Positions 1 to 57,157 of a stretch of DNA of 57,157 nt are shown here, piece after piece; positions within the stretch are counted from its first letter, which is position 1; every line of letters starts with the position of its first letter. A model generated the notes under the pieces. That model was not told the origin of the DNA and ran no database searches. It saw nothing but the letters and a program-made list of their open reading frames with translations. The translations under genes and the position numbers were made by a program. The DNA comes from Marinilabiliales bacterium (GTDB lineage: Bacteria; Bacteroidota; Bacteroidia; Bacteroidales; PUMT01). The stretch lies in the NCBI GenBank assembly GCA_007695015.1, contig REEN01000075.1, forward strand, positions 1 to 57,157, given 5' to 3'.

Positions 1-91
1 TTTTCATATCTTCATCTCAATAAAAAACAATTCGCAATACATTTATCCGGGAGTTAACGGTTATTGTAAACCAGAAAACTTTTAAACTGAT

Positions 92-568
92 ATGAATTCT
101 CAGGAACAGCAAACAATGGATGAAGAACCAGAAAAGGTGCCTTTGAATATTGACACAATCAAGGAATTGTGGTCCCAAACATATAACCGTGAAGGAAAAC
201 CTGATTGGTCGCATATATTCAAATACTATCATAAGGATATAGTTTTTCAGGATACTATCCAACGGATTGAGGGACTGGACAATTTTATCGCTATGTGCAA
301 CCGGCTTACCAAACGTACCAGGCAACTTAAGATGGAAATCCTGGCTATTACCCAAAACGATAATGTGATTATGTTCGACTGGGTGATGACCATGATGTTT
401 AAGAAATATCCCAGTACACCTATGTACGGTGCAACAAAACTGGTGCTTAGCGAGGATGGGTTGATAAAGGAACAGCGCGACTACTACGATTTGTGGGGCG
501 ATATTTTTAATAACATCCCCCGATTTGGAAAAATGTACCGCAGGTTCCTGATCAAAAAGTTTGGTTAA
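92..568 (+). CDS. SnoaL-like / NTF2-fold protein
   Basis: This is a 158-residue soluble protein without signal peptide. Its length and pattern fit the SnoaL-like/nuclear transport factor 2 fold: an N-terminal helix (about residues 19-50, with DWSHIFKYYHKDIVF), a 'GLDNF' turn, then alternating beta strands to about residue 140. Members of the fold act as small isomerases, hydratases or cyclases, or merely bind a hydrophobic ligand; no catalytic residue can be assigned here. It is the first gene of a tight co-directional group, 9 bases before an SDR and followed by two FAD oxidoreductases, so a role on the same lipid or isoprenoid-like substrate is plausible but inferred. An in-frame ATG at 116 with an AGGAA-like stretch upstream is an equally credible start. 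Confidence 0.75.
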   Translation: MNSQEQQTMDEEPEKVPLNIDTIKELWSQTYNREGKPDWSHIFKYYHKDIVFQDTIQRIEGLDNFIAMCNRLTKRTRQLKMEILAITQNDNVIMFDWVMTMMFKKYPSTPMYGATKLVLSEDGLIKEQRDYYDLWGDIFNNIPRFGKMYRRFLIKKFG

Positions 569-577
569 CCGCATCCT

Positions 578-1540
578 ATGAGAAAGAAGACAGCACAATA
601 CATTCGTGAATACAAATGGTCTAACATCTTTGCGATGATCAGGAATAATCGCAAAGACCCTGAATTATGCAGAGACGACTTCAGGGATAAACTTGTGGTC
701 ATAACCGGTGCCACATCAGGCATTGGTTACATTACGGCCCGAAAGTACGCATCCAGGGGAGCAAACCTTTTGTGCGTGAATAGGAACAAGGAAAAATCCG
801 AAAATCTTAGCAGAGAAATTGAGCAGGAGTTTGGTGTGAGATGCGATTATAAGATAGCCGACCTGAGTGTTTCTAATGATATTCTCCTTGCCTCCAATGA
901 ACTGGCTCAGCTAGAGACTCCCATTGATGTGCTTATTCACAATGCAGGAGTTTATCTCACCAAACGGGAACTAACGCCCGATGGTTTTGAAAAGGTTTTT
1001 GTGGTTCACTACCTGTCATCATTCATAATGAATTACCTTTTAATGGATAAGCTAAAAGCGCAGGAGAAGGCACGCATTATCATGGTGGGTTCAGAGGGGC
1101 ACCGCTTTGCTGCCTGGGGGTTGAGACTTGATGATCTGAACTGGGAAAAGAGAAGATATTCCGGATTAAAAAGCTATGGCTCTGCGAAAACAGCACAACT
1201 TCTTTCAATGATTGTATTTGATGATAAGCTTAAAGATTCAGGAGTTACCATAAACACAATGCATCCGGGAGCGGTAAAAACTGAAACAGGACAGGAAAAC
1301 GGCCCGGTTTACCGGTGGTTTAAGCGAAATATCTTCGATAAAACCCTTAAATCTCCGGAAATATCAGCAGAAGCACTTTATTATCTGGGCGTTTCAAAAG
1401 AGATTGAAGGTGTTAGTGGAAAATTTTTTAACTTGACCACTCAGGAGGAGCCGGCACCACCTGCTATGGATAAAGAGGTTGCCTGTGAACTATGGGAGAA
1501 AACGCTTGAAATGACCGGCTTAATAGAACACGAAGTTTAG
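578..1540 (+). CDS. SDR family NAD(P)-dependent oxidoreductase
   Basis: This 320-residue short-chain dehydrogenase has the Rossmann glycine motif TGATSGIG at residues 43-50, the structural motif HNAG near 125 and the catalytic YGSAK (Tyr-x-x-x-Lys) near 200. An N-terminal extension of about 35 residues precedes the core, and the overall pattern resembles the retinol-dehydrogenase/WWOX-like branch that oxidises or reduces hydrophobic alcohols and ketones. The gene lies 9 bases after the SnoaL-like gene and 5 bases before a phytoene-desaturase-like gene, so the three are surely co-transcribed. Substrate unknown; the neighbours suggest an isoprenoid or other lipid. Confidence 0.88.
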   Translation: MRKKTAQYIREYKWSNIFAMIRNNRKDPELCRDDFRDKLVVITGATSGIGYITARKYASRGANLLCVNRNKEKSENLSREIEQEFGVRCDYKIADLSVSNDILLASNELAQLETPIDVLIHNAGVYLTKRELTPDGFEKVFVVHYLSSFIMNYLLMDKLKAQEKARIIMVGSEGHRFAAWGLRLDDLNWEKRRYSGLKSYGSAKTAQLLSMIVFDDKLKDSGVTINTMHPGAVKTETGQENGPVYRWFKRNIFDKTLKSPEISAEALYYLGVSKEIEGVSGKFFNLTTQEEPAPPAMDKEVACELWEKTLEMTGLIEHEV

Positions 1541-1545
1541 AAGAT

Positions 1546-3144
1546 ATGATCAAGGATACATATGATACCATAATTGTTGGAGGAGGAATTGCAGGTTTAA
1601 CCGCCACCGTATACCTTGCCCGTGAGGGACAAAAAGTACTTCTGATAGAAAAGAACCGGGAACCTGGGGGACTTGTTAACTCCTTTTCGCGCAATGGGTT
1701 TCATTTTGATGCCGGCGTCAGGGCCATTGAAGATGCCGGGATCATCCTTCCCATGCTAAAGGATTTAAAGATTGATCTTCAAGTGGTGAAAAGTCCAGTC
1801 TCAGTTGGGATAGAAAATGAAATCCTGAACATCGAAAATCTTGAAAGCCTTGCAGAATACAAAGATTTACTAAAAAAGCTTTACCCCGATAGCAGTCAGG
1901 AGATTGATGAGGTAGTGAAAACCATCCGAAGGATTATGAAGCATATGGATGTGCTGTACGGGATAGAAAATCCCCTTTTTAAAGATCTCAAGCGCGACAC
2001 ATCCTTTATCTTCAAAAAACTGATCCCCTGGTTTCCAAAATTCCTGTTAACCATAGGTAAAATTAACCGAATGCAGATACCGGTTGAGGATTACCTGAAC
2101 TCTGTGGTAAAGAACCCATCGCTCCGGGACATTATCTCCCAGCATTTTTTCAAGAATACACCAACCTTTTTTGCCCTGAGTTACTTCTCCCTTTACCTGG
2201 ACTATTTTTATCCCAGGGGAGGTGTGGGCAAGCTGTCTGAAGCTTTAAATGACAAAATTGCTGAGCTGGGTGGCGAGATTAAAACAGGAATAATGGTTAC
2301 TGGTTTATCGCCTGATAATAAAACGGTTACCGGCGATAATAATATTAGCTACAAGTATAAGAATTTAGTCTGGGCTGCCGATCTTAAAACGCTATACAGA
2401 ATAGCCGACACTGAGAATCTTGCAACAGATATCAAGATGAAATTTGAAGATGTTAAGGCCAGAATGCTCAGGAATAAGGGTGGAGATTCTGTTTTTACTC
2501 TTTTTCTTCAGATTGACGAACCCCTTGAGAGCTTTGGCAAGATTGCAAATGGTCACTTTTTCTATACTCCATCGCGACATGGTTTAGGAGAAACCCACCG
2601 GCAAGAGCTTGGCGAGCTGTTAAATAGTTTTCATAGTACCACCAGGCAGCAGGTTTTAGACTGGCTCGATAGATTTTTATCCCTTAATACTTTCGAAATA
2701 TCAATCCCTGGTCTGAAGGATAAAGATCTGGTCCCCCCCGGTAAAACTGGTATGATTATCAGTTTCCTTGCAGATTATGAGCTGTTCAAAAAGATAGAAG
2801 ATGCAGGTTGGATTGAGCAATTTATCTCTGAAGTTGAGAATCGGGTTCTAAGGGTAATCTCAGAATCGATTTACCCCATTTTAAAGGATAAGGTAATTGA
2901 TCGTTTCTCATTCTCGCCCTTAAATATCCACAACAGAACAGCCAGCTCAGAGGGGGCAATTGTTGGCTGGGAGTTTCAGAAAGAGATGCCCGTGATAAAC
3001 AAGATCCAGATCGCTGACCGTTCAGTGCTAACTCCCTTGCCATCGGTTTATCAGGCTGGCCAGTGGGCATACAGTCCTGCTGGTGTTCCCATGTCGATAC
3101 TCACCGGGAAACTGGCAGCGAACAAAATCTTAAAAACAAAATAA
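1546..3144 (+). CDS. Phytoene desaturase / retinol saturase-like FAD oxidoreductase (copy 1)
   Basis: The 532-residue protein opens with a dinucleotide-binding motif IIVGGGIAGL (GGGIAG at 12-17), the acidic end of beta-2 (LLIEKN) and the GGLVNSF segment typical of amine-oxidase/CrtI-type flavoproteins. The C-terminus has the second FAD-contacting motif (VYQAGQWAYSPAGVPMSI). Relatives are phytoene desaturases, carotenoid isomerases and all-trans-retinol 13,14-reductases, which add, remove or isomerise double bonds in polyenes. It is clearly paralogous along its whole length to the next gene, 19 bases downstream. The lack of a phytoene synthase or other crt gene in view means carotenoid metabolism cannot be claimed. 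Confidence 0.85.
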   Translation: MIKDTYDTIIVGGGIAGLTATVYLAREGQKVLLIEKNREPGGLVNSFSRNGFHFDAGVRAIEDAGIILPMLKDLKIDLQVVKSPVSVGIENEILNIENLESLAEYKDLLKKLYPDSSQEIDEVVKTIRRIMKHMDVLYGIENPLFKDLKRDTSFIFKKLIPWFPKFLLTIGKINRMQIPVEDYLNSVVKNPSLRDIISQHFFKNTPTFFALSYFSLYLDYFYPRGGVGKLSEALNDKIAELGGEIKTGIMVTGLSPDNKTVTGDNNISYKYKNLVWAADLKTLYRIADTENLATDIKMKFEDVKARMLRNKGGDSVFTLFLQIDEPLESFGKIANGHFFYTPSRHGLGETHRQELGELLNSFHSTTRQQVLDWLDRFLSLNTFEISIPGLKDKDLVPPGKTGMIISFLADYELFKKIEDAGWIEQFISEVENRVLRVISESIYPILKDKVIDRFSFSPLNIHNRTASSEGAIVGWEFQKEMPVINKIQIADRSVLTPLPSVYQAGQWAYSPAGVPMSILTGKLAANKILKTK

Positions 3145-3163
3145 CCTCATTTCTTGATTTAAA

Positions 3164-4786
3164 ATGAGATATGATACCTTAGTAGTTGGTGGAGGAATTG
3201 CCGGTCTGACAGCTGCTGCCTATGTTGCCAAATCGGGGCGGTCGGTTGCACTGTTTGAAAAGCTGCCAAAAACGGGAGGCCTGGTGCAAACCTTCCAGCG
3301 AAATGGTGTCTGTTTCGATACCGGATTACGGTCAATTGAGAATTCGGGTATTGTATTCCCCATGCTGAAGCAGTTGGGCATTGATATTGAATTCAAAAAA
3401 TCTATTGTTTCTATTGGCATTGAAGATCAGGTAATCAAGGTTATTGACAAGAATAGCATTGATGATTATGAAGCCTTTCTGAAATCCCATTTTCCCGAAA
3501 ATGCCGGCGATATCTCAGCCATCATAAAGGAGATTATTAAGATAATGGGGTATATGGATGTTCTTTACGGCATCGATAATCCGGCTTTAATGGATTTTGC
3601 AAGGAATAAAAAGTACCTTTTCATGGAGCTTCTTCCGTGGCTATTCCGCTTCCTGTTTACCATGCGCAAAATAAATAAGCTGTATGAGCCGGTTGAGGAT
3701 TACCTTAAAAGGCTAACTGATAGTCAGGCGCTGATTGATATTATTGCCCAGCATTTCTTCAGAAACACACCAACATCTTTTGCATTAAGCTATTTCAGCC
3801 TGTACCTGGATTACCACTATCCAAAAGGGGGGACTGCAAGTGTAATTGATGGTGTAACCAATTTTATAATCGAAAAAGGAGGAGTAATTAATACCGGAGT
3901 ATCAGTAAGGAACTTAAACCCGGAACAGAAGTATATTACCGACAGTAATGGCAACCGCACCGATTATTCCACCTTGATTTGGGCGTGCGATCTTAAACAG
4001 CTCTACAATATCATTCCCGTTGAGGATCTAAAAAGCAAGGAGTTAGCCTGTGGGATTGAAGAAAAACGAGCCAAATTAAAACCGTTGAAGGGTGGCGATT
4101 CCGTATTCACCCTGTATTTAACAGTAACCGAAAACAGAGATTATTTTGAAAGAATTTGCACAGGGCATTTTTTCTATACCCCTGATAAAAGGGGATTATC
4201 AACAGTATCAACCAAAGACATTGAAACCTTCCTGAATTCCCGTGAAATTCAATCTGATAATTCAGAGTTGAAGAGCAGGATTAAGAATTATCTTCTGGAG
4301 TACTTCAAAATGAACACATTTGAGATTGCCATTCCCGTTCTGCGCGATCCCGATTTAGCCCCTGCGGGAAAGGTTGGCCTTGAGGTGAGCCTGTTTCTGG
4401 ATTATGAACTGGATAAAAAGATTGATGAGCATGGCTGGACTAAAGAAATAAGGGATTATATGGAAGTTATCACAATTGATATTTTGAACGAAACCATTTT
4501 CCCTGGTTTAAAGGACAAGGTGTGTGACCGGTTCTCTTCATCGCCATTAACCATTGAAATGTTGACAGGTAACACCCATGGCGCCCTTACGGGCTGGGCG
4601 TTTACAAACCCCTTTATACCTGCTGTAAATCAGATGCTGAAGGTTAACGATTCAGTCAGAACCATATTACCCTCTGTATTTCAGGCAGGCCAATGGACCT
4701 ATAGTCCCTCTGGTTTTCCAATGTCAATTGTTACCGGAAAGCTTTCAGCCGACAGGGCAATCTCAGGTTTATCCAAAAACAGATAA
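3164..4786 (+). CDS. Phytoene desaturase / retinol saturase-like FAD oxidoreductase (copy 2)
   Basis: This 540-residue flavoprotein is a tandem paralogue of the preceding gene: the same N-terminal VVGGGIAGLTAAAYVAKSG motif, the shared internal blocks (YGIDNP, QHFFRNTPTSFALSYFSLYLDY, GGDSVFTLYL) and the same C-terminal FAD motif (QAGQWTYSPSGFPMSI). Retention of both copies with intact cofactor motifs suggests two successive reactions or a heterodimer, rather than a decaying duplicate. It is the last gene of the four-gene group; the next gene is on the other strand. Codon use in this group is more A/T-ending than in most of the window, a possible sign of separate origin. Confidence 0.85.
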   Translation: MRYDTLVVGGGIAGLTAAAYVAKSGRSVALFEKLPKTGGLVQTFQRNGVCFDTGLRSIENSGIVFPMLKQLGIDIEFKKSIVSIGIEDQVIKVIDKNSIDDYEAFLKSHFPENAGDISAIIKEIIKIMGYMDVLYGIDNPALMDFARNKKYLFMELLPWLFRFLFTMRKINKLYEPVEDYLKRLTDSQALIDIIAQHFFRNTPTSFALSYFSLYLDYHYPKGGTASVIDGVTNFIIEKGGVINTGVSVRNLNPEQKYITDSNGNRTDYSTLIWACDLKQLYNIIPVEDLKSKELACGIEEKRAKLKPLKGGDSVFTLYLTVTENRDYFERICTGHFFYTPDKRGLSTVSTKDIETFLNSREIQSDNSELKSRIKNYLLEYFKMNTFEIAIPVLRDPDLAPAGKVGLEVSLFLDYELDKKIDEHGWTKEIRDYMEVITIDILNETIFPGLKDKVCDRFSSSPLTIEMLTGNTHGALTGWAFTNPFIPAVNQMLKVNDSVRTILPSVFQAGQWTYSPSGFPMSIVTGKLSADRAISGLSKNR

Positions 4787-4970
4787 CCAACCTAAAATTC
4801 GATGAGCAACGTTGTTTGCCACAATAAAATTCCATCAAGTATTGCCATAAGTCCTACTCAGTTCTTTATGGGTTTGTTTGGAAAATAGCCCCATAAAAAT
4901 AGTTACATCACAAGTGTATGCTCATATGCCGGGCACACAAATGGTATAACCACATTCGTAAAGTAACGGT

Positions 4971-6317
4971 TTACTTTTTTTGGAATTTCACCGCAAGGAA
5001 CCATACGGGAATACCGGCAGCAAGGATGGAGACGCCTGCCAGGGCGCCGATCCCGGTAAAAACAAGGCTTGAATAGAGCATGTAGATGCATGCCGCAAGG
5101 AACAGCAGCGGCGGCAGCGGGTAGAGTGGAACTTTGTACGATCCGCTGAGGCCCTCCTTCCTGAGTCTGAAAACAAACAGGCTTAGCGTGGTGAGGGCCA
5201 GGAAGAACCAGAAAACCGGCGCGGTGTAGTCTACCATCGTGCTCACCGCCTCCTTGGAAAAGGCTCCGGCAACGACCAGTGCCATGGCGATCGATGCCTG
5301 GAAGATGAGGGCGGGTTGGGGACTGTTACGGTGGTGGTTCCATCTGCCCATGAACCCGAACAGCCTGAAGTCGCGCCCTATTGCATAGTTGGTGCGCGCC
5401 CCAGTTATGATTGTTGCATTGGCGGTTGAAAGGGCGGCAACAATGACAATGATAACCACAAGGATTGAGCCTCCGGTGCCGAACACCCTTTCAGTCAGGT
5501 CGTACCCTACCGTTGATGATCCCTGCAAAGTTTCAAAACCGAGCACATGAAGGTAGGCAAGGTTTATCATCACATAGAGCCCGGTAATTATGACAATTCC
5601 AAAGACAAGCGCCCTCACTATGCTTCTTCTGACGTTGCGCAGTTCGCCGGTAAGATAGGCGGCCTCGCTCCATCCTCCATAAGTGAGCAATACGAATATC
5701 ATTGCAGCGCCGGGAGCCCCGCCCGAAAACAGTTGCCCTCCCTTCCCCGAAAGGGTGATCCCGGAAACGGCCTCGCCGGAAGTGAAAAGCAGTGCAGAAA
5801 CACCTATTATAATAATTGTTGCTACAATTACCGATGCCAGTATGCTCTGGGTGCGGCTTGAATGGATGGTGCCCATGATGTTCAGGCCGGTAAGCGCCAT
5901 CACAGCCAGCGCGGCATATATCGACGGACTGTAGGGGCCGAGGTTCAGCAGCAGCGAGGCATAGTCGCCCAGAATGAAGGCTATCAGGGCAAGCGAGCCG
6001 GTCTGTATGACCGTCATCCTGCCCCAGGAGAGGAAGAACCCTGTCGCGGGACCGAATGCCTTCCTGAGGAAATAGTACTCGCCTCCTGAATCGGGCATGG
6101 AAGAAGATAGTTCGGCATAACAGAGCGCCCCCATCAGTGAGACGAGTCCCCCGAAAACCCAGAAAAGGATGAACTGAAGCTCGCCTGCAGAATTGAGCGC
6201 CACGATCGGCGGAAGACGGAAGATCCCTATGCCAACAACGATGCCGACCACTACAGCCATTGAGCTGAGCGTGGTGAAAGTGGGAGCCGGTCTCGAACCG
6301 CCGGCGGACTGTGTCAT
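4971..6317 (-). CDS. APC family amino acid permease
   Basis: A 448-residue integral membrane protein with about twelve hydrophobic segments. The first helix contains the APC-superfamily glycine-rich motif (VVGIVVGIGIFRLPP), followed by the conserved FWVFGGLVSLMGALCYAELSSSMPDSGGEYYFL block that places it in the LAT/amino-acid-permease branch (YAEL, P-x-SGGEY). It should move an amino acid or polyamine across the inner membrane with a proton or by exchange; specificity cannot be read. Its start codon overlaps the stop of the upstream methyltransferase-like gene as ATGA, showing translational coupling. Confidence 0.9.
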   Translation of the reverse strand: MTQSAGGSRPAPTFTTLSSMAVVVGIVVGIGIFRLPPIVALNSAGELQFILFWVFGGLVSLMGALCYAELSSSMPDSGGEYYFLRKAFGPATGFFLSWGRMTVIQTGSLALIAFILGDYASLLLNLGPYSPSIYAALAVMALTGLNIMGTIHSSRTQSILASVIVATIIIIGVSALLFTSGEAVSGITLSGKGGQLFSGGAPGAAMIFVLLTYGGWSEAAYLTGELRNVRRSIVRALVFGIVIITGLYVMINLAYLHVLGFETLQGSSTVGYDLTERVFGTGGSILVVIIVIVAALSTANATIITGARTNYAIGRDFRLFGFMGRWNHHRNSPQPALIFQASIAMALVVAGAFSKEAVSTMVDYTAPVFWFFLALTTLSLFVFRLRKEGLSGSYKVPLYPLPPLLFLAACIYMLYSSLVFTGIGALAGVSILAAGIPVWFLAVKFQKK

Positions 6318-7132
6318 CGTCCGGTCAGGGTAGCGGACCAGTTTTCAACTATCCGCGAATTGGTGCCGCGAATAAGAGCCTTACCGTCAATCGTGCCATC
6401 ATTGACGCTGCCGCTGAAGACATAACGCTCTCCGCTGCTACGGTCAAGCGCGGTAAAGCTGATCCTCTCTCCGTTCAGGCTGGGGTTTTCAATTGTTAGC
6501 GGACGGCCGCCGGCACTGAGATTGACGGTTATTTTCTGGTACTCCTGGTTTACCTCCATGGAGAAGCCCCTGCCGTTGGTGCTCCAGCCCCATCTGCCCC
6601 TGGCATTGGCCGGGATCACCCAGTAATATACATGGCGGTTATCTATCACCAGGTGCTCATCGGCTTCCCACCTGCCCATGCTGAAACTATGAGAAACAAT
6701 CCGGGTACCCGGTTTCAGAACTTCCAGGAGCACGGGCTTCAGGCGAAGGTTGACGGAGCTCAGCAGGTACATCGTTATTACTGTTGCATTGCTTATGTCA
6801 GCCTCGAAAAGGTCTCCTTCAATAAACACCACCCTGTCGTTTACCCTTGCATTAGATGCATTTTCTTCGGCCTCTTTTACCCGCACCGGGTTGAGATCGA
6901 TACCGTGTCCGAATGCTCCCCTCTGTGCAGCTGCGATGACAATCCTGCCATCACCGGATCCGAGGTCAATAACGTAATCGCCGGGGCCGACTCCGGTTAC
7001 ATCAAGCATCGCATCAACCACATCATATGGTGTGGGAACATAGGGCACATCAAGGTGCTGGGCGCCCGTCGTGCCTGCAATACCAAACAGGGCGGCTGCA
7101 GCCGGCAGGATAAATAGCAGTAATCTTCTCAT
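6314..7132 (-). CDS. Exported class I SAM methyltransferase-like protein
   Basis: The 272-residue product begins with a clear Sec signal peptide (MRRLLLFILPAAAALFGIAG, probable cleavage after TTGAQ) and then carries a class I methyltransferase core: motif I DLGSGDGR at 56-63, an acidic beta-2 end (GIDLNP) and a motif-II-like GDLF. The spacing and the phrase 'YVPTP..VVDAML' recall the FAM173/ATPSCKMT lysine-methyltransferase group. A C-terminal beta-rich segment of about 80 residues follows. Catalysis outside the cytoplasm would need SAM there, which is unusual; the signal could instead act as an anchor. It is coupled to the permease gene by a 4-base overlap. Confidence 0.8.
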   Translation of the reverse strand: MRRLLLFILPAAAALFGIAGTTGAQHLDVPYVPTPYDVVDAMLDVTGVGPGDYVIDLGSGDGRIVIAAAQRGAFGHGIDLNPVRVKEAEENASNARVNDRVVFIEGDLFEADISNATVITMYLLSSVNLRLKPVLLEVLKPGTRIVSHSFSMGRWEADEHLVIDNRHVYYWVIPANARGRWGWSTNGRGFSMEVNQEYQKITVNLSAGGRPLTIENPSLNGERISFTALDRSSGERYVFSGSVNDGTIDGKALIRGTNSRIVENWSATLTGR

Positions 7133-7151
7133 TATTATTGTTTATTGGGTT

Positions 7152-7176
7152 GTCTTTCAAAACTTATTGAAAAGAC
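7152..7176. promoter_or_regulatory. Inverted repeat upstream of methyltransferase gene
   Basis: GTCTTTCAA (7152-7160) and TTGAAAAGAC (7167-7176) form an imperfect inverted repeat with a 6-base loop and one bulged A, 20 bases upstream of the minus-strand methyltransferase start. It may be an operator or a 5'-leader hairpin. The rest of the 290-base divergent region to 7422 is AT-rich and presumably holds both promoters, but I see no convincing boxes. Confidence 0.3.
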
Positions 7177-7422
7177 ATATTATGATAATATCTGAACAAA
7201 AGAGACAGCAAAATAAACCATTTTAACGAAGCATGAAAATAAAACTCCATAAAAGATGTTAACATATAACTCTATGTTCGCAACATATGCAGATAAATGA
7301 ATTAACATTTTTTAAATACAGACCACCGATGTTGATAAAAGTATTTGTTAGTTTCGTTGGTTGACACCAGAGGATTACCAGCAACACCGGAAACGGTCAA
7401 ATAACTGCCACTTAGCACTGAT

Positions 7423-10116
7423 ATGCGGATAAACGTAAGGATCCTTACGGTAATAATCTCTTTTCTTCCATCCATGACCGGAGTTTTTGCCTTTGCCGGG
7501 GCACAGGATGACAAGAGGTATGGTATCGCTGAGATAGTTGAAATACTGGAGCAGAAGCACTCCGTAAGGATATTCTACGAACCTCAGTGGTTTGAAAATG
7601 AAACATTCAGCCTAACTATCACCCGGCTGCCGGTTGAACAGGCCGTTTCGAATATCATCAGGGGTAGGGGACTTACCCTGGTTGATATTGACGGATACCT
7701 GGTGATACTGCCCCTCGACATAACAGAGACGAGACGTGACCCCGATACGCTGTTGCTTACCATAGGCGACCCTTCACAATATGGAAGATTTAGCAGGGCC
7801 AATCTTTCCGGCAGGGTCCTGGACGGCACGACCGGCGATCCGCTTCCCGGTGCGGTGATATATTCGGAAACAACCGGCACCGGAAGTCCGGCAGACAGGG
7901 ACGGTGAATTCTCTCTAACGCTTCCCACGGGTGAGCTGATGCTCCGGCTCAGCTTTGTGGGGTATGAGGATCAGTACAGAAGGGTAAACCTTCTGGGGCC
8001 GGGCGAACATGACTTCTTCATGTTTGAGGAGACACAAAGGATTGATGAGGTCACCATAATGGCCAGGAGGGCCGAAGAGAATATCAGCCGTACACAGATG
8101 AGCGTAATAACCATGGATGCCCGGGTGCTGAGACAATTGCCTTCTGGTTTAGGCGACAGGGACATCCTTCAGGCTGTGACCCTTCTGCCGGGAATTCAGA
8201 GCACCGGAGAATTCGGGAGTGGATTTCATGTAAGGGGAGGCAGCAATGACCAGAACCTGGTAATGCTTGAGGGTATGCCGCTTTTCAACCCTTCTCATCT
8301 GTTCGGACTGGTATCGGTGGTCAATCCCGATATGGTAAGCGAAATGACCATGTACAAGGGCGGAATACCTGCACGTTACGGTGAAAGGGTATCATCGGTA
8401 ACCGATCTGCGTATGAATCCCGGCAATATTGATGAGTTCAGGCTAACAGGAGGTATCGGTCTTATCAACGGGCGAATGCACCTTGAAACACCAATAATAC
8501 CTGACAGGGTAAACCTGGCCATCGGGGGAAGGACCTCTTACTCGGACTGGCTGCTGGACCGGATACCGGCAGATGAACTGCTTAACAGCTCGGCAGGCTT
8601 TTACGATATCAGCGCCTCCCTGTCATTCACCCCGAACAGCAACACCACAATTTCGCTTTTTGCCTACCACAGCGATGACAACTTTTCCAGGGGCGGCATA
8701 ACCGGCTACGGCTACAGTAATACCCTGACCTCGTTAAGGTACAACAGGGTACTGAGCGAGACATTCTCGATGAACGTTACAGGTGGTGTCAGCCTCTATG
8801 ATTATACCGTATCGGAAACAGGCGAACTGATCGACACCGAATCATATGACTTACATTCATCAATTGATTACGGAAGTATGCGGACCAGCTTGCTGTGGTT
8901 CCCTGATGGTAACCACAGGGTTGAGTTCGGTCTGAATGCCATAGGATACGGAATAAACCCGGGCAACCTCTCTCCGGCCGGTTCAGGCTCGCGGATTGAA
9001 CCCATGCAGATAGACAGGGAACGGGGTGCTGAACTGTCGTTGTTTGCAAGCGATGAGTTTGAAATAACCGGCCGCATGAGCGCCGAAGTGGGGCTGCGGT
9101 ACACCCGTTACCTCTATCTTGGTCCGCGCCAAACCTACATCTATGATGAAACCAGACCCAGAAGGGTGGAGTTCATAACCGACACCCTCTCTTTCGGCAG
9201 GAACGAGACTGTGGCGGCATATGGCGGACTTGAACCCCGTGTCAGCTTCAGGTACAGCATTGACGGATCCAGCTCGGTAAAGGCAAGCTATACCAGGAAC
9301 AACCAGTATATAAACCTGGTATCCAATACGGCTGTAATCACTCCCGCAGATACATGGAAACTGAGCGACCATCACGTGAAACCTCTTACCAGCAACCAGT
9401 TCGCAGCCGGATACTTCAGGAACTTTGCAGACAACATGATCGAGACATCTGCCGAGCTCTATTTCAGGGATCTCAGGAACCTTACCGACCACAGGGACGG
9501 AGCTGAAATAGTGATGAACCCGCACATTGAGACAGACCTTATCAACGCGCGGGGATACAGTTACGGCCTGGAACTTTACGCGGCAAAAAATGCAGGCCGG
9601 TTTACCGGATGGATAAGTTACACCCTGGCTGTATCCAGGTTAAGGTCAGAAAGCACCTTTACGGAAGACCAGATCAACGACAACAGATGGTTCCCGTCAA
9701 ACTTCGACAGGCCCCATGAGATTGCACTCAATACGGGCTATAACATATCAAGAAGATGGCAAATTGGCGCCACCTTCAATTACAACAGCGGACGTCCCGT
9801 AACATTGCCCGAATTCGTGTTCCCGCATGGGGAGAGACAGCTGGTGTACTACTCCGACAGGAACAAATACAGGATGCCCTCGTACCACAGGCTGGACCTG
9901 CATATCTCACGGCATGAAACAATACGCATTAACAAGAGGCGCAGCGGGTACTGGACGTTTTCGTTACTGAATGTTTACGGGCGCAAAAACCCCTATTCGG
10001 TTTTTTATGAAAAGGAACGCACCTCGCCCGGAACAAGGACTTCAGAATTTAATTTATATAAACTTTACATAATCGGACGCCCGGTCCCGACACTGACATA
10101 TAATTTCAGGTTCTGA
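7423..10116 (+). CDS. TonB-dependent receptor with STN and carboxypeptidase-regulatory domains
   Basis: The 897-residue outer-membrane receptor has a signal peptide (to about residue 27), an STN domain (about 32-95, usually a contact site for an anti-sigma or TonB-like partner), a carboxypeptidase-regulatory-like beta sandwich (about 128-200, SGRVLDGTTGDPLPGA), a plug domain (about 220-330, with GFHVRGGSNDQNLVMLEGMP and YGERVSSVTDLRM) and a 22-strand-type barrel ending in a C-terminal Phe. It imports a substrate using TonB energy; the ligand is unknown. No SusD follows; instead a DUF4249 lipoprotein and a macroglobulin-like protein do, a recognised alternative Bacteroidota arrangement. No ECF sigma/FecR gene accompanies the STN domain here. 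Confidence 0.93.
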   Translation: MRINVRILTVIISFLPSMTGVFAFAGAQDDKRYGIAEIVEILEQKHSVRIFYEPQWFENETFSLTITRLPVEQAVSNIIRGRGLTLVDIDGYLVILPLDITETRRDPDTLLLTIGDPSQYGRFSRANLSGRVLDGTTGDPLPGAVIYSETTGTGSPADRDGEFSLTLPTGELMLRLSFVGYEDQYRRVNLLGPGEHDFFMFEETQRIDEVTIMARRAEENISRTQMSVITMDARVLRQLPSGLGDRDILQAVTLLPGIQSTGEFGSGFHVRGGSNDQNLVMLEGMPLFNPSHLFGLVSVVNPDMVSEMTMYKGGIPARYGERVSSVTDLRMNPGNIDEFRLTGGIGLINGRMHLETPIIPDRVNLAIGGRTSYSDWLLDRIPADELLNSSAGFYDISASLSFTPNSNTTISLFAYHSDDNFSRGGITGYGYSNTLTSLRYNRVLSETFSMNVTGGVSLYDYTVSETGELIDTESYDLHSSIDYGSMRTSLLWFPDGNHRVEFGLNAIGYGINPGNLSPAGSGSRIEPMQIDRERGAELSLFASDEFEITGRMSAEVGLRYTRYLYLGPRQTYIYDETRPRRVEFITDTLSFGRNETVAAYGGLEPRVSFRYSIDGSSSVKASYTRNNQYINLVSNTAVITPADTWKLSDHHVKPLTSNQFAAGYFRNFADNMIETSAELYFRDLRNLTDHRDGAEIVMNPHIETDLINARGYSYGLELYAAKNAGRFTGWISYTLAVSRLRSESTFTEDQINDNRWFPSNFDRPHEIALNTGYNISRRWQIGATFNYNSGRPVTLPEFVFPHGERQLVYYSDRNKYRMPSYHRLDLHISRHETIRINKRRSGYWTFSLLNVYGRKNPYSVFYEKERTSPGTRTSEFNLYKLYIIGRPVPTLTYNFRF

Positions 10117-10146
10117 GGAAAACAAAACCGGGTATTATCAAGGGAG

Positions 10147-11208
10147 ATGAACAGCATAAAATCATATACGGCAGTTTTATTAATTCTTACGGCCCTTTTC
10201 TCGTGCAGGGAGCTATATTACCCTGAAACAGATAGCTTTGACGACATACTGGTTGTGGACGGCCTGATTACCGACCAGCCGGGCATGAGCTATATCAGTA
10301 TACTTTACCAGGAGCTGACCCCGGTCAGAAACCTTCTGCCTCTGAGAAGCGCAACCGTATACCTGAGCGATGACGACGGTGATGTTTACCCGTTCACCAT
10401 ATCCGGGGAAAAATATTATCCACCCAGCGGTTTCAGGGGAATTGAGGGTCAAAGCTATGTTCTGCACATTGAGACGGAGAACGGAGATATTTACAGGTCA
10501 GAACCCCAGCAGATCGTGCCTGCGGCAAAGCTGGACGCACTTCACCCCCACCGCACCACCAGGGAGTTTCTATATGAAGATATGCAGGGAAATCCTGTTC
10601 GCAGAAGCATCAGGGGCACAAATGTATACTCCGATTTGACAGGTATGGAGGGGACGATTCTGAGGTTCCGGACAGAGGTCACCATGCTGCTGTTGTACAA
10701 TTACTATCACTTCAGGATACCCGACGTTGATGTTTATTACCGCTGGAAAAAGCTGAGCCTGAATGATGAGCCCGGCATTAACATCCACCGGTTTGATGGT
10801 GACTACGAGACAGTGTCAGGCCATTCACTCTGTTTCCTGCCCGCGGAAAAGACTCATTACGGACTTAATCCGGAGGAGTACATGCACCGGAAGATATTGA
10901 TAATAAGGTATTATACCCTTAATAATGAGGCTTACCGGTTCCACCGCGAAGCCCACAGGCAAATGACCTCCGAGAACAAGCTGTTTGACCCGGTGGTATC
11001 ACAACTGCCTTCCAACATAACATGCATTACCGATCCCGGCAGGCTGGCAGTGGGTTTTTTTGAGGCCTCATCAACACGCTCGGAAACCCATATGCTGGTT
11101 GACCAGTCATACGACAATATATTCAATTTCATAAGAATAGAAGACCTTGAGCATATCCCTCCAAGAGGATCTATGCTTAACGTTAAACCTGCCTTCTGGA
11201 AAGACTAA
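10147..11208 (+). CDS. DUF4249 family lipoprotein
   Basis: This 353-residue protein has a lipoprotein signal (ILTALFSC, Cys20) and the DUF4249 hallmark start 'DDILVVDGLITDQPG' followed by a beta-sandwich region with 'PLRSATVYLSDDDG' and 'GQSYVLHIETENGDIYRSEPQ'. DUF4249 proteins are encoded next to TonB receptors in many Bacteroidota and are probably surface-exposed partners of the receptor, though their function is not established. The gene is 30 bases after the receptor and 2 bases before the next gene, so all three form one operon. Confidence 0.9.
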   Translation: MNSIKSYTAVLLILTALFSCRELYYPETDSFDDILVVDGLITDQPGMSYISILYQELTPVRNLLPLRSATVYLSDDDGDVYPFTISGEKYYPPSGFRGIEGQSYVLHIETENGDIYRSEPQQIVPAAKLDALHPHRTTREFLYEDMQGNPVRRSIRGTNVYSDLTGMEGTILRFRTEVTMLLLYNYYHFRIPDVDVYYRWKKLSLNDEPGINIHRFDGDYETVSGHSLCFLPAEKTHYGLNPEEYMHRKILIIRYYTLNNEAYRFHREAHRQMTSENKLFDPVVSQLPSNITCITDPGRLAVGFFEASSTRSETHMLVDQSYDNIFNFIRIEDLEHIPPRGSMLNVKPAFWKD

Positions 11209-11210
11209 AA

Positions 11211-13979
11211 ATGAGAATGATGCACAGGTTTTACATTATGTCGATATTACTTTGCGCACTTCTGAATCACGGCATCCTGGTGCTGGCGGGTGTTGCCGGA
11301 CCGGACCATGGTCAATACCGGGCAGAAACGATTAATATTCACACCGACAGGGATTTTTACATCGCAGGCGAAAGGGTTTACTTCCGGCTCGATATAAGCA
11401 ACAGGTATGGTGCCCCGGCAAGCAGCATTGCCTACCTGGTAATCAGGAACCAGCGCAATGAGGTCATCGAAAGGGCATCACTGATCGTTAAGGATAACAT
11501 GGCAAAAGGCAGCATCTACCTGCCCGACACCCTCAGCACCTCGTATTACCAGCTTGTGGCATTTACCAATTTGATGAGGAACTTCCCGGAAGAGTATTAT
11601 GCCTTCAAACAGATAGTTGCAATAAACCGGTTTGACGACACCGCTTATGAAAGCCTCTTACCCGGAAATAATGGCCGGACAGGACACCCCCCTGATAACC
11701 CCGGCAATAAAGGGCCAGCCGATGATGCAGGGGACATCCCTTACAGTCGGGCCAAAACAGAGCCTACGTCGGGCAGCTCTTCTGACCCCGGCGACAGGTT
11801 TTCCGGGGACAAGACAACAGGCAGTCCCAGCAATGAACCTTTGAGAATATCAATGCCCGTCACAACAGCCGGAACACGTGAGATGTTCGAGCTGGAAATA
11901 GAGTCCCTTCTACCTGAGGGTACTCCGGCCATTCTCACCGTTTCTGTGGCACAGAGCAGCTCTTTTGCAGACAGTCAGAGTAATTATGGTGCCGGCGGCA
12001 GCGACAGCAGGGTGCCTGACAGAAACCCCGGCATTAATGCAGGCACAACTGGTGCAAGCACAACAGAAATTACCGGTACTGCCATAGCCGGCAGCAGATT
12101 TGCCGTTTCATCCCGGTTTTTCAAGGAGACCAACGGGCCTGTTTTAACGGGAAGGGTCCAAAACCGCATTAATGGAGAAGGGATCCCCGGAGCCACAGTT
12201 ATTCTATCGGTAACCGATACCACTCTAAACCTGCTATATGCTATAACTGACAATAACGGAACATTCCACTTCAGGCTCAACGATTACCATGACGGCAGAG
12301 AGCTTTGGTTTTCCCTGTATAACGGTGACAATAGCTCAGACAATGCAGAGATATTGATTGACAACCGTTACAGTCTCCGATCCCCCTTTATTCCCGAAAC
12401 CGGACGGCATATGATACCCGGCCGGGAGCATATTCTTGCCAGCAGGGATATAGTGAGGGTGAACAAAACCCTGGGTATTGATCATAACCTGCACAGGGAA
12501 AGGGCAGGCCACGGATACCGTCCGGTTATATATTCCGCTCCGGCCTACACCCTCGAAACAATGAGAGAATACGAGTACCTTGAGAACCTGCAGGAGATCG
12601 CACGCGAACTTCTTCCTTTTTTAAGGATCAGGAGGCAGGGCGACCTGTACACATCGACCATGATGCTAAGGTACGAAGACACTTACCTGCAGGACACCCC
12701 TGCATACTTTATTGACGGTATATACGCCGGTGATCTCAACAGCCTTGTACATCTCGATTCCGATGCCATTGAGAGAATCGAGCTGCATAACTACAACTGG
12801 CGCCACGGGAACATCCTCTTCCCTGGCATTGTAGCCCTCTTCAGTACTGGCCGCCAATACAGGGAGATTGAGGTCGCAGGACCCACTGCCACCACCTTCC
12901 AGCGTCCGGCAGCAGGCTACTCATCCTATGACCCTCCCGACCATGCTAAAGTTGAGATGCGCAGGTCAAGGCCGGACTTCAGGCAGCTTCTTTTCTGGGA
13001 CCCTGTTTTCATTATCGGCCCGGAACAGCCAAAGAGAACCGCCAAATTCTTCACGGGCGATCTGAAAGGTGAATTCACCGTTAAAGTAAGCGGTTCAACC
13101 GGTAACGGCAAGTTAATCTCACAGGAGGCCCGGTTTGTTGTTTCAGACGATAAGAATACCGGCACACCGAACTCCCGGAATTCGATGAACAATGGCCCGG
13201 GTGACAGCCGGGATGGCGGACTGCAGCCTGGTAATGCGATGCCACCTGCCCTTAATACCCCCGAAGGCTCCCCGCTCACTGCAGAAGAACGTGATGGCAC
13301 GCCACCCGTTACCCCGGCAAATGAGATCGACTTCGACGACACCGAAAGATTCTTTGAACAGGGGCTCTCCGGCCGGGTCACAAATCCCCCCCGCCGCTTA
13401 ATCGGCAACCAGCATTACCCTGACGAGGAGTGGCACAGGGGCAGCGTCGTTCTTAATAGCGGAACAGAGGTAAAAGGCAAGCTCCTGAGGTACAACGGCT
13501 ATCTTGACGGACTATTCTGGCTCTACGAAGGAGATTACCAGCAGGTACAGGTTGACAGGGATATGATAAAGGAGTTCCGTATCCCGGGCCCTGCCGGACA
13601 ACTCTCTGTTTACAGGAAAATAAGTGTAAATGCACCAGTTCTTGCCGGAACTGATGACATTTTCGGAGAATTGCTCCATGATGGTGATATTTCAGTATAT
13701 GCCTGGCGAAGGATAATTGAGACGGGCAGGGGTGACCAGAGGATCGGGGAGATCATTTACGGAGGAATGCGCATTAAGCCCGCTCACATCTATATTATAA
13801 GGCTCCCCGATGAAACTGTTCACACCACAAGGAGGATCAGCCGCAGGCGTATCCTTGACATGTTCCCCGAAAACAGGAGGGAGATAAGACGCCTGCTGAG
13901 AGAGCACCGGATGAGACCCGTAACCGAACAGGATCTTGTTGAAACGGCTGTTATTCTTGAAGATTACCTTAAAGAATAA
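11211..13979 (+). CDS. Macroglobulin-domain (MG2-like) periplasmic/surface protein
   Basis: A 922-residue exported protein (signal peptide about 1-35). Residues about 40-125 (INIHTDRDFYIAGERVYFRL) match the MG2 strand pattern of alpha-2-macroglobulin-like proteins. Around 310-355 is a carboxypeptidase-regulatory/CNA-like fold (GRVQNRINGEGIPGATVILS), and around 470-550 a TonB-plug-like segment (PAYFIDGIYAGDLNSL..DSDAIERIEL). Three Gly/Pro/Asp/Ser-rich low-complexity linkers separate these parts (about 150-205, 250-285, 650-705). Such proteins are found in operons with STN-type receptors and DUF4249 lipoproteins and may form an outer-surface complex. The exact task is unknown. Confidence 0.8.
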   Translation: MRMMHRFYIMSILLCALLNHGILVLAGVAGPDHGQYRAETINIHTDRDFYIAGERVYFRLDISNRYGAPASSIAYLVIRNQRNEVIERASLIVKDNMAKGSIYLPDTLSTSYYQLVAFTNLMRNFPEEYYAFKQIVAINRFDDTAYESLLPGNNGRTGHPPDNPGNKGPADDAGDIPYSRAKTEPTSGSSSDPGDRFSGDKTTGSPSNEPLRISMPVTTAGTREMFELEIESLLPEGTPAILTVSVAQSSSFADSQSNYGAGGSDSRVPDRNPGINAGTTGASTTEITGTAIAGSRFAVSSRFFKETNGPVLTGRVQNRINGEGIPGATVILSVTDTTLNLLYAITDNNGTFHFRLNDYHDGRELWFSLYNGDNSSDNAEILIDNRYSLRSPFIPETGRHMIPGREHILASRDIVRVNKTLGIDHNLHRERAGHGYRPVIYSAPAYTLETMREYEYLENLQEIARELLPFLRIRRQGDLYTSTMMLRYEDTYLQDTPAYFIDGIYAGDLNSLVHLDSDAIERIELHNYNWRHGNILFPGIVALFSTGRQYREIEVAGPTATTFQRPAAGYSSYDPPDHAKVEMRRSRPDFRQLLFWDPVFIIGPEQPKRTAKFFTGDLKGEFTVKVSGSTGNGKLISQEARFVVSDDKNTGTPNSRNSMNNGPGDSRDGGLQPGNAMPPALNTPEGSPLTAEERDGTPPVTPANEIDFDDTERFFEQGLSGRVTNPPRRLIGNQHYPDEEWHRGSVVLNSGTEVKGKLLRYNGYLDGLFWLYEGDYQQVQVDRDMIKEFRIPGPAGQLSVYRKISVNAPVLAGTDDIFGELLHDGDISVYAWRRIIETGRGDQRIGEIIYGGMRIKPAHIYIIRLPDETVHTTRRISRRRILDMFPENRREIRRLLREHRMRPVTEQDLVETAVILEDYLKE

Positions 13980-14094
13980 ACTGGTTCAGCCTCCATTTTT
14001 TTCTGTCGCCAAAAAGCCATACTTTTATAAAGCAATCCGCTTCCGGCCGGTCCGGACTGATGTTCCGTCATTTTTACAATAACCATTGAAAACA

Positions 14095-15096
14095 ATGTCG
14101 CAAACCCTTCACGAAATAAAGGAACTGCATTCCCGGATAAGCGACAGGATACTGTCTAAACTCAATGTGACAGGTACAGGAATCGGATATAAGCGTACAG
14201 CCGGCAGGAAGACCGGAGATCTCTGCATAATCTGCTCGGTTGAAAACAAGGTTGCAATAGCAAACCTCCCGGAAAGAGATAAAATACCAGCTGTAATTGA
14301 CGGCATACCCACGGATGTACAGCCCACAGGCACAATATATGCGCTTGGAAGGCCAACCGGAAGGTTTCGCCCTGCTCCGGGCGGCGTAAGTGCGGGACAT
14401 GTCGGTGTAACTGCAGGAACCCTCGGCTGCCTGGTAAGAAGCAAGGGAAGGATCCATTTACTGTCCAACAACCATGTGCTTGCCAATTCAAATATGGCTG
14501 GCACCGGCGATATGGTCCTGCAACCCGCACCACTCGACGGCGGCACGCCAGATAACGACCAGATAGCCAGGCTCACCAGGTTCATACCAATCATTTTCGA
14601 ACAGGAAGAAGGCAGGTCCCTCCTTGCAAATACAATCACCGGTATCTTCAATTTTTTTGCACGTATCTCAGGCAGCGCGACCAGGCTTGAGGCACGGAAG
14701 GTGAACGCCCGAAAGAACCTGGTCGATTGCGCCATAGCTGAGCCCTTCAATGAAGGAGAGGTTTCAAACGAGATACTGGGTATTGGAACCATTGCCGGCA
14801 CTGCCGGCGGTGAACTCAATATGGAAATAAAGAAGAGCGGCCGTACCACGGGACTGACAACAGGAATTATTGAACAAACCGATGCCACAGTAAGGGTTAA
14901 CTTTGGCGCCGGAAAAACAGCACTGTTCACCGACCAGCTCATTGCGGGCGCAATGAGCCGGGGAGGCGACAGCGGATCAGTGATACTGAACAGTCATGAT
15001 GAAATAGTCGGGCTGCTATTTGCAGGCAGCAGCAACACGACCATTATCAACAGGATACAGAACGTTTTCAACTTGCTTGATATCACGCTTCCGTGA
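14095..15096 (+). CDS. Trypsin-like serine protease without export signal
   Basis: The 333-residue protein has a chymotrypsin-fold catalytic triad: His127 in SNNHVLA, Asp211 in LVDCAIAEP and Ser293 in RGGDSGSVI. It resembles the cytosolic, NAL1-like bacterial group more than DegP: there is no signal peptide and no PDZ domain. Residues about 22-80 form a separate N-terminal alpha/beta domain (VTGTGIGYK ... IPAVIDGIPTDV) that recurs as a stand-alone protein in the next gene. A TTG nine bases upstream would extend the frame, but the ATG here preceded by AAAACA is preferred. Substrate and activation unknown; the paired small gene suggests regulation. Confidence 0.85.
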   Translation: MSQTLHEIKELHSRISDRILSKLNVTGTGIGYKRTAGRKTGDLCIICSVENKVAIANLPERDKIPAVIDGIPTDVQPTGTIYALGRPTGRFRPAPGGVSAGHVGVTAGTLGCLVRSKGRIHLLSNNHVLANSNMAGTGDMVLQPAPLDGGTPDNDQIARLTRFIPIIFEQEEGRSLLANTITGIFNFFARISGSATRLEARKVNARKNLVDCAIAEPFNEGEVSNEILGIGTIAGTAGGELNMEIKKSGRTTGLTTGIIEQTDATVRVNFGAGKTALFTDQLIAGAMSRGGDSGSVILNSHDEIVGLLFAGSSNTTIINRIQNVFNLLDITLP

Positions 15097-15125
15097 CCGT
15101 TAACCGATATTTAAACAATGATATT

Positions 15126-15353
15126 ATGGAAAATTCAGATGAACAGGCAAAAATGATAATCAGCCGTTACGGAGAGATCTGGATGGGACTTGATAGTGTC
15201 ACCTCGATAGGAGTTGGAAAAACAGATGAGGGAAAAACAACGATCATAATCTCCCTCGAAAAAGACATTCCCGCCACCCGGGATGTTTTTCCTGCCGAGA
15301 TCGAAGGTGTCCCGGTACAGATCAGGATCAGCGGCACAACTAAACCACTTTAA
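15126..15353 (+). CDS. Small stand-alone homologue of the protease N-terminal domain
   Basis: A 75-residue protein from this ATG (a GTG at 15093, overlapping the protease stop, would add 11 residues). Its core (VTSIGVGKTDEGK ... IIISLEKDIP ... FPAEIEGVPVQIRISGTT) aligns in order with residues about 24-80 of the upstream protease (VTGTGIGYK ... IICSVENK ... IPAVIDGIPTDVQPTGT). It lacks the His, Asp and Ser of the triad. The best guess is a domain that binds the protease or its substrate, or mimics the protease's own N-domain. It is translated right after the protease and 23 bases before a membrane protein gene. Confidence 0.72.
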   Translation: MENSDEQAKMIISRYGEIWMGLDSVTSIGVGKTDEGKTTIIISLEKDIPATRDVFPAEIEGVPVQIRISGTTKPL

Positions 15354-15376
15354 ATCATTTCACAAAAAAATTCAAC

Positions 15377-16096
15377 ATGAGACATCCCCGCGACCTTTAT
15401 CCATTCGTTCTGATTATCGGCGGAGCACTGGTAATTATACTCGCACTGGTAATGCTCTACATGCTTGACCGCCTTTCGGCGGAACAGGAAGAAATTACTG
15501 AAACTGAAAAGATAACGGTTGTCGGAATGGAGGCAGAGCCCGACAGCCAGGGATGGCGACACCTGTTCAACGGTGTGACCCTTGACGGATGGGAAAAGAC
15601 AAACTTTGGGCCACAGGGACCTGTCATGGTGAGGGATTCCTCCATTATAATGGCATTTGGTGATGGTCCCACAGGCATTACATGGACCAGGGAGTTCCCG
15701 GTGATGGACTATGAACTGAGCCTGCTGGCCATGCGCGTTGACGGCAATGATTTCTTCAGTTCAGTTACATTCCCCGTATCGGATGAACATTGCACCCTCA
15801 TTGTGGGAGGATGGGGAGGTTCGCTGGTCGGGATAAGCAGCATTGACGGATCCGATGCTTCCGAAAACTTCACACGTACAGGTTTCCCATTTGAGGACGG
15901 GCGGTGGTACCATGTCAGGATCAGGGTCTTCGATGACTATATCAGGTGCTTTATAGACGGAGAAGAGTTGGTAACAGTATCCATTAAGGATCACTCCTTC
16001 TCCGTAAGGTCGGAAGTGAACCTTTCCAGGCCCCTTGGTATTGCCACCTGGGTTACCACCGGTGCAGTCAGGGATATCCGGTTCAGGGAATTATAA
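15377..16096 (+). CDS. Membrane-anchored DUF1080 (3-keto-disaccharide hydrolase-like) protein
   Basis: The 239-residue protein has one N-terminal transmembrane helix (about residues 10-30, FVLIIGGALVIILALVMLYM) and a C-terminal concanavalin-like sandwich (about 55-239) starting with the DUF1080 signature LFNGVTLDGWE and containing 'GRWYHVRIRVFDDYIRCFIDG'. DUF1080 domains bind or cleave sugars; here the domain would face the periplasm. It is the third gene after the trypsin-like protease, 23 bases downstream of the small protein, so co-transcription is likely. Whether it is an enzyme, a sugar sensor or a protease target cannot be decided. Confidence 0.75.
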   Translation: MRHPRDLYPFVLIIGGALVIILALVMLYMLDRLSAEQEEITETEKITVVGMEAEPDSQGWRHLFNGVTLDGWEKTNFGPQGPVMVRDSSIIMAFGDGPTGITWTREFPVMDYELSLLAMRVDGNDFFSSVTFPVSDEHCTLIVGGWGGSLVGISSIDGSDASENFTRTGFPFEDGRWYHVRIRVFDDYIRCFIDGEELVTVSIKDHSFSVRSEVNLSRPLGIATWVTTGAVRDIRFREL

Positions 16097-16189
16097 GGAC
16101 CATCCGTAAATCAGGCATAACGGCAGCTGAGGCTATTGCTGCACGGGGCTCACTATTCTGGCCGGCTCAGGGTGCCGGTAACGTTACAG

Positions 16190-17326
16190 TCATTCCGGTA
16201 TTACCTCCCGGGCAATCCCGGCCACCTCGTAAAATGCAGGTTTGGGTTGCCATTCCCGGTCAAAAAGGAGGGGATGGTTGGTCCTCCCCCTGACGGGGTA
16301 ATTATTTTTCCAGGTATTTAAATCATTTACTCCCCAGAAAGTTACCCTGGTAATAACATCCCGGTGTTTAAGGTACACTTCGAATACCTCCCTGTAGCGT
16401 TCTGCGAGTTCCTCTTGCACTTCATCGGGTAACTTATCAGTAAAGGGATTTATACCCTCCTCTTCCTGATCGATCAGGGCTCTGTCGATACCCTGGAAGT
16501 AGCCCGACGGATACGGAAGCACATCTATCTCCAGCTCTGTAACCATAACGTCGATACCAAGTGCGGCAAAATCAGTTATTGTCTTTTCGATCTCCGTAAC
16601 AGGAGGAGTTGTAAGATGAAGATGAGACTGGGTGCCGATACCTGTTACAGGAGCACCGTTCTCCTGCAGGTACTTAACAAGCTTCACAGCGCCTGCACGC
16701 TTTACCGGATCCTCAAGGTTGTAATCGTTATAATAGAGTTCTGCTTCAGGATCAGCTTCACGTGCAAAATTAAATGCCTTCACCAGGTATTCAGGCCCTA
16801 TGACCTGGTACCATACTGACTCCCTCAGGGTGCCGTCTTCGTTCAATGCTTCATTAACAACATCCCAACCATGAATTCTTCCTTTGTACCGCCCCACAAC
16901 CGTATGAATATGATCGCGCATCCTCTCAATCAGCGTCTCCCGGTCAGGCAGATTCCCATACTCATCCTGGAAAACCCAGGCGGGAGTCTGGCTGTGCCAG
17001 ACAAGTGTGTGACCCACCATGAACATATCATTCCTTTCGCCGAATTCAACAAAAAGATCAGCCGGCTCAAAATTGAATACACCTGGTTCAGGTTGGATAT
17101 GCTGCCACTTGGTTATATTCTCAGGAGTAATTGTATTGAAGTGGGTTTCTATCAGTTCTATACTGGCGGTATCTCTCCCGTATATCTGCGACCTGTTCAT
17201 GGCAGTACCAATAACAAAAGCATCGCTGTAAAGCTCCTTGAGCCGGGGTAATGAATCATCAGGCGGACTGCCGCATGATGAAAAGACAAGGAATAATGCC
17301 GGAAGAGAAAACACTATATTTCTCAT
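16190..17326 (-). CDS. GH10 endo-1,4-beta-xylanase lipoprotein
   Basis: A 378-residue glycoside hydrolase family 10 enzyme with a lipoprotein signal (LFLVFSSC, Cys18). The barrel shows the family landmarks ITPENITKWQ (substrate-binding strand), HTLVWHSQTPAW, the acid/base Glu159 in WDVVNEA and the nucleophile Glu264 in VTELEID (the common TELD is TELE here). It would cut xylan or xylo-oligosaccharides at the cell surface or in the periplasm. It stands alone, without SusC/D or side-chain-removing enzymes nearby, so a scavenging role is more likely than a dedicated polysaccharide locus. Confidence 0.94.
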   Translation of the reverse strand: MRNIVFSLPALFLVFSSCGSPPDDSLPRLKELYSDAFVIGTAMNRSQIYGRDTASIELIETHFNTITPENITKWQHIQPEPGVFNFEPADLFVEFGERNDMFMVGHTLVWHSQTPAWVFQDEYGNLPDRETLIERMRDHIHTVVGRYKGRIHGWDVVNEALNEDGTLRESVWYQVIGPEYLVKAFNFAREADPEAELYYNDYNLEDPVKRAGAVKLVKYLQENGAPVTGIGTQSHLHLTTPPVTEIEKTITDFAALGIDVMVTELEIDVLPYPSGYFQGIDRALIDQEEEGINPFTDKLPDEVQEELAERYREVFEVYLKHRDVITRVTFWGVNDLNTWKNNYPVRGRTNHPLLFDREWQPKPAFYEVAGIAREVIPE

Positions 17327-17425
17327 ATTTTTGACTTTTAGAGGTTTATAAATAAAATCCGTTCGAAGGGCCGGGTAACCGAAGCTGCGAAGCGTGTGAG
17401 ACCGTTGAAGCCAAACCTGACAAGG

Positions 17426-18397
17426 TTACTGTGACCACTCTGTGGGCTCCCTGTCCCATCTGTGGACCTCAAGTTTCTTCATAAGTGCCCCGTCAAGCGG
17501 TCCGGCATCACTGGTTGCAATATTGGCCTTAACATGCCTGGGTTTACGCATTCCCGGAATTATCGTGCTTACCGTCGGTTCACCCAGTATAAAGCGAAGT
17601 GCCATTTCGGGCATTGTCATCCCTTCAGGCACCAGGGGCTTGAGCGTGTCTGCCCTGTCTACGCACGCTTCAAGGTTTTCCGGAACAAAATATGTATTCC
17701 GCCAGTCCCCGTCCGGCCATGTGGTATCCTTTGTCAGTGTGCCGGTAAGGGTACCCTCATCAAAAGGCACCCTGGCTATCACGGCAACATCATGCTCGCG
17801 GCACGCCGGGAACAACTCATCCTTCGGATTCTGGTCAAAAATATTATAGATAACCTGCACCGCATCTACCAGTCCGCTCTTCACGGCCCTGACCCCGTTC
17901 CACGGCTCCCACCTGTTAATGCTAATTCCTATTGCATGGAACATACCCTGCGATTTGAGCTCCTGCATCTTTTTTATCCACCGGTCATCATCAAGCCAAT
18001 GATCCTCCCAGGTATGAAGCTGCATCAGGTCAAATGAACCGATGCCCGCATTTGCAAGGCTTTTCTCAACATACTCTTCGATATGGCCGGGTGGGAAACA
18101 GTCATCCAAACTGTATTCACGCCTGCTGGGCCATTTGAAATTCTTCGGGGGCACCTTGGTGGCAGTGTAAAGCTTTTTGTCACTGTTGGCCTTTACCAGG
18201 CTTCCAAGCAGTGACTCACTTTTACCGGCGCCATAACCCCATGCTGTGTCAAAAAAGTTGCAGCCGTTATTTACGGCAAGCTGCAGTGCCTCCATTGACT
18301 CTGCATCATCTGAACCGGTCCACCCGGCCATGCCCCACATGCCGTAACCTATCTCACTTACCTGCCAGTTTGTTTTTCCAAATCTTCTGTATTTCAT
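17426..18397 (-). CDS. Aldo/keto reductase
   Basis: A 323-residue (alpha/beta)8 NADPH-dependent oxidoreductase. The catalytic tetrad is complete: Asp50 and Tyr55 (FFDTAWGYG), Lys81 (TATKVP) and His128 (MQLHTW). The N-terminus (MKYRRFGKTNWQVSEIGYGMWG) is that of the AKR11/12-like, YghZ/general-stress branch. It reduces small aldehydes or ketones in the cytoplasm; the natural substrate is not evident. It lies 99 bases upstream of the xylanase on the same strand, perhaps in one transcript, and diverges from the nucleotide-sugar dehydrogenase. Confidence 0.93.
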   Translation of the reverse strand: MKYRRFGKTNWQVSEIGYGMWGMAGWTGSDDAESMEALQLAVNNGCNFFDTAWGYGAGKSESLLGSLVKANSDKKLYTATKVPPKNFKWPSRREYSLDDCFPPGHIEEYVEKSLANAGIGSFDLMQLHTWEDHWLDDDRWIKKMQELKSQGMFHAIGISINRWEPWNGVRAVKSGLVDAVQVIYNIFDQNPKDELFPACREHDVAVIARVPFDEGTLTGTLTKDTTWPDGDWRNTYFVPENLEACVDRADTLKPLVPEGMTMPEMALRFILGEPTVSTIIPGMRKPRHVKANIATSDAGPLDGALMKKLEVHRWDREPTEWSQ

Positions 18398-18611
18398 AAT
18401 ATTCAGGTTTTAGATCAATAATTTACACTGCAAACAAAAGGATAAATGTAACAATTCACCGGGTAATATAAAACTGAAAAACATAACCAGGAACCGCCAC
18501 CTGTTAATGAAAAAAAATTATCTTTAATCGCCGTAATTACACAGACTGAACACATATTGCTTATTTTCAATAAATTGCCTGACGAATACGAACTATAAAC
18601 CAAAACATCCT

Positions 18612-20267
18612 ATGTCTCAGAATGAACAAAACTCCTGGTCAGTAAACCCGGCCGGCGAAAAGTTTCCTCTTCCAAAAGATGAAGAGTATCCGGCAGAACT
18701 GGAACGTATTAAAAAACTGACAGATGACGCACGCACCATGGGCCGTGAGGTCGTGGTCGTAATGGGAGCCGGATTTGTCGGTGCGGTCATGGCTGCCGTT
18801 GTGGCCGATACCCGCGACCAGAACGGAAAATATTCCAAATTTGTAATAGTATGCCAGCGGCCAAGCACACGCTCATACTGGAAAATACCGATGCTTAACA
18901 GGGGAGAATCTCCTGTAAAGGCGGAAGACCCTGAGGTAGATGAGCTGATAACCAGGTGCGTAAAACAGGAAAAAACCCTGGTGGCCACATATAACAGCGA
19001 CTGCCTGTCGCTGGCGGACTGTGTGGTGGTTGACGTGCAGTGTGATTTTGTCAAGAGGGATCTTGGCAATATGAAGACGGGGCAGACAGATATGCATGCC
19101 CTTGAGGCTACCATACGTACCCTGGGAGAAAAGATCCAGCCGCACTGCCTGGTGCTGATAGAAACGACCGTGGCCCCCGGAACGACTGAATTCGTTGCCT
19201 GGCCTATTCTGAAGAAAGCCTTCGCCAACCGTGGAATAGATTCAGAGCCACTGCTGGCACACAGCTTCGAACGGGTGATGCCCGGCAAAGAGTATGTGGC
19301 CAGCATAAGGGATTTCTGGAGGGTTTGCTCGGGATGCAACAAGGAAGCCAGGGACCGGGTAGAAAAATTCCTTCATGAAGTGCTCAATACCGGTGAATTT
19401 CCCCTCACGGTGATGGACCGCCCCATTGAATCGGAAACCACAAAGATCATTGAAAACTCTTACCGGGCAACAATCCTGGCCTTTCTTAACGAATGGAGCC
19501 TGTTTGCCGAACGCAACGGGGTAGACCTGATAAAGGTGATCAAGGCAATCGGTATGAGGCCGACGCACAGCAACATCATATTCCCGGGTCCTGGTATCGG
19601 AGGTTACTGCCTCCCCAAGGATGGGGGACTGGGTTATTGGGCATACAAGCACATTCTCGGGTTTGAGGATGGCGACAGCATCTTCAGGATAACCCCTGAA
19701 GCAATTGACATCAATGATACCAGGGCATTGCATGTGGCAGGACTTACCAGGGACGCACTGCGCAACATGTCAAGGTATATTGCCGGGGCCGATATCGTGT
19801 TATGCGGGGCCAGCTACCGCCAGGATGTGGGTGATACCCGTTACAGCGGCAGTGAACTGGTGGTAAGGAAACTTGCCGAAATGGGTGCCGAGATAAGGGT
19901 GCATGATCCATACGTGGATCACTGGCACGAATTTGAGAAACAGGACACCTATCCGGCACCCGGACAATCATGGTCGAGATTCTTCAGGAACCAGGAGGGC
20001 CTTAACAGCCTGCATATCGAAAAAGATCTGAAGAAAACGCTCAGGAATGCGGAAGCCATGATCCTTGCAGTGCCCCACAGCGATTACCTGAATCTTAAAC
20101 CCGCTGATATCGTGGAGTGGGCGGGGCAGACACTGGCCATCATCGATTGCTTCGGCATCCTCAAAGATGATGAAATAAGAGAGTATTTCAGGCTGGGCTG
20201 TGAGGTAAAAGCACTTGGCCGCGGCCACATACAGAGACTGAAAAAGGAGGTGCAGACAGGGGAATAA
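18612..20267 (+). CDS. UDP-glucose/GDP-mannose dehydrogenase family protein
   Basis: A 551-residue nucleotide-sugar dehydrogenase with NAD-binding GAGFVG at 52-57, the central-domain Lys278 in ETTKIIENSYR and the catalytic Cys333 in GGYCLPKD, followed by a C-terminal UDP-binding Rossmann domain (about 385-540). It oxidises the C6 hydroxyl of an NDP-hexose to the uronic acid in two NAD steps. It is about 100 residues longer than the common 430-450-residue enzymes, because of a 45-residue N-terminal extension and insertions near 65-160. It may feed capsule, O-antigen or exopolysaccharide synthesis; its convergent neighbour is a beta-helix protein of the sugar-nucleotide type. Confidence 0.92.
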   Translation: MSQNEQNSWSVNPAGEKFPLPKDEEYPAELERIKKLTDDARTMGREVVVVMGAGFVGAVMAAVVADTRDQNGKYSKFVIVCQRPSTRSYWKIPMLNRGESPVKAEDPEVDELITRCVKQEKTLVATYNSDCLSLADCVVVDVQCDFVKRDLGNMKTGQTDMHALEATIRTLGEKIQPHCLVLIETTVAPGTTEFVAWPILKKAFANRGIDSEPLLAHSFERVMPGKEYVASIRDFWRVCSGCNKEARDRVEKFLHEVLNTGEFPLTVMDRPIESETTKIIENSYRATILAFLNEWSLFAERNGVDLIKVIKAIGMRPTHSNIIFPGPGIGGYCLPKDGGLGYWAYKHILGFEDGDSIFRITPEAIDINDTRALHVAGLTRDALRNMSRYIAGADIVLCGASYRQDVGDTRYSGSELVVRKLAEMGAEIRVHDPYVDHWHEFEKQDTYPAPGQSWSRFFRNQEGLNSLHIEKDLKKTLRNAEAMILAVPHSDYLNLKPADIVEWAGQTLAIIDCFGILKDDEIREYFRLGCEVKALGRGHIQRLKKEVQTGE

Positions 20268-20385
20268 CAGGCTGCAAAGTTCGGGCCGGCAGAATGAGCC
20301 GGCAGTCACAGGCGGGCGGATACAGGCCGGAAATTGAAGGCCGGCAAACTGAGCAGGCTGGTGCCGGCCGGCCGGTCTTATCAAA
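20268..20385. other. GC-rich degenerate repeats between convergent genes
   Basis: This 118-base gap between two converging genes is filled with GGCCGGC/GCCGGCA units (near 20284, 20299, 20324, 20338 and 20364-20374). They can pair with one another into several alternative hairpins and may terminate transcription from both sides, but no canonical stem with a T-run is seen. Confidence 0.35.
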
Positions 20386-22587
20386 TTAAGCCTGTATGGC
20401 CTTTTCAAGGATACTGCTGTATTCAGAAGTTTCCTCCCTGACCTTTTTTATAAAATCATTGTTGTCAATATCACCCATGGCGGCCTTCTTCTCATCCTCA
20501 TTGCGGTAAATCATGATCCTGAACGGGTTGTCATAATCCTTTTTTCTCGAAAGGTAAACCTGCCCGGATATATGATTTTGAATTTCTATATCCTTCTTAA
20601 GGGCACTCTTCCATTGTCCGGCATTCAGACTGTCAGTTTCGTACAGGGTGCACAAAGTTGCCCAGGCATGGTTCCGCTTGTCAGCCAGATACTCCTCCCA
20701 GAGCAGGTCGTACCTGGCGTGTATGTCCTCCCATGTTTTCAATATACCCGATCCTATGTCTGCACGCAGCTGGTCCAGCTTCCTTTCAGGGATCAGTTGT
20801 CCCCCGACATTCACCCAGCTGGTCTCCCTTTCCGCCGAAAGGCTGTCAGCCATTTGTGATAACGGACCGGCAGGAAGCATGCCGTTATAACCAACAAGAA
20901 CTTTCACTGCATAATGGTGTATCATATCCCTGTATGCATGATATGCCTGCCATGCCTTAAGTATTAACACCTTGCGCCGCGACCTCTCCATCCCCTCGCC
21001 GAGTATCTCGAGGTCTGCCACCGCATCTGCACCATCTCCCAGCAGGCTTCTTCCCTTCTCTGCCAGCTCATCAGGTTCAGGGTTTTCTGTGTCATCGCCG
21101 TTTTTCCTCATCCATGCCTTTCCTGTCCACTCTTCGAGTAACCTGATTGCCCTGAACATCTCCTCGACAGTATCGGGAGCCAGCGCTTCAAACTCAATGT
21201 TCTGGGTTTTGCTGAGCCTTTTGTCCCTTGCTATGAATTTACCCGAATTCCTGGAAAGAGCGTACATATTGTGCAACCACCAGAAAGCAGGCATCACTTC
21301 CAGCCTGTCATGAGTAATGTTATTGCTTACCAGCGAGAATGGCAGGGGAATGTCAAGTTCGGCAGGATAGTCGGCCTTCGAAATAAGCGTGAATGAAGCA
21401 AACCGGCTTGAGTGTTTAAGGCTGATGCATAGTCCGGGCCAGAAGCCACGGCCAGCAACAATCTCGCTGTCGTTTGCACGGCTGTTGTGATTTGAGCCTA
21501 TAGTGGCTCCGGCTGCTATATTGCTTTGCCCCATGACCACGGCAGCCACCAGGAACGAATTGTTGTGGTGCTGCTCGTGGGCCGGAAAGATAAGGTTATT
21601 GAGAACCTCACAGCACGATATGGTGGAGTTGTCGCCAAGGAAGGAGTTTATAAGCCTGGCACCGTACTTAAGGTTAGAGTTGTTGCCGAGTATGAACCTC
21701 ACCGCCTTGCAGCCATAGAATATGCGGCAGCCGTATCCGATAATGCCGTTGACCATTTCTACCCCCTCTCCTATCTGGGTGGACTCTTTTTCAGTGGAGT
21801 TGATGGTCAGGTTCTTGAGCTTGTTTGCACCTTTTATATAACAGCCCGACCCGATCTTAAGATCCTTCAGGGTATGGGAATTCTTTATAACACATTCATT
21901 TCCCACCGTACCGTAATACCCCCTTCGCGAATCGAACATCCCCTGGGTGATCTCTTTAAGCCGTTCCTGGAGAAGGGTGTCATCCCTGTATTTGGCCCAT
22001 AACCAGGCATCGGCGGGAATCATCCCGTCAAACGGCAATACCTGCCTTGACCCTGTCTCGTTCATTATGTCCATCCACACCCTGACAGATTCCGGTTCAC
22101 CATCCTTGATTATGCCGTTCCCGAACTTCGCGTGGTCGGTGGTGTTCATCTCCATTATGTTAAAAAGTATGCAGCGATTGCCAATGATATAATGGGACAG
22201 GTAGTGTACGTTGTGTATGGCAACATCATCGCCTATATCACAGTTTATCACCAGGCTGTTGGTAATACCTACCGATAGTTTCAGGTCATGGTGACGCAGT
22301 ACTATATCCCTGACGGCACCGATCCGGATCAGTCCGAAAAACCTGTTATTGCGCACCAGCGAAGGATCAAAGCAGTCCGTTACCAATATCTCATCCCAGC
22401 TGTCGGCTGTGTTCTGGTTCTTGACAAGCACTTCTATCTCATCAGACCTGAGGTTACGCCACCGGTCCTCCGGCCATTGAGACTGCATATTCCTGATATC
22501 ATACTGTCCGGCTCCTTCAGGTAGAAATTCGCCGGGAACAAAATCCTGCCCGAGACTTTCAGGGACCTGCACTGCAACTCTTTGCAT
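20386..22587 (-). CDS. DUF4954 family left-handed beta-helix protein
   Basis: The 733-residue protein matches the Bacteroidota DUF4954 family. From about residue 95 to 420 it shows hexapeptide-like turns (ITNSLVINCDIGDDVAIHN, IGSGCYIKG, IGEGVEMVNGIIGYGCRIFYG, LGNNSNLKYGARLINSFLG), the pattern of left-handed beta helices found in sugar-nucleotidyltransferases and acyltransferases. The last 300 residues are helical and charged. No signal peptide is present. The fold and the adjoining nucleotide-sugar dehydrogenase suggest sugar-nucleotide metabolism, but the family has no defined reaction that I know of. Confidence 0.85.
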   Translation of the reverse strand: MQRVAVQVPESLGQDFVPGEFLPEGAGQYDIRNMQSQWPEDRWRNLRSDEIEVLVKNQNTADSWDEILVTDCFDPSLVRNNRFFGLIRIGAVRDIVLRHHDLKLSVGITNSLVINCDIGDDVAIHNVHYLSHYIIGNRCILFNIMEMNTTDHAKFGNGIIKDGEPESVRVWMDIMNETGSRQVLPFDGMIPADAWLWAKYRDDTLLQERLKEITQGMFDSRRGYYGTVGNECVIKNSHTLKDLKIGSGCYIKGANKLKNLTINSTEKESTQIGEGVEMVNGIIGYGCRIFYGCKAVRFILGNNSNLKYGARLINSFLGDNSTISCCEVLNNLIFPAHEQHHNNSFLVAAVVMGQSNIAAGATIGSNHNSRANDSEIVAGRGFWPGLCISLKHSSRFASFTLISKADYPAELDIPLPFSLVSNNITHDRLEVMPAFWWLHNMYALSRNSGKFIARDKRLSKTQNIEFEALAPDTVEEMFRAIRLLEEWTGKAWMRKNGDDTENPEPDELAEKGRSLLGDGADAVADLEILGEGMERSRRKVLILKAWQAYHAYRDMIHHYAVKVLVGYNGMLPAGPLSQMADSLSAERETSWVNVGGQLIPERKLDQLRADIGSGILKTWEDIHARYDLLWEEYLADKRNHAWATLCTLYETDSLNAGQWKSALKKDIEIQNHISGQVYLSRKKDYDNPFRIMIYRNEDEKKAAMGDIDNNDFIKKVREETSEYSSILEKAIQA

Positions 22588-22765
22588 TATATAAGTATTA
22601 TATTTAAAACATAGTTTTTAAATAAGGCCGTAAATATACTTTATTTACAAGAAATACTTAATTTCATATAATATTTTTTAAATTCATTTTGAAAATTTCT
22701 GTTGTATAGAAACATTTAATTATATTTACAATTCAATAAGCACTGTTAACCAAATACTAAACCAG
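22588..22765. other. AT-rich divergent promoter region
   Basis: This strongly AT-rich 178-base stretch separates the divergent DUF4954 and TlpA-like genes and must carry both promoters. TATATTTA at 22721-22728 resembles the Bacteroidota -7 box (TAnnTTTG), but no -33 TTTG sits at the usual distance, so the assignment is weak. GTTAACCA (22745-22752) is shared with the leader of the paralogous gene at 28768. Confidence 0.3.
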
Positions 22766-24172
22766 ATGAGAATTATCCCGGGCATATTATTGCTGGCCGC
22801 AATGGTCATTTCTTCCTGCAGCACACAGGAACCAGACAACCGTATTGTAATTGCCGGAAAAATAGAAGGGCTGACAGAGGCCACCGTCAGGCTGGTTACC
22901 GATGCTGTACTGCATGAAACCGAGCTCCGGCAGGACGGAACCTTCCATCTCGAACATACTGCTGATGATTCGAGGTATTACACAGTACTTAGCAGGCCAG
23001 GTGATGCATTCATAGTATTCCTTTATCCGGGCGACAGCTTATGGGTGACATATGAAGCATCAGATCTTTATGGCACATTCCAGGCTACGGGCAGCAGGGC
23101 TGCCGAAGCTGAATACCTCGCCGAGAAGAGCAGGATAACAAGCGGAATCAGCAACTTTAACCAGCTGATGGTGCTGGATGCCCAAAGCTATTTTGACGTC
23201 AAAAAGCCGGTAATAGAGGAGCTGCAGGAGTTGCTTAACCGGGTTAAAGCAGAAGAAGGGATATCAGAAGAGCTCATTGAGCTTGAGGCACTCGGACTGG
23301 TATCGTTCGACCTCTACCTGGATTACATGTACCCCATGGTACACAGGAACAGGAACAATATTCCCCGGAATGAAAGCATTGACTTCCCCGAAGATGAGAC
23401 CAATGAAAGGATTGCCGCATTCAATTTTGACGATCCGCTGATACTGAAGGACCGTTATTCAAAACAGCTGCTTGACATTCACATCAGGGATGCCGTGTCT
23501 GAATTTATGAGAAACAATCCTGAAGCCGGAACCGTTGATAATGCCTTTATATCTGCCACCTTCGACGTCGCCGGATCAAAATTTTCCAACCCTGAAGTAC
23601 GCGATCACGTCATGTTCAGTGCACTTGACAGGGATATGAACTACAGGGGCCCTGCAAGGTACCGCGAACTCTATACCAGGTTCCTTGGCGAAAGCAGCAC
23701 TCCAGCTTATAAAGAAAGGGTCAATAACATTATTGCCGAATGGGAGCATATCTCCCCTGGCAGCGAGGTACCTGACTTCATCTTTACCGATATTGAAGGC
23801 AACGAGGTAAGGCTCAGTGACCTTTCGGGGAAACTTATCTACATCGATGTATGGGCAACATGGTGCGGCCCCTGTATTGCCGAGCACCCTCACTGGAACA
23901 CCCTTATGGAAGAGTATGAAGGGAAGGATGTTGCCTTCCTGGCCATATCGACCGACAACACCAGGGAGCCATGGGAAAAAATGGTGACTGAAAAGAATAT
24001 GCAGGGCTACAACTGGTATGCTGAGAACGCATGGGAATCTGAAATATCAGAGCATTTCAACATCAGGGCGATACCCCGGTTCCTGCTGCTTGACAGGGAG
24101 AGGAGGGTGATAGATCCGTCGGCCGAACGGCCTTCGGGAAGGATCAGGGAAACACTGGATCAGCATCTTTGA
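22766..24172 (+). CDS. TlpA-like thioredoxin lipoprotein with DUF4369 domain (copy 1)
   Basis: A 468-residue lipoprotein (MVISSC lipobox) with an N-terminal DUF4369 beta domain (about 25-110), a helical middle and a C-terminal TlpA/ResA-type thioredoxin domain (about 335-468). The redox motif WCGPC near 367 and the cis-Pro loop (RAIPRF) are intact. Such proteins reduce or exchange disulfides in the periplasm and are often paired with outer-membrane systems in Bacteroidota. A close paralogue lies at 28768-30171. The gene is not tightly linked to its neighbours. Confidence 0.9.
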   Translation: MRIIPGILLLAAMVISSCSTQEPDNRIVIAGKIEGLTEATVRLVTDAVLHETELRQDGTFHLEHTADDSRYYTVLSRPGDAFIVFLYPGDSLWVTYEASDLYGTFQATGSRAAEAEYLAEKSRITSGISNFNQLMVLDAQSYFDVKKPVIEELQELLNRVKAEEGISEELIELEALGLVSFDLYLDYMYPMVHRNRNNIPRNESIDFPEDETNERIAAFNFDDPLILKDRYSKQLLDIHIRDAVSEFMRNNPEAGTVDNAFISATFDVAGSKFSNPEVRDHVMFSALDRDMNYRGPARYRELYTRFLGESSTPAYKERVNNIIAEWEHISPGSEVPDFIFTDIEGNEVRLSDLSGKLIYIDVWATWCGPCIAEHPHWNTLMEEYEGKDVAFLAISTDNTREPWEKMVTEKNMQGYNWYAENAWESEISEHFNIRAIPRFLLLDRERRVIDPSAERPSGRIRETLDQHL

Positions 24173-24329
24173 TCCATAGGTTGACAGTCCCCGGGAATCA
24201 TAAGGGAACCGCCCGGTCAGCAATCCTGATCCATGATCATCAGGAAACCCCGGATTTTTTCCCCGGTTTATTTAAACAATTCCTGTACATGTTTCTTTAT
24301 ATAATTGATGTGTAACAAAAACAGCAGCT

Positions 24330-25571
24330 ATGAAAAGAAACAGGAAAAACTTCAAGGTAAAACCGGTTAATCTCAAAACACTGGCAATACTTTTTATTGC
24401 CGCGGCAATAACTGGTATCTCACAGGCCCAGGTCAGGGTCAGCGAAACAGTCATCGAAACCCGGGTTAACAGTGAAGCCGAAAATTTCAGGATTGTAAGG
24501 GTGGTCGAAAGCCTGGAACATCCATGGGCAATAGGCTGGCTGCCTGATGGCAGGATGCTCGTAACCGAAAGGCCCGGAAGAATGCATCTGATTGACGGTG
24601 AATCGGTCACCGAACTGAAAAACCTTCCACCAATACATTACCAGGAGGACCAGAGGACAGCGCCCCAGGGCGGCAGCCAGGCGGGACTGCTCGATGTTGC
24701 GGTGCATCCTGATTATAACAATAACGGGTGGATATACTTCACCTATTCGAGTCCGGGCGACGCCGACGGAGTGCCAGCAAGGCTCGGGACGGGGACGGGA
24801 CTGGCACGGGCGCGGCTGAATGCTTCAGGCACCGACCTGGTTGACCTGCAGACCATTTACACCATGATCCCCCGCACCCAGCCCGGAAGGCACTATGGGT
24901 CAAGGATTGTCTTTCCCGGCGACGGGACGGTGATCTTCTCGATAGGGGACAGGGGACTTCGTTATCCATCACAGGACCTAACCAACCCTGCCGGCTCAAT
25001 GATCAGGCTGCTTGAGGATGGCGGAGCAGCGCCTGACAACCCCTTTGTCGGGATGGCTCCCGGCAACCTGAGACCGGAGATATACTCCTTTGGCCACAGA
25101 AATAATCAGGGACTTGCACAGGACCCGGCCACCGGAGAGATATGGGCCACTAACCATGGACCCCGGGGCGGGGACCTTCTGTACAGGGTCCGGAAAGGTC
25201 ACAACTACGGCTGGCCCAACGTCTCCTTTGGCGTGGAGTACTCAACCGGTGAGCCTGTAGGAATAGGCCGGGAAGCGCCTGGTGTGACAGCTCCTGACTA
25301 CATTTGGGAAGAATCAATGGCGCCATCCGGACTGGCATTTTATTACGGTGATCAGTTCCCGGACTGGAACGGCAACCTCTTTGCCGGATCTCTTCTCAGG
25401 CAGGAGATTTACAGGCTGGTGCTGGATAACAACCGGGTTGTTCACAAGGAGACCCTGATAACCGGCAAGATAGGAAGAATACGTGATGTCAGGCAGGGGC
25501 CCGACGGATTCATATACATTGCAACAGATGAGGGCGACGGCGGCATCTACAGGCTGGAGCCGGTAAGGTGA
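24330..25571 (+). CDS. PQQ-dependent aldose sugar dehydrogenase (GDH-B/YliI-like)
   Basis: The 413-residue exported protein has a signal peptide (to about residue 35) and a six-bladed beta-propeller of the soluble glucose/sorbosone dehydrogenase family: EHPWAIGWLPDGRMLVTERPG, GGSQAGLLDVAVHPDY, HYGSRIVFPGDGTVIFSIGDRG, ATNHGPRGGD and GHNYGWPNVSFG. The family oxidises aldose sugars in the periplasm with PQQ and calcium. No PQQ biosynthesis gene is in the window, so the cofactor would be made elsewhere or imported. It may cooperate with the MFS carrier downstream, but 187 bases and a hairpin separate them. Confidence 0.9.
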   Translation: MKRNRKNFKVKPVNLKTLAILFIAAAITGISQAQVRVSETVIETRVNSEAENFRIVRVVESLEHPWAIGWLPDGRMLVTERPGRMHLIDGESVTELKNLPPIHYQEDQRTAPQGGSQAGLLDVAVHPDYNNNGWIYFTYSSPGDADGVPARLGTGTGLARARLNASGTDLVDLQTIYTMIPRTQPGRHYGSRIVFPGDGTVIFSIGDRGLRYPSQDLTNPAGSMIRLLEDGGAAPDNPFVGMAPGNLRPEIYSFGHRNNQGLAQDPATGEIWATNHGPRGGDLLYRVRKGHNYGWPNVSFGVEYSTGEPVGIGREAPGVTAPDYIWEESMAPSGLAFYYGDQFPDWNGNLFAGSLLRQEIYRLVLDNNRVVHKETLITGKIGRIRDVRQGPDGFIYIATDEGDGGIYRLEPVR

Positions 25572-25607
25572 CAATGCAGCCATATCAACTCAAATATTCA
25601 GGAAGGC

Positions 25608-25624
25608 CGCGGTTTATAACCGCG
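25608..25624. terminator. Hairpin after sugar dehydrogenase gene
   Basis: CGCGGTT-TAT-AACCGCG is a perfect 7-bp stem with a 3-base loop, 37 bases after the dehydrogenase stop and followed by a T/C-rich stretch (TTCTTCC). It is the likely terminator of that gene, although the T-run is interrupted. Confidence 0.45.
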
Positions 25625-25699
25625 TTCTTCCGTTTCTGAAAACCTTGCGTTCGCTTTGAACTTTTTTTAAGGTTTCGTGCATCAGGGTGACGCCCGGTT

Positions 25700-25730
25700 T
25701 TTCAATTGCAGGATGTTTTTCCTATCTTTC
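25700..25730 (+). promoter_or_regulatory. Candidate Bacteroidota-type promoter for the MFS gene
   Basis: TTTC (25700-25703), a 19-base spacer and TATCTTTC (25723-25730) approach the Bacteroidota consensus TTTG-N19-21-TAnnTTTG, each box one base off. A start about 7 bases later leaves a leader of some 20 bases before the ATG at 25759. Confidence 0.4.
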
Positions 25731-25758
25731 CCGGCACCTTTTATGTTTTACTGAACTC

Positions 25759-26973
25759 ATGCAAACCGGACAGACAGCTGATATTCCGGGCACGGCCAGG
25801 GGATGGACCGTAACAATAGCAGCCCTCGGCATTAACATGCTGATCGGCATACTCTATTCCTGGAGCATTATACAGAGGGCCATGGTGGTCAACTGGGGAT
25901 GGAGCAATACAGAGGCATCACTCCCCTACACCCTGTGCATTGCCACATTCGCATTAACAATGATCTTTGCCGGCAGGGCCCAGGACAGGTACGGGCCACG
26001 CCCTGTTGCCCTTCTTGGAAGCATTATGTTTGGCGGCGGACTTATAGGGTCGGCCTTTGCCCCTGCCCCGGCCCTTATGATGGTAACCTTCGGAATAGCC
26101 TGCGGCATTGGGATAGGCCTCTGTTTTTCGGCAGCCACCCCGGCGGCGATCAAATGGTTTGACCCCGGCAGGAAAGGTTTTGTGACCGGGGTAGTAGTTG
26201 CAGGAGTTGGACTGTCGCCAATATACACAGCCCCGCTTACGGAGGCGCTGCTGAGAGCTTACACTATCGAGCAAACCTTCCTTGTTCTGGGTATAATTGC
26301 CCTTGCCGGGTTGCTGCTCCTTTCCCTTGTCCTTGCCAATCCACCGGCCAGGCATGAAAATGCCGGCACTGACGTAACAGCTGATCCCCGAGTAATAATC
26401 ACCGACATCCCCTGGCGTGAGATGATCCGTACGCGGACCTTCATAATATTATGGTCATCCTACCTGCTGAGTGCCGCTGGGGGACTTATGCTGGTGGGGC
26501 ATCTCGCCGGCATTGCCATTGTACAGGCACAGTGGGAGGCAGGTTTTGTGCTCGTGGTAATACTTGCCATCTTCAATACACTCGGACGCCTGGCAGGCGG
26601 TTACATATCAGACCGTTCAGGTCCGGTCAGCGCCCTTCTGCTGATGTTCATGATACAGGCGGTAAATATCTTCCTGTTCACCTTTTACCGTAGCGTACCG
26701 GCGTTGATGGCAGGGTCTGCCATTGCCGGTTTTGCCTACGGGTCTCTGCTGGCCCTCTTTCCTGCCGCAACAGCAGGGTATTTCGGACTCAGGAACCTTG
26801 GAGTAAACTACGGCATAATATTCACCGGCTGGGGAGCAGCAGGCATAGTGGGACCCATTATAGGAGGTGCGGCAGCCGATATCACCGGATCCTATAACCT
26901 GTCATATATAATTTCAGCGGTTATGCTGCTTGGAGGGGCCGTTATCGTAAACCAGCTTCGCAAAACAGGCTGA
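25759..26973 (+). CDS. MFS transporter, OFA (oxalate/formate antiporter-like) family
   Basis: A 404-residue carrier with twelve predicted membrane helices. The first helix region (INMLIGILYSWSII), the loop 2-3 motif AGRAQDRYGPRP and helix 4-5 (GIACGIGIGLCFSAATPAAIKWF) are those of the OFA group, which exchanges small mono- or dicarboxylates such as oxalate, formate, lactate or pyruvate. The longest frame begins 72 bases upstream at a GTG, but that segment would add an odd hydrophobic leader overlapping the promoter candidate; the ATG here is preferred. The gene converges on dacB with the repeat element between. Confidence 0.88.
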   Translation: MQTGQTADIPGTARGWTVTIAALGINMLIGILYSWSIIQRAMVVNWGWSNTEASLPYTLCIATFALTMIFAGRAQDRYGPRPVALLGSIMFGGGLIGSAFAPAPALMMVTFGIACGIGIGLCFSAATPAAIKWFDPGRKGFVTGVVVAGVGLSPIYTAPLTEALLRAYTIEQTFLVLGIIALAGLLLLSLVLANPPARHENAGTDVTADPRVIITDIPWREMIRTRTFIILWSSYLLSAAGGLMLVGHLAGIAIVQAQWEAGFVLVVILAIFNTLGRLAGGYISDRSGPVSALLLMFMIQAVNIFLFTFYRSVPALMAGSAIAGFAYGSLLALFPAATAGYFGLRNLGVNYGIIFTGWGAAGIVGPIIGGAAADITGSYNLSYIISAVMLLGGAVIVNQLRKTG

Positions 26974-26975
26974 AA

Positions 26976-27044
26976 ACCTCCATGGTTTGTTGACCTTCGG
27001 TCGATTCATGTTATTTTGTCTGCCGAAGGCTGATACGGTTTTCA
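26976..27044 (-). repeat. Dispersed hairpin repeat, copy A (inverted, with insertion)
   Basis: On the minus strand this 69-base element carries the same 23-bp core (27007-27029, including CGGCAGACAAAATAACATG) as copies at 36383 and 57102. It contains an extra 16 bases at about 26991-27006 that form a small GACC-TTC-GGTC hairpin. Flanking arms TGAAAACC (26971-26978) and GGTTTTCA (27037-27044) are perfectly complementary. It fills the gap between two convergent genes, where it could serve as a two-way terminator. Confidence 0.8.
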
Positions 27045-27080
27045 CCTGAAACCGGCCGAAAACAAAGTGGTCAGGTCTGA

Positions 27081-28580
27081 TCAGTACCTGTATATTATCT
27101 CCCTGAGAAACTTTTCAGTGGCCCTGCGCACATCGTTGGAGTCCTTGTTATGATTGTTCACCAGCACTGAGAATATCAGTGTCCTGCCCTTTTCTGTGAC
27201 CAGGAATCCGCTCAGTGCAACGGCATTGCCACCCAGGGTTCCGGTCTTGGCAAAAATACGCCCGCTCTCTTCCAGGTAAAGGTTGTCAAGGGTTCCTTCG
27301 CCACCCGTTGGAAGCAGATGGCTAACCCTCCCGAAACCAAATTCATCCTTCATCTTTTCCAGAATCCATACGAATGACCGTGGCGAAAAGAGATTGTACC
27401 TGCTGAGTCCGCTGCCGTCAACCCACCTTGGTCTGCCAGGCATACCGGCCAGGTCGTTGTCCATAAGATACTCAATAACCTGCATCTCATCCATAACCCC
27501 GAAAAGCTCATTGGAAACCATTATGAGTACCTGCTCGGCAAAAAAGTTATCGCTGTGCACCATCATCATTCTGAACAACGTATCGGAAACACCCGAGACG
27601 ATCGTCCTCAAATGGCCGGGTTCCGTCAATGCCACACCATCCTGGGCCGGAGGCATTTCAGCACCGGGAACAGGCATTTCCACACCAGGTACAGGCACCT
27701 CCACACCTTCCACCCCCGCCCTGCCGGCTTTTGCCCGACCCGGCAACCCAGGCCTTGCAGGCACAACAACAATATCCTTGTCAAGAGTATCGGCCAGCAG
27801 TTCCAGTGCAGCCTCCATACCGCCGGTTGCAAAAGGAACAAACAGATCTTTTTCTCCCTCAAATCCGAGATACACACTGTACACATTCTCATTCAGGGGC
27901 CTGTGCACTTTAAATCTCAGATCGGGAGATTCCAGCACCTCTACCGGCCAGCTATGCACCGGGTGGGAGGAGGCATAAGTGATCCTTACATCTTCACCAT
28001 AATCGCCGATATCCCGCTGGGCCCATATCACGACATTGCCGTATACCGGGAAGGGACTTCGCTCGGGCATATAATAGTTGAGGTAGAAGTTCCATGGCCA
28101 TCCGTAACCCAGTGCACCGGTTTGCCATACAGGTTCAACAAAGACAAGGGGCTTACAGGCATTCTGCATAAAATCCAGCACAGGCTGGTCAGGAAAATCG
28201 TGCAGCATGAACGTCGGATCGCCGGTAGGGATAAGGAACAGGGTGTCATTGTGATCGAGATAGTGAATGCCGGGAATATACCCGCCCAGGTACTTCAGCC
28301 CTGCATAAAGGGTGGCAATCTTGGTGTTGCTGGCCGGTATGAAGAACTTTTCGGCATTGTGCGTATAAATGTACTCCCTGGTTTCTGCATCATAAATTGC
28401 AATGCCTGTATGGGTATCAGATATTGCGGGATCATCAAGGAACCTGCCCGGCACTGCTGTCCGTCCAAGATGACGGGGTGAGGTGCATGAAGCAACAAAC
28501 AACGCGGGCAGGACAATGAACAGTGCAACCTGTTTGTAAAATAATTCAAACTTGCCTGAAGTAATTTTTACCATACGCAT
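27081..28580 (-). CDS. dacB: D-alanyl-D-alanine carboxypeptidase/endopeptidase (PBP4, peptidase S13)
   Basis: A 499-residue periplasmic lipoprotein (LFVASC lipobox near residue 32) with the three penicillin-binding motifs: SNTK (Ser84-Lys87), SDN near 331 (VHSDNFFAEQ) and KTG near 446 (FAKTGTLGG). S13 enzymes trim D-Ala-D-Ala peptides or cross-links in peptidoglycan. Between the first and second motif sits an unusual linker with three 7-residue repeats (GVEVPVP, GVEMPVP, GAEMPPA), coded by 21-base units at 27652-27714. ATG at 28580 or 28574 are both possible starts. Confidence 0.9.
   Translation of the reverse strand: MRMVKITSGKFELFYKQVALFIVLPALFVASCTSPRHLGRTAVPGRFLDDPAISDTHTGIAIYDAETREYIYTHNAEKFFIPASNTKIATLYAGLKYLGGYIPGIHYLDHNDTLFLIPTGDPTFMLHDFPDQPVLDFMQNACKPLVFVEPVWQTGALGYGWPWNFYLNYYMPERSPFPVYGNVVIWAQRDIGDYGEDVRITYASSHPVHSWPVEVLESPDLRFKVHRPLNENVYSVYLGFEGEKDLFVPFATGGMEAALELLADTLDKDIVVVPARPGLPGRAKAGRAGVEGVEVPVPGVEMPVPGAEMPPAQDGVALTEPGHLRTIVSGVSDTLFRMMMVHSDNFFAEQVLIMVSNELFGVMDEMQVIEYLMDNDLAGMPGRPRWVDGSGLSRYNLFSPRSFVWILEKMKDEFGFGRVSHLLPTGGEGTLDNLYLEESGRIFAKTGTLGGNAVALSGFLVTEKGRTLIFSVLVNNHNKDSNDVRRATEKFLREIIYRY
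27652..27714 (-). repeat. 21-bp in-frame tandem repeat inside dacB
   Basis: Three units of 21 bases (27652-27672, 27673-27693, 27694-27714) begin with GGCATTTC or GGCACCTC and encode the heptads GVEVPVP/GVEMPVP/GAEMPPA. The unit length keeps frame, so copy-number change would lengthen the linker without breaking the enzyme. Confidence 0.75.
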
Positions 28581-28767
28581 AAAAGTACATGAAATTTAGT
28601 AAACCTGTGCATAAAAGGCCGGCTTTGCCGGCTTTCTCAATTAATGCCCGAAGCAGGAATTTTAAATTTAACAACGTATTATTTAGTTTTACAACTAATT
28701 TTATATAATTTTTTATAACTTGTACTGCTGTTAACCATTATACACAATCTTAAACCTTTGAGTAATC
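28581..28767. other. Divergent promoter region with GCCGGC hairpin
   Basis: The 187 bases between dacB and the second TlpA-like gene contain a compact hairpin GCCGGC-TTT-GCCGGC (28618-28632), followed by a very AT-rich half. Because both genes read away from it, the hairpin is not a terminator for either; it may be a leader element of dacB transcripts or a relic. GTTAACCA recurs at 28730-28737. Confidence 0.35.
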
Positions 28768-30171
28768 ATGAAAAAATTACCTGCCCTTCTGATTATTACA
28801 GTCTGCATGGCCTTCATCTCATGCAGCGGTCCCGGCACAGACCGGGGTGACCAGATAATTGTTGCCGGAAAGATCGACGGACTTGACCAGGGAACCATCT
28901 CCGTCAGGAGAGACGATGTACTGGCAACTGCCGATATACATCCTGACGGCTCTTTTCACCTGCCCTTCAGTTATTATGCCAACTATTATTTCCAGTTCAG
29001 GGTTGCCGACCAGGGATTCTGGCTGTACCTGGATCCGGGCGACAGCATCTATATTTCGGCCCATATAGATGATTTCAGCAATACATTCAGCGCATCGGGC
29101 GATAAATCGGTCGAAGCTGAATTCATGGTAAGAAAAGAGCCACTTGACTTTGGACCCGAAGTGCAGGTTATGTCGGCCGGCCTGGATGAATATTTTGAGA
29201 AGAAAAATGAGTTCCTGACCCCGCTGATAGAACTGGTGAACGAACTTGAAAAACAGAATAACTTGGATCCCGATTTTCTGAAACTTGAAAAGGCTTACAT
29301 CGAGCTGCGATCACTTCAGCTGGATCTGAATTTTCCGATGAGCTACAGGATGCGTAACAATATAGACCGTGATGCACCGATCGATTTTCCCGAGGAGGAG
29401 ACAAAACAGAGGCTGGAGAGCCTGGATTACAGCGATCCGTTACTGTTACGCTTCGGTGTTTTCAGAAATTTTGCCAACAGGAAGGTGCACGAGTTAAGGC
29501 AGCAAATGATGCATGGGATTAATCCCGGTGAGATCGGCCCTGACAGTAGTATGATATATACAGTGCTGGCGGCTGACTCACTGTTCGTTCCTGAAATAAG
29601 GGATTTTATGATATATGATATGCTCAGGGCCAATATTGGATTTTCGGGTCCGGTCGGTGCCCGGCGGTCTGTTGAGCTTTTTACATCAATGAATAAAAAC
29701 CCCTATTATACAGAGAGGCTAAACGAAGCCATGGCTCAGTGGGATATGCTTTCACCAGGCAGCCTTGTGCCCGATTTTACCTTCACCGATATTGACGGAA
29801 ACAGTGTAAGGCTTAGTGACCTTTCGGGGAAGCTTATCTATATCGATATATGGGCAACATGGTGCGGTCCCTGCATTGCTGAGCATCCTCACTGGGACCG
29901 CCTGATTGAAAAATACGGTGACAATGATATCGCGTTCCTTGCAATTTCCATAGACGAATCACCCGCACCCTGGGAAAAGATGGTGAGAGAGAAGGAAATG
30001 AAAGGCTACAACTGGTATGCAGAAAATGCATGGCAGTCAGAAATCGCAACCCATTTTCTTATCAGGGGAATACCAAGGTTTATCCTGCTTGACCGGGAAA
30101 GAAGGATAATAGATCCGAATGCAGGCAGGCCCTCAGGCAATATCAGCGAATTGCTTGATCAGCATATTTAG
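28768..30171 (+). CDS. TlpA-like thioredoxin lipoprotein with DUF4369 domain (copy 2)
   Basis: This 467-residue lipoprotein (MAFISC lipobox) mirrors the gene at 22766: DUF4369 N-terminus (VAGKIDGLDQGTISVRRDD), the LYLDPGDS turn, the helical middle with SYRMRNNIDRDAPIDFPEEE, and a TlpA domain with WCGPC near 366 and the cis-Pro loop RGIPRF. The two are similar throughout and strongest in the thioredoxin part, so they arose by duplication, with five genes' worth of intervening DNA now between them. Expected role: periplasmic thiol-disulfide exchange; specific partner unknown. Confidence 0.9.
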   Translation: MKKLPALLIITVCMAFISCSGPGTDRGDQIIVAGKIDGLDQGTISVRRDDVLATADIHPDGSFHLPFSYYANYYFQFRVADQGFWLYLDPGDSIYISAHIDDFSNTFSASGDKSVEAEFMVRKEPLDFGPEVQVMSAGLDEYFEKKNEFLTPLIELVNELEKQNNLDPDFLKLEKAYIELRSLQLDLNFPMSYRMRNNIDRDAPIDFPEEETKQRLESLDYSDPLLLRFGVFRNFANRKVHELRQQMMHGINPGEIGPDSSMIYTVLAADSLFVPEIRDFMIYDMLRANIGFSGPVGARRSVELFTSMNKNPYYTERLNEAMAQWDMLSPGSLVPDFTFTDIDGNSVRLSDLSGKLIYIDIWATWCGPCIAEHPHWDRLIEKYGDNDIAFLAISIDESPAPWEKMVREKEMKGYNWYAENAWQSEIATHFLIRGIPRFILLDRERRIIDPNAGRPSGNISELLDQHI

Positions 30172-30473
30172 AGATTTATCAGGGCAGTATTTACCCCATG
30201 ACTTTAAAAAAATAAAGTGAAAAACTTGATTTATTGGTTGTTATTTCAGTAACTTGCCTGTTCAAACAGAATAAGTGTTAACCAAAAACTTACTGTTCTT
30301 AAGTTTTCTCACTTCTCAGTTTCAGCTTCTGATCTTATCGCGTCATAATTTCAGCATATCATCGTCTCACTTCTCTGTTTCAGGGTTTTTATAAATAGTT
30401 CTATCGGGTTCTGCTATATGAACGCCCGGGTTTTTCCGGGCTACCGTTTACTAAACACCAAAACCTTAATGTT
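30172..30473. other. 302-base gene-free stretch with direct repeats
   Basis: No coding frame is credible here. Two 19-base copies of TCTCACTTCTC(A/T)GTTTCAG lie at 30307-30325 and 30365-30383, and a related TCACTTCTCATTTTCA occurs near 31176. A perfect hairpin GCCCGG-GTTTTT-CCGGGC (30424-30441) sits 32 bases before the next start. GTTAACCA is at 30277-30284. Confidence 0.5.
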
Positions 30474-30950
30474 ATGAAAAAAATGATTTTTATTGCAACA
30501 ATCGTCATACTGGCAACGGCATGCGGTCAGCGGCAGCCGGCAGAGCAGGAAGCTGAGCAGCTACCCGCACCGGAAATTGAGCAGCCAGCCGCTACTGTTC
30601 TGCAGACGGGTAACCTGCTGGGGCTTCATACGATAAGCTATGAGCTTGCCCCCGGCGTTACATTCGATGAGTATTTCGATTTCTTAAAGGATGAGTATGC
30701 ACCTGCATGGGAAGAGCATTTTCCCGGGACAAAAGGATTTATTTTAAAGGGCAGAACGGGAGAATGCGCCGGCTGCATCGGTTTTCTGTTTTTTATTGAA
30801 TCAGATGAGGTAAGGGACAGGTACTGGAACGACGATGGTACTTTGACCGAAGTGGGTGAAGCAGCCAATGAAAAGATGCAACCGGTAACTGAAAAACGTG
30901 ACAAACTGGCGGACCACAGCACTTCCTATACCGACTGGGTGATTCAGTAG
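30474..30950 (+). CDS. Small lipoprotein with CxxC, function unknown
   Basis: The 158-residue protein has a lipobox (LATAC, Cys17), a Glu/Pro/Gln-rich tether to about residue 40, and a compact C-terminal domain with helix GVTFDEYFDFLKDEYAPAWEEHFPG, strand GFILKG, and a CAGC pair (Cys98/Cys101). The layout resembles a ferredoxin-like (Dabb/NIPSNAP-type) fold, but that is a guess from pattern only. The CxxC might be redox-active and a client of the neighbouring TlpA-like protein. Its gene is separated from that one by about 300 bases. Confidence 0.7.
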   Translation: MKKMIFIATIVILATACGQRQPAEQEAEQLPAPEIEQPAATVLQTGNLLGLHTISYELAPGVTFDEYFDFLKDEYAPAWEEHFPGTKGFILKGRTGECAGCIGFLFFIESDEVRDRYWNDDGTLTEVGEAANEKMQPVTEKRDKLADHSTSYTDWVIQ

Positions 30951-31081
30951 TCTGGTAATCGGGGTCATTGACCTGCTGGGGGCAATATGGACCGGACTGG
31001 CTTTGCGCAGTTCATAAAGCCTGGCAACAGCCTGACATCATAAAGCAAATCCGGCAGTGCATTAAATCTTAATGATTTTTT

Positions 31082-31128
31082 GTGCCTTACATCCCACAAG
31101 CTAAAAAGACTTGTGGGTTGTACGGCAC
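31082..31128. repeat. Long imperfect palindrome
   Basis: GTGCCTTACATCCCACAAG (31082-31100), a 9-base loop, and its reverse complement with two mismatches (31110-31128) make a 19-bp stem. It lies between two convergent genes. There is no T-run after the stem on either strand, so it does not look like an ordinary terminator; a REP-like or mobile-element remnant is possible. Confidence 0.7.
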
Positions 31129-31219
31129 TTATATAAATAAATGATTAACTTAAATTGATTCTTTTGCATTTTTATCACTTCTCATTTTCATCGTCCCTGG
31201 GGCATTTTGCCGGCCTGAA

Positions 31220-32320
31220 TTAATTTGCAATTTCATAACTTGTACTCCTGCCACCACTCTCTGATTTCATCAATATACCTTTATCAATTAAATCCTGAAT
31301 ATCCCTTAATGCAGTATCTTGCGAACACTTGTTCATCTTTGCCCATTTACTTGTAGTTAATTTACCTTCAATGCCATCCAGAAGCTTGTTTAATACTTTC
31401 TTTTGCCGGTCATTTTCAAGAAGCAGGGCATTTTTATTCCAAAAATCGTGCTTGAAAATTACCTTTTGTAAGATTATTTGAGATGATTCCAAAGCACGTA
31501 ACAGGCAATTTAAAAACCAGTCTAACCAGTCTGTTACATCTAATGACCCCTTCTGTGATTTTTCTAAATTTTCATAATATGCCTTTCTTTCATTCCTTAT
31601 TTGCGTAGACATACTATAAAACCTTTGAGGCTGACCATCGGATTGAGCTAATATCATATCAGTAATTGCCCTTGCAATGCGTCCATTTCCATCCTCAAAA
31701 GGATGCAGGGTAATAAACCAAAGATGGGCTAATCCTGCTTTTACAACCAAATCTAATTTTGGATTTTGATTCACCCACTCAAGGAAGCATTCCATCTCTG
31801 CTTCAAGATTCGAAGCTTCTGGTGCTTGAAAATGCACCTTTTCTTTTCCCGGAGCACCAGAAACTACTTGCATCGGTCCGGTAGAATCATCCCGCCATTT
31901 GCCGGCCAGTACTTTGTAAAGACCGCTATATCCAGAAGGAAAAAGGGAATTGTGCCACCCAAATAACCTCTCTTTCGTCAGAGGCCGATCAAAATTGCCA
32001 GATGCATCCATCATCATATCAACAATTCCATCTACATTCCTGTCTGATGGGACCAGTCCGGAAATATCCAAACCTAATCGCCTGGCAATGGATGAGCGGA
32101 CTTGTTTAAAATCCAATATTTCTCCTTCAATCTCTGATGATTTTATTACATCCATGGTCAGAGTTTCTAATACAGCCTGATTGACAAGATCAAAACCAAG
32201 GGCATTCATTCTGCCAACTATTTTCCCTTGAAGGTTTCTAACCTTACCTAATAAATGTAAAAGCTTTTCATTCTGCCAGTAAAAGTTAGGCCAATCAGTA
32301 TGTTGATAGATATACGCCAT
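31220..32320 (-). CDS. Fic family protein with DUF4172-type N-terminus and winged helix
   Basis: The 366-residue protein contains the Fic active site HPFEDGNGR (206-214) used to transfer AMP or another nucleotide to a target hydroxyl. Residues 61-66 (SSEIEG) fit the inhibitory helix motif S/TxxxE(G/N), so it is a self-inhibited class II Fic. The first 45 residues match DUF4172 (Fic N-terminal), and the last 80 look like a winged helix (LTTSKWAKMNKCSQDTALRDIQDLIDKGIL) that could bind DNA and repress its own gene. Base composition is clearly more AT-rich than either neighbour, suggesting transfer. Confidence 0.92.
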   Translation of the reverse strand: MAYIYQHTDWPNFYWQNEKLLHLLGKVRNLQGKIVGRMNALGFDLVNQAVLETLTMDVIKSSEIEGEILDFKQVRSSIARRLGLDISGLVPSDRNVDGIVDMMMDASGNFDRPLTKERLFGWHNSLFPSGYSGLYKVLAGKWRDDSTGPMQVVSGAPGKEKVHFQAPEASNLEAEMECFLEWVNQNPKLDLVVKAGLAHLWFITLHPFEDGNGRIARAITDMILAQSDGQPQRFYSMSTQIRNERKAYYENLEKSQKGSLDVTDWLDWFLNCLLRALESSQIILQKVIFKHDFWNKNALLLENDRQKKVLNKLLDGIEGKLTTSKWAKMNKCSQDTALRDIQDLIDKGILMKSESGGRSTSYEIAN

Positions 32321-32366
32321 TTATTCTCCGCATAATTTGCGTTAAATATACAAATTATTCTCCGCA
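32321..32366 (-). promoter_or_regulatory. Tandem operator-like repeats at the fic start
   Basis: Read in the fic direction, TGCGGAGAATAA occurs twice, at 32355-32366 and at 32321-32332, the second ending directly at the ATG and including a GGAG ribosome-binding site. Between them lie an AT-rich TATATTTAA and an inverted repeat ATAATTTG/CAAATTAT (32332-32339, 32351-32358). Binding of the Fic winged helix here would block both transcription and translation; this is inferred. Confidence 0.6.
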
Positions 32367-32485
32367 AATATTATTTTAACCATAGAATAAGCGTAATAAC
32401 TTAATGCCTATGATAAAATAAGGTCTTTCTTGCCCTTGTTGCTAACATTGTTTTTGTTACAGTATCCCAAAAAACAACCGGAGTT

Positions 32486-33337
32486 TTACCCCTTTTCCCT
32501 TAATGACCCGTAGAGAAAGGCGATCTCCTCCTTCCAGCGGGTTTCGTCGGGGGTTTCGAGTATTATCGGTATGTTGTCAAACCGCGGGTCGTTCATCAGG
32601 CGCACGAAAACATCCTCGCCAAGTGTTCCCTTCCCAATCAGGTCGTGCCTGTCGACCCTGCTGCCCAGCTCCTTCTTTGAATCGTTGATGTGCATCCCCC
32701 TCAGGTAGCCGAAGCCGATCACGGCGTCAAATTCCGCGAAAGCTTTATCAAAGCCTTCGGCCGTTTTAATATCATAGCCCGCCGAATAGGCATGGGCGGT
32801 GTCGATGCAAACCCCAACCCTCTCCCTGTCCTCCACATGGCCGATTATGAACCTTATCTGCTCAAAGGTGTGTCCCAGGTTGGTGCCCTGGCCGGCGGTA
32901 TTCTCGATCACGGCGGTCACCCCCCTGGTTTTGTCAAGGGCAATGTTTACCGATTCGGCAATTGTGCGCAGGCAGGTCTCCTCATCAGTCATGTTCAGAT
33001 GGCTCCCGGGATGGAAATTCAGCCGGTCGAGTCCGAGTTGCTCACACCGCTGCATCTCGTCAAGAAATGCGGCGCGGGATTTCTCAAGAGCCGGCTTTTC
33101 GGGATGGCCGAGGTTTATAAGGTAGCTGTCGTGGGGCAGTACCTGGAAAGGCTTGTAACCATACCTTTCGCAGTTCTCCTTAAAGGCATCTATGCTCTTC
33201 TGCTCAAGGGGTTTTGCCACCCACTGCCGTTGATTCTTTGTAAAAAGTCCGAAAGCCCTCGCCCCTATTTCGTGTGCATTGACCGGAGCGTTCTCAACGC
33301 CACCGGCTGCACTTACGTGTGCTCCTATATACTTCAT
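32486..33337 (-). CDS. nfo: Deoxyribonuclease IV (endonuclease IV)
   Basis: A 283-residue TIM-barrel apurinic/apyrimidinic endonuclease. All the metal-binding segments of the three-zinc site are present in order: [56 protein letters not shown] and IILETPDE. It cuts the backbone 5' of abasic sites in base-excision repair. The longest frame starts at TTG nine codons upstream; the ATG giving [13 protein letters not shown], preceded by GCGAGAA, fits the family start and length (about 285). Confidence 0.96.
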
Positions 33338-33469
33338 TTCTCGCAATTTAAAATACAACAACAAATAGCTTTAACCATACTGGCGTTAACACGCTCAGAA
33401 AATGGCCTCTAAAATAGAAATTTAACATAAGCAAAAGAACAAAGATGCAGGTATATAAAATTAACATAA

Positions 33470-34258
33470 TTACTCAGGCTTCACATCCTTATACCGTTCG
33501 TAACAATCAAGAATGGTTTCATAAACTTCATACTCCTTTGAATCCAGAATAAACTGAACAGAAAGTCCGCAAAAACTCAGAAAATGCATTATCTCATCCT
33601 CATCCTCCAGCCCTGTCAGATTCCTGACAACATCATGGTTGAGAACCTTTTCTATCCTGCGGGCCAGCGCTTCCCGTTCAAGTGTTTCCTTATATTTCCG
33701 CAACTCCTTTCCCTCTCTGCTGAAGAGATTATAAAAAAAGGTGACCGGACTGAAAATCGGAACTCCGGTTGGGTGCTCATCAGGCAGAGCCCTGGCAGGA
33801 GAATCCAGAAGGTTGGAATAATCGGGAAGGGTGTCCAGGTTAATGAATCGCTGCTTGAATTCTTCATATGATCTGGGCAACAGGTAGATGTCGATACCAG
33901 TAATATCATACACCATTTTCTCCAACACAATAATCACATTACCGGGCCTGTTAAAAAACTCCTCTGACACATATACAGTTCGGCTTTCAAAACCTATGGC
34001 CTGGAAATACAAACTATCGCCTTGTCTTATATTAATAGCAAATATGCCGTCAGAACCGGAAGGTACCCCGGTTTTCATTGTAATATTAATTACATGCGCA
34101 TTGGGAATGGCAGATGAATCCTCCTGCTGCACGACCGCTCCTGTAAGTTTCCGGATATCTTCAGTTGTATAGGCACCGTAGGCAGCCCTGCTACCTGGAT
34201 TAAAAACCACAAATGTTATTATACCCAGAAAACAGAAATATTTTGGCCGCAGTATCAT
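33470..34258 (-). CDS. Carboxypeptidase-regulatory-like domain protein
   Basis: A 262-residue exported protein: signal peptide to about residue 28, then a carboxypeptidase-regulatory-like beta sandwich (about 38-115, LTGAVVQQEDSSAIPNAHVINI ... GDSLYFQAIGFESRTVYV), and a helical, charged C-terminal half with a YNLFSREGKELRKYKETLEREALARR segment. Similar short proteins are common and uncharacterised in Bacteroidota. It is divergent from the TPR protein gene across 120 bases. Confidence 0.8.
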   Translation of the reverse strand: MILRPKYFCFLGIITFVVFNPGSRAAYGAYTTEDIRKLTGAVVQQEDSSAIPNAHVINITMKTGVPSGSDGIFAINIRQGDSLYFQAIGFESRTVYVSEEFFNRPGNVIIVLEKMVYDITGIDIYLLPRSYEEFKQRFINLDTLPDYSNLLDSPARALPDEHPTGVPIFSPVTFFYNLFSREGKELRKYKETLEREALARRIEKVLNHDVVRNLTGLEDEDEIMHFLSFCGLSVQFILDSKEYEVYETILDCYERYKDVKPE

Positions 34259-34378
34259 TACTCAAATTTAAACAAGCCTGCACAAAATGCAATAGCTGAA
34301 AAGAAATATAAGGGACCAGCGAATACAATTATCCGGCTGCACAGCAGTTATTATTGTATGACACTGATAGCCGGCACC

Positions 34379-35230
34379 ATGCAAAAATCCTTAACTCCTG
34401 TTCAGGCGCTGTTAAAGCTCGCAGCCATGCTGTGCATACTGTTTTTTGCTTTACCGGTACCCGGCATGGGGCAAACGGCCGAAGATCTTGTGCGGAGCGG
34501 ACTTGCAAGGAGTACTGCAGGCGACCATGCAGGCGCCTCGGAGTACTACTCCCGGGCCATAGCAACCGACGACGGATTTTCAGAGGCATACGTGCTCAGG
34601 GCGCGTTCCGAATACCTGCTTTCCAACTTCACAGGGGCAATAACCGACCTGAACAATGCTATCAGGATTGACCCCGAATTTACCGAGGCTTACATGCTGC
34701 GGGGCCGGGCAAGGGATGCCACGGGTGATCACAAAGGTGCAATTGACGATTACCAGGTTGTTATTGACATGAATCCCGCTTTCGCGGAAGGGTACATCCT
34801 GCGGGGCAGATCCAGGTATGCAATGGCAATGTACGAGGAGGCAATAGCTGACCTTGACAGGGCAACAGAGATAGATCCCTCATATGCAGAGGTTTATTTG
34901 TTGCGCGGACTGGCACGGGATGCGCTGGGCCTGCACAGCGATGCCATAAGGGACTATTCGGCTGCTATTGAATTAAATTCCGGCTATGCTGAAGCATGGT
35001 ACAAGCGGGGCATCTCAAGGTTCCTGAATGGCGATGTATCCGGTGCCGTAGATGATTTTACCAGTGCCCTGGAGATCGACAACAGGTTTGCCGGTGCCTG
35101 GTATAACAGGGGACTTGCTTTCTATATGCTTGACAAGAGGGCGGAAGCCTGCGCGGACTGGCATGTGGCGGCCGGACTCGGTGCTCCTGATGCAATGGTT
35201 ACCCTTGATGAACTTTGCGGTAAACAATAA
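34379..35230 (+). CDS. Exported tetratricopeptide repeat protein
   Basis: From this ATG the product is 283 residues with a good signal peptide (MQKSLTP ... LCILFFALPVPGMGQ); an ATG at 34358 adds seven residues. The mature part is seven consecutive 34-residue TPR units (AEDLVRSGLARSTAGDHAGA, then repeats such as AYMLRGRARDATGDHKGAI and AWYKRGISRFLNGDVSGAV). It is a protein-protein scaffold in the periplasm, with no sign of a catalytic domain. The next gene follows after 70 bases on the same strand. Confidence 0.88.
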   Translation: MQKSLTPVQALLKLAAMLCILFFALPVPGMGQTAEDLVRSGLARSTAGDHAGASEYYSRAIATDDGFSEAYVLRARSEYLLSNFTGAITDLNNAIRIDPEFTEAYMLRGRARDATGDHKGAIDDYQVVIDMNPAFAEGYILRGRSRYAMAMYEEAIADLDRATEIDPSYAEVYLLRGLARDALGLHSDAIRDYSAAIELNSGYAEAWYKRGISRFLNGDVSGAVDDFTSALEIDNRFAGAWYNRGLAFYMLDKRAEACADWHVAAGLGAPDAMVTLDELCGKQ

Positions 35231-35300
35231 TACATTTCAAAAAAGTATTATATTATTGCCTGAAAATTAAACTATAAATCCTCATACTTGTTTAAGCTTT

Positions 35301-36230
35301 ATGGCAATACACGTAGTTTGTGACCTTGAGAATATTGAGCCCTGGGTAAGGGCCCTGAAAAACGCTGACAGCTCGGTTGAAGTTGTAACCATTGACAATG
35401 TTACAGACAAGTCGTCTGTTGAGTTTGTACTGGCGTGGACTTACCCGCACGGAATGTTCGAACAATACCCTGAACTGAAAACCATCTCTTCTATGGGTGC
35501 GGGGGTTGACCATCTTATGAACGACCCCCTCCTGCCCCCGGAGGTGAGCGTAGTGCGTCTTGTCGACCCACTGCTTTCACAGGATATCTACGAATTCTCA
35601 CTGGCAGTAATAATGAGCAGGATGCGAAGGCTCTCCTTATTCAGGGATATGCAGAGCCAGAAGATCTGGAAACGGAAACGGTACATGCGCATAGCCGATG
35701 TCACTATCGGTATAATGGGTACCGGGGTCATTGGGAACCATATTGCAACACAGCTCCATAATGCCGGTTTCCGGGTAGCGGGATGGTCAAGAACACCAGG
35801 CGAACCTGCCCCTTACAGAAAATATCACGGGAAGTCACAGATGGACCGTTTCCTTGGTGAAACGAACATACTTATATGCCTGCTCCCGCTCACCCCTGAA
35901 ACAGAGAACATCCTGAACAGGGAAACCCTGGAGAAGCTGCCGGAAGGATCATGGCTGATCAACATAGGGAGGGGTGGCCACCTGGTTGACAACGACCTGA
36001 TGGAACTGCTGGATTCAGGACATCTTGACGGTGCAAACCTTGACGTTTTCAGGGAAGAACCGCTGCCCGCAAGCCATCCCTTCTGGGACCATCCCAAAAT
36101 AGAGATAACCCCTCACATGGCCAGCCTGCCATTGCCGGCCTCGGTAGCGCCCCAGATAATTGACAATTACCACCGTACATTGAATAACAAACCGCTTCTG
36201 AATAAAGTGGACCGGAACAGAGGGTACTGA
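35301..36230 (+). CDS. D-2-hydroxyacid dehydrogenase, GhrA-like
   Basis: The 309-residue enzyme has the NAD(P)-binding motif GIMGTGVIG near 140 and the catalytic residues Arg (NIGRGGHLV), Glu (DVFREEPLP) and His (TPHMAS). Its short N-terminal substrate domain with 'SSMGAGVDHL' matches glyoxylate/hydroxypyruvate reductase A. It would reduce glyoxylate, hydroxypyruvate or a related 2-keto acid in the cytoplasm. No linked pathway genes are seen. Confidence 0.92.
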   Translation: MAIHVVCDLENIEPWVRALKNADSSVEVVTIDNVTDKSSVEFVLAWTYPHGMFEQYPELKTISSMGAGVDHLMNDPLLPPEVSVVRLVDPLLSQDIYEFSLAVIMSRMRRLSLFRDMQSQKIWKRKRYMRIADVTIGIMGTGVIGNHIATQLHNAGFRVAGWSRTPGEPAPYRKYHGKSQMDRFLGETNILICLLPLTPETENILNRETLEKLPEGSWLINIGRGGHLVDNDLMELLDSGHLDGANLDVFREEPLPASHPFWDHPKIEITPHMASLPLPASVAPQIIDNYHRTLNNKPLLNKVDRNRGY

Positions 36231-36285
36231 TACCGGGATAATGATATGATCCCTCAATCCTGGTGCAATAAGATTACCCTGAGTG

Positions 36286-36316
36286 TTTAAATGTCGGGGG
36301 AAAATTCGTAATTTTG
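36286..36316 (+). promoter_or_regulatory. Candidate Bacteroidota-type promoter
   Basis: TTTA (36286-36289), 19 bases, then TAATTTTG (36309-36316) matches TTTG-N19-TAnnTTTG except one base of the -33 box. If real, the transcript of the MDR gene at 36523 would carry the hairpin repeat at 36383-36438 in its leader. Confidence 0.4.
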
Positions 36317-36382
36317 TTCAAAGCACTTAAAAATTGATTGGAACCGGCTGTAAAAAAAATCTCATTTAAAAACCCAGTATGA

Positions 36383-36438
36383 TATGAAACCCGCATCAAC
36401 CTTCGGCAGACAAAATAACATGTACAAACCATGCGGGT
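36383..36438 (+). repeat. Dispersed hairpin repeat, copy B
   Basis: A 56-base element matching the one at 57102-57157 with three substitutions and sharing a 23-bp core (36400-36422) with the inverted copy at 26976. Its ends AACCCGCAT and ATGCGGGTT (right arm running one base past the element) are perfect 9-bp complements, so it can fold into a large hairpin. It lies in the tandem gap between the hydroxyacid dehydrogenase and MDR genes. Confidence 0.85.
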
Positions 36439-36522
36439 TCCATCGGAATTGAAACACTGAATATGAATTACCTGCTTAACATAATTAATTGATTATTAAC
36501 TTTATTAACCTGCTTTATACAG

Positions 36523-37458
36523 ATGAAGGCGTTGGTAATTAATAAGTATGGCGGACCGGAACAACTGAGGGCCGAGGAAGTTGCCATCCCCGAAAGGGGT
36601 AAAAGCGAGTTGCTGGTCAGGATTCACGCTGCGGGTGTCAACCCGGTGGACTTCAAGATAAGGAACGGTTCAATGAAATTTATTACCGGGAGCAGGTTCC
36701 CGCGTATACTGGGTGGCGACATTGCCGGTGTGGTTGAACAGGCTGACCCCAGATCATCATACCGGCCCGGTGATAAGGTGTTTGGAATGCTATCCCTTAA
36801 AGGAGGAGGGTATGCCGAATTTGTGACAATGAAAGAGAGCCAGGTATGCCTTATTCCCGAAGGGCTGGGCATGACCGATGCGGCATCCGTACCTCTGGCA
36901 GCTCTAACAGCCCTGCAGGCATTGCGCAAGGGCGGGAATATCCAGCCGGGCGACAGGGTACTCGTGAACGGAGCATCAGGCGGAGTGGGAATATTTGCAG
37001 TGCAGATAGCAAAGGCTGAAGGGGCTCATGTTACTGCTGTCTGCAGTGCAAGGAATACCGAATTTGTAAGTTCCCTGGGAGCAGACAAGGTGATCGATTA
37101 CAACTCTGAAGACTTTACAAAAGGCAGGACCAGGTATAAAAAGGTTTTTGATGCAGTTGCGAAAAGCTCGTTTTACAAATGCAGCAAAATTCTTGAAAAA
37201 GGCGGAAGATATATTACAACGGTGCCAAACAAGGGTCTGTTCTTTTTCCAGTCCCTCAACTTCACCAGAAGCAAGAAAGCGGGTTTCATAATGGCAAAAC
37301 CCTCCGGCAGCGACCTGGGGTTTATCGCCGGACTTATTGAGCAGGGGCTGCTGAGAACATATGTGCAGAAGGTATTCCCGCTTGAAGAGGGATCCGCCGC
37401 CCATGAACTGATCGAAACAGAGAGGGTGCGTGGCAAGCTTGTGCTGTCGGTCATCTGA
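36523..37458 (+). CDS. Zinc-independent MDR oxidoreductase (quinone reductase-like)
   Basis: A 311-residue medium-chain dehydrogenase/reductase with the GroES-like N-domain (AAGVNPVDFKIRNG), the NADPH motif VNGASGGVGIFAVQIAK near 150 and 'GADKVIDYNSEDF'. The zinc-binding cysteines of alcohol dehydrogenases are absent, placing it with quinone oxidoreductases and RTN4IP1-like reductases. It would reduce a quinone or an activated alkene with NADPH. It converges on the DUF6340 gene after 36 bases. Confidence 0.9.
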   Translation: MKALVINKYGGPEQLRAEEVAIPERGKSELLVRIHAAGVNPVDFKIRNGSMKFITGSRFPRILGGDIAGVVEQADPRSSYRPGDKVFGMLSLKGGGYAEFVTMKESQVCLIPEGLGMTDAASVPLAALTALQALRKGGNIQPGDRVLVNGASGGVGIFAVQIAKAEGAHVTAVCSARNTEFVSSLGADKVIDYNSEDFTKGRTRYKKVFDAVAKSSFYKCSKILEKGGRYITTVPNKGLFFFQSLNFTRSKKAGFIMAKPSGSDLGFIAGLIEQGLLRTYVQKVFPLEEGSAAHELIETERVRGKLVLSVI

Positions 37459-37494
37459 GGCGATACTGCCGGCCACAAGCGGCATTACTGCCGT

Positions 37495-38616
37495 TTACCT
37501 GAACTGCTCGCCGGCAATCTGCCGCTCTCTTATCCGTACTTCAAGTCTCTGGGCATAATCGCGGGCCCTTCGGATCCTGTAATCGCTGTAGGAATAGCGT
37601 GCCCATTCCAGGGCCAGGTCAAGATCGCCGTCAATCTCATGCATCAGCGCAAGGTTGTATGCAGAACGGCCGGCGGTTTTTCTTTTAGGGTCATCAGCCG
37701 ATATGTTCCAGGCCTGCCTGGCGCCTTCCCAGTCGTTTACAGTGGCTCTTCTTACCCCGGTATTGAAATCGGTGTTCCTTCCCCCCTTGGTGAAAAAGTC
37801 CCTTTCAAGGGTTATCCAGAGGGGACTGATACGTTCTCCGTATATTGCTCCCGATTCGTAGCTGGCATCAATAACGGCCATACGGTGGTCAATAATACCC
37901 CCTACGACCATCTGCAGGGGATTTCCCTGAGCCTCCCACCTGGCATAATGATTAAACATGAACTCATCGGCAATTGAACGGTTGACCGGATCATAAACCC
38001 TGAAACCAAGCTTTATACCGGCCATGCCGCCGGCACGGACCCTGCTGCCGGATAAGTCACTGCCTCCCCTGTCCCTGCTGCGGGATCCGTCTCCCGCATT
38101 ACTTACCGAACGCGGAGTTCCCGTTGATGCTGACATAATGCCTCCATCGGTAATCATGAAGTCCGTGTCAAAAGTCTCAAGCACCAGAACTACATCACTG
38201 TCGTACCTCTCGGCCAGACTCTCAATCTCGGTCCAGCTCAGTGGAGGAGGCCAGCTTCCCTTTTCAGCCGGGGTGGTCAGCCTCTCAGCAGTCCTGGTTA
38301 CAGCAGTATATTTGGGTGAAACCTCGAGTGTCCGCACAAGTCCCTCAACAGCCTTCTGAGAAGCCTCCCTGTGAAGGCTGCTTTGCCGGGCGGACTGGCT
38401 TTCGCCCTGTTTGCTGCCGGCACCTTCACCCGGGGTGGTTCGGTCAACAACAGCAACAGTCTGAATATGTGCTCCGATATCCACCGGCGCAGGCATCAAA
38501 ACAGGTACGTACACGTTACGGGTACAGGCTCCGGACAGTATTATGGAAACAAGGAGCAGTGCGGCAACAGGAAAAATCTTTTCCTTTCTTCCACCGGCTA
38601 AGGATTTGGATTTCAT
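37495..38616 (-). CDS. DUF6340 family lipoprotein
   Basis: The 373-residue protein has a lipobox (IILSGAC, Cys31) and the DUF6340 pattern: 'VLMPAPVDIGAHIQTVAVVDR', a helix of the 'KAVEGLVRTLEVSP' type, 'SDVVLVLETFDTDF', and a C-terminal TPR-like pair (WEGARQAWNISADDPKRKTAGRSAYNLALMHEIDGDLDLALEWARYSY). It carries two low-complexity insertions, Gly/Ser/Gln-rich near 62-80 and Ser/Arg/Gly-rich near 172-200. Function unknown; possibly an outer-membrane assembly or stress lipoprotein. Confidence 0.85.
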   Translation of the reverse strand: MKSKSLAGGRKEKIFPVAALLLVSIILSGACTRNVYVPVLMPAPVDIGAHIQTVAVVDRTTPGEGAGSKQGESQSARQSSLHREASQKAVEGLVRTLEVSPKYTAVTRTAERLTTPAEKGSWPPPLSWTEIESLAERYDSDVVLVLETFDTDFMITDGGIMSASTGTPRSVSNAGDGSRSRDRGGSDLSGSRVRAGGMAGIKLGFRVYDPVNRSIADEFMFNHYARWEAQGNPLQMVVGGIIDHRMAVIDASYESGAIYGERISPLWITLERDFFTKGGRNTDFNTGVRRATVNDWEGARQAWNISADDPKRKTAGRSAYNLALMHEIDGDLDLALEWARYSYSDYRIRRARDYAQRLEVRIRERQIAGEQFR

Positions 38617-38787
38617 TTAATCTGATAATTAGAGGTTTAGTACACCAACTGGACTGAGTGCAATTTAAACCCATATTATCAAATTACGGGCCAAAAGTTA
38701 TCATTTCTGGGCTTAAAATCATAAAAACCAGAGCCCCTCTTTGGGTTACATTCCCACAGTCACTGATCACTGATTATCAACCGGCCA
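38617..38787. other. Gene-free gap between two minus-strand genes
   Basis: These 171 bases are moderately AT-rich, with no convincing terminator or promoter boxes and no small frame worth calling. They must hold the promoter of the DUF6340 gene. Confidence 0.4.
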
Positions 38788-40071
38788 TCAGATCTCTGCA
38801 ATCCGGTACAGGTGTGAGTCAGTCCGCAAAATTATGCTGTTCCTCAAAAATGCGGGCGTCGCCCATATCTCGCCGTCAAGTTTATTCTCAGCCACAATAT
38901 TGAGTTCTCTTCCCTGCTCAATTACGATGGTTTCACCTCTTGTCGAGCTGAAATAGATTTTTCCGGCAGCATAAACCGGGGAAGAGTTGAACTGGCTCCT
39001 CAGCCTGTGCTCCCATACATCATCGCCCGTTCTGGCATCAAAGCATCTCATAACCCTTGAGGCATCAACAGTATAGATCAGTCCGTCAATTATCACCGGG
39101 GTGGAAAGAGGCATTGGCGGAATCCGTTTTTTCCACAACACGTTGGTTTCGGCAATATCTCCCCTTCCGTCAGGATCGACTGCCCACATCTCCGAGAACC
39201 TGTCCCTTCCCTCATGAACCTTGAACCCGGTCTCGAAATAGACAATTCCGTCTTCCTCAAAAGGCATGGCAACTGTTGACTCGGCACCCCTGATTATGCT
39301 CCATATCTCTTCGCCTGTACCCGGATCAAAAGCATTGATAATGGCAGAACCGTTGGAAATGATCATGTCTCTGCCGTTAACATTTACCAGTAAGGGAGTT
39401 ACGTAAGCCTTGGTGCCTATCCATGGAATTGCCTCGTATGGCTCTTCCTGCCGGTGTGTTTTCCATACCGTCTCTCCGGTGCGTTTGTCCAGTCCAACCA
39501 GGAACCTGACATCAACACCTTCGTAGTGCAGAATGAGCAGATCATTGTAGAGGAATGCCGATGAGCCCGGCCCCTGTATGTGATTACATTCAAGATCGGT
39601 CCGTGTCCATACCACCGACCCGTCGGCCGTATTGATGCATGCCGTACCCATGCTTCCGTAATGAACATAAACGAATCCCTCTTCGATTGCAGGAGTGGGT
39701 GAGGCAAAGCTGTTTATGTCATGTTTCCTTATCGCATCATCAAATGAAAACACAAGAATGTCATGAATTATCCTGCCGCTGCCGAAATCTACACAAACAG
39801 CCGACAATTCGGTGCCTTCCCTGTTGGCAGTCGTCACCCATACCTGGTCTCCGTAAACCACGGGAGATGACCATCCCCTGCCGTGAATTGGTACTTTCCA
39901 TGCAATGTTCGTCTCCTCGTCCCAGGTTACCGGAACATGTTCAACAGCGGCTATGGCCCTGAGATCGCTGCCCCTGAAATGGGTCCAGTTTTCCTGTTTG
40001 ACTGGTCCGCTGCATGAGTATAACATTGCCGGGAATATCAAAATCAGTATTCTTAATGAGAGCCTTTTCAT
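38788..40071 (-). CDS. PQQ-type beta-propeller lipoprotein
   Basis: From the chosen ATG the product is 427 residues with a lipoprotein signal (FPAMLYSC, Cys20); the longer TTG-started frame lacks a signal. The body is a seven- to eight-bladed PQQ-like propeller with repeated strands such as NIAWKVPIHGRGWSSPVVYGDQVWVTT, AYVTPLLVNVNGRDMIISNG and 'TGEEIWS'. 'W-x-HFRG' after the signal is typical of planctomycete/Bacteroidota PQQ-like proteins near sulfatases. It is probably a binding scaffold; no dehydrogenase active site can be identified. It follows the sulfatase gene by 80 bases, likely in one operon. Confidence 0.88.
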   Translation of the reverse strand: MKRLSLRILILIFPAMLYSCSGPVKQENWTHFRGSDLRAIAAVEHVPVTWDEETNIAWKVPIHGRGWSSPVVYGDQVWVTTANREGTELSAVCVDFGSGRIIHDILVFSFDDAIRKHDINSFASPTPAIEEGFVYVHYGSMGTACINTADGSVVWTRTDLECNHIQGPGSSAFLYNDLLILHYEGVDVRFLVGLDKRTGETVWKTHRQEEPYEAIPWIGTKAYVTPLLVNVNGRDMIISNGSAIINAFDPGTGEEIWSIIRGAESTVAMPFEEDGIVYFETGFKVHEGRDRFSEMWAVDPDGRGDIAETNVLWKKRIPPMPLSTPVIIDGLIYTVDASRVMRCFDARTGDDVWEHRLRSQFNSSPVYAAGKIYFSSTRGETIVIEQGRELNIVAENKLDGEIWATPAFLRNSIILRTDSHLYRIAEI

Positions 40072-40151
40072 TGCTGCCTGGGTATTGGTGAGTACCGCTA
40101 AATTAAAAAACAAGATCTGCTTTTTATGCTTTAAGAGCAATTTTAACATTG

Positions 40152-41726
40152 TTAATCCCGGAAAACCCTCAGCGGGGTGCCGCCGTGTTCGGCACCGACA
40201 TCCCTTGGTTCACAGAACCAGGCCAGCCTGCCTTCCATGGAAAGCCTTTCCGGCATTACCCCGGCATCCGGGTGGGTTTCAAGAAACCATCGCAGCAGCT
40301 CTTTCTGCATATCAGCAAGGATTTCCTGCCGGTCGGGTTCGGCTGCAAGATTCCTGGTTTCTCCAGGATCATTTTTCAGGTCATAAAGAAAATGAGTGAT
40401 ACCCGGGGCGCCATACCCGGTTGCATATTCGAGACCCAGATCCCGCTTGCCTGTCATAAACACATATTTCCACTCCTTGCTGCTTACCATTGCCATATTA
40501 TCTTCCAGGTATATTGAATAGGCATACTTCTTCAGTTCTTCACGGCTGCCTGCGAGGAGGCTGCGGTAGCTTATGCCCTGCGCTTCCTCAATCGGGGGCA
40601 GACCGAGCAGGTCGCAAATGGTGGGAACAAGGTCAACTCCTTCAATAATGGCATCGCTCACAACACCCTGCTGAAGCCCGTTGCCGGAAATGATCCATGG
40701 TATCTTTACCGATTCGGCCCACATGGTGTGTTTCTCAAACCGACTGTGATGGTTCAGCAGGTAGCCGTTGTCACTCAGGTAAACTATCAGGGTATTTTCC
40801 CTTATACCCATGTCTTCAAGAGCATCTATCACCATTCCAATGTTCCTGTCCATGTATTCCACGCAGGTATAGTAGGCGGCCATGATACCGCGGCGCTCAT
40901 CTTCGGTCAGGTCCCGGAAAATCTCCGGCACCCATCTCTCGTCTTCCGGACTGCCTGCCGGCAGGGGTACTTCCGAAGGGTCATATTTTCCGGCAAATTC
41001 AACCGGGTAGTGAAACGGCGCATGTGGTTCATTAAAGGAAAGCCATAGAAGGAACCGTCCATCTTTATTTGCCTCCATAAATTCAATTGCTTCACGTGCA
41101 AAGAACACTCCCTCTGACTCCCCGTCATAAACAGGATGCGGCAGGTTGCCGGCATTCCAGAAACCAGCAGGATCGATCAGGGGACTGATCCTCTCATAAA
41201 AATCCATTCCTTCAGGAAGGGGTTGCCTTTCCTTATCACTCAGCCAGTTGCGGTGTACCCCGGCTTCCATGATCGAATCAAAACCCATTTTCGGCCACTC
41301 TTCCCAGACAGGATACCATATCCAGTGGTTAAAATGAGTTTTACCTATAAGCTTTGATTTAAATCCATGATTACCCAGGTGATGAGCAATAGTGGTATTC
41401 CCGGTTTCCCTGAATGGGGTGAACAGCAGTGTTACACCTGTAGCCTGCGGATACTTGCCGGTAAGCATTGATTGCCTGGAGGCCGAGCAGATCGGGGAGT
41501 TGCAATAGGCATTTGTGAACAAGATACCTTCGGAGGCGAGCCGGTCCAGCTGCGGAGTCCGGATATGTTCGTTACCGTAGCTTCCCTGGCTGTGCCAGGC
41601 ATGATCGTCACTTATTATAACGACAACATTCCGGAATTCAGGTAGTTTATCCTGCTCTGCCTCACTGCATGAGAACATTGCAAAAGGTATGACACCTAAA
41701 GGAAGTTTTCTCAGAGTAATTGACAT
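40152..41726 (-). CDS. Sulfatase (formylglycine-dependent) lipoprotein
   Basis: A 524-residue arylsulfatase-like enzyme. Metal ligands Asp40/Asp41 lie in VVVIISDDHAW, and the maturation motif CSASR begins with Cys80 (SPICSASRQSMLTGKYPQ), which must be oxidised to formylglycine. Later motifs include 'KLIGKTHFNHW', 'LSFNEPHAPFHYP' and 'YLSDNGYLLNHHSRFEKHTMWAES'. A lipobox (FAMFSC, Cys20) places it at the membrane surface; the start is chosen for that. Likely substrate is a sulfated polysaccharide or its fragments. No maturase (anSME) is in the window; the three radical SAM genes further on are of another family. Confidence 0.93.
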   Translation of the reverse strand: MSITLRKLPLGVIPFAMFSCSEAEQDKLPEFRNVVVIISDDHAWHSQGSYGNEHIRTPQLDRLASEGILFTNAYCNSPICSASRQSMLTGKYPQATGVTLLFTPFRETGNTTIAHHLGNHGFKSKLIGKTHFNHWIWYPVWEEWPKMGFDSIMEAGVHRNWLSDKERQPLPEGMDFYERISPLIDPAGFWNAGNLPHPVYDGESEGVFFAREAIEFMEANKDGRFLLWLSFNEPHAPFHYPVEFAGKYDPSEVPLPAGSPEDERWVPEIFRDLTEDERRGIMAAYYTCVEYMDRNIGMVIDALEDMGIRENTLIVYLSDNGYLLNHHSRFEKHTMWAESVKIPWIISGNGLQQGVVSDAIIEGVDLVPTICDLLGLPPIEEAQGISYRSLLAGSREELKKYAYSIYLEDNMAMVSSKEWKYVFMTGKRDLGLEYATGYGAPGITHFLYDLKNDPGETRNLAAEPDRQEILADMQKELLRWFLETHPDAGVMPERLSMEGRLAWFCEPRDVGAEHGGTPLRVFRD

Positions 41727-41772
41727 GGCTGGTATATTGGTTGATTTCACTGCAATATAATTAAAGGTTATT

Positions 41773-41784
41773 GAAACCCGCATC
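41773..41784 (+). repeat. Possible fragment of the dispersed repeat
   Basis: GAAACCCGCATC matches the left arm of the dispersed repeat (copies at 36383 and 57102) over 12 bases, in an intergenic gap. The core is absent, so it is either a decayed half copy or chance. Confidence 0.25.
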
Positions 41785-41806
41785 TTCTGAATAAGCTTGC
41801 TGACTG

Positions 41807-43339
41807 TTAAAATATCCTTCTTACGGCAATACTTGCAGGCGGCTTGTCGGGATCACCGGAATCGCCATCGAACAGCGCTTCCCAGACCTCTCCTTCCAGG
41901 GTCACCACAAGGTTTCTCTGCATCGGCCCCCCGGTCCATCCCTCAAGTTCACATTTACGCAGCATCTTTCCGCCTGATGAAATAACATAGAGAAACACCG
42001 TGCCCCCATATTGCGACATACCGTTCTCTGCCACCCGCACGTAAATATTCCCGTTTATACAGGTGCCGGCAACAACAGCATTCTCAGCCATGTTGACGGT
42101 TTCAAAAACACCAACCGTTACACCATCTTCTTTGCTTACCTCAAAACCATTTACCGTTGGCATGGCCCTGAAAACTGTTCCATCCGGCCCTGCCACCAGT
42201 TGTCCACCATGCTCAATGGGAACAGCTCTGCTAAATACAAAAGCCGGTTCTTTAACTGATGCATCAGAGGCCGCAGGAACTTGTTGTCCTTCACTGTATG
42301 TATAGAGCATATTGTCATAAGCATCGAAGATGATCAGGTTCCCGTGATGGTCAACATTAACAGACCTCAAGTCGCCAAAAGTGCCGGCCGGAGTTCCGGA
42401 GCCGTCAATAATGTTTACCAGGCTGTGTGATACTGCATCAAAAACATATACTGCATAATCATAAACCGAAAGCAGGTATATAAACCGGTCATCAACAGCA
42501 ATATCCCTCATCACCATTATGCTGCCTTCCCGGTTATTGTCCGGATAATACATGTAATGCAACAATTCGCCACCGGCGGGAATATCATATACCATCACCC
42601 TGAAATTTATTGCATCAACAAGGTAGAGAATGCCGTCATGAACAGCAAATGAGGGTGCAGCGTAGATAAGGCGTCCCATCTCAAGCCATTTCTCTGTAAC
42701 CCCCTGTCCAATCTGCTCATCATCTTCACCAAGTTCAATAACCAGTTCAAACAGCAGTTCACACCTGCCTTCCGGTGAGCCAGTCACCCCACCGAAATCA
42801 TGTGGCATGTCGTCATGATGCCGATCAGCCGGATCAGTAACCCGGCCGGCTGCCGGACTGGCCACATCCTCGCCGGCCATTGCAGGCCTTATATAATCAC
42901 CGTCTGTGCTCAGCAACTCTTCAAGAGGGATAGTGACCTCTTCCCATGTTTCACTGTTCAGGGCAACCAGTACCTCCATCCCTTCATCCATTTTAAAAAA
43001 GATGCCGTAGCCGCTAAGCTCACCGTCATAACCGGTTACATCAACAAGCAGGCGGCGGGGTACATTAAAGAGAAGGTGCTCCGTCTCAACCCTTCCCGGC
43101 CCGGCTATGGCAGGGGCCCTTTCAGCAATGATCCACTCCCTGGTACTGCTCTCATAAAAAACAGCAAAAACGTAATCGCTGCAGCCTGTTAGCACCACAG
43201 AATCTTCCTTTTCAGTATCAAACAGGATGGCATGGCCGTCATCAGATACATATACCCTTTCAGGAAGGGGAGGTTCTCCGCTCCCACAAGAGGCGGCGAC
43301 CATAACTATTGCTGCCGTCATTACAACTATCAGTCTCAT
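41807..43339 (-). CDS. NHL/6-bladed-propeller lipoprotein
   Basis: The 510-residue protein starts with a lipoprotein signal (IVMVAASC, Cys18). From about residue 220 on it shows NHL-like propeller repeats (PSFAVHDGILYLVDAINFRVMVYD, MRDIAVDDRFIYLLSVYDYAVYVFD, LRSVNVDHHGNLIIFDAYDNMLYTY). The first 200 residues are a separate beta-rich part. Between them is an Asp/His/Gly/Pro-rich linker near 175-205 in corrected numbering. It may be a surface receptor or binding protein; no catalytic site is visible. It stands 80 bases upstream of the sulfatase gene. Confidence 0.8.
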   Translation of the reverse strand: MRLIVVMTAAIVMVAASCGSGEPPLPERVYVSDDGHAILFDTEKEDSVVLTGCSDYVFAVFYESSTREWIIAERAPAIAGPGRVETEHLLFNVPRRLLVDVTGYDGELSGYGIFFKMDEGMEVLVALNSETWEEVTIPLEELLSTDGDYIRPAMAGEDVASPAAGRVTDPADRHHDDMPHDFGGVTGSPEGRCELLFELVIELGEDDEQIGQGVTEKWLEMGRLIYAAPSFAVHDGILYLVDAINFRVMVYDIPAGGELLHYMYYPDNNREGSIMVMRDIAVDDRFIYLLSVYDYAVYVFDAVSHSLVNIIDGSGTPAGTFGDLRSVNVDHHGNLIIFDAYDNMLYTYSEGQQVPAASDASVKEPAFVFSRAVPIEHGGQLVAGPDGTVFRAMPTVNGFEVSKEDGVTVGVFETVNMAENAVVAGTCINGNIYVRVAENGMSQYGGTVFLYVISSGGKMLRKCELEGWTGGPMQRNLVVTLEGEVWEALFDGDSGDPDKPPASIAVRRIF

Positions 43340-43577
43340 CACCAACAGGTTTATCAATATTAAACTATTAACCAGATGCGTCAGGTCAAATATCCGAATA
43401 AAACAGACACGCCGCAACAGTTTCTGCCTGCATCAGCATCCTCTTTTTTATTTATACTTAATTCCTTTATAAATAACTTTTTTTTGGCAATCAACTGCTT
43501 AAATTATTTTTATTTAGTTATATATTTACTCAGCTTTTTCCATACACTACCAATACATTAATTAACAATAATAAATT
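43340..43577. other. AT-rich divergent promoter region
   Basis: The 238 bases between the NHL-type lipoprotein and alternative oxidase genes are very AT-rich and presumably carry both promoters. TATATTTAC around 43520 resembles a -7 box, with no -33 box at the right distance. Confidence 0.35.
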
Positions 43578-44270
43578 ATGGTCGATCTTAAAAAGGAACA
43601 AAAGGCAACCCTCGCACGTGATCATTACAAGTATTCTTTCGCATCCAAATTCTTTTTCTTCATGATGGATATGGTTACCGGCAGGAAAACCACCCCGTCA
43701 AAAGCGAAGCTGCTTGAATCGCTTGCGAGCATTCCCTACCGTGCATGGGAAACCCGCCAGTATAAACGATTGACATGCAAGTATAAAAATGAGAAGCTTG
43801 TCGGTTCAGCCCAGGATATAGTGCACTGGGGCAGGGAGGCACAGGACAATGAGTACTGGCACCTGCTGGTCATCAACGAGAAGATGAAGGAGGACAACAT
43901 GAAAGACGCCTGGTACCTTTGCGGGTTCGTAAGGTGCTTCATGGTGGGCACATGGGCAGTCATGTCGAGAATGATGGCGTTCTTCAATATTAAAAGGGCA
44001 TTCCTTTTCAATGCCGAGTTTGAAGATCATGCTGAGCACATTTACGCTCAGTTCGTTGAAGATAACCCCGAGCTTGATTCACAGCCTGTAAAATCGGAAC
44101 TTGTCAGGCAGTACGGCGATTTTGACAACTGGGGCGATGTTTTCAGGAGGATAGGTCTTGATGAGCGCGATCATATGAACAACAGCTTCGTCTATTGCGG
44201 CAAACCCGGGAACGTTGTAAAGTATGAAGGTATGCCCGAACTCCCGCAACTGGAAGAAAAAGGCAAATAA
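43578..44270 (+). CDS. Alternative oxidase family protein
   Basis: A 230-residue protein with the di-iron ligand pattern of alternative/plastid terminal oxidases: Glu47 in KLLESLASIP (the LET motif position), Glu92-x-x-His95 in NEYWHL (NERMHL position), Glu149 in AEFEDHAEHIY (LEEEA position) and Glu196-x-x-His199 in DERDHM (DEAHH position). Such oxidases take electrons from quinol to oxygen without pumping protons and lie on the membrane surface. Length is shorter than mitochondrial forms because the targeting region is missing. The CcrM-type methyltransferase starts 5 bases after its stop. Confidence 0.85.
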   Translation: MVDLKKEQKATLARDHYKYSFASKFFFFMMDMVTGRKTTPSKAKLLESLASIPYRAWETRQYKRLTCKYKNEKLVGSAQDIVHWGREAQDNEYWHLLVINEKMKEDNMKDAWYLCGFVRCFMVGTWAVMSRMMAFFNIKRAFLFNAEFEDHAEHIYAQFVEDNPELDSQPVKSELVRQYGDFDNWGDVFRRIGLDERDHMNNSFVYCGKPGNVVKYEGMPELPQLEEKGK

Positions 44271-44275
44271 AAATA

Positions 44276-45361
44276 ATGCCCGATAACCAAGGCCGGTCCT
44301 GGCTGGACAGGATCCACCGGGGAGATTGTGTTGAACTGCTGAAAGAGCTGCCTGACAGTTCAGTAGACCTTGTTTTTGCCGATCCGCCATATAATCTTCA
44401 GCTGGGAGGTGACCTTTACAGGCCCGATCAGACGAAGGTCAGTGCAGTGAACGATGTATGGGACAGGTTCAGTTCACTGGAGGAGTACGATAAATTCACC
44501 CTGGCATGGACCGTTGAATGCAGGAGGGTTCTCAGGGATACAGGCAGCTTCTGGGTTATCGGCACTTACCATAATATTTTCAGGCTGGGAAAGATCCTCC
44601 AGGACATTGGGTTCTGGATACTCAATGATATAGTCTGGGTCAAAACCAACCCAATGCCAAATTTCATGGGCACCAGGTTCAGCAATGCACACGAGACCCT
44701 TATCTGGGCCGCCAGGTCGGCCAACTCCAGGTATACATTCCATTACCACTCAATGAAGGTGATGAATGACGACCTGCAGATGCGCAGCGACTGGCTCATA
44801 CCTGTCTGCCAGGGAAGCGAGAGGATCAAGGCCAACGGCCGGAAGGCGCACTCCACCCAGAAGCCGGAGGAGCTGCTGCAAAGGGTGATACTGTCCACAA
44901 CCAATCCGGGAGATACGGTGCTCGACCCCTTTTCAGGCAGCGGCACAACAGCAGCAGTGGCCAAAAGGCTGGGCAGGAGATATATCGCCTTAGAGCGTGA
45001 GCAGGAATACATAAAGATAGCAAATGACCGTCTTGAAAAGGTTGAACCGCTTGACAGCCCCCTGCTCGAATACCATGTCGGAAGAAAAAGACCCAGGGTG
45101 CCCTTTGGCAGTCTCGTTGAAAAGGGGCTTGTGGCCATCGGCGAACCGCTTTACTCCGCCGACAGAAAATACAGTGCCCTTGTGCTGGCAGACGCCTCTG
45201 TATTGTGCAACGGCATAGCAGGCTCCATTCACAAAGTCAGCGCTGAACTGCTGAACAGGGAAAAGAATAACGGCTGGAATTACTGGTATGTGGAACGGAA
45301 CGGCGAGCTGGTCATTATTGACAAACTTCGCGACGAATACGCCAGGCAGTTTATAAAGTAG
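44276..45361 (+). CDS. ccrM: CcrM-type adenine-N6 DNA methyltransferase (GANTC specificity expected)
   Basis: The 361-residue beta-class methyltransferase has DPPY at 36-39 in VDLVFADPPYNLQLGGDLYRP and the SAM motif FSGSG at 219-223. The central region is strikingly like Caulobacter CcrM (WVIGTYHNIFRLG, GFWILNDIVWVKTNPMPNFMGTRF, HETLIWAARS, QMRSDWLIPVC). The C-terminal 95 residues correspond to the CcrM/HinfI-type tail domain (RVPFGSLVEKGLVAIGEPLY ... GSIHKVSAELL ... NGWNYWYVE). No restriction enzyme is adjacent, so it is an orphan. It probably forms an operon with the alternative oxidase; its last 11 bases overlap the convergent downstream gene. Confidence 0.92.
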   Translation: MPDNQGRSWLDRIHRGDCVELLKELPDSSVDLVFADPPYNLQLGGDLYRPDQTKVSAVNDVWDRFSSLEEYDKFTLAWTVECRRVLRDTGSFWVIGTYHNIFRLGKILQDIGFWILNDIVWVKTNPMPNFMGTRFSNAHETLIWAARSANSRYTFHYHSMKVMNDDLQMRSDWLIPVCQGSERIKANGRKAHSTQKPEELLQRVILSTTNPGDTVLDPFSGSGTTAAVAKRLGRRYIALEREQEYIKIANDRLEKVEPLDSPLLEYHVGRKRPRVPFGSLVEKGLVAIGEPLYSADRKYSALVLADASVLCNGIAGSIHKVSAELLNREKNNGWNYWYVERNGELVIIDKLRDEYARQFIK

Positions 45362-47804
45362 CTGAGCCAGCCTTGCTGCTCCTCCGAACTGCAAACATCA
45401 GCATTGCCAGTCCGCTCACCTTGAACATCACAATCACCAGCGAAGTCTGTACCAGTCCGAGTACCGGCAGCAATACCACCCCGCCCAGGATACCGCCTAT
45501 CCATCCTCCCCAAAGATCGGCACTATAGAGCAATCCGGCGGTACCACCCAGGTCGCCCGACATCTTCATGTACTCCCTGTTGGCAAGTGGAAACTCAGCC
45601 CCCACGAGCAGACCCGACAAAAAGGAGAGTACCAGGAATACGATCCTGAGCAGGAGATCAAACCAGGGATGAACCAGGAGTGGTGCAGAAAATATGAATA
45701 TCCAAGGGAGTACCAAAGCAAAAAGTATAATCAACATCTCCAGCCTGATGATGCCGGGCAGCGCGCTATCCATACTCTTAAGACGCCGTGCCATCCATAT
45801 TCCACCGGCAGCCACACCTGCCATAAACGCCGTAACAAGCAGTCCGAGCCAGTAAAAAATATAGCCAAACATCACCTGGAAGGCAAAGATCAGGATGAGG
45901 TCGAACAGCATGCCGGCAAAACCGGTTGAGACGATACAGACCGACAGCGCGGGCCTCAAAGGTTGCTTCAGGCGTGAAGAGTAAGCCAGTGCCAAACCGG
46001 TCAGCACCAGGAAAACAATTGACATCATCCAAACGCTTATCCCTTCACTTTGCCTGAAAATCCTGTTGAACGACGGCGAGAACTTCTCGTTCCACCAGAC
46101 AAGGCTGTAAAAAACACCCAGCGGCCTGAAATCACGGTTAATGATGCTGCCGGCATGCCCTAGATTGTCGCTGAACCATTCCAGCCACCTCTCATGCAGC
46201 CTGTACTCAAGGTAGCCGGGGGTTATCAAGCTGAATGTGATGCCGCGTTCAGTCGCCCTCTCCATCATAGTTCCGGCATCAACAATGTCGCCGGTAACCG
46301 AAGATGAAGCAAGGTAGAGGTTTATTCCGTCGCCGGGTATAACCCTCACAACATTGAATACATCCTCCAGTGTTGCAAGCACCAGTCCGTTAAGCACAGC
46401 AAGCTCCGGACTCATGTATGTAAGCGACCCCGGCAGGGCGAGCACAAAAAGTCCTTCCTGCGAAAGCTTGCTTTCAGCAATAGAAAAAAACTCACGGGTA
46501 AAAAACCTGTTCGACTGCAGTGAAGAGGGATCTGTAAATCCGCTGAATATCAGATCATAGCTCTGTTCAGTACGTTTCAGGAAGAACCGTCCGTCGGCAT
46601 ACCTCACTTTAACACGCTCATCTCCAAGTTCGCGGTTGGTAAGCGAAGTGGGGAACCTGCCGATAACCTCGGGAATAAGCGGGTCAACCTCGGCATAATC
46701 AACCCTGTGCACACCGTGCTTCAGTATCTCGCTCACAACACCGCCGGCTCCGCCGCTCAGCACCAGGATCTCCCGCGGATCAGGATGTGACAGCATAGGG
46801 AAGTGCACGAACTCCTCAATAAAGACAATATCCGGATTGGGCGTGGTTATCACCGGCAGTCCGTCCGAAAAAAAGGTATACTCCTGCATACTCTCCACAA
46901 CCACGATATTGCCGTAATGTGAATTCTGGTAATGCACAACGTTCTGCCCTCTCCATTGCCTGTTGACCGAATTTTCATGCAGGCGGTCGGCTCCTCCCAT
47001 GAACACCAGGTTACCTGAAAGGAGGATCAGGGCAGAAAGCACCACCCATCCCCCCCGGTCTGCAAAAGATGCTGCCGGACTCCGGAACGGCTTCAGCAAC
47101 CAGGCACAAACAGCGAAGTTAAAAAGGGCGGTCAGAACGGCTATTTTCACGGAGTGAAGATGAGGTATCAGCAGGTAAGTCAGTACCAGTCCCCCAACCA
47201 GCGTCCCCACCGTCTCATAGATGTAGACACTGGCAATGCTTCCCGCCTCGTGCCCGGAATCATTATCGCCGCAGCTGTCATCACCCCGTCCGCCAAAACG
47301 GCCGGCATCGTGTCCGGCATCCTGCTCCCCGTTTTTGACCTCACCCTGAACGGTCCCCTGCCCGCCAGTCTCCCCCTCTCTGCCGGGTAACGCCAGCTGG
47401 GAGTAAAGCCTGCATCCGGCGGTAAAGAGCGCCCCGTGCATCACGCTCACGGGAAGCAGAATAAGGAACGAAACGTAGAACATAGGCATTATGCCAAGGC
47501 CCTCTCCCGGCACAAGGTCCAGGAACTCCTTGAACACCCTTGCACAGTAAACGGCAGCAGGGAAAAACAGCGAAAACAGCACGGTCACACCTATGAACAG
47601 CAACCTCCGTTGAGGCGAATACGCGATCCTCCTGCCAAGGAAAAAAGCACCTGCCGCCTCAAGCAGCATCCAGTTGGCCAGCACCACGCCAATGGAAAGC
47701 TCATTACCGTGAAAAGCCACCATAAGCTCCCGCAGCAGCACTATCTGCGCTACCAGTCCGCTAAACCCCATCAACACAACTGCAGAAACAATTTTTCGCT
47801 TCAT
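45351..47804 (-). CDS. Membrane protein with central spermidine-synthase-like domain
   Basis: An 817-residue protein: a membrane block (about 1-250), a soluble class I Rossmann domain of the spermidine-synthase type (about 320-520; LVLSGGAGGVVSEIL, VDYAEVDPLI, VRYADGRFFL) and a second membrane block (about 590-800). In aminopropyltransferases the general base lies in a VDSTDP-like motif; here it reads FSGFTDP, with Gly in place of the catalytic Asp, so ordinary spermidine synthesis is doubtful. A Gly/Asp/His-rich insert (about 145-190) interrupts the first membrane block. It follows three radical SAM genes on the same strand after 143 bases. Confidence 0.85.
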   Translation of the reverse strand: MKRKIVSAVVLMGFSGLVAQIVLLRELMVAFHGNELSIGVVLANWMLLEAAGAFFLGRRIAYSPQRRLLFIGVTVLFSLFFPAAVYCARVFKEFLDLVPGEGLGIMPMFYVSFLILLPVSVMHGALFTAGCRLYSQLALPGREGETGGQGTVQGEVKNGEQDAGHDAGRFGGRGDDSCGDNDSGHEAGSIASVYIYETVGTLVGGLVLTYLLIPHLHSVKIAVLTALFNFAVCAWLLKPFRSPAASFADRGGWVVLSALILLSGNLVFMGGADRLHENSVNRQWRGQNVVHYQNSHYGNIVVVESMQEYTFFSDGLPVITTPNPDIVFIEEFVHFPMLSHPDPREILVLSGGAGGVVSEILKHGVHRVDYAEVDPLIPEVIGRFPTSLTNRELGDERVKVRYADGRFFLKRTEQSYDLIFSGFTDPSSLQSNRFFTREFFSIAESKLSQEGLFVLALPGSLTYMSPELAVLNGLVLATLEDVFNVVRVIPGDGINLYLASSSVTGDIVDAGTMMERATERGITFSLITPGYLEYRLHERWLEWFSDNLGHAGSIINRDFRPLGVFYSLVWWNEKFSPSFNRIFRQSEGISVWMMSIVFLVLTGLALAYSSRLKQPLRPALSVCIVSTGFAGMLFDLILIFAFQVMFGYIFYWLGLLVTAFMAGVAAGGIWMARRLKSMDSALPGIIRLEMLIILFALVLPWIFIFSAPLLVHPWFDLLLRIVFLVLSFLSGLLVGAEFPLANREYMKMSGDLGGTAGLLYSADLWGGWIGGILGGVVLLPVLGLVQTSLVIVMFKVSGLAMLMFAVRRSSKAGSATL

Positions 47805-47947
47805 TATTGCTGAAGATTTTGCCGTACATATCCTTTACCAGCCCGCACTCTTCCCGGGTACCCGGTCAGGGCCGGTGACAAGCTCCAAAACCGGCACACC
47901 AGCCATTTTCCCTGACACCTCCCGGTTCCTGCCATTAACCTCCCCCC

Positions 47948-49153
47948 TCAGCTCCACACCCCGGGAATTGGATGGCTGCATGATGCACACCTGCCGTCAC
48001 TTATGTTGTTCTCAGTCACCTTGAAATGGACCCGCTTAATAAGCATCCCGTCACACCTGGGACAGAATGTGGAGTTATATTCATGTCCGGGAACATTACC
48101 CAGGGTAACATAATCAAGTCCGGCCCTCCTTGCAGTGTCAAAAGCCCTTTCAAGGGTTGCCACAGGTGTGGGCGAAAGGTTGGTAAGCTTGTAATTGGGG
48201 AAGAACCGGGAAAGATGGAGCGGCACCTCAGGCGAAAGTGTGTCCTTTATCCAGGTACACATCTCCCCTATCTCCGCCATCGAATCGTTCACTCCCGGTA
48301 TCACCAGGTTAACTATCTCGAGCCATACGCCCTCCTCCCTGATGATCTTCAGCGTTTCCAGCACCGGCTCAAGCTCGGCCGACGAGTTGTCATAGGCCCT
48401 TTTCGAAAAACCCTTCAGGTCGATCGTCACCGCATCGGTATGATGCAGAATCTCAACCAGCGGCTCAGGCTTCATGTAGCCGTTTGAGTGCCACAGTATC
48501 TTAAACCCCTCCCGCCTTGCTATCCTGGCCGTATCAAGTACATACTCATAAAAGACAGTCGGCTCGTTATAGGTGGACGAGATAATGCTCACACCAAGTT
48601 CCCGGGCGGTATTTACAACATCGCGCGGAGGCAGGTCATGGTAGCGTCCTATCTCTTCGATCGACCGCTGCGACAGGTGCCAGTTATGACAATGCAGGCA
48701 CCTGAAATTGCACCCCGCCGTACCGATGCTCAGCATCTCGGCCCCCGGCAGCAGGTGGTGCTGGGGCTCCTTCTCCACCGGATCGACATGAACCGCCGAC
48801 GGCCTGCCGTAAACCACGTTATACAAGCTTCCCCCGCTGTTTTCCCTGTTGCGGCAGAACCCCCTTCTGCCCGGGGCAATAACACAGTTGCGGTAGCACA
48901 GCTCACATCGCACCCTGTTCCTGTCGGCCACCGAATAGTACATCGCCTCTATTCCCTCCGGATTCTCATTAATAATTTCGCTTTCGCGGAAGTCCGCGCC
49001 ACCCCTGTCAGACGGCAGCAGGGTTGCAGCCGCCAGGGCAGGACCATCACGTAACCTGCCCCGTACACCGCTCAGCAGCATACATCCCGCCGATACGGCG
49101 GCAGCGCCGCCAAGCACTGCCTTGACAATAAATTCACGCCGGCTCTTTGTCAT
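47948..49153 (-). CDS. Radical SAM protein, AmmeMemoRadiSam type, Tat/lipobox N-terminus (copy 1)
   Basis: The 401-residue protein begins with a twin-arginine motif SRREFIVK, a hydrophobic stretch and a lipobox-like VSAGC (Cys24). The radical SAM cluster motif is Cys148-x3-Cys152-x2-Cys155 in GCNFRCLHCHNW. Before it lies an extra cysteine set (Cys83, 86, 90, 100 in CELCYRNC...GFC) and at the C-terminus a zinc-ribbon-like pair of CxxC (CPRCDG, CASCSH). This is the AmrS/'AmmeMemoRadiSam system radical SAM enzyme' architecture, related to pyruvate-formate-lyase activases. No Memo or AMMECR1 gene is adjacent. Last of three tandem paralogues, 22 bases after copy 2. Confidence 0.9.
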   Translation of the reverse strand: MTKSRREFIVKAVLGGAAAVSAGCMLLSGVRGRLRDGPALAAATLLPSDRGGADFRESEIINENPEGIEAMYYSVADRNRVRCELCYRNCVIAPGRRGFCRNRENSGGSLYNVVYGRPSAVHVDPVEKEPQHHLLPGAEMLSIGTAGCNFRCLHCHNWHLSQRSIEEIGRYHDLPPRDVVNTARELGVSIISSTYNEPTVFYEYVLDTARIARREGFKILWHSNGYMKPEPLVEILHHTDAVTIDLKGFSKRAYDNSSAELEPVLETLKIIREEGVWLEIVNLVIPGVNDSMAEIGEMCTWIKDTLSPEVPLHLSRFFPNYKLTNLSPTPVATLERAFDTARRAGLDYVTLGNVPGHEYNSTFCPRCDGMLIKRVHFKVTENNISDGRCASCSHPIPGVWS

Positions 49154-49175
49154 AATGATTCATTTTATGTCGTTG

Positions 49176-50426
49176 TCATTGTTCATCCCAAATGCCTGCT
49201 ATCCGGAAACCACAGCCACCGCACCTCCCGTTCACCATATCGATATCAAGCACCGCCACGTGGGTGCGGTGTATCAGCCTTGTCCCGCATTGAGGGCACC
49301 ACGTGGAGCTGTTCCTGTGTTTTGCCACATTACCGATATACACATATTTCAGTCCCCGTCCGTTAGCAATCCCGGCCGCATCCTCCAGTGTTTCAACGGG
49401 AGTGTGCGGCAGTCCCGTCAGCCGGTACGAAGGAGAGAACCTGTTGAAATGGAGCGGCACGTCGTCGCCCAGGTTTTCTGCAATCCACGAGCACATGGCC
49501 TCAATATGGCCCCGGTCATCGTTCAGGGTGGGTATGACCAGGTTCACTATTTCGAGGTGTACCCTCTCCTGCCTTATTATCCTGAGGGATTCAAGTACCG
49601 GGCCGGGTTCAGCCGACGACACTTCATGGTAGAAATCCGGACTGAACCCTTTAAGGTCGACCGTAACCCCGTCCATAAACGGCAGCAGCCTCCGCAGGGG
49701 TTGGGGACTGATATAGCCGTTGGTATGGAAAAGGGTCATCAGTCCCCGCTCCTTTGCAAGCCCGGCTATATCGTACATGTATTCATAAAAGATAGTGGGC
49801 TCGTTTATGCTGTGCGAAACCGACCTGCACCCGCGCCTTACGGCCTCGCCCACCACGCCTGCCGGGGTGATCTCAGATGATGCAACTTCTTCAGGACCCC
49901 TCTGTGAAACGTGCCAGTTGTGGCAGTGTCTGCATCTGAAGTTGCATGAAGCGGTAAAGACGCACAGGTTGCTGTGTCCCGGCACCATGTGGTACATCGG
50001 TTCCATCTCCACCGGATCAACCTGCAGTCCGGCCGGCCTGCCGTACACCAGGCTGAACAGCGTTCCCCTCCTGTTCTCCCTCACCCGGCAGAACCCCCTC
50101 CTGCCCTGCCCTATCTCACACCTGCGGGCACACAGCTCACACCTCACCCTGTTGCCGTTAAGCCGGGTATAGAACATAGCTTCCCTGCCTGCTGAAATGC
50201 CGGAATTGTAAGAGTCCCGCGAAACCCGCCCTGATGCCGGTCCTTTCACCCCCGGAGAAACAGCGGCTTCGGGCAGGTGGGAATACCCGGTAGTCTCCAG
50301 GAGCGAATCCACTGTTCCCTGCAGAAAGGGATTCGCACCCCCCGGCACAATGCAGCCGGCAGCCATCGCGGCAGCACAGCCCCTGGCAGCCTTTGCAATA
50401 AACCTCCTGCGGCTCCTGTCTGTCAT
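49176..50426 (-). CDS. Radical SAM protein, AmmeMemoRadiSam type, Tat/lipobox N-terminus (copy 2)
   Basis: From the chosen ATG the product is 416 residues; the longer frame adds 36 residues that would bury the Tat signal. It opens with SRRRFIAK and a lipobox-like MAAGC (Cys25), then a spacer, the CELCARRC...GFC cysteine set, the cluster motif in SCNFRCRHCHNW, and the C-terminal CPQCG ... CGGCGF pairs. Same organisation as copies 1 and 3, differing mainly in the N-terminal 75 residues. It likely activates a glycyl radical or modifies a protein or small molecule; target unknown. Confidence 0.9.
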   Translation of the reverse strand: MTDRSRRRFIAKAARGCAAAMAAGCIVPGGANPFLQGTVDSLLETTGYSHLPEAAVSPGVKGPASGRVSRDSYNSGISAGREAMFYTRLNGNRVRCELCARRCEIGQGRRGFCRVRENRRGTLFSLVYGRPAGLQVDPVEMEPMYHMVPGHSNLCVFTASCNFRCRHCHNWHVSQRGPEEVASSEITPAGVVGEAVRRGCRSVSHSINEPTIFYEYMYDIAGLAKERGLMTLFHTNGYISPQPLRRLLPFMDGVTVDLKGFSPDFYHEVSSAEPGPVLESLRIIRQERVHLEIVNLVIPTLNDDRGHIEAMCSWIAENLGDDVPLHFNRFSPSYRLTGLPHTPVETLEDAAGIANGRGLKYVYIGNVAKHRNSSTWCPQCGTRLIHRTHVAVLDIDMVNGRCGGCGFRIAGIWDEQ

Positions 50427-50475
50427 AAACCAGCAGATCAGTGTGCCCGGCCTCCTGGTACCCGGGCAACGGTTT

Positions 50476-51765
50476 CTATACTTCCCAGATACCGCGTATC
50501 GCATAACCGCAGTACCTGCATTTACCATTTTCAATATTGTTCTCCAGCACCGTAAAATGGGTGCGGTGAATAAGCCTTTCGTCGCACCGCCCGCAATACG
50601 TTGAATTATTCATGTGGCCGGGAACATTGCCTATATACACGTACTGCAGGCCGCTTCCGAGCGCGGTGCCGATTGCAGCCTCCAGGGTCCTTACCGGGGT
50701 CGGGGGCAGGTTAGTGAGCCGGTATGAAGGAGCGAACCTGGTAAAGTGGACCGGCACGTCCCTTCCCAGGTTGCCGGCTATCCATTCACACATCATTCTG
50801 ATCTCACCCGGATCATCGTTGAGCGTTGGCACCACGAGGCACACGATCTCAAAAAAAGCATCCTCCTCCCTGAGCAACTTTAGTGTCTGCAGCACGGGAT
50901 CAAGCCTGGCCGACGAGATTTCGCGGTAAAACGAATCGCTGAACGCCTTCAGGTCTATCTTCACCGCATCGAGGTATGGCAGCAGCCTTCGCATCGGTTC
51001 GGGGTTTATGTACCCGTTGGATACTATGCTTGTTTTGAGTCCCCTCTCCTTTGCCAGCCTGCTTATATCATGAACATATTCATAAAATATTGTTGGCTCT
51101 GTATAGGTGAACGAGATGGAACGCACTCCATGCCTTGCTGCCTCATCGACAATCTGTGAAGCGCTCATCCGCAGCTCCCTCACCTCGCCGGGTGCCCGTT
51201 GCGAAATGTGCCAGTTATGGCAGTACCTGCACCTGAGGTTGCAGCCTACCGTGGCAAGGCACAATCGCCGGTGGCCGGGCACAAAATGGTACAGGGGCGC
51301 CTTTTCTATCGGACCGGTATCGACCGTGCAGGGCCTGCCGTAAACCATGCTGTACAATGTGCCGCGCCTGTTTTGCCTCACCCTGCAGAATCCGCTGTTG
51401 CCGGGCTCAATTTTGCAACGGTGCGGACAAAGCTGGCATTGCACCAAGTTATTGTCAAGCTTGCGGTAAAACATCGCCTCAGTGCCACCGGTGCCCTGCG
51501 CCTGTTGCACATCACCGCGCCCGCTGTGCCCACCGGCTGATTCTCCACGCCCCATGTCCCCGCCAGCAAAATCACCCTGCAGGCCACCCTCCCCGGGTGC
51601 CCTTAAAGAGCTTCCTGAGCTGCTACCCGGAGCCCCCCTGCCAGGTCCCGGATTGCCGGTTGCCGTTGCAACACCCCTGACGAACGGCAGGCACCCCAGG
51701 GAGATAAACCCTGCACACCCGATAAAAGCTTTTTTGACAAAACTACGCCGGCGCTGACAGTTCAT
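50476..51765 (-). CDS. Radical SAM protein, AmmeMemoRadiSam type, Tat/lipobox N-terminus (copy 3)
   Basis: The 429-residue protein is the first gene of the tandem trio. It has QRRRSFVKK, a hydrophobic stretch with ISLGC (Cys25), then a Gly/Ser/Arg-rich linker (about 33-90) not found in its paralogues. Next come CQLCPHRC...GFC, the cluster motif in GCNLRCRYCHNW and the C-terminal CGRCDE ... CRYCGY pairs. All cluster residues are intact in all three copies, so none is a pseudogene. A 202-base gap separates it from the porin gene upstream. Confidence 0.9.
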   Translation of the reverse strand: MNCQRRRSFVKKAFIGCAGFISLGCLPFVRGVATATGNPGPGRGAPGSSSGSSLRAPGEGGLQGDFAGGDMGRGESAGGHSGRGDVQQAQGTGGTEAMFYRKLDNNLVQCQLCPHRCKIEPGNSGFCRVRQNRRGTLYSMVYGRPCTVDTGPIEKAPLYHFVPGHRRLCLATVGCNLRCRYCHNWHISQRAPGEVRELRMSASQIVDEAARHGVRSISFTYTEPTIFYEYVHDISRLAKERGLKTSIVSNGYINPEPMRRLLPYLDAVKIDLKAFSDSFYREISSARLDPVLQTLKLLREEDAFFEIVCLVVPTLNDDPGEIRMMCEWIAGNLGRDVPVHFTRFAPSYRLTNLPPTPVRTLEAAIGTALGSGLQYVYIGNVPGHMNNSTYCGRCDERLIHRTHFTVLENNIENGKCRYCGYAIRGIWEV

Positions 51766-51967
51766 AATTGAATTTCAACGATTACAATCTGCAAGATAAT
51801 AATCGGTTCACTATTTTACAACGGGCAAACGGCCGGTTTGGTGTAAAACCAACTCACTGCCGTCAGGCGGGAGAACGGGCCATGATCATGGAGTACGGAT
51901 CGCGATCAAATAAAGCAGGCCCGGGGCAATAAAGCAACCCGGGACCGAAGTTGGCAGGTCGGGCAGA
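51766..51967. other. Gap between porin and radical SAM genes
   Basis: The 202 bases presumably hold the promoter of the radical SAM genes in the AT-rich part near 51766-51820 and the end of the porin transcript. I see no clear hairpin, RNA or small gene. Confidence 0.35.
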
Positions 51968-52993
51968 TCAGAAGTAGACCTGCAGTATCAGCGAGAGTCC
52001 GTAACGGTTGTCGCCCACGTCAGGGAAATAGGCATCAATATTTGCCTGGAAGCTCGTTATTCCCGTAAAATCATGGTTTATGCCGAATGTAAGCTGGTTG
52101 TCACGGAAGTCCCTCTCCCTGTATCCCCACGATTGCAGGCGTACAAGGGCCATCGTGCTTTCAATAAACCGATACCCGCCGGTCAGGTAATACCCGCTTA
52201 TATGCTCTTTCCTGTCAGGAAACTCTGCTATTTCCACGTTCCCTGCAAGGTATTCTGCAGCAAGCAGTATTGAGGCCGTCTCCATCCTCACGTCAGCGCC
52301 GTAAATTGATCGTTCGCCCCTAAGTACCGGACCCGCATTGCCGCTCCTTATACCCCGCGAATTGCCATGTGACCCTGAAACAGCAACCTGCAGCGTACCC
52401 GGGACAATATCCTCAAAGGTGTACTGCAGCCTCCCGATACCGTAAAACTTGTTGTTATTGTTGTCGGTCAGCCTGCTGCCGTTGAATATTCCTGAATAGT
52501 AGTAGAAGCCGTTGATGTCGCCCTCGGCGGCCAGTCCGATCTCGCGCGACTGCACCAGTTGTCCCGTGATCCTTGCCCTGTCGACAAAATCTGTCTCATG
52601 AGGCCCCGGTATGAAGTCCGCCGTCTGGCTTGGCTTCATCGCACCGGCTGTTATCCTCAGTGCATCACTGTGCCTGTAGCCAGCATAGGCATCAAGGAGG
52701 TTGGGCTCCCTTCCCATACTGACAAATATCCGGTAGTAGAACCTGTTGTCGATCTCACCCCTCAGACTGACCCTTGCATTGGCCACCTCAAAGGTCCTGC
52801 CACCCTGGAAATCGTCATCATAAAGAGAGTACCTGAAGCCGGACTGAACGAGAAGGTTCAGCCTGAACGCCTCGTGTTGGACCAGGTCCCTTATCTGCCC
52901 GGCAAGCGGCTCATCCTGTGCCTGGGTCCATCTGCCCGCAGATACTGTCAAGACAGCAGAGGCAGCAATAAAAAGAATAATCCTGTTTTTCAT
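51968..52993 (-). CDS. OprP/OprO-like phosphate-selective porin family protein
   Basis: A 341-residue outer-membrane protein with a signal peptide (to about residue 25) and a beta-barrel of alternating strands ending in the C-terminal Phe (LILQVYF). The segments FRYSLYDDDFQGGRTFEVANARVSLRGEI, 'YYRIFVSMGREPNLLDAYAGYRHSDALRITAGAMKPSQTADF' and 'GFYYYSGIFNG' match porin O/P. It should allow passive entry of small anions or other solutes. Its neighbour is an inner-membrane symporter on the same strand 182 bases upstream. Confidence 0.85.
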   Translation of the reverse strand: MKNRIILFIAASAVLTVSAGRWTQAQDEPLAGQIRDLVQHEAFRLNLLVQSGFRYSLYDDDFQGGRTFEVANARVSLRGEIDNRFYYRIFVSMGREPNLLDAYAGYRHSDALRITAGAMKPSQTADFIPGPHETDFVDRARITGQLVQSREIGLAAEGDINGFYYYSGIFNGSRLTDNNNNKFYGIGRLQYTFEDIVPGTLQVAVSGSHGNSRGIRSGNAGPVLRGERSIYGADVRMETASILLAAEYLAGNVEIAEFPDRKEHISGYYLTGGYRFIESTMALVRLQSWGYRERDFRDNQLTFGINHDFTGITSFQANIDAYFPDVGDNRYGLSLILQVYF

Positions 52994-53175
52994 CGCAGAT
53001 AATTAAAGTTATTATTATTTCAGATCCGGAAATTTTTTGCGAATATAAGTAATAATAACGCGTCATACTATAAGCAGAGAAATTTAAAATTACCCGGCGT
53101 TATTTGTGCAGAGATCTAATGCCGATCATTAAAATCAGCGGGGCTGATGGCGCCTCGACATAGGATCAGGTTCCG

Positions 53176-54411
53176 TCAGCCGGACTGAACCGGAGGGGTG
53201 CTGCTATCCCGTTTATCGAACCTCGAGATTATGACTGCACCACAACTGTCGCTGAAAACATTGGCCGTGGTACGGAACATATCAAGTATCCGGTCTACGG
53301 CAAGTATGATGGCGACTCCCTCAAGAGGAAGTCCGACCGCACCAAGTATTATCGACATCATCACCATCCCGCTCATGGGTATGCTTGCCGCACCGATCGA
53401 GGCCAGCACCGCTGTCACCGCCACTGTAACCTGTCCTCCCAGGGAAAGGTCAAATCCGTAAACCTGGGCGATAAAGATCACGGCAACGCATTCGTAAAGC
53501 GCCGTGCCGTCCATGTTGACCGTGGCGCCTATCGGCAGCACAAAACCGGCCGCCCGGCGGGAAGCTCCCGAATTTTCAGTTACCGCTTTGAGTGTCAGGG
53601 GAAGCGTCACTATGGTGGAGCAGGTTGAGAATGCCGTAAGCAGCGCCGGGATCATGCCCCTGTAATGTTTTACCGGGCTCACCCTGCCCAGAGTCCATAG
53701 CAGCAGGGGAAGTGTAAAAAACATATGAATTGCCAGTCCCCCCAGCACTATCAAAAAGTAGAAACCCAGCGACCTGAACGCTGAGAACCCGGAGGTGGCG
53801 ACAATGCCCGTGATAATGCCAAACACTCCGAATGGCGCCGACCAGATGATAAAGGAGGTCATCTTCATCATGGCTTCGAAAGCGGCTTCGAAAAATCCGC
53901 CCAGCAGGCTTCTCTGGTCGGCTTTAAGCTGCGTGACAAAAAGGCCGAACAGTATGGAAAAGAAAATTACCGGTAAAACGTCACCCGAAGCTGCAGCGGC
54001 AAAGGGGTTTTCGGGGATGATCTCAAGGAACAGCCGGCCAAGTCCCCGCTCCGCAGCAGCAATTGTTTCGGGGCTCTCTTCGAGTACTATTCCGGCACCT
54101 TCACCGGGCTTGAAGAGATTGACCAGTATCTGCCCGGTAAAGATCGCCAGCAGGCTGGTAGACAGGTAATACCCCATGGTGCGCAACCCCATCCTTCCCA
54201 GTCCCCCCGCCGAACCCACCTGAATTATTGAACTTATAACGGAGGTGATGACCAGGGGCAGTATGGCCATCCTCAGGAGCCTGAGAAAGATATCGGCAAG
54301 CACATCAGTGTATGGGAGAACCGGTTCGCCGGCCAGGGCGCCGGTCAGGATCCCCAGGAAAAACCCGGCAAATATCCATATTGTGAGGGTGAACCTTTTT
54401 TTTGGGGCCAT
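53176..54411 (-). CDS. Dicarboxylate/amino acid:cation symporter (DAACS family)
   Basis: A 411-residue inner-membrane carrier with eight helices and two re-entrant loops. Family motifs are present: the serine-rich loop STCSTIVTLPLTLKAVTE, 'PIGATVNMDGTALYE' in helix 7 and 'DRILDMFRTTANVFSDSCGAVIISR' in helix 8. It takes up glutamate, aspartate or C4-dicarboxylates with sodium or protons. Together with the porin just downstream it may give a route for small anions across both membranes, which is only an inference from proximity. Confidence 0.93.
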   Translation of the reverse strand: MAPKKRFTLTIWIFAGFFLGILTGALAGEPVLPYTDVLADIFLRLLRMAILPLVITSVISSIIQVGSAGGLGRMGLRTMGYYLSTSLLAIFTGQILVNLFKPGEGAGIVLEESPETIAAAERGLGRLFLEIIPENPFAAAASGDVLPVIFFSILFGLFVTQLKADQRSLLGGFFEAAFEAMMKMTSFIIWSAPFGVFGIITGIVATSGFSAFRSLGFYFLIVLGGLAIHMFFTLPLLLWTLGRVSPVKHYRGMIPALLTAFSTCSTIVTLPLTLKAVTENSGASRRAAGFVLPIGATVNMDGTALYECVAVIFIAQVYGFDLSLGGQVTVAVTAVLASIGAASIPMSGMVMMSIILGAVGLPLEGVAIILAVDRILDMFRTTANVFSDSCGAVIISRFDKRDSSTPPVQSG

Positions 54412-54527
54412 GCTGAATTGTCAGTTTTTAGTGTTCACGGAACCTTAAAAGTAAAAAAAATATTATTGGGGCAAAACGGACTGGTTTTTAAGATAACCTA
54501 AAAGTTGGATTGGTTTTTGCTGATCTG

Positions 54528-54560
54528 TTTACCGGGAATGATCTGTTTGACTTATCTTTG
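54528..54560 (+). promoter_or_regulatory. Candidate promoter abutting the TPR gene start
   Basis: TATCTTTG (54553-54560) is a perfect TAnnTTTG box, with TTTA 21 bases upstream (54528-54531). It ends only four bases before the ATG, so a transcript started from it would be leaderless or nearly so; alternatively the true start codon is further in. Confidence 0.35.
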
Positions 54561-54564
54561 AAAA

Positions 54565-56988
54565 ATGACCGACAACGAACTGAAAAAGATATACGGCGAG
54601 GTGACCGGCAGTATTGCCGGCCGCCAGCTCAAGCCTGCTTTCGACCGGCTCGGGATCCTCATATCGGAAAACGGACTGGGGGTGCTGCACGACCGGCAAA
54701 GGAACCTGGAAGAGACCTACCAGTACATGCTCAGGTACACGGTCGAAGGCGTATCCGACCCGGAAAGACAAAAGGTTTACCATAAGTTGATTGTGTCGGC
54801 CTTTGAACTGGCAGACCTGGTCAATGAAGAGCTTCGCATGAGGTTTTCAACCTCGGCCGAATACAATGGGAAGAGGGCCCTGAGACATAAGGCAATCACT
54901 GATACCGGGCAATATCTTTCAGAGCTGGAGAACTATTATGTTGAGAATGACCAGTCATCCCGGGATGAGGAGGAGCCGGTGCCGGGCACGAATCCTTCCG
55001 CGAAAGCGTCAGAACAACATAAAAAAATGCAGGGGCTGTTCTACCACATCTGGTACAGTGACAAACTGTCACCCGAAGAGACCGGCCGGTACGGGAAATT
55101 CCTGCAAAACCCCATGGTGCCGTCCGAATACAGATCCTTCATGGTCACGGCGATAATGCTCAGCCTTCAACGGTTCTTTGATCCCGAAAAGTTCACACTG
55201 CTGTTTCAAAGCTATGAATCGGGCGACGCCGGTATAAGCCAGAGGGGACTGGTCGGACTGCTTGTCTGTCTTTACCGGTACGATGAGAGGATGCCCTTCT
55301 ACCCGCAGATAACTGGCAGGCTCAAAATATTCAATGAAAACCCCGCTTTCAAGCGAAACCTTGAACGTATCATCATCCAGCTTGTCAGGAGCAAGGAGAC
55401 AGAGAAGCTGCAAAAGCGTATCCGCGATGAGATCCTGCCTGAAATGATAAAGATAAGCCCCAACCTCAGGAGCAAGATCAACCTCGACAGCCTGATGGAG
55501 GAGGGCCTTTCGGAAGGGAAGAACCCCGAGTGGGAGGATATATTAAAGGATTCTCCCGGACTGCTCAACAAGATGGAGGAGTTTTCTGAGATGCAGATGA
55601 AAGGTTCGGATGTGTTTATGGGATCATTTTCAATGCTCAAATCTTTCCCCTTCTTTAATGAAATGTCCAACTGGTTTATACCTTTCTTTTCAGGCAATAC
55701 CGATCTGGCCGGCAATCTTGACTCAGGCGATCCTGTAATACGTCAGATGGTAAAGTCTATAGGGAAGGCTCCCATCCTGTGTAACTCCGACAAATACTCC
55801 TTTTGCTTCAGCATCAGCAGGATACCCAGGGAGAACCTCGAATTCATGACACAGGCTATGAAGGCAGAGATGGAACAGGTGGAAGAGCTGAAGGAGGATG
55901 AGGAGCTCCTTGACCCGGGCAGGCGGGAGGAGTTTGTATCCAACCAGTATATACAGGACCTTTACAGGTTCTATAAACTGTTTCCCGGAAAGGCCGGTTT
56001 CGAGGATATTTTCGGCTGGCGGCTTGATTTTCACAACAAGTTGGTGCTGGGCGACATTCTCAGGGAAGATGACAAAGTGCTGAGAAACATAGGCGAATAC
56101 TATTTTGCGAAAGATCATTACAGGGAGGCGGCAGAGATATTCACCAGCCTGCTTGAGCAGGAAAAGAACGGTGAGCTTTACCAGAAGGTCGCCTGGTGTA
56201 ACCAGAAGAGGGGCAAGTTCAGGATTGCGCTCGACAACTACCTGAAAGCGGAGCTATACGAGGTAAACAAGATATGGAACACAAGGAAGATAGCATTCTG
56301 CTACCGTCACCTTAAGAAACCTGATAAAGCCCTTGAGTATTACCGGGAGGCAGAAAAGCTTGACCCCGAAAACCTGTCTGTCCATCTCAGCATAGGGCAC
56401 TGCCTGCTGGAGCTTGACAAGTATGATGAAGCGCTGCAATCCTATTTCAGGGTTGAGTACCTTACGCCAGGCAACAGCAAGGTGTGGAGGCCGATAGCAT
56501 GGTGCTCCTTCCTCACGGGCAAGAAAGAACAGGCAGAGAAATACTTCCTCAAACTGATGGAGGAGCAGCCAACGGCGCATGACCTTGTCAATATGGGACA
56601 CGTGCAGTGGAGCCTGGCACGGCGCCGTGAGGCCCTGGAATATTACCGGAGGGCCATTGCAAAACCTGGAGATGCCGGGCCTGGAGAACCGGCTAAGGGA
56701 CCCATGAAGGAGCAGGCTGCAGGGAGGGCATCAGAACAGGCGGAACAGACCGCGGGACGGGGGGCAGGACCGGCAAGAGAGCAGGCGGAACAGACCACGG
56801 GACGGGGGGCAGGACCGGCAAAACAGCAGGCGGCCGGAACAGCCGGGATAAGTCCGCCCGCAACCTTTTCTGAGGCCGAGTTCCTGGCGGTTTTCGAGGA
56901 AGATATTCCACACCTGGTGAACCAGGGAGTTGACAGTGATGACATACCCATCATGCTCGACCAGCTCAGGTATTTGCTTTCAGGTTAA
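54565..56988 (+). CDS. Large tetratricopeptide repeat protein
   Basis: The 807-residue cytoplasmic protein has a helical N-terminal two-thirds with no recognised domain and a TPR array at about 510-700 (VLRNIGEYYFAKDHYREAAEIF, AFCYRHLKKPDKALEYYREAEKLDP, LSIGHCLLELDKYDEALQSYFRVEYLTP, MGHVQWSLARRREALEYYRRAI). Then comes a low-complexity Gln/Ala/Gly linker with two 15-residue repeats (EQAEQT-AGRGAGPA type) and a short acidic C-terminal helix pair. Similar 750-850-residue proteins occur in Bacteroidota without known function. It probably acts as an adaptor. Confidence 0.82.
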   Translation: MTDNELKKIYGEVTGSIAGRQLKPAFDRLGILISENGLGVLHDRQRNLEETYQYMLRYTVEGVSDPERQKVYHKLIVSAFELADLVNEELRMRFSTSAEYNGKRALRHKAITDTGQYLSELENYYVENDQSSRDEEEPVPGTNPSAKASEQHKKMQGLFYHIWYSDKLSPEETGRYGKFLQNPMVPSEYRSFMVTAIMLSLQRFFDPEKFTLLFQSYESGDAGISQRGLVGLLVCLYRYDERMPFYPQITGRLKIFNENPAFKRNLERIIIQLVRSKETEKLQKRIRDEILPEMIKISPNLRSKINLDSLMEEGLSEGKNPEWEDILKDSPGLLNKMEEFSEMQMKGSDVFMGSFSMLKSFPFFNEMSNWFIPFFSGNTDLAGNLDSGDPVIRQMVKSIGKAPILCNSDKYSFCFSISRIPRENLEFMTQAMKAEMEQVEELKEDEELLDPGRREEFVSNQYIQDLYRFYKLFPGKAGFEDIFGWRLDFHNKLVLGDILREDDKVLRNIGEYYFAKDHYREAAEIFTSLLEQEKNGELYQKVAWCNQKRGKFRIALDNYLKAELYEVNKIWNTRKIAFCYRHLKKPDKALEYYREAEKLDPENLSVHLSIGHCLLELDKYDEALQSYFRVEYLTPGNSKVWRPIAWCSFLTGKKEQAEKYFLKLMEEQPTAHDLVNMGHVQWSLARRREALEYYRRAIAKPGDAGPGEPAKGPMKEQAAGRASEQAEQTAGRGAGPAREQAEQTTGRGAGPAKQQAAGTAGISPPATFSEAEFLAVFEEDIPHLVNQGVDSDDIPIMLDQLRYLLSG
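56731..56820 (+). repeat. 45-bp tandem repeat inside the TPR gene
   Basis: Two nearly identical 45-base units (56731-56775 and 56776-56820) encode 15-residue repeats of the form xEQAEQTxGRGAGPA; a third, partial unit follows. The length is a multiple of three, so changes in copy number keep the frame. Confidence 0.85.
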
Positions 56989-57101
56989 CCGTCAACGGAC
57001 ATCCCGGCAAAAAAAGCTGCAATTAACCGGTAAAAACCGCTGGAATCTAATGAAAATGCCTTAACTTATCGGCAATATTGCATCACATTAAATTCCAGGC
57101 G

Positions 57102-57157
57102 TATGAAACCCGCATCAACCTTCGGCAGACAAAATAACATGTATAAAGCATGAGGGT
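57102..57157 (+). repeat. Dispersed hairpin repeat, copy C (at the window edge)
   Basis: A 56-base element matching copy B (36383-36438) with three substitutions, and including the same 23-bp core (57119-57141). It begins 113 bases after the TPR gene and reaches the end of the window, so its right arm (ATGAGGGT, one mismatch to ACCCGCAT) may continue beyond it. Confidence 0.85.

Follow-up and report, generated by a model that had tools for sequence, protein, structure and literature searches.

Three tandem AmmeMemoRadiSam-type enzymes with putative Tat lipoprotein signals, and the membrane protein that accompanies them, in a Marinilabiliales bacterium

SAM and strong reductants are cytoplasmic, and radical SAM chemistry is regarded as cytoplasmic because they are located there. 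The closest described system to the one considered here is the AmmeMemoRadiSam system, in which the usual partners of the radical SAM enzyme are Memo (PF01875) and AMMECR1 (PF01871). Memo-AMMECR1 is reportedly the subject of a paper, Burroughs 2019, and we know of no established bacterial function for either protein. Two kinds of membrane protein also bear comparison. In the passages available of its report, NHMT is a fungal 7TM spermidine-synthase-like His-methyltransferase that acts on secreted proteins (PMC10349129), and proteins of the NosR/PceC type are described, likewise in passages, as flavinylated membrane electron carriers (PMC5928378, PMC8238504). Among the matches listed from the open-access literature, no title or abstract opening dealt with the export of AmmeMemoRadiSam enzymes or with a connection between such enzymes and the membrane protein described below.

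We analysed a 57,157-nucleotide contig of a Marinilabiliales bacterium (REEN01000075.1; the whole stretch is called the window). Its sequence suggests a radical enzyme system, not described before, that would work outside the inner membrane. Three adjacent, intact paralogues (rS1, rS2 and rS3; Table 1) occupy positions 47948-51765, as an earlier sequence-only reading had reported; the strand is minus. All three exceed the curated TIGR04337 cut-off of 220 bits (354.1, 336.7 and 335.5 for rS1, rS2 and rS3) and carry the complete CxxxCxxC cluster motif. The rS2 gene starts at 50426; the listed 452-aa reading frame began at an upstream TTG that overlaps rS1. A fold comparison was made for rS1 alone among the three enzymes, and its AlphaFold core has the fold of the PFL-activating enzyme (3c8f; E 7.1e-15, TM 0.79 by target length), from which rS1 differs in its Cys-rich N- and C-terminal parts and its export-type N-terminus. 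The locus resembles the AmmeMemoRadiSam system in its enzyme family, but differs from it in the export signals, the copy number and a fourth gene, which encodes a membrane protein termed MFS-SpdS.

Table 1. Features of the enzyme cluster, in window positions.
Feature	Position	Strand	Basis or remark
rS1 radical SAM enzyme, 429 aa, CNLRCRYC, exported-type	50476..51765	-	TIGR04337; AlphaFold core resembles PFL-activating enzyme
rS1 Tat-type signal with lipobox, residues 1-25	51691..51765	-	N-terminal sequence, motif scan
rS2 radical SAM enzyme, 416 aa, CNFRCRHC, exported-type	49176..50426	-	TIGR04337; start corrected
rS2 Tat-type signal with lipobox, residues 1-25	50352..50426	-	N-terminal sequence, motif scan
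rS3 radical SAM enzyme, 401 aa, CNFRCLHC, exported-type	47948..49153	-	TIGR04337
rS3 Tat-type signal with lipobox, residues 1-24	49082..49153	-	N-terminal sequence, motif scan
MFS-SpdS membrane protein, 817 aa, MFS fold with inserted spermidine-synthase-like domain	45351..47804	-	downstream gene of cluster; domain search, fold prediction
MFS-SpdS spermidine-synthase-like domain, residues 270-589	46038..46997	-	predicted on outer face of the membrane

The N-termini of rS1 (MNCQRRRSFVKKAFIGCAGFISLGC, lipobox Cys25), rS2 (MTDRSRRRFIAKAARGCAAAMAAGC, Cys25) and rS3 (MTKSRREFIVKAVLGGAAAVSAGC, Cys24) each combine RRxF, a hydrophobic stretch and a lipobox cysteine, in agreement with the sequence-only reading. 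When the 40 window genes with products of 150 aa or more were scanned for RRx[FLIVMY], a hydrophobic stretch and a lipobox, these three alone passed, and one further gene (6314-7132) passed when the lipobox was dropped. The wrongly listed start of rS2 is the kind of observation that might suggest signals arising by chance or as start-codon artefacts. That explanation is ruled out, to the point of negligible probability, by shuffled N-termini, which pass in 0.5%, 0.3% and 0.7% of 20,000 trials each for rS1, rS2 and rS3, and by the presence of the signals across families and phyla. In an alignment of 29 enzymes at least 90% retain R7, the second Arg, and F9, the Phe, but these enzymes were hand-picked and are mostly of exported types, so that an unpicked tally of 55 N-termini from the exported clade is fairer: 27 have RR, 18 KR, one RI and nine none of these. 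The own genome encodes TatC. In some phyla Sec- or lipoprotein-type N-termini take the place of the Tat signal (G375, G377 and G381), which favours export. Two features of the homologues count against the Tat reading, namely the KR in 18 of the 55 and the Sec-type N-termini of some, which would need cluster insertion outside. As a weak lead, two genomes of one genus (G118 and G337) encode proteins in which a CxxCH motif follows the signal and precedes the core; a Pfam search of the G118 protein names no cytochrome.

The sequence-only reading had raised the paradox of how exported enzymes would obtain SAM and electrons, and had overlooked the fourth gene. The product of that gene, MFS-SpdS, is the leading candidate for the SAM supply that the enzymes would otherwise lack. 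Pfam finds a Spermine_synth domain in this protein, and the NF037959 model for fused MFS/spermidine synthases matches it at 60.9 bits (cut-off 40). The Pfam MFS_1 model gave no match to the window protein by sequence, and its match to the L223 homologue, at 19.7 bits, falls below the cut-off of 33.4. The AlphaFold model predicts an MFS fold, matching NorA (Z 26.2, rmsd 3.8, 358 residues aligned), with an aminopropyltransferase fold in the inserted domain (Z 27.8 over 300 residues). Helices 1-6 repeat in helices 9-14 (hhalign 98.4%). Averaged over 22 sequences, the K/R-rich loops alternate in a way that places the spermidine-synthase-like domain outside. This average called 13 helices; a 14th, which it missed and which we read in residues 736-774, is required for a cytoplasmic C-terminus. 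In single sequences, seven helices precede the domain in 8/30, eight to ten in 21/30 and six in 1/30. Such counts are noisy, so the predicted topology rests on the 22-sequence average, on the one helix found between the domain and helix 9 in 28/30, and on the MFS fold match.

The inserted domain has lost residues expected of an aminopropyltransferase. The acid of GxG(D/E)G is absent in 29 of 30 MFS-SpdS proteins, where the column is hydrophobic or small (Ala in the window protein); the remaining one, G065, has lost the motif altogether. The first Asp of DSTDP, which we take to be the catalytic residue of spermidine synthase, is lost in 29 of 30 (Gly in the window protein) and kept only in G042. 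A true spermidine synthase is ruled out by the loss of this Asp together with that of the dcSAM-binding acid. By analogy with NHMT, MFS-SpdS might instead be an outer-face transferase, for methyl or related groups, acting on the substrate of the system, with SAM arriving by another route. NHMT, as described in passages of its report, is likewise a membrane protein whose spermidine-synthase-like domain lacks the dcSAM acid (PMC10349129), the resemblance being one of description; in the passages it has a single 7TM part, and a radical SAM partner is not mentioned. The altered acid column would suit such a transferase, as would the conservation, in the window's family, of another SAM-type enzyme that bears a signal peptide. 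We nevertheless consider it somewhat unlikely: the 6+6 repeat, unlike a single 7TM part, and the match to NorA are signs of a transporter, and G065 retains the membrane part of MFS-SpdS while its whole glycine-rich nucleotide motif is gone.

The signal goes together with MFS-SpdS in the Bacteroidota sampled. The sample comprised 296 genomes, 67 of which have a TIGR04337 enzyme at 1e-50; MFS-SpdS, scored as present above 270 bits, occurs in seven of the 67. Signals were called at a hydrophobicity threshold of 1.2, chosen after the first N-terminus results had been seen. All six readable genomes with MFS-SpdS carry a signal-bearing enzyme, the module copy of the seventh (G176) being cut by a contig end. 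Among the 60 genomes with the enzyme and without MFS-SpdS, 58 are readable (G161 is cut and G185 interrupted); 57 fall below 1.2 and none is clearly signal-bearing, since the sole genome above the threshold, G279, gets there only when read from an upstream TTG. If G279 is taken as a positive, the association has a Fisher p of 9e-8, which is nominal because the genomes are related and the threshold was set after the signal results were seen. In a sample of the order, taken outside the window's family, 17 of 17 genomes whose exported-clade enzyme bears the signal have MFS-SpdS. Homologues lacking the RR segment, which the sequence-only reading took as telling against export, do exist, yet they are not decisive: the five order-sample genomes whose exported-clade enzyme is signal-less also lack MFS-SpdS (0/5; p 4e-5). 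Several genomes count against the pattern. In G007 and G010, where the contigs carrying the cluster are short, the enzymes bear signals and no MFS-SpdS was found. G028 has two enzymes in tandem, only one of which bears a signal. G038 was scored as signal-less, yet its enzyme includes RRFVF and, at 1.09, comes close to the threshold.

A further set of genomes counts against the export reading. The phylum of the Lentisphaeria genome includes 30 genomes with MFS-SpdS, ten of them unassigned (G394, G402, G438, G447, G450, G496, G497, G511, G530 and G533; G511, a partial match of 143 bits, was left out of one comparison). In seven (G414, G437, G532, G543, G544, G550 and G562) MFS-SpdS is present and the enzyme is signal-less. 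MFS-SpdS in these seven ends in an element like the N-terminus that the enzyme lacks, a split form, and in G414, G437, G532 and G544 the signal of a Memo-AMMECR1 fusion is readable despite the signal-less enzyme.

Memo and AMMECR1 had been described as absent from the locus, which is correct for the window. In the genome, the one Memo gene adjoins a fourth, signal-less copy of the enzyme on another contig. This Memo is itself of the signal-less kind, by neighbourhood and N-terminus. AMMECR1 gave no match in the own genome (98.5% complete) or in 15 other searched genomes of the window's family, several of which are incomplete, and the Memo-AMMECR1 partner appears to have been lost in this family. 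The idea that the partners are simply missing is not general, as many relatives carry a Memo-AMMECR1 fusion with its own export signal. In the order sample this Sec- or lipoprotein-type signal is present in 15/15 readable genomes with a signal-bearing enzyme and in 0/3 with a signal-less one. Four genomes speak against the reading of a joint system: G018, G041 and G075 have a signal-bearing fusion with no exported enzyme or MFS-SpdS found, and in G061, where a fusion and a cut MFS-SpdS are present, no enzyme was found.

The signals of the fusion bear on the proposal that the enzymes stay in the cytoplasm, with the N-terminus as a mere membrane tether and MFS-SpdS exporting the reaction product. 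Such an arrangement would keep the chemistry where SAM and strong reductants are, and would suit the homologues, split forms included, that lack a signal. It is quite unlikely, in our judgement, as the Memo-AMMECR1 partner carries export signals, an Arg/Lys ahead of the hydrophobic segment would put the catalytic domain on the outside, and RRxF with a lipobox exceeds what a tether needs.

In some relatives MFS-SpdS is fused to redox domains, which hints at how electrons might arrive. Among the large forms of MFS-SpdS, FMN_bind was present in 6/6 scanned and Fer4_5 in 5/6, as in carriers of the NosR/PceC type as far as these are described in the passages available; Pfam found neither domain in the window MFS-SpdS, which differs from them in this respect. 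His-rich N-terminal helices occur in 7/30 MFS-SpdS proteins. Donors of the heme or flavin type may lack the reducing strength that a radical SAM cluster demands. That no transporter of SAM is proven, and no electron donor identified in the own genome, would suit another reading, in which the exported proteins do no SAM radical chemistry outside and act instead as sensors, as binding proteins or as carriers of clusters or metals. This we hold to be quite unlikely as well, given that CxxxCxxC and many neighbouring core residues are invariant in the 29 aligned enzymes and that the enzymes co-occur with a protein in which a SAM-type nucleoside fold is present.

Conservation of the triplet and its neighbours had been proposed as a check; the link between signal and MFS-SpdS was found, and intact triplets occur in two genomes, the own genome and G014. 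Doublets occur elsewhere, and triplets in G011 and G015 are cut by contig ends. In a tree that excluded duplicate loci, L044, rows below 200 bits, fragments shorter than 250 aa (including that of G007) and later-added sequences, the three paralogue types form separate clades that include other phyla, and 13 cytoplasmic-type rows fall outside the exported clade. Leaving aside the three proteins of the module, neighbour clusters common to at least three loci were seen only within the window's own family.

The reading that we prefer, at a probability of roughly 0.62, is that rS1-rS3 are lipoproteins exported by Tat and provide the radical SAM subunits for an extracytoplasmic AmmeMemoRadiSam system with MFS-SpdS as partner. 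The conserved signal, its Sec and lipoprotein substitutes and the link to MFS-SpdS argue for export. The enzymes, of up to three paralogue types in the window's family, would be made together with their dedicated membrane partner and would work at the outer face of the inner membrane. Each would fold and take up its cluster in the cytoplasm, then pass folded through Tat and be lipid-anchored via a flexible linker. MFS-SpdS would bring SAM to the outer face or hold it there, a membrane redox module, of the kind that some relatives have fused to MFS-SpdS, would deliver the electrons, and the target would be a periplasmic or envelope substrate. More tentatively, the parts may make up a complete extracytoplasmic machine of Tat-exported enzymes, an exported Memo-AMMECR1 in many lineages, an MFS carrier with an outer-face spermidine-synthase-like domain that moves or dispenses SAM, and a membrane redox source.

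A conserved exported version of these enzymes with its own membrane partner would make periplasmic SAM, and the route by which it arrives, testable questions. If the complete machine is real, SAM would be a periplasmic cofactor in these bacteria. The exported lineage would also offer a handle on Memo and AMMECR1, whose substrate would here be an envelope component.

The radical SAM paralogues rS1, rS2 and rS3 and the membrane protein MFS-SpdS, a predicted MFS-fold protein with an inserted spermidine-synthase-like domain, lie in this order on the minus strand, with intergenic gaps of 49, 22 and 143 bases. Our best reading, to which we assign a probability of roughly 0.6, is that a functional radical SAM system is exported together with MFS-SpdS. 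The sequence-only reading had described RR and lipobox starts on the three enzymes, and this description stands. Each N-terminus has RRxF, then a hydrophobic stretch and a lipobox cysteine at 24 or 25, a full pattern present in 3 of the 40 window genes (these three only) and in less than 1% of composition-preserving shuffles of the same N-termini. TatC is encoded in the genome. The AlphaFold model of rS1 has a low-confidence helix at residues 4-21, pLDDT below 50 for most of 22-91, and a confident core that begins near residue 92 and adopts the PFL-activating enzyme fold; such a model fits a tethered lipoprotein. Among 55 N-termini of the exported clade, the tree group holding signal-bearing enzymes, the motif is RR in 27, KR in 18, RI in 1 and missing from 9. 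A few letters are doubtful: the RR of G038 has a weak hydrophobic part, and one RR (G375) and one KR (G065) sit in Sec-like N-termini. The motif-less N-termini include one G375 enzyme and those of G377 and G381, which are Sec- or lipoprotein-type.

Features of the cluster, other window genes and tailed MFS-SpdS loci
Feature	Position	Strand	Description
rS1	window 50476-51765	-	radical SAM enzyme, TIGR04337
rS2	window 49176-50426	-	radical SAM enzyme, TIGR04337
rS3	window 47948-49153	-	radical SAM enzyme, TIGR04337
MFS-SpdS	window 45351-47804	-	membrane protein, Spermine_synth domain
Methyltransferase	window 6314-7132	-	class I, with signal peptide
Permease	window 4971-6317	-	amino acid permease, neighbour of the methyltransferase
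Tailed MFS-SpdS	L226:8450-12280		enzyme core encoded apart
Tailed MFS-SpdS	L225:8732-12508		enzyme core encoded apart
Tailed MFS-SpdS	L223:9148-13122		enzyme core encoded apart
Tailed MFS-SpdS	L218:7826-12190		enzyme core encoded apart
Tailed MFS-SpdS	L220:9032-12910		enzyme core encoded apart
Tailed MFS-SpdS	L227:7996-10932		enzyme core encoded apart
Tailed MFS-SpdS	L224:5528-8134		enzyme core encoded apart

Over aligned parts, the paralogues share approximately 46-58% identity with one another and 40-44% with a fourth, signal-less TIGR04337 copy on contig C57, which adjoins the single Memo of this genome. Searches for AMMECR1 in this genome and 15 others of its family, several of them incomplete, gave no match. 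The nearest named record, a Bacteroidales MAG (L039), reaches 83% identity with rS1 over its best segment. A tree of 63 enzymes separates 13 cytoplasmic-type copies from the exported clade as a single supported group (100/99). rS1, rS2 and rS3 each belong to a different group in this tree, and these groups also contain sequences of other phyla: a PVC MAG lies close to rS1 and rS2, while MAGs of Omnitrophota and Atribacterota lie close to rS3. This indicates an old origin for the paralogues, with probable transfer between phyla. Intact triplets occur in this genome and G014, cut ones in G011 and G015, and doublets in G004, G008 (near a contig end), G028, G374, G375 and G376.

The signal and MFS-SpdS occur together. 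In a sample of 80 genomes of the order (45 genomes, counting our own, were rescanned), 22 outside the window's family have an exported-clade enzyme. It bears a signal in 17, all with MFS-SpdS, and is signal-less in five (G038, G044, G051, G058 and G077), none with a module-type MFS-SpdS, the 117-bit match in G051 being an ordinary one. A Memo-AMMECR1 fusion (PF01875 and PF01871) carries its own signal in all 15 readable cases of the signal-bearing group (G042 and G072 have cut copies) and in 0/3 genomes of the signal-less group, where AMMECR1 was not found in G051 and G058. Signal-bearing fusions are also seen at L123:6686-8206 (G041), L125:5953-7500 (G018) and L129:6807-8309 (G075), genomes in which neither an exported radical SAM enzyme nor MFS-SpdS was found. 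Across 296 Bacteroidota genomes, MFS-SpdS exceeds 270 bits in eight (next match 152), one of which, G198, has a fragment and no TIGR04337 match. TIGR04337 is present in 67, seven with MFS-SpdS and 60 without. The enzyme is readable and signal-bearing in six of the seven (in G176 it is cut by a contig end), and a clear signal is present in none of the 58 readable among the 60, G279 passing the hydrophobicity threshold only when an upstream TTG is taken as the start. The cytoplasmic-type copies of G041 and G056 likewise gain a hydrophobic stretch only from an upstream start. Two members of the window's family, G007 and G010, carry a signal on their enzymes, but no MFS-SpdS was found; their cluster contigs are 6,176 and 3,087 bases long.

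In the phylum that includes the Lentisphaeria genome G382, MFS-SpdS is matched at 1e-40 in 30 of 194 genomes (27 covering most of the profile by manual count), and TIGR04337 in 29 of 29 rescanned. Among the 20 of these 30 genomes with an assigned state, ten (G382, G392, G422, G434, G453, G477, G492, G506, G521 and G567) combine a signal-bearing enzyme with a tail-less MFS-SpdS, and seven have a signal-less enzyme of 322-331 aa that starts directly before the first Cys motif; G524 (signal-bearing) and G500 and G559 (signal-less, 325 aa) were read for the enzyme only. In all seven, MFS-SpdS ends with a helix and a tail, LSx(R/H)(E/K)Ax(Y/F)(Y/F), placed outside by helix parity in 7/7 (a manual reading, two or three miscalled helices being corrected by eye). 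At L226, the start of the core is preceded by a stop codon at a distance of ten codons. The tail resembles the N-terminal element absent from the signal-less enzyme, which suggests that enzyme and MFS-SpdS form a physical complex. These seven signal-less cores do not fit the export reading, which does not account for how they would leave the cytoplasm.

Within MFS-SpdS, the Spermine_synth domain between helices 7 and 8 is predicted to face outward because K+R near the membrane alternates between even and odd loops. Over 22 sequences, the means are 3.96, 3.9, 2.77, 3.03 and 3.16 in loops 2, 4, 6, 8 and 10, falling to 1.23 and 1.94 for loops 0 and 12 and to 0.05-1.68 for the short odd ones, with 13 helices called in the average, 3.98 K+R left in the last segment and a 14th helix assumed in 736-774. 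Helices 1-6 and 9-14 form a repeat (hhalign 98.4%). Structural matches to the AlphaFold model (mean pLDDT 81, pTM 0.81) include NorA, an MFS exporter, with Z 26.2 and rmsd 3.8 over 358 aligned residues, and an aminopropyltransferase, with Z 27.8 and rmsd 4.0 over 300. Compared with true spermidine synthases, 29/30 MFS-SpdS lack the GxG(D/E)G acid (in G065 an Asp aligns there, yet the glycine motif is gone) and 29/30 the first Asp of DSTDP; the ribose-binding acid is kept as E in 27/30 and D in 2/30. According to extracts of PMC10349129, spermidine synthases require the GxG(D/E)G acid to bind decarboxylated SAM, and a 7TM enzyme without it methylates secreted proteins. Given these losses, the kept ribose acid and this precedent, the domain would more likely hold SAM than make spermidine.

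A signal-bearing class I methyltransferase elsewhere in the window is matched in 16 of 60 genomes searched, our own included, and by eye 15 of the 16 keep a signal-like N-terminus (that of G042 differs). The gene and its signal are conserved across the window's family, and it would be a second SAM enzyme acting outside the cytoplasm. This supports, without proving, the presence of SAM there in this family; the neighbouring permease is a possible SAM carrier. That MFS-SpdS supplies SAM to a full machine is a bolder reading, which we put forward tentatively. Elsewhere, the window encodes a CcrM-like adenine methyltransferase with a RAMA domain (44276-45361, plus strand; 558 bits, below the NCBIfam CcrM cut-off of 830) and a Fic-domain protein with DUF4172 (31220-32320, minus strand).

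In some relatives MFS-SpdS carries fused redox parts, which suggest an electron route. A helical N-terminal extension with conserved His occurs in 7/30 (all three patterns in six, two in G039), and for it we infer heme binding. Fer4_5 is fused to MFS-SpdS in L043. In G382's phylum, all six large forms scanned have FMN_bind, five of them also Fer4_5; among the seven tailed loci the counts are six and, within those six, five. FMN_bind of PceC has been shown to be outside the membrane, according to an extract of PMC5928378. By Pfam, the window's own MFS-SpdS has no such redox part. Tat-type enzymes of two genomes in one genus (L113:11068-12312 and L114:11839-13080) have a potential c-type heme-binding motif, CxxCH, located after the signal and before the core.

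By family, the system classes as a variant of AmmeMemoRadiSam. PMC8238504, an eLife survey of flavinylated systems, does not use the terms radical SAM, Memo, AMMECR1, MFS or spermi- in its main text, and among the matches listed from the open-access literature we saw no radical SAM system described at such an extracytoplasmic place.
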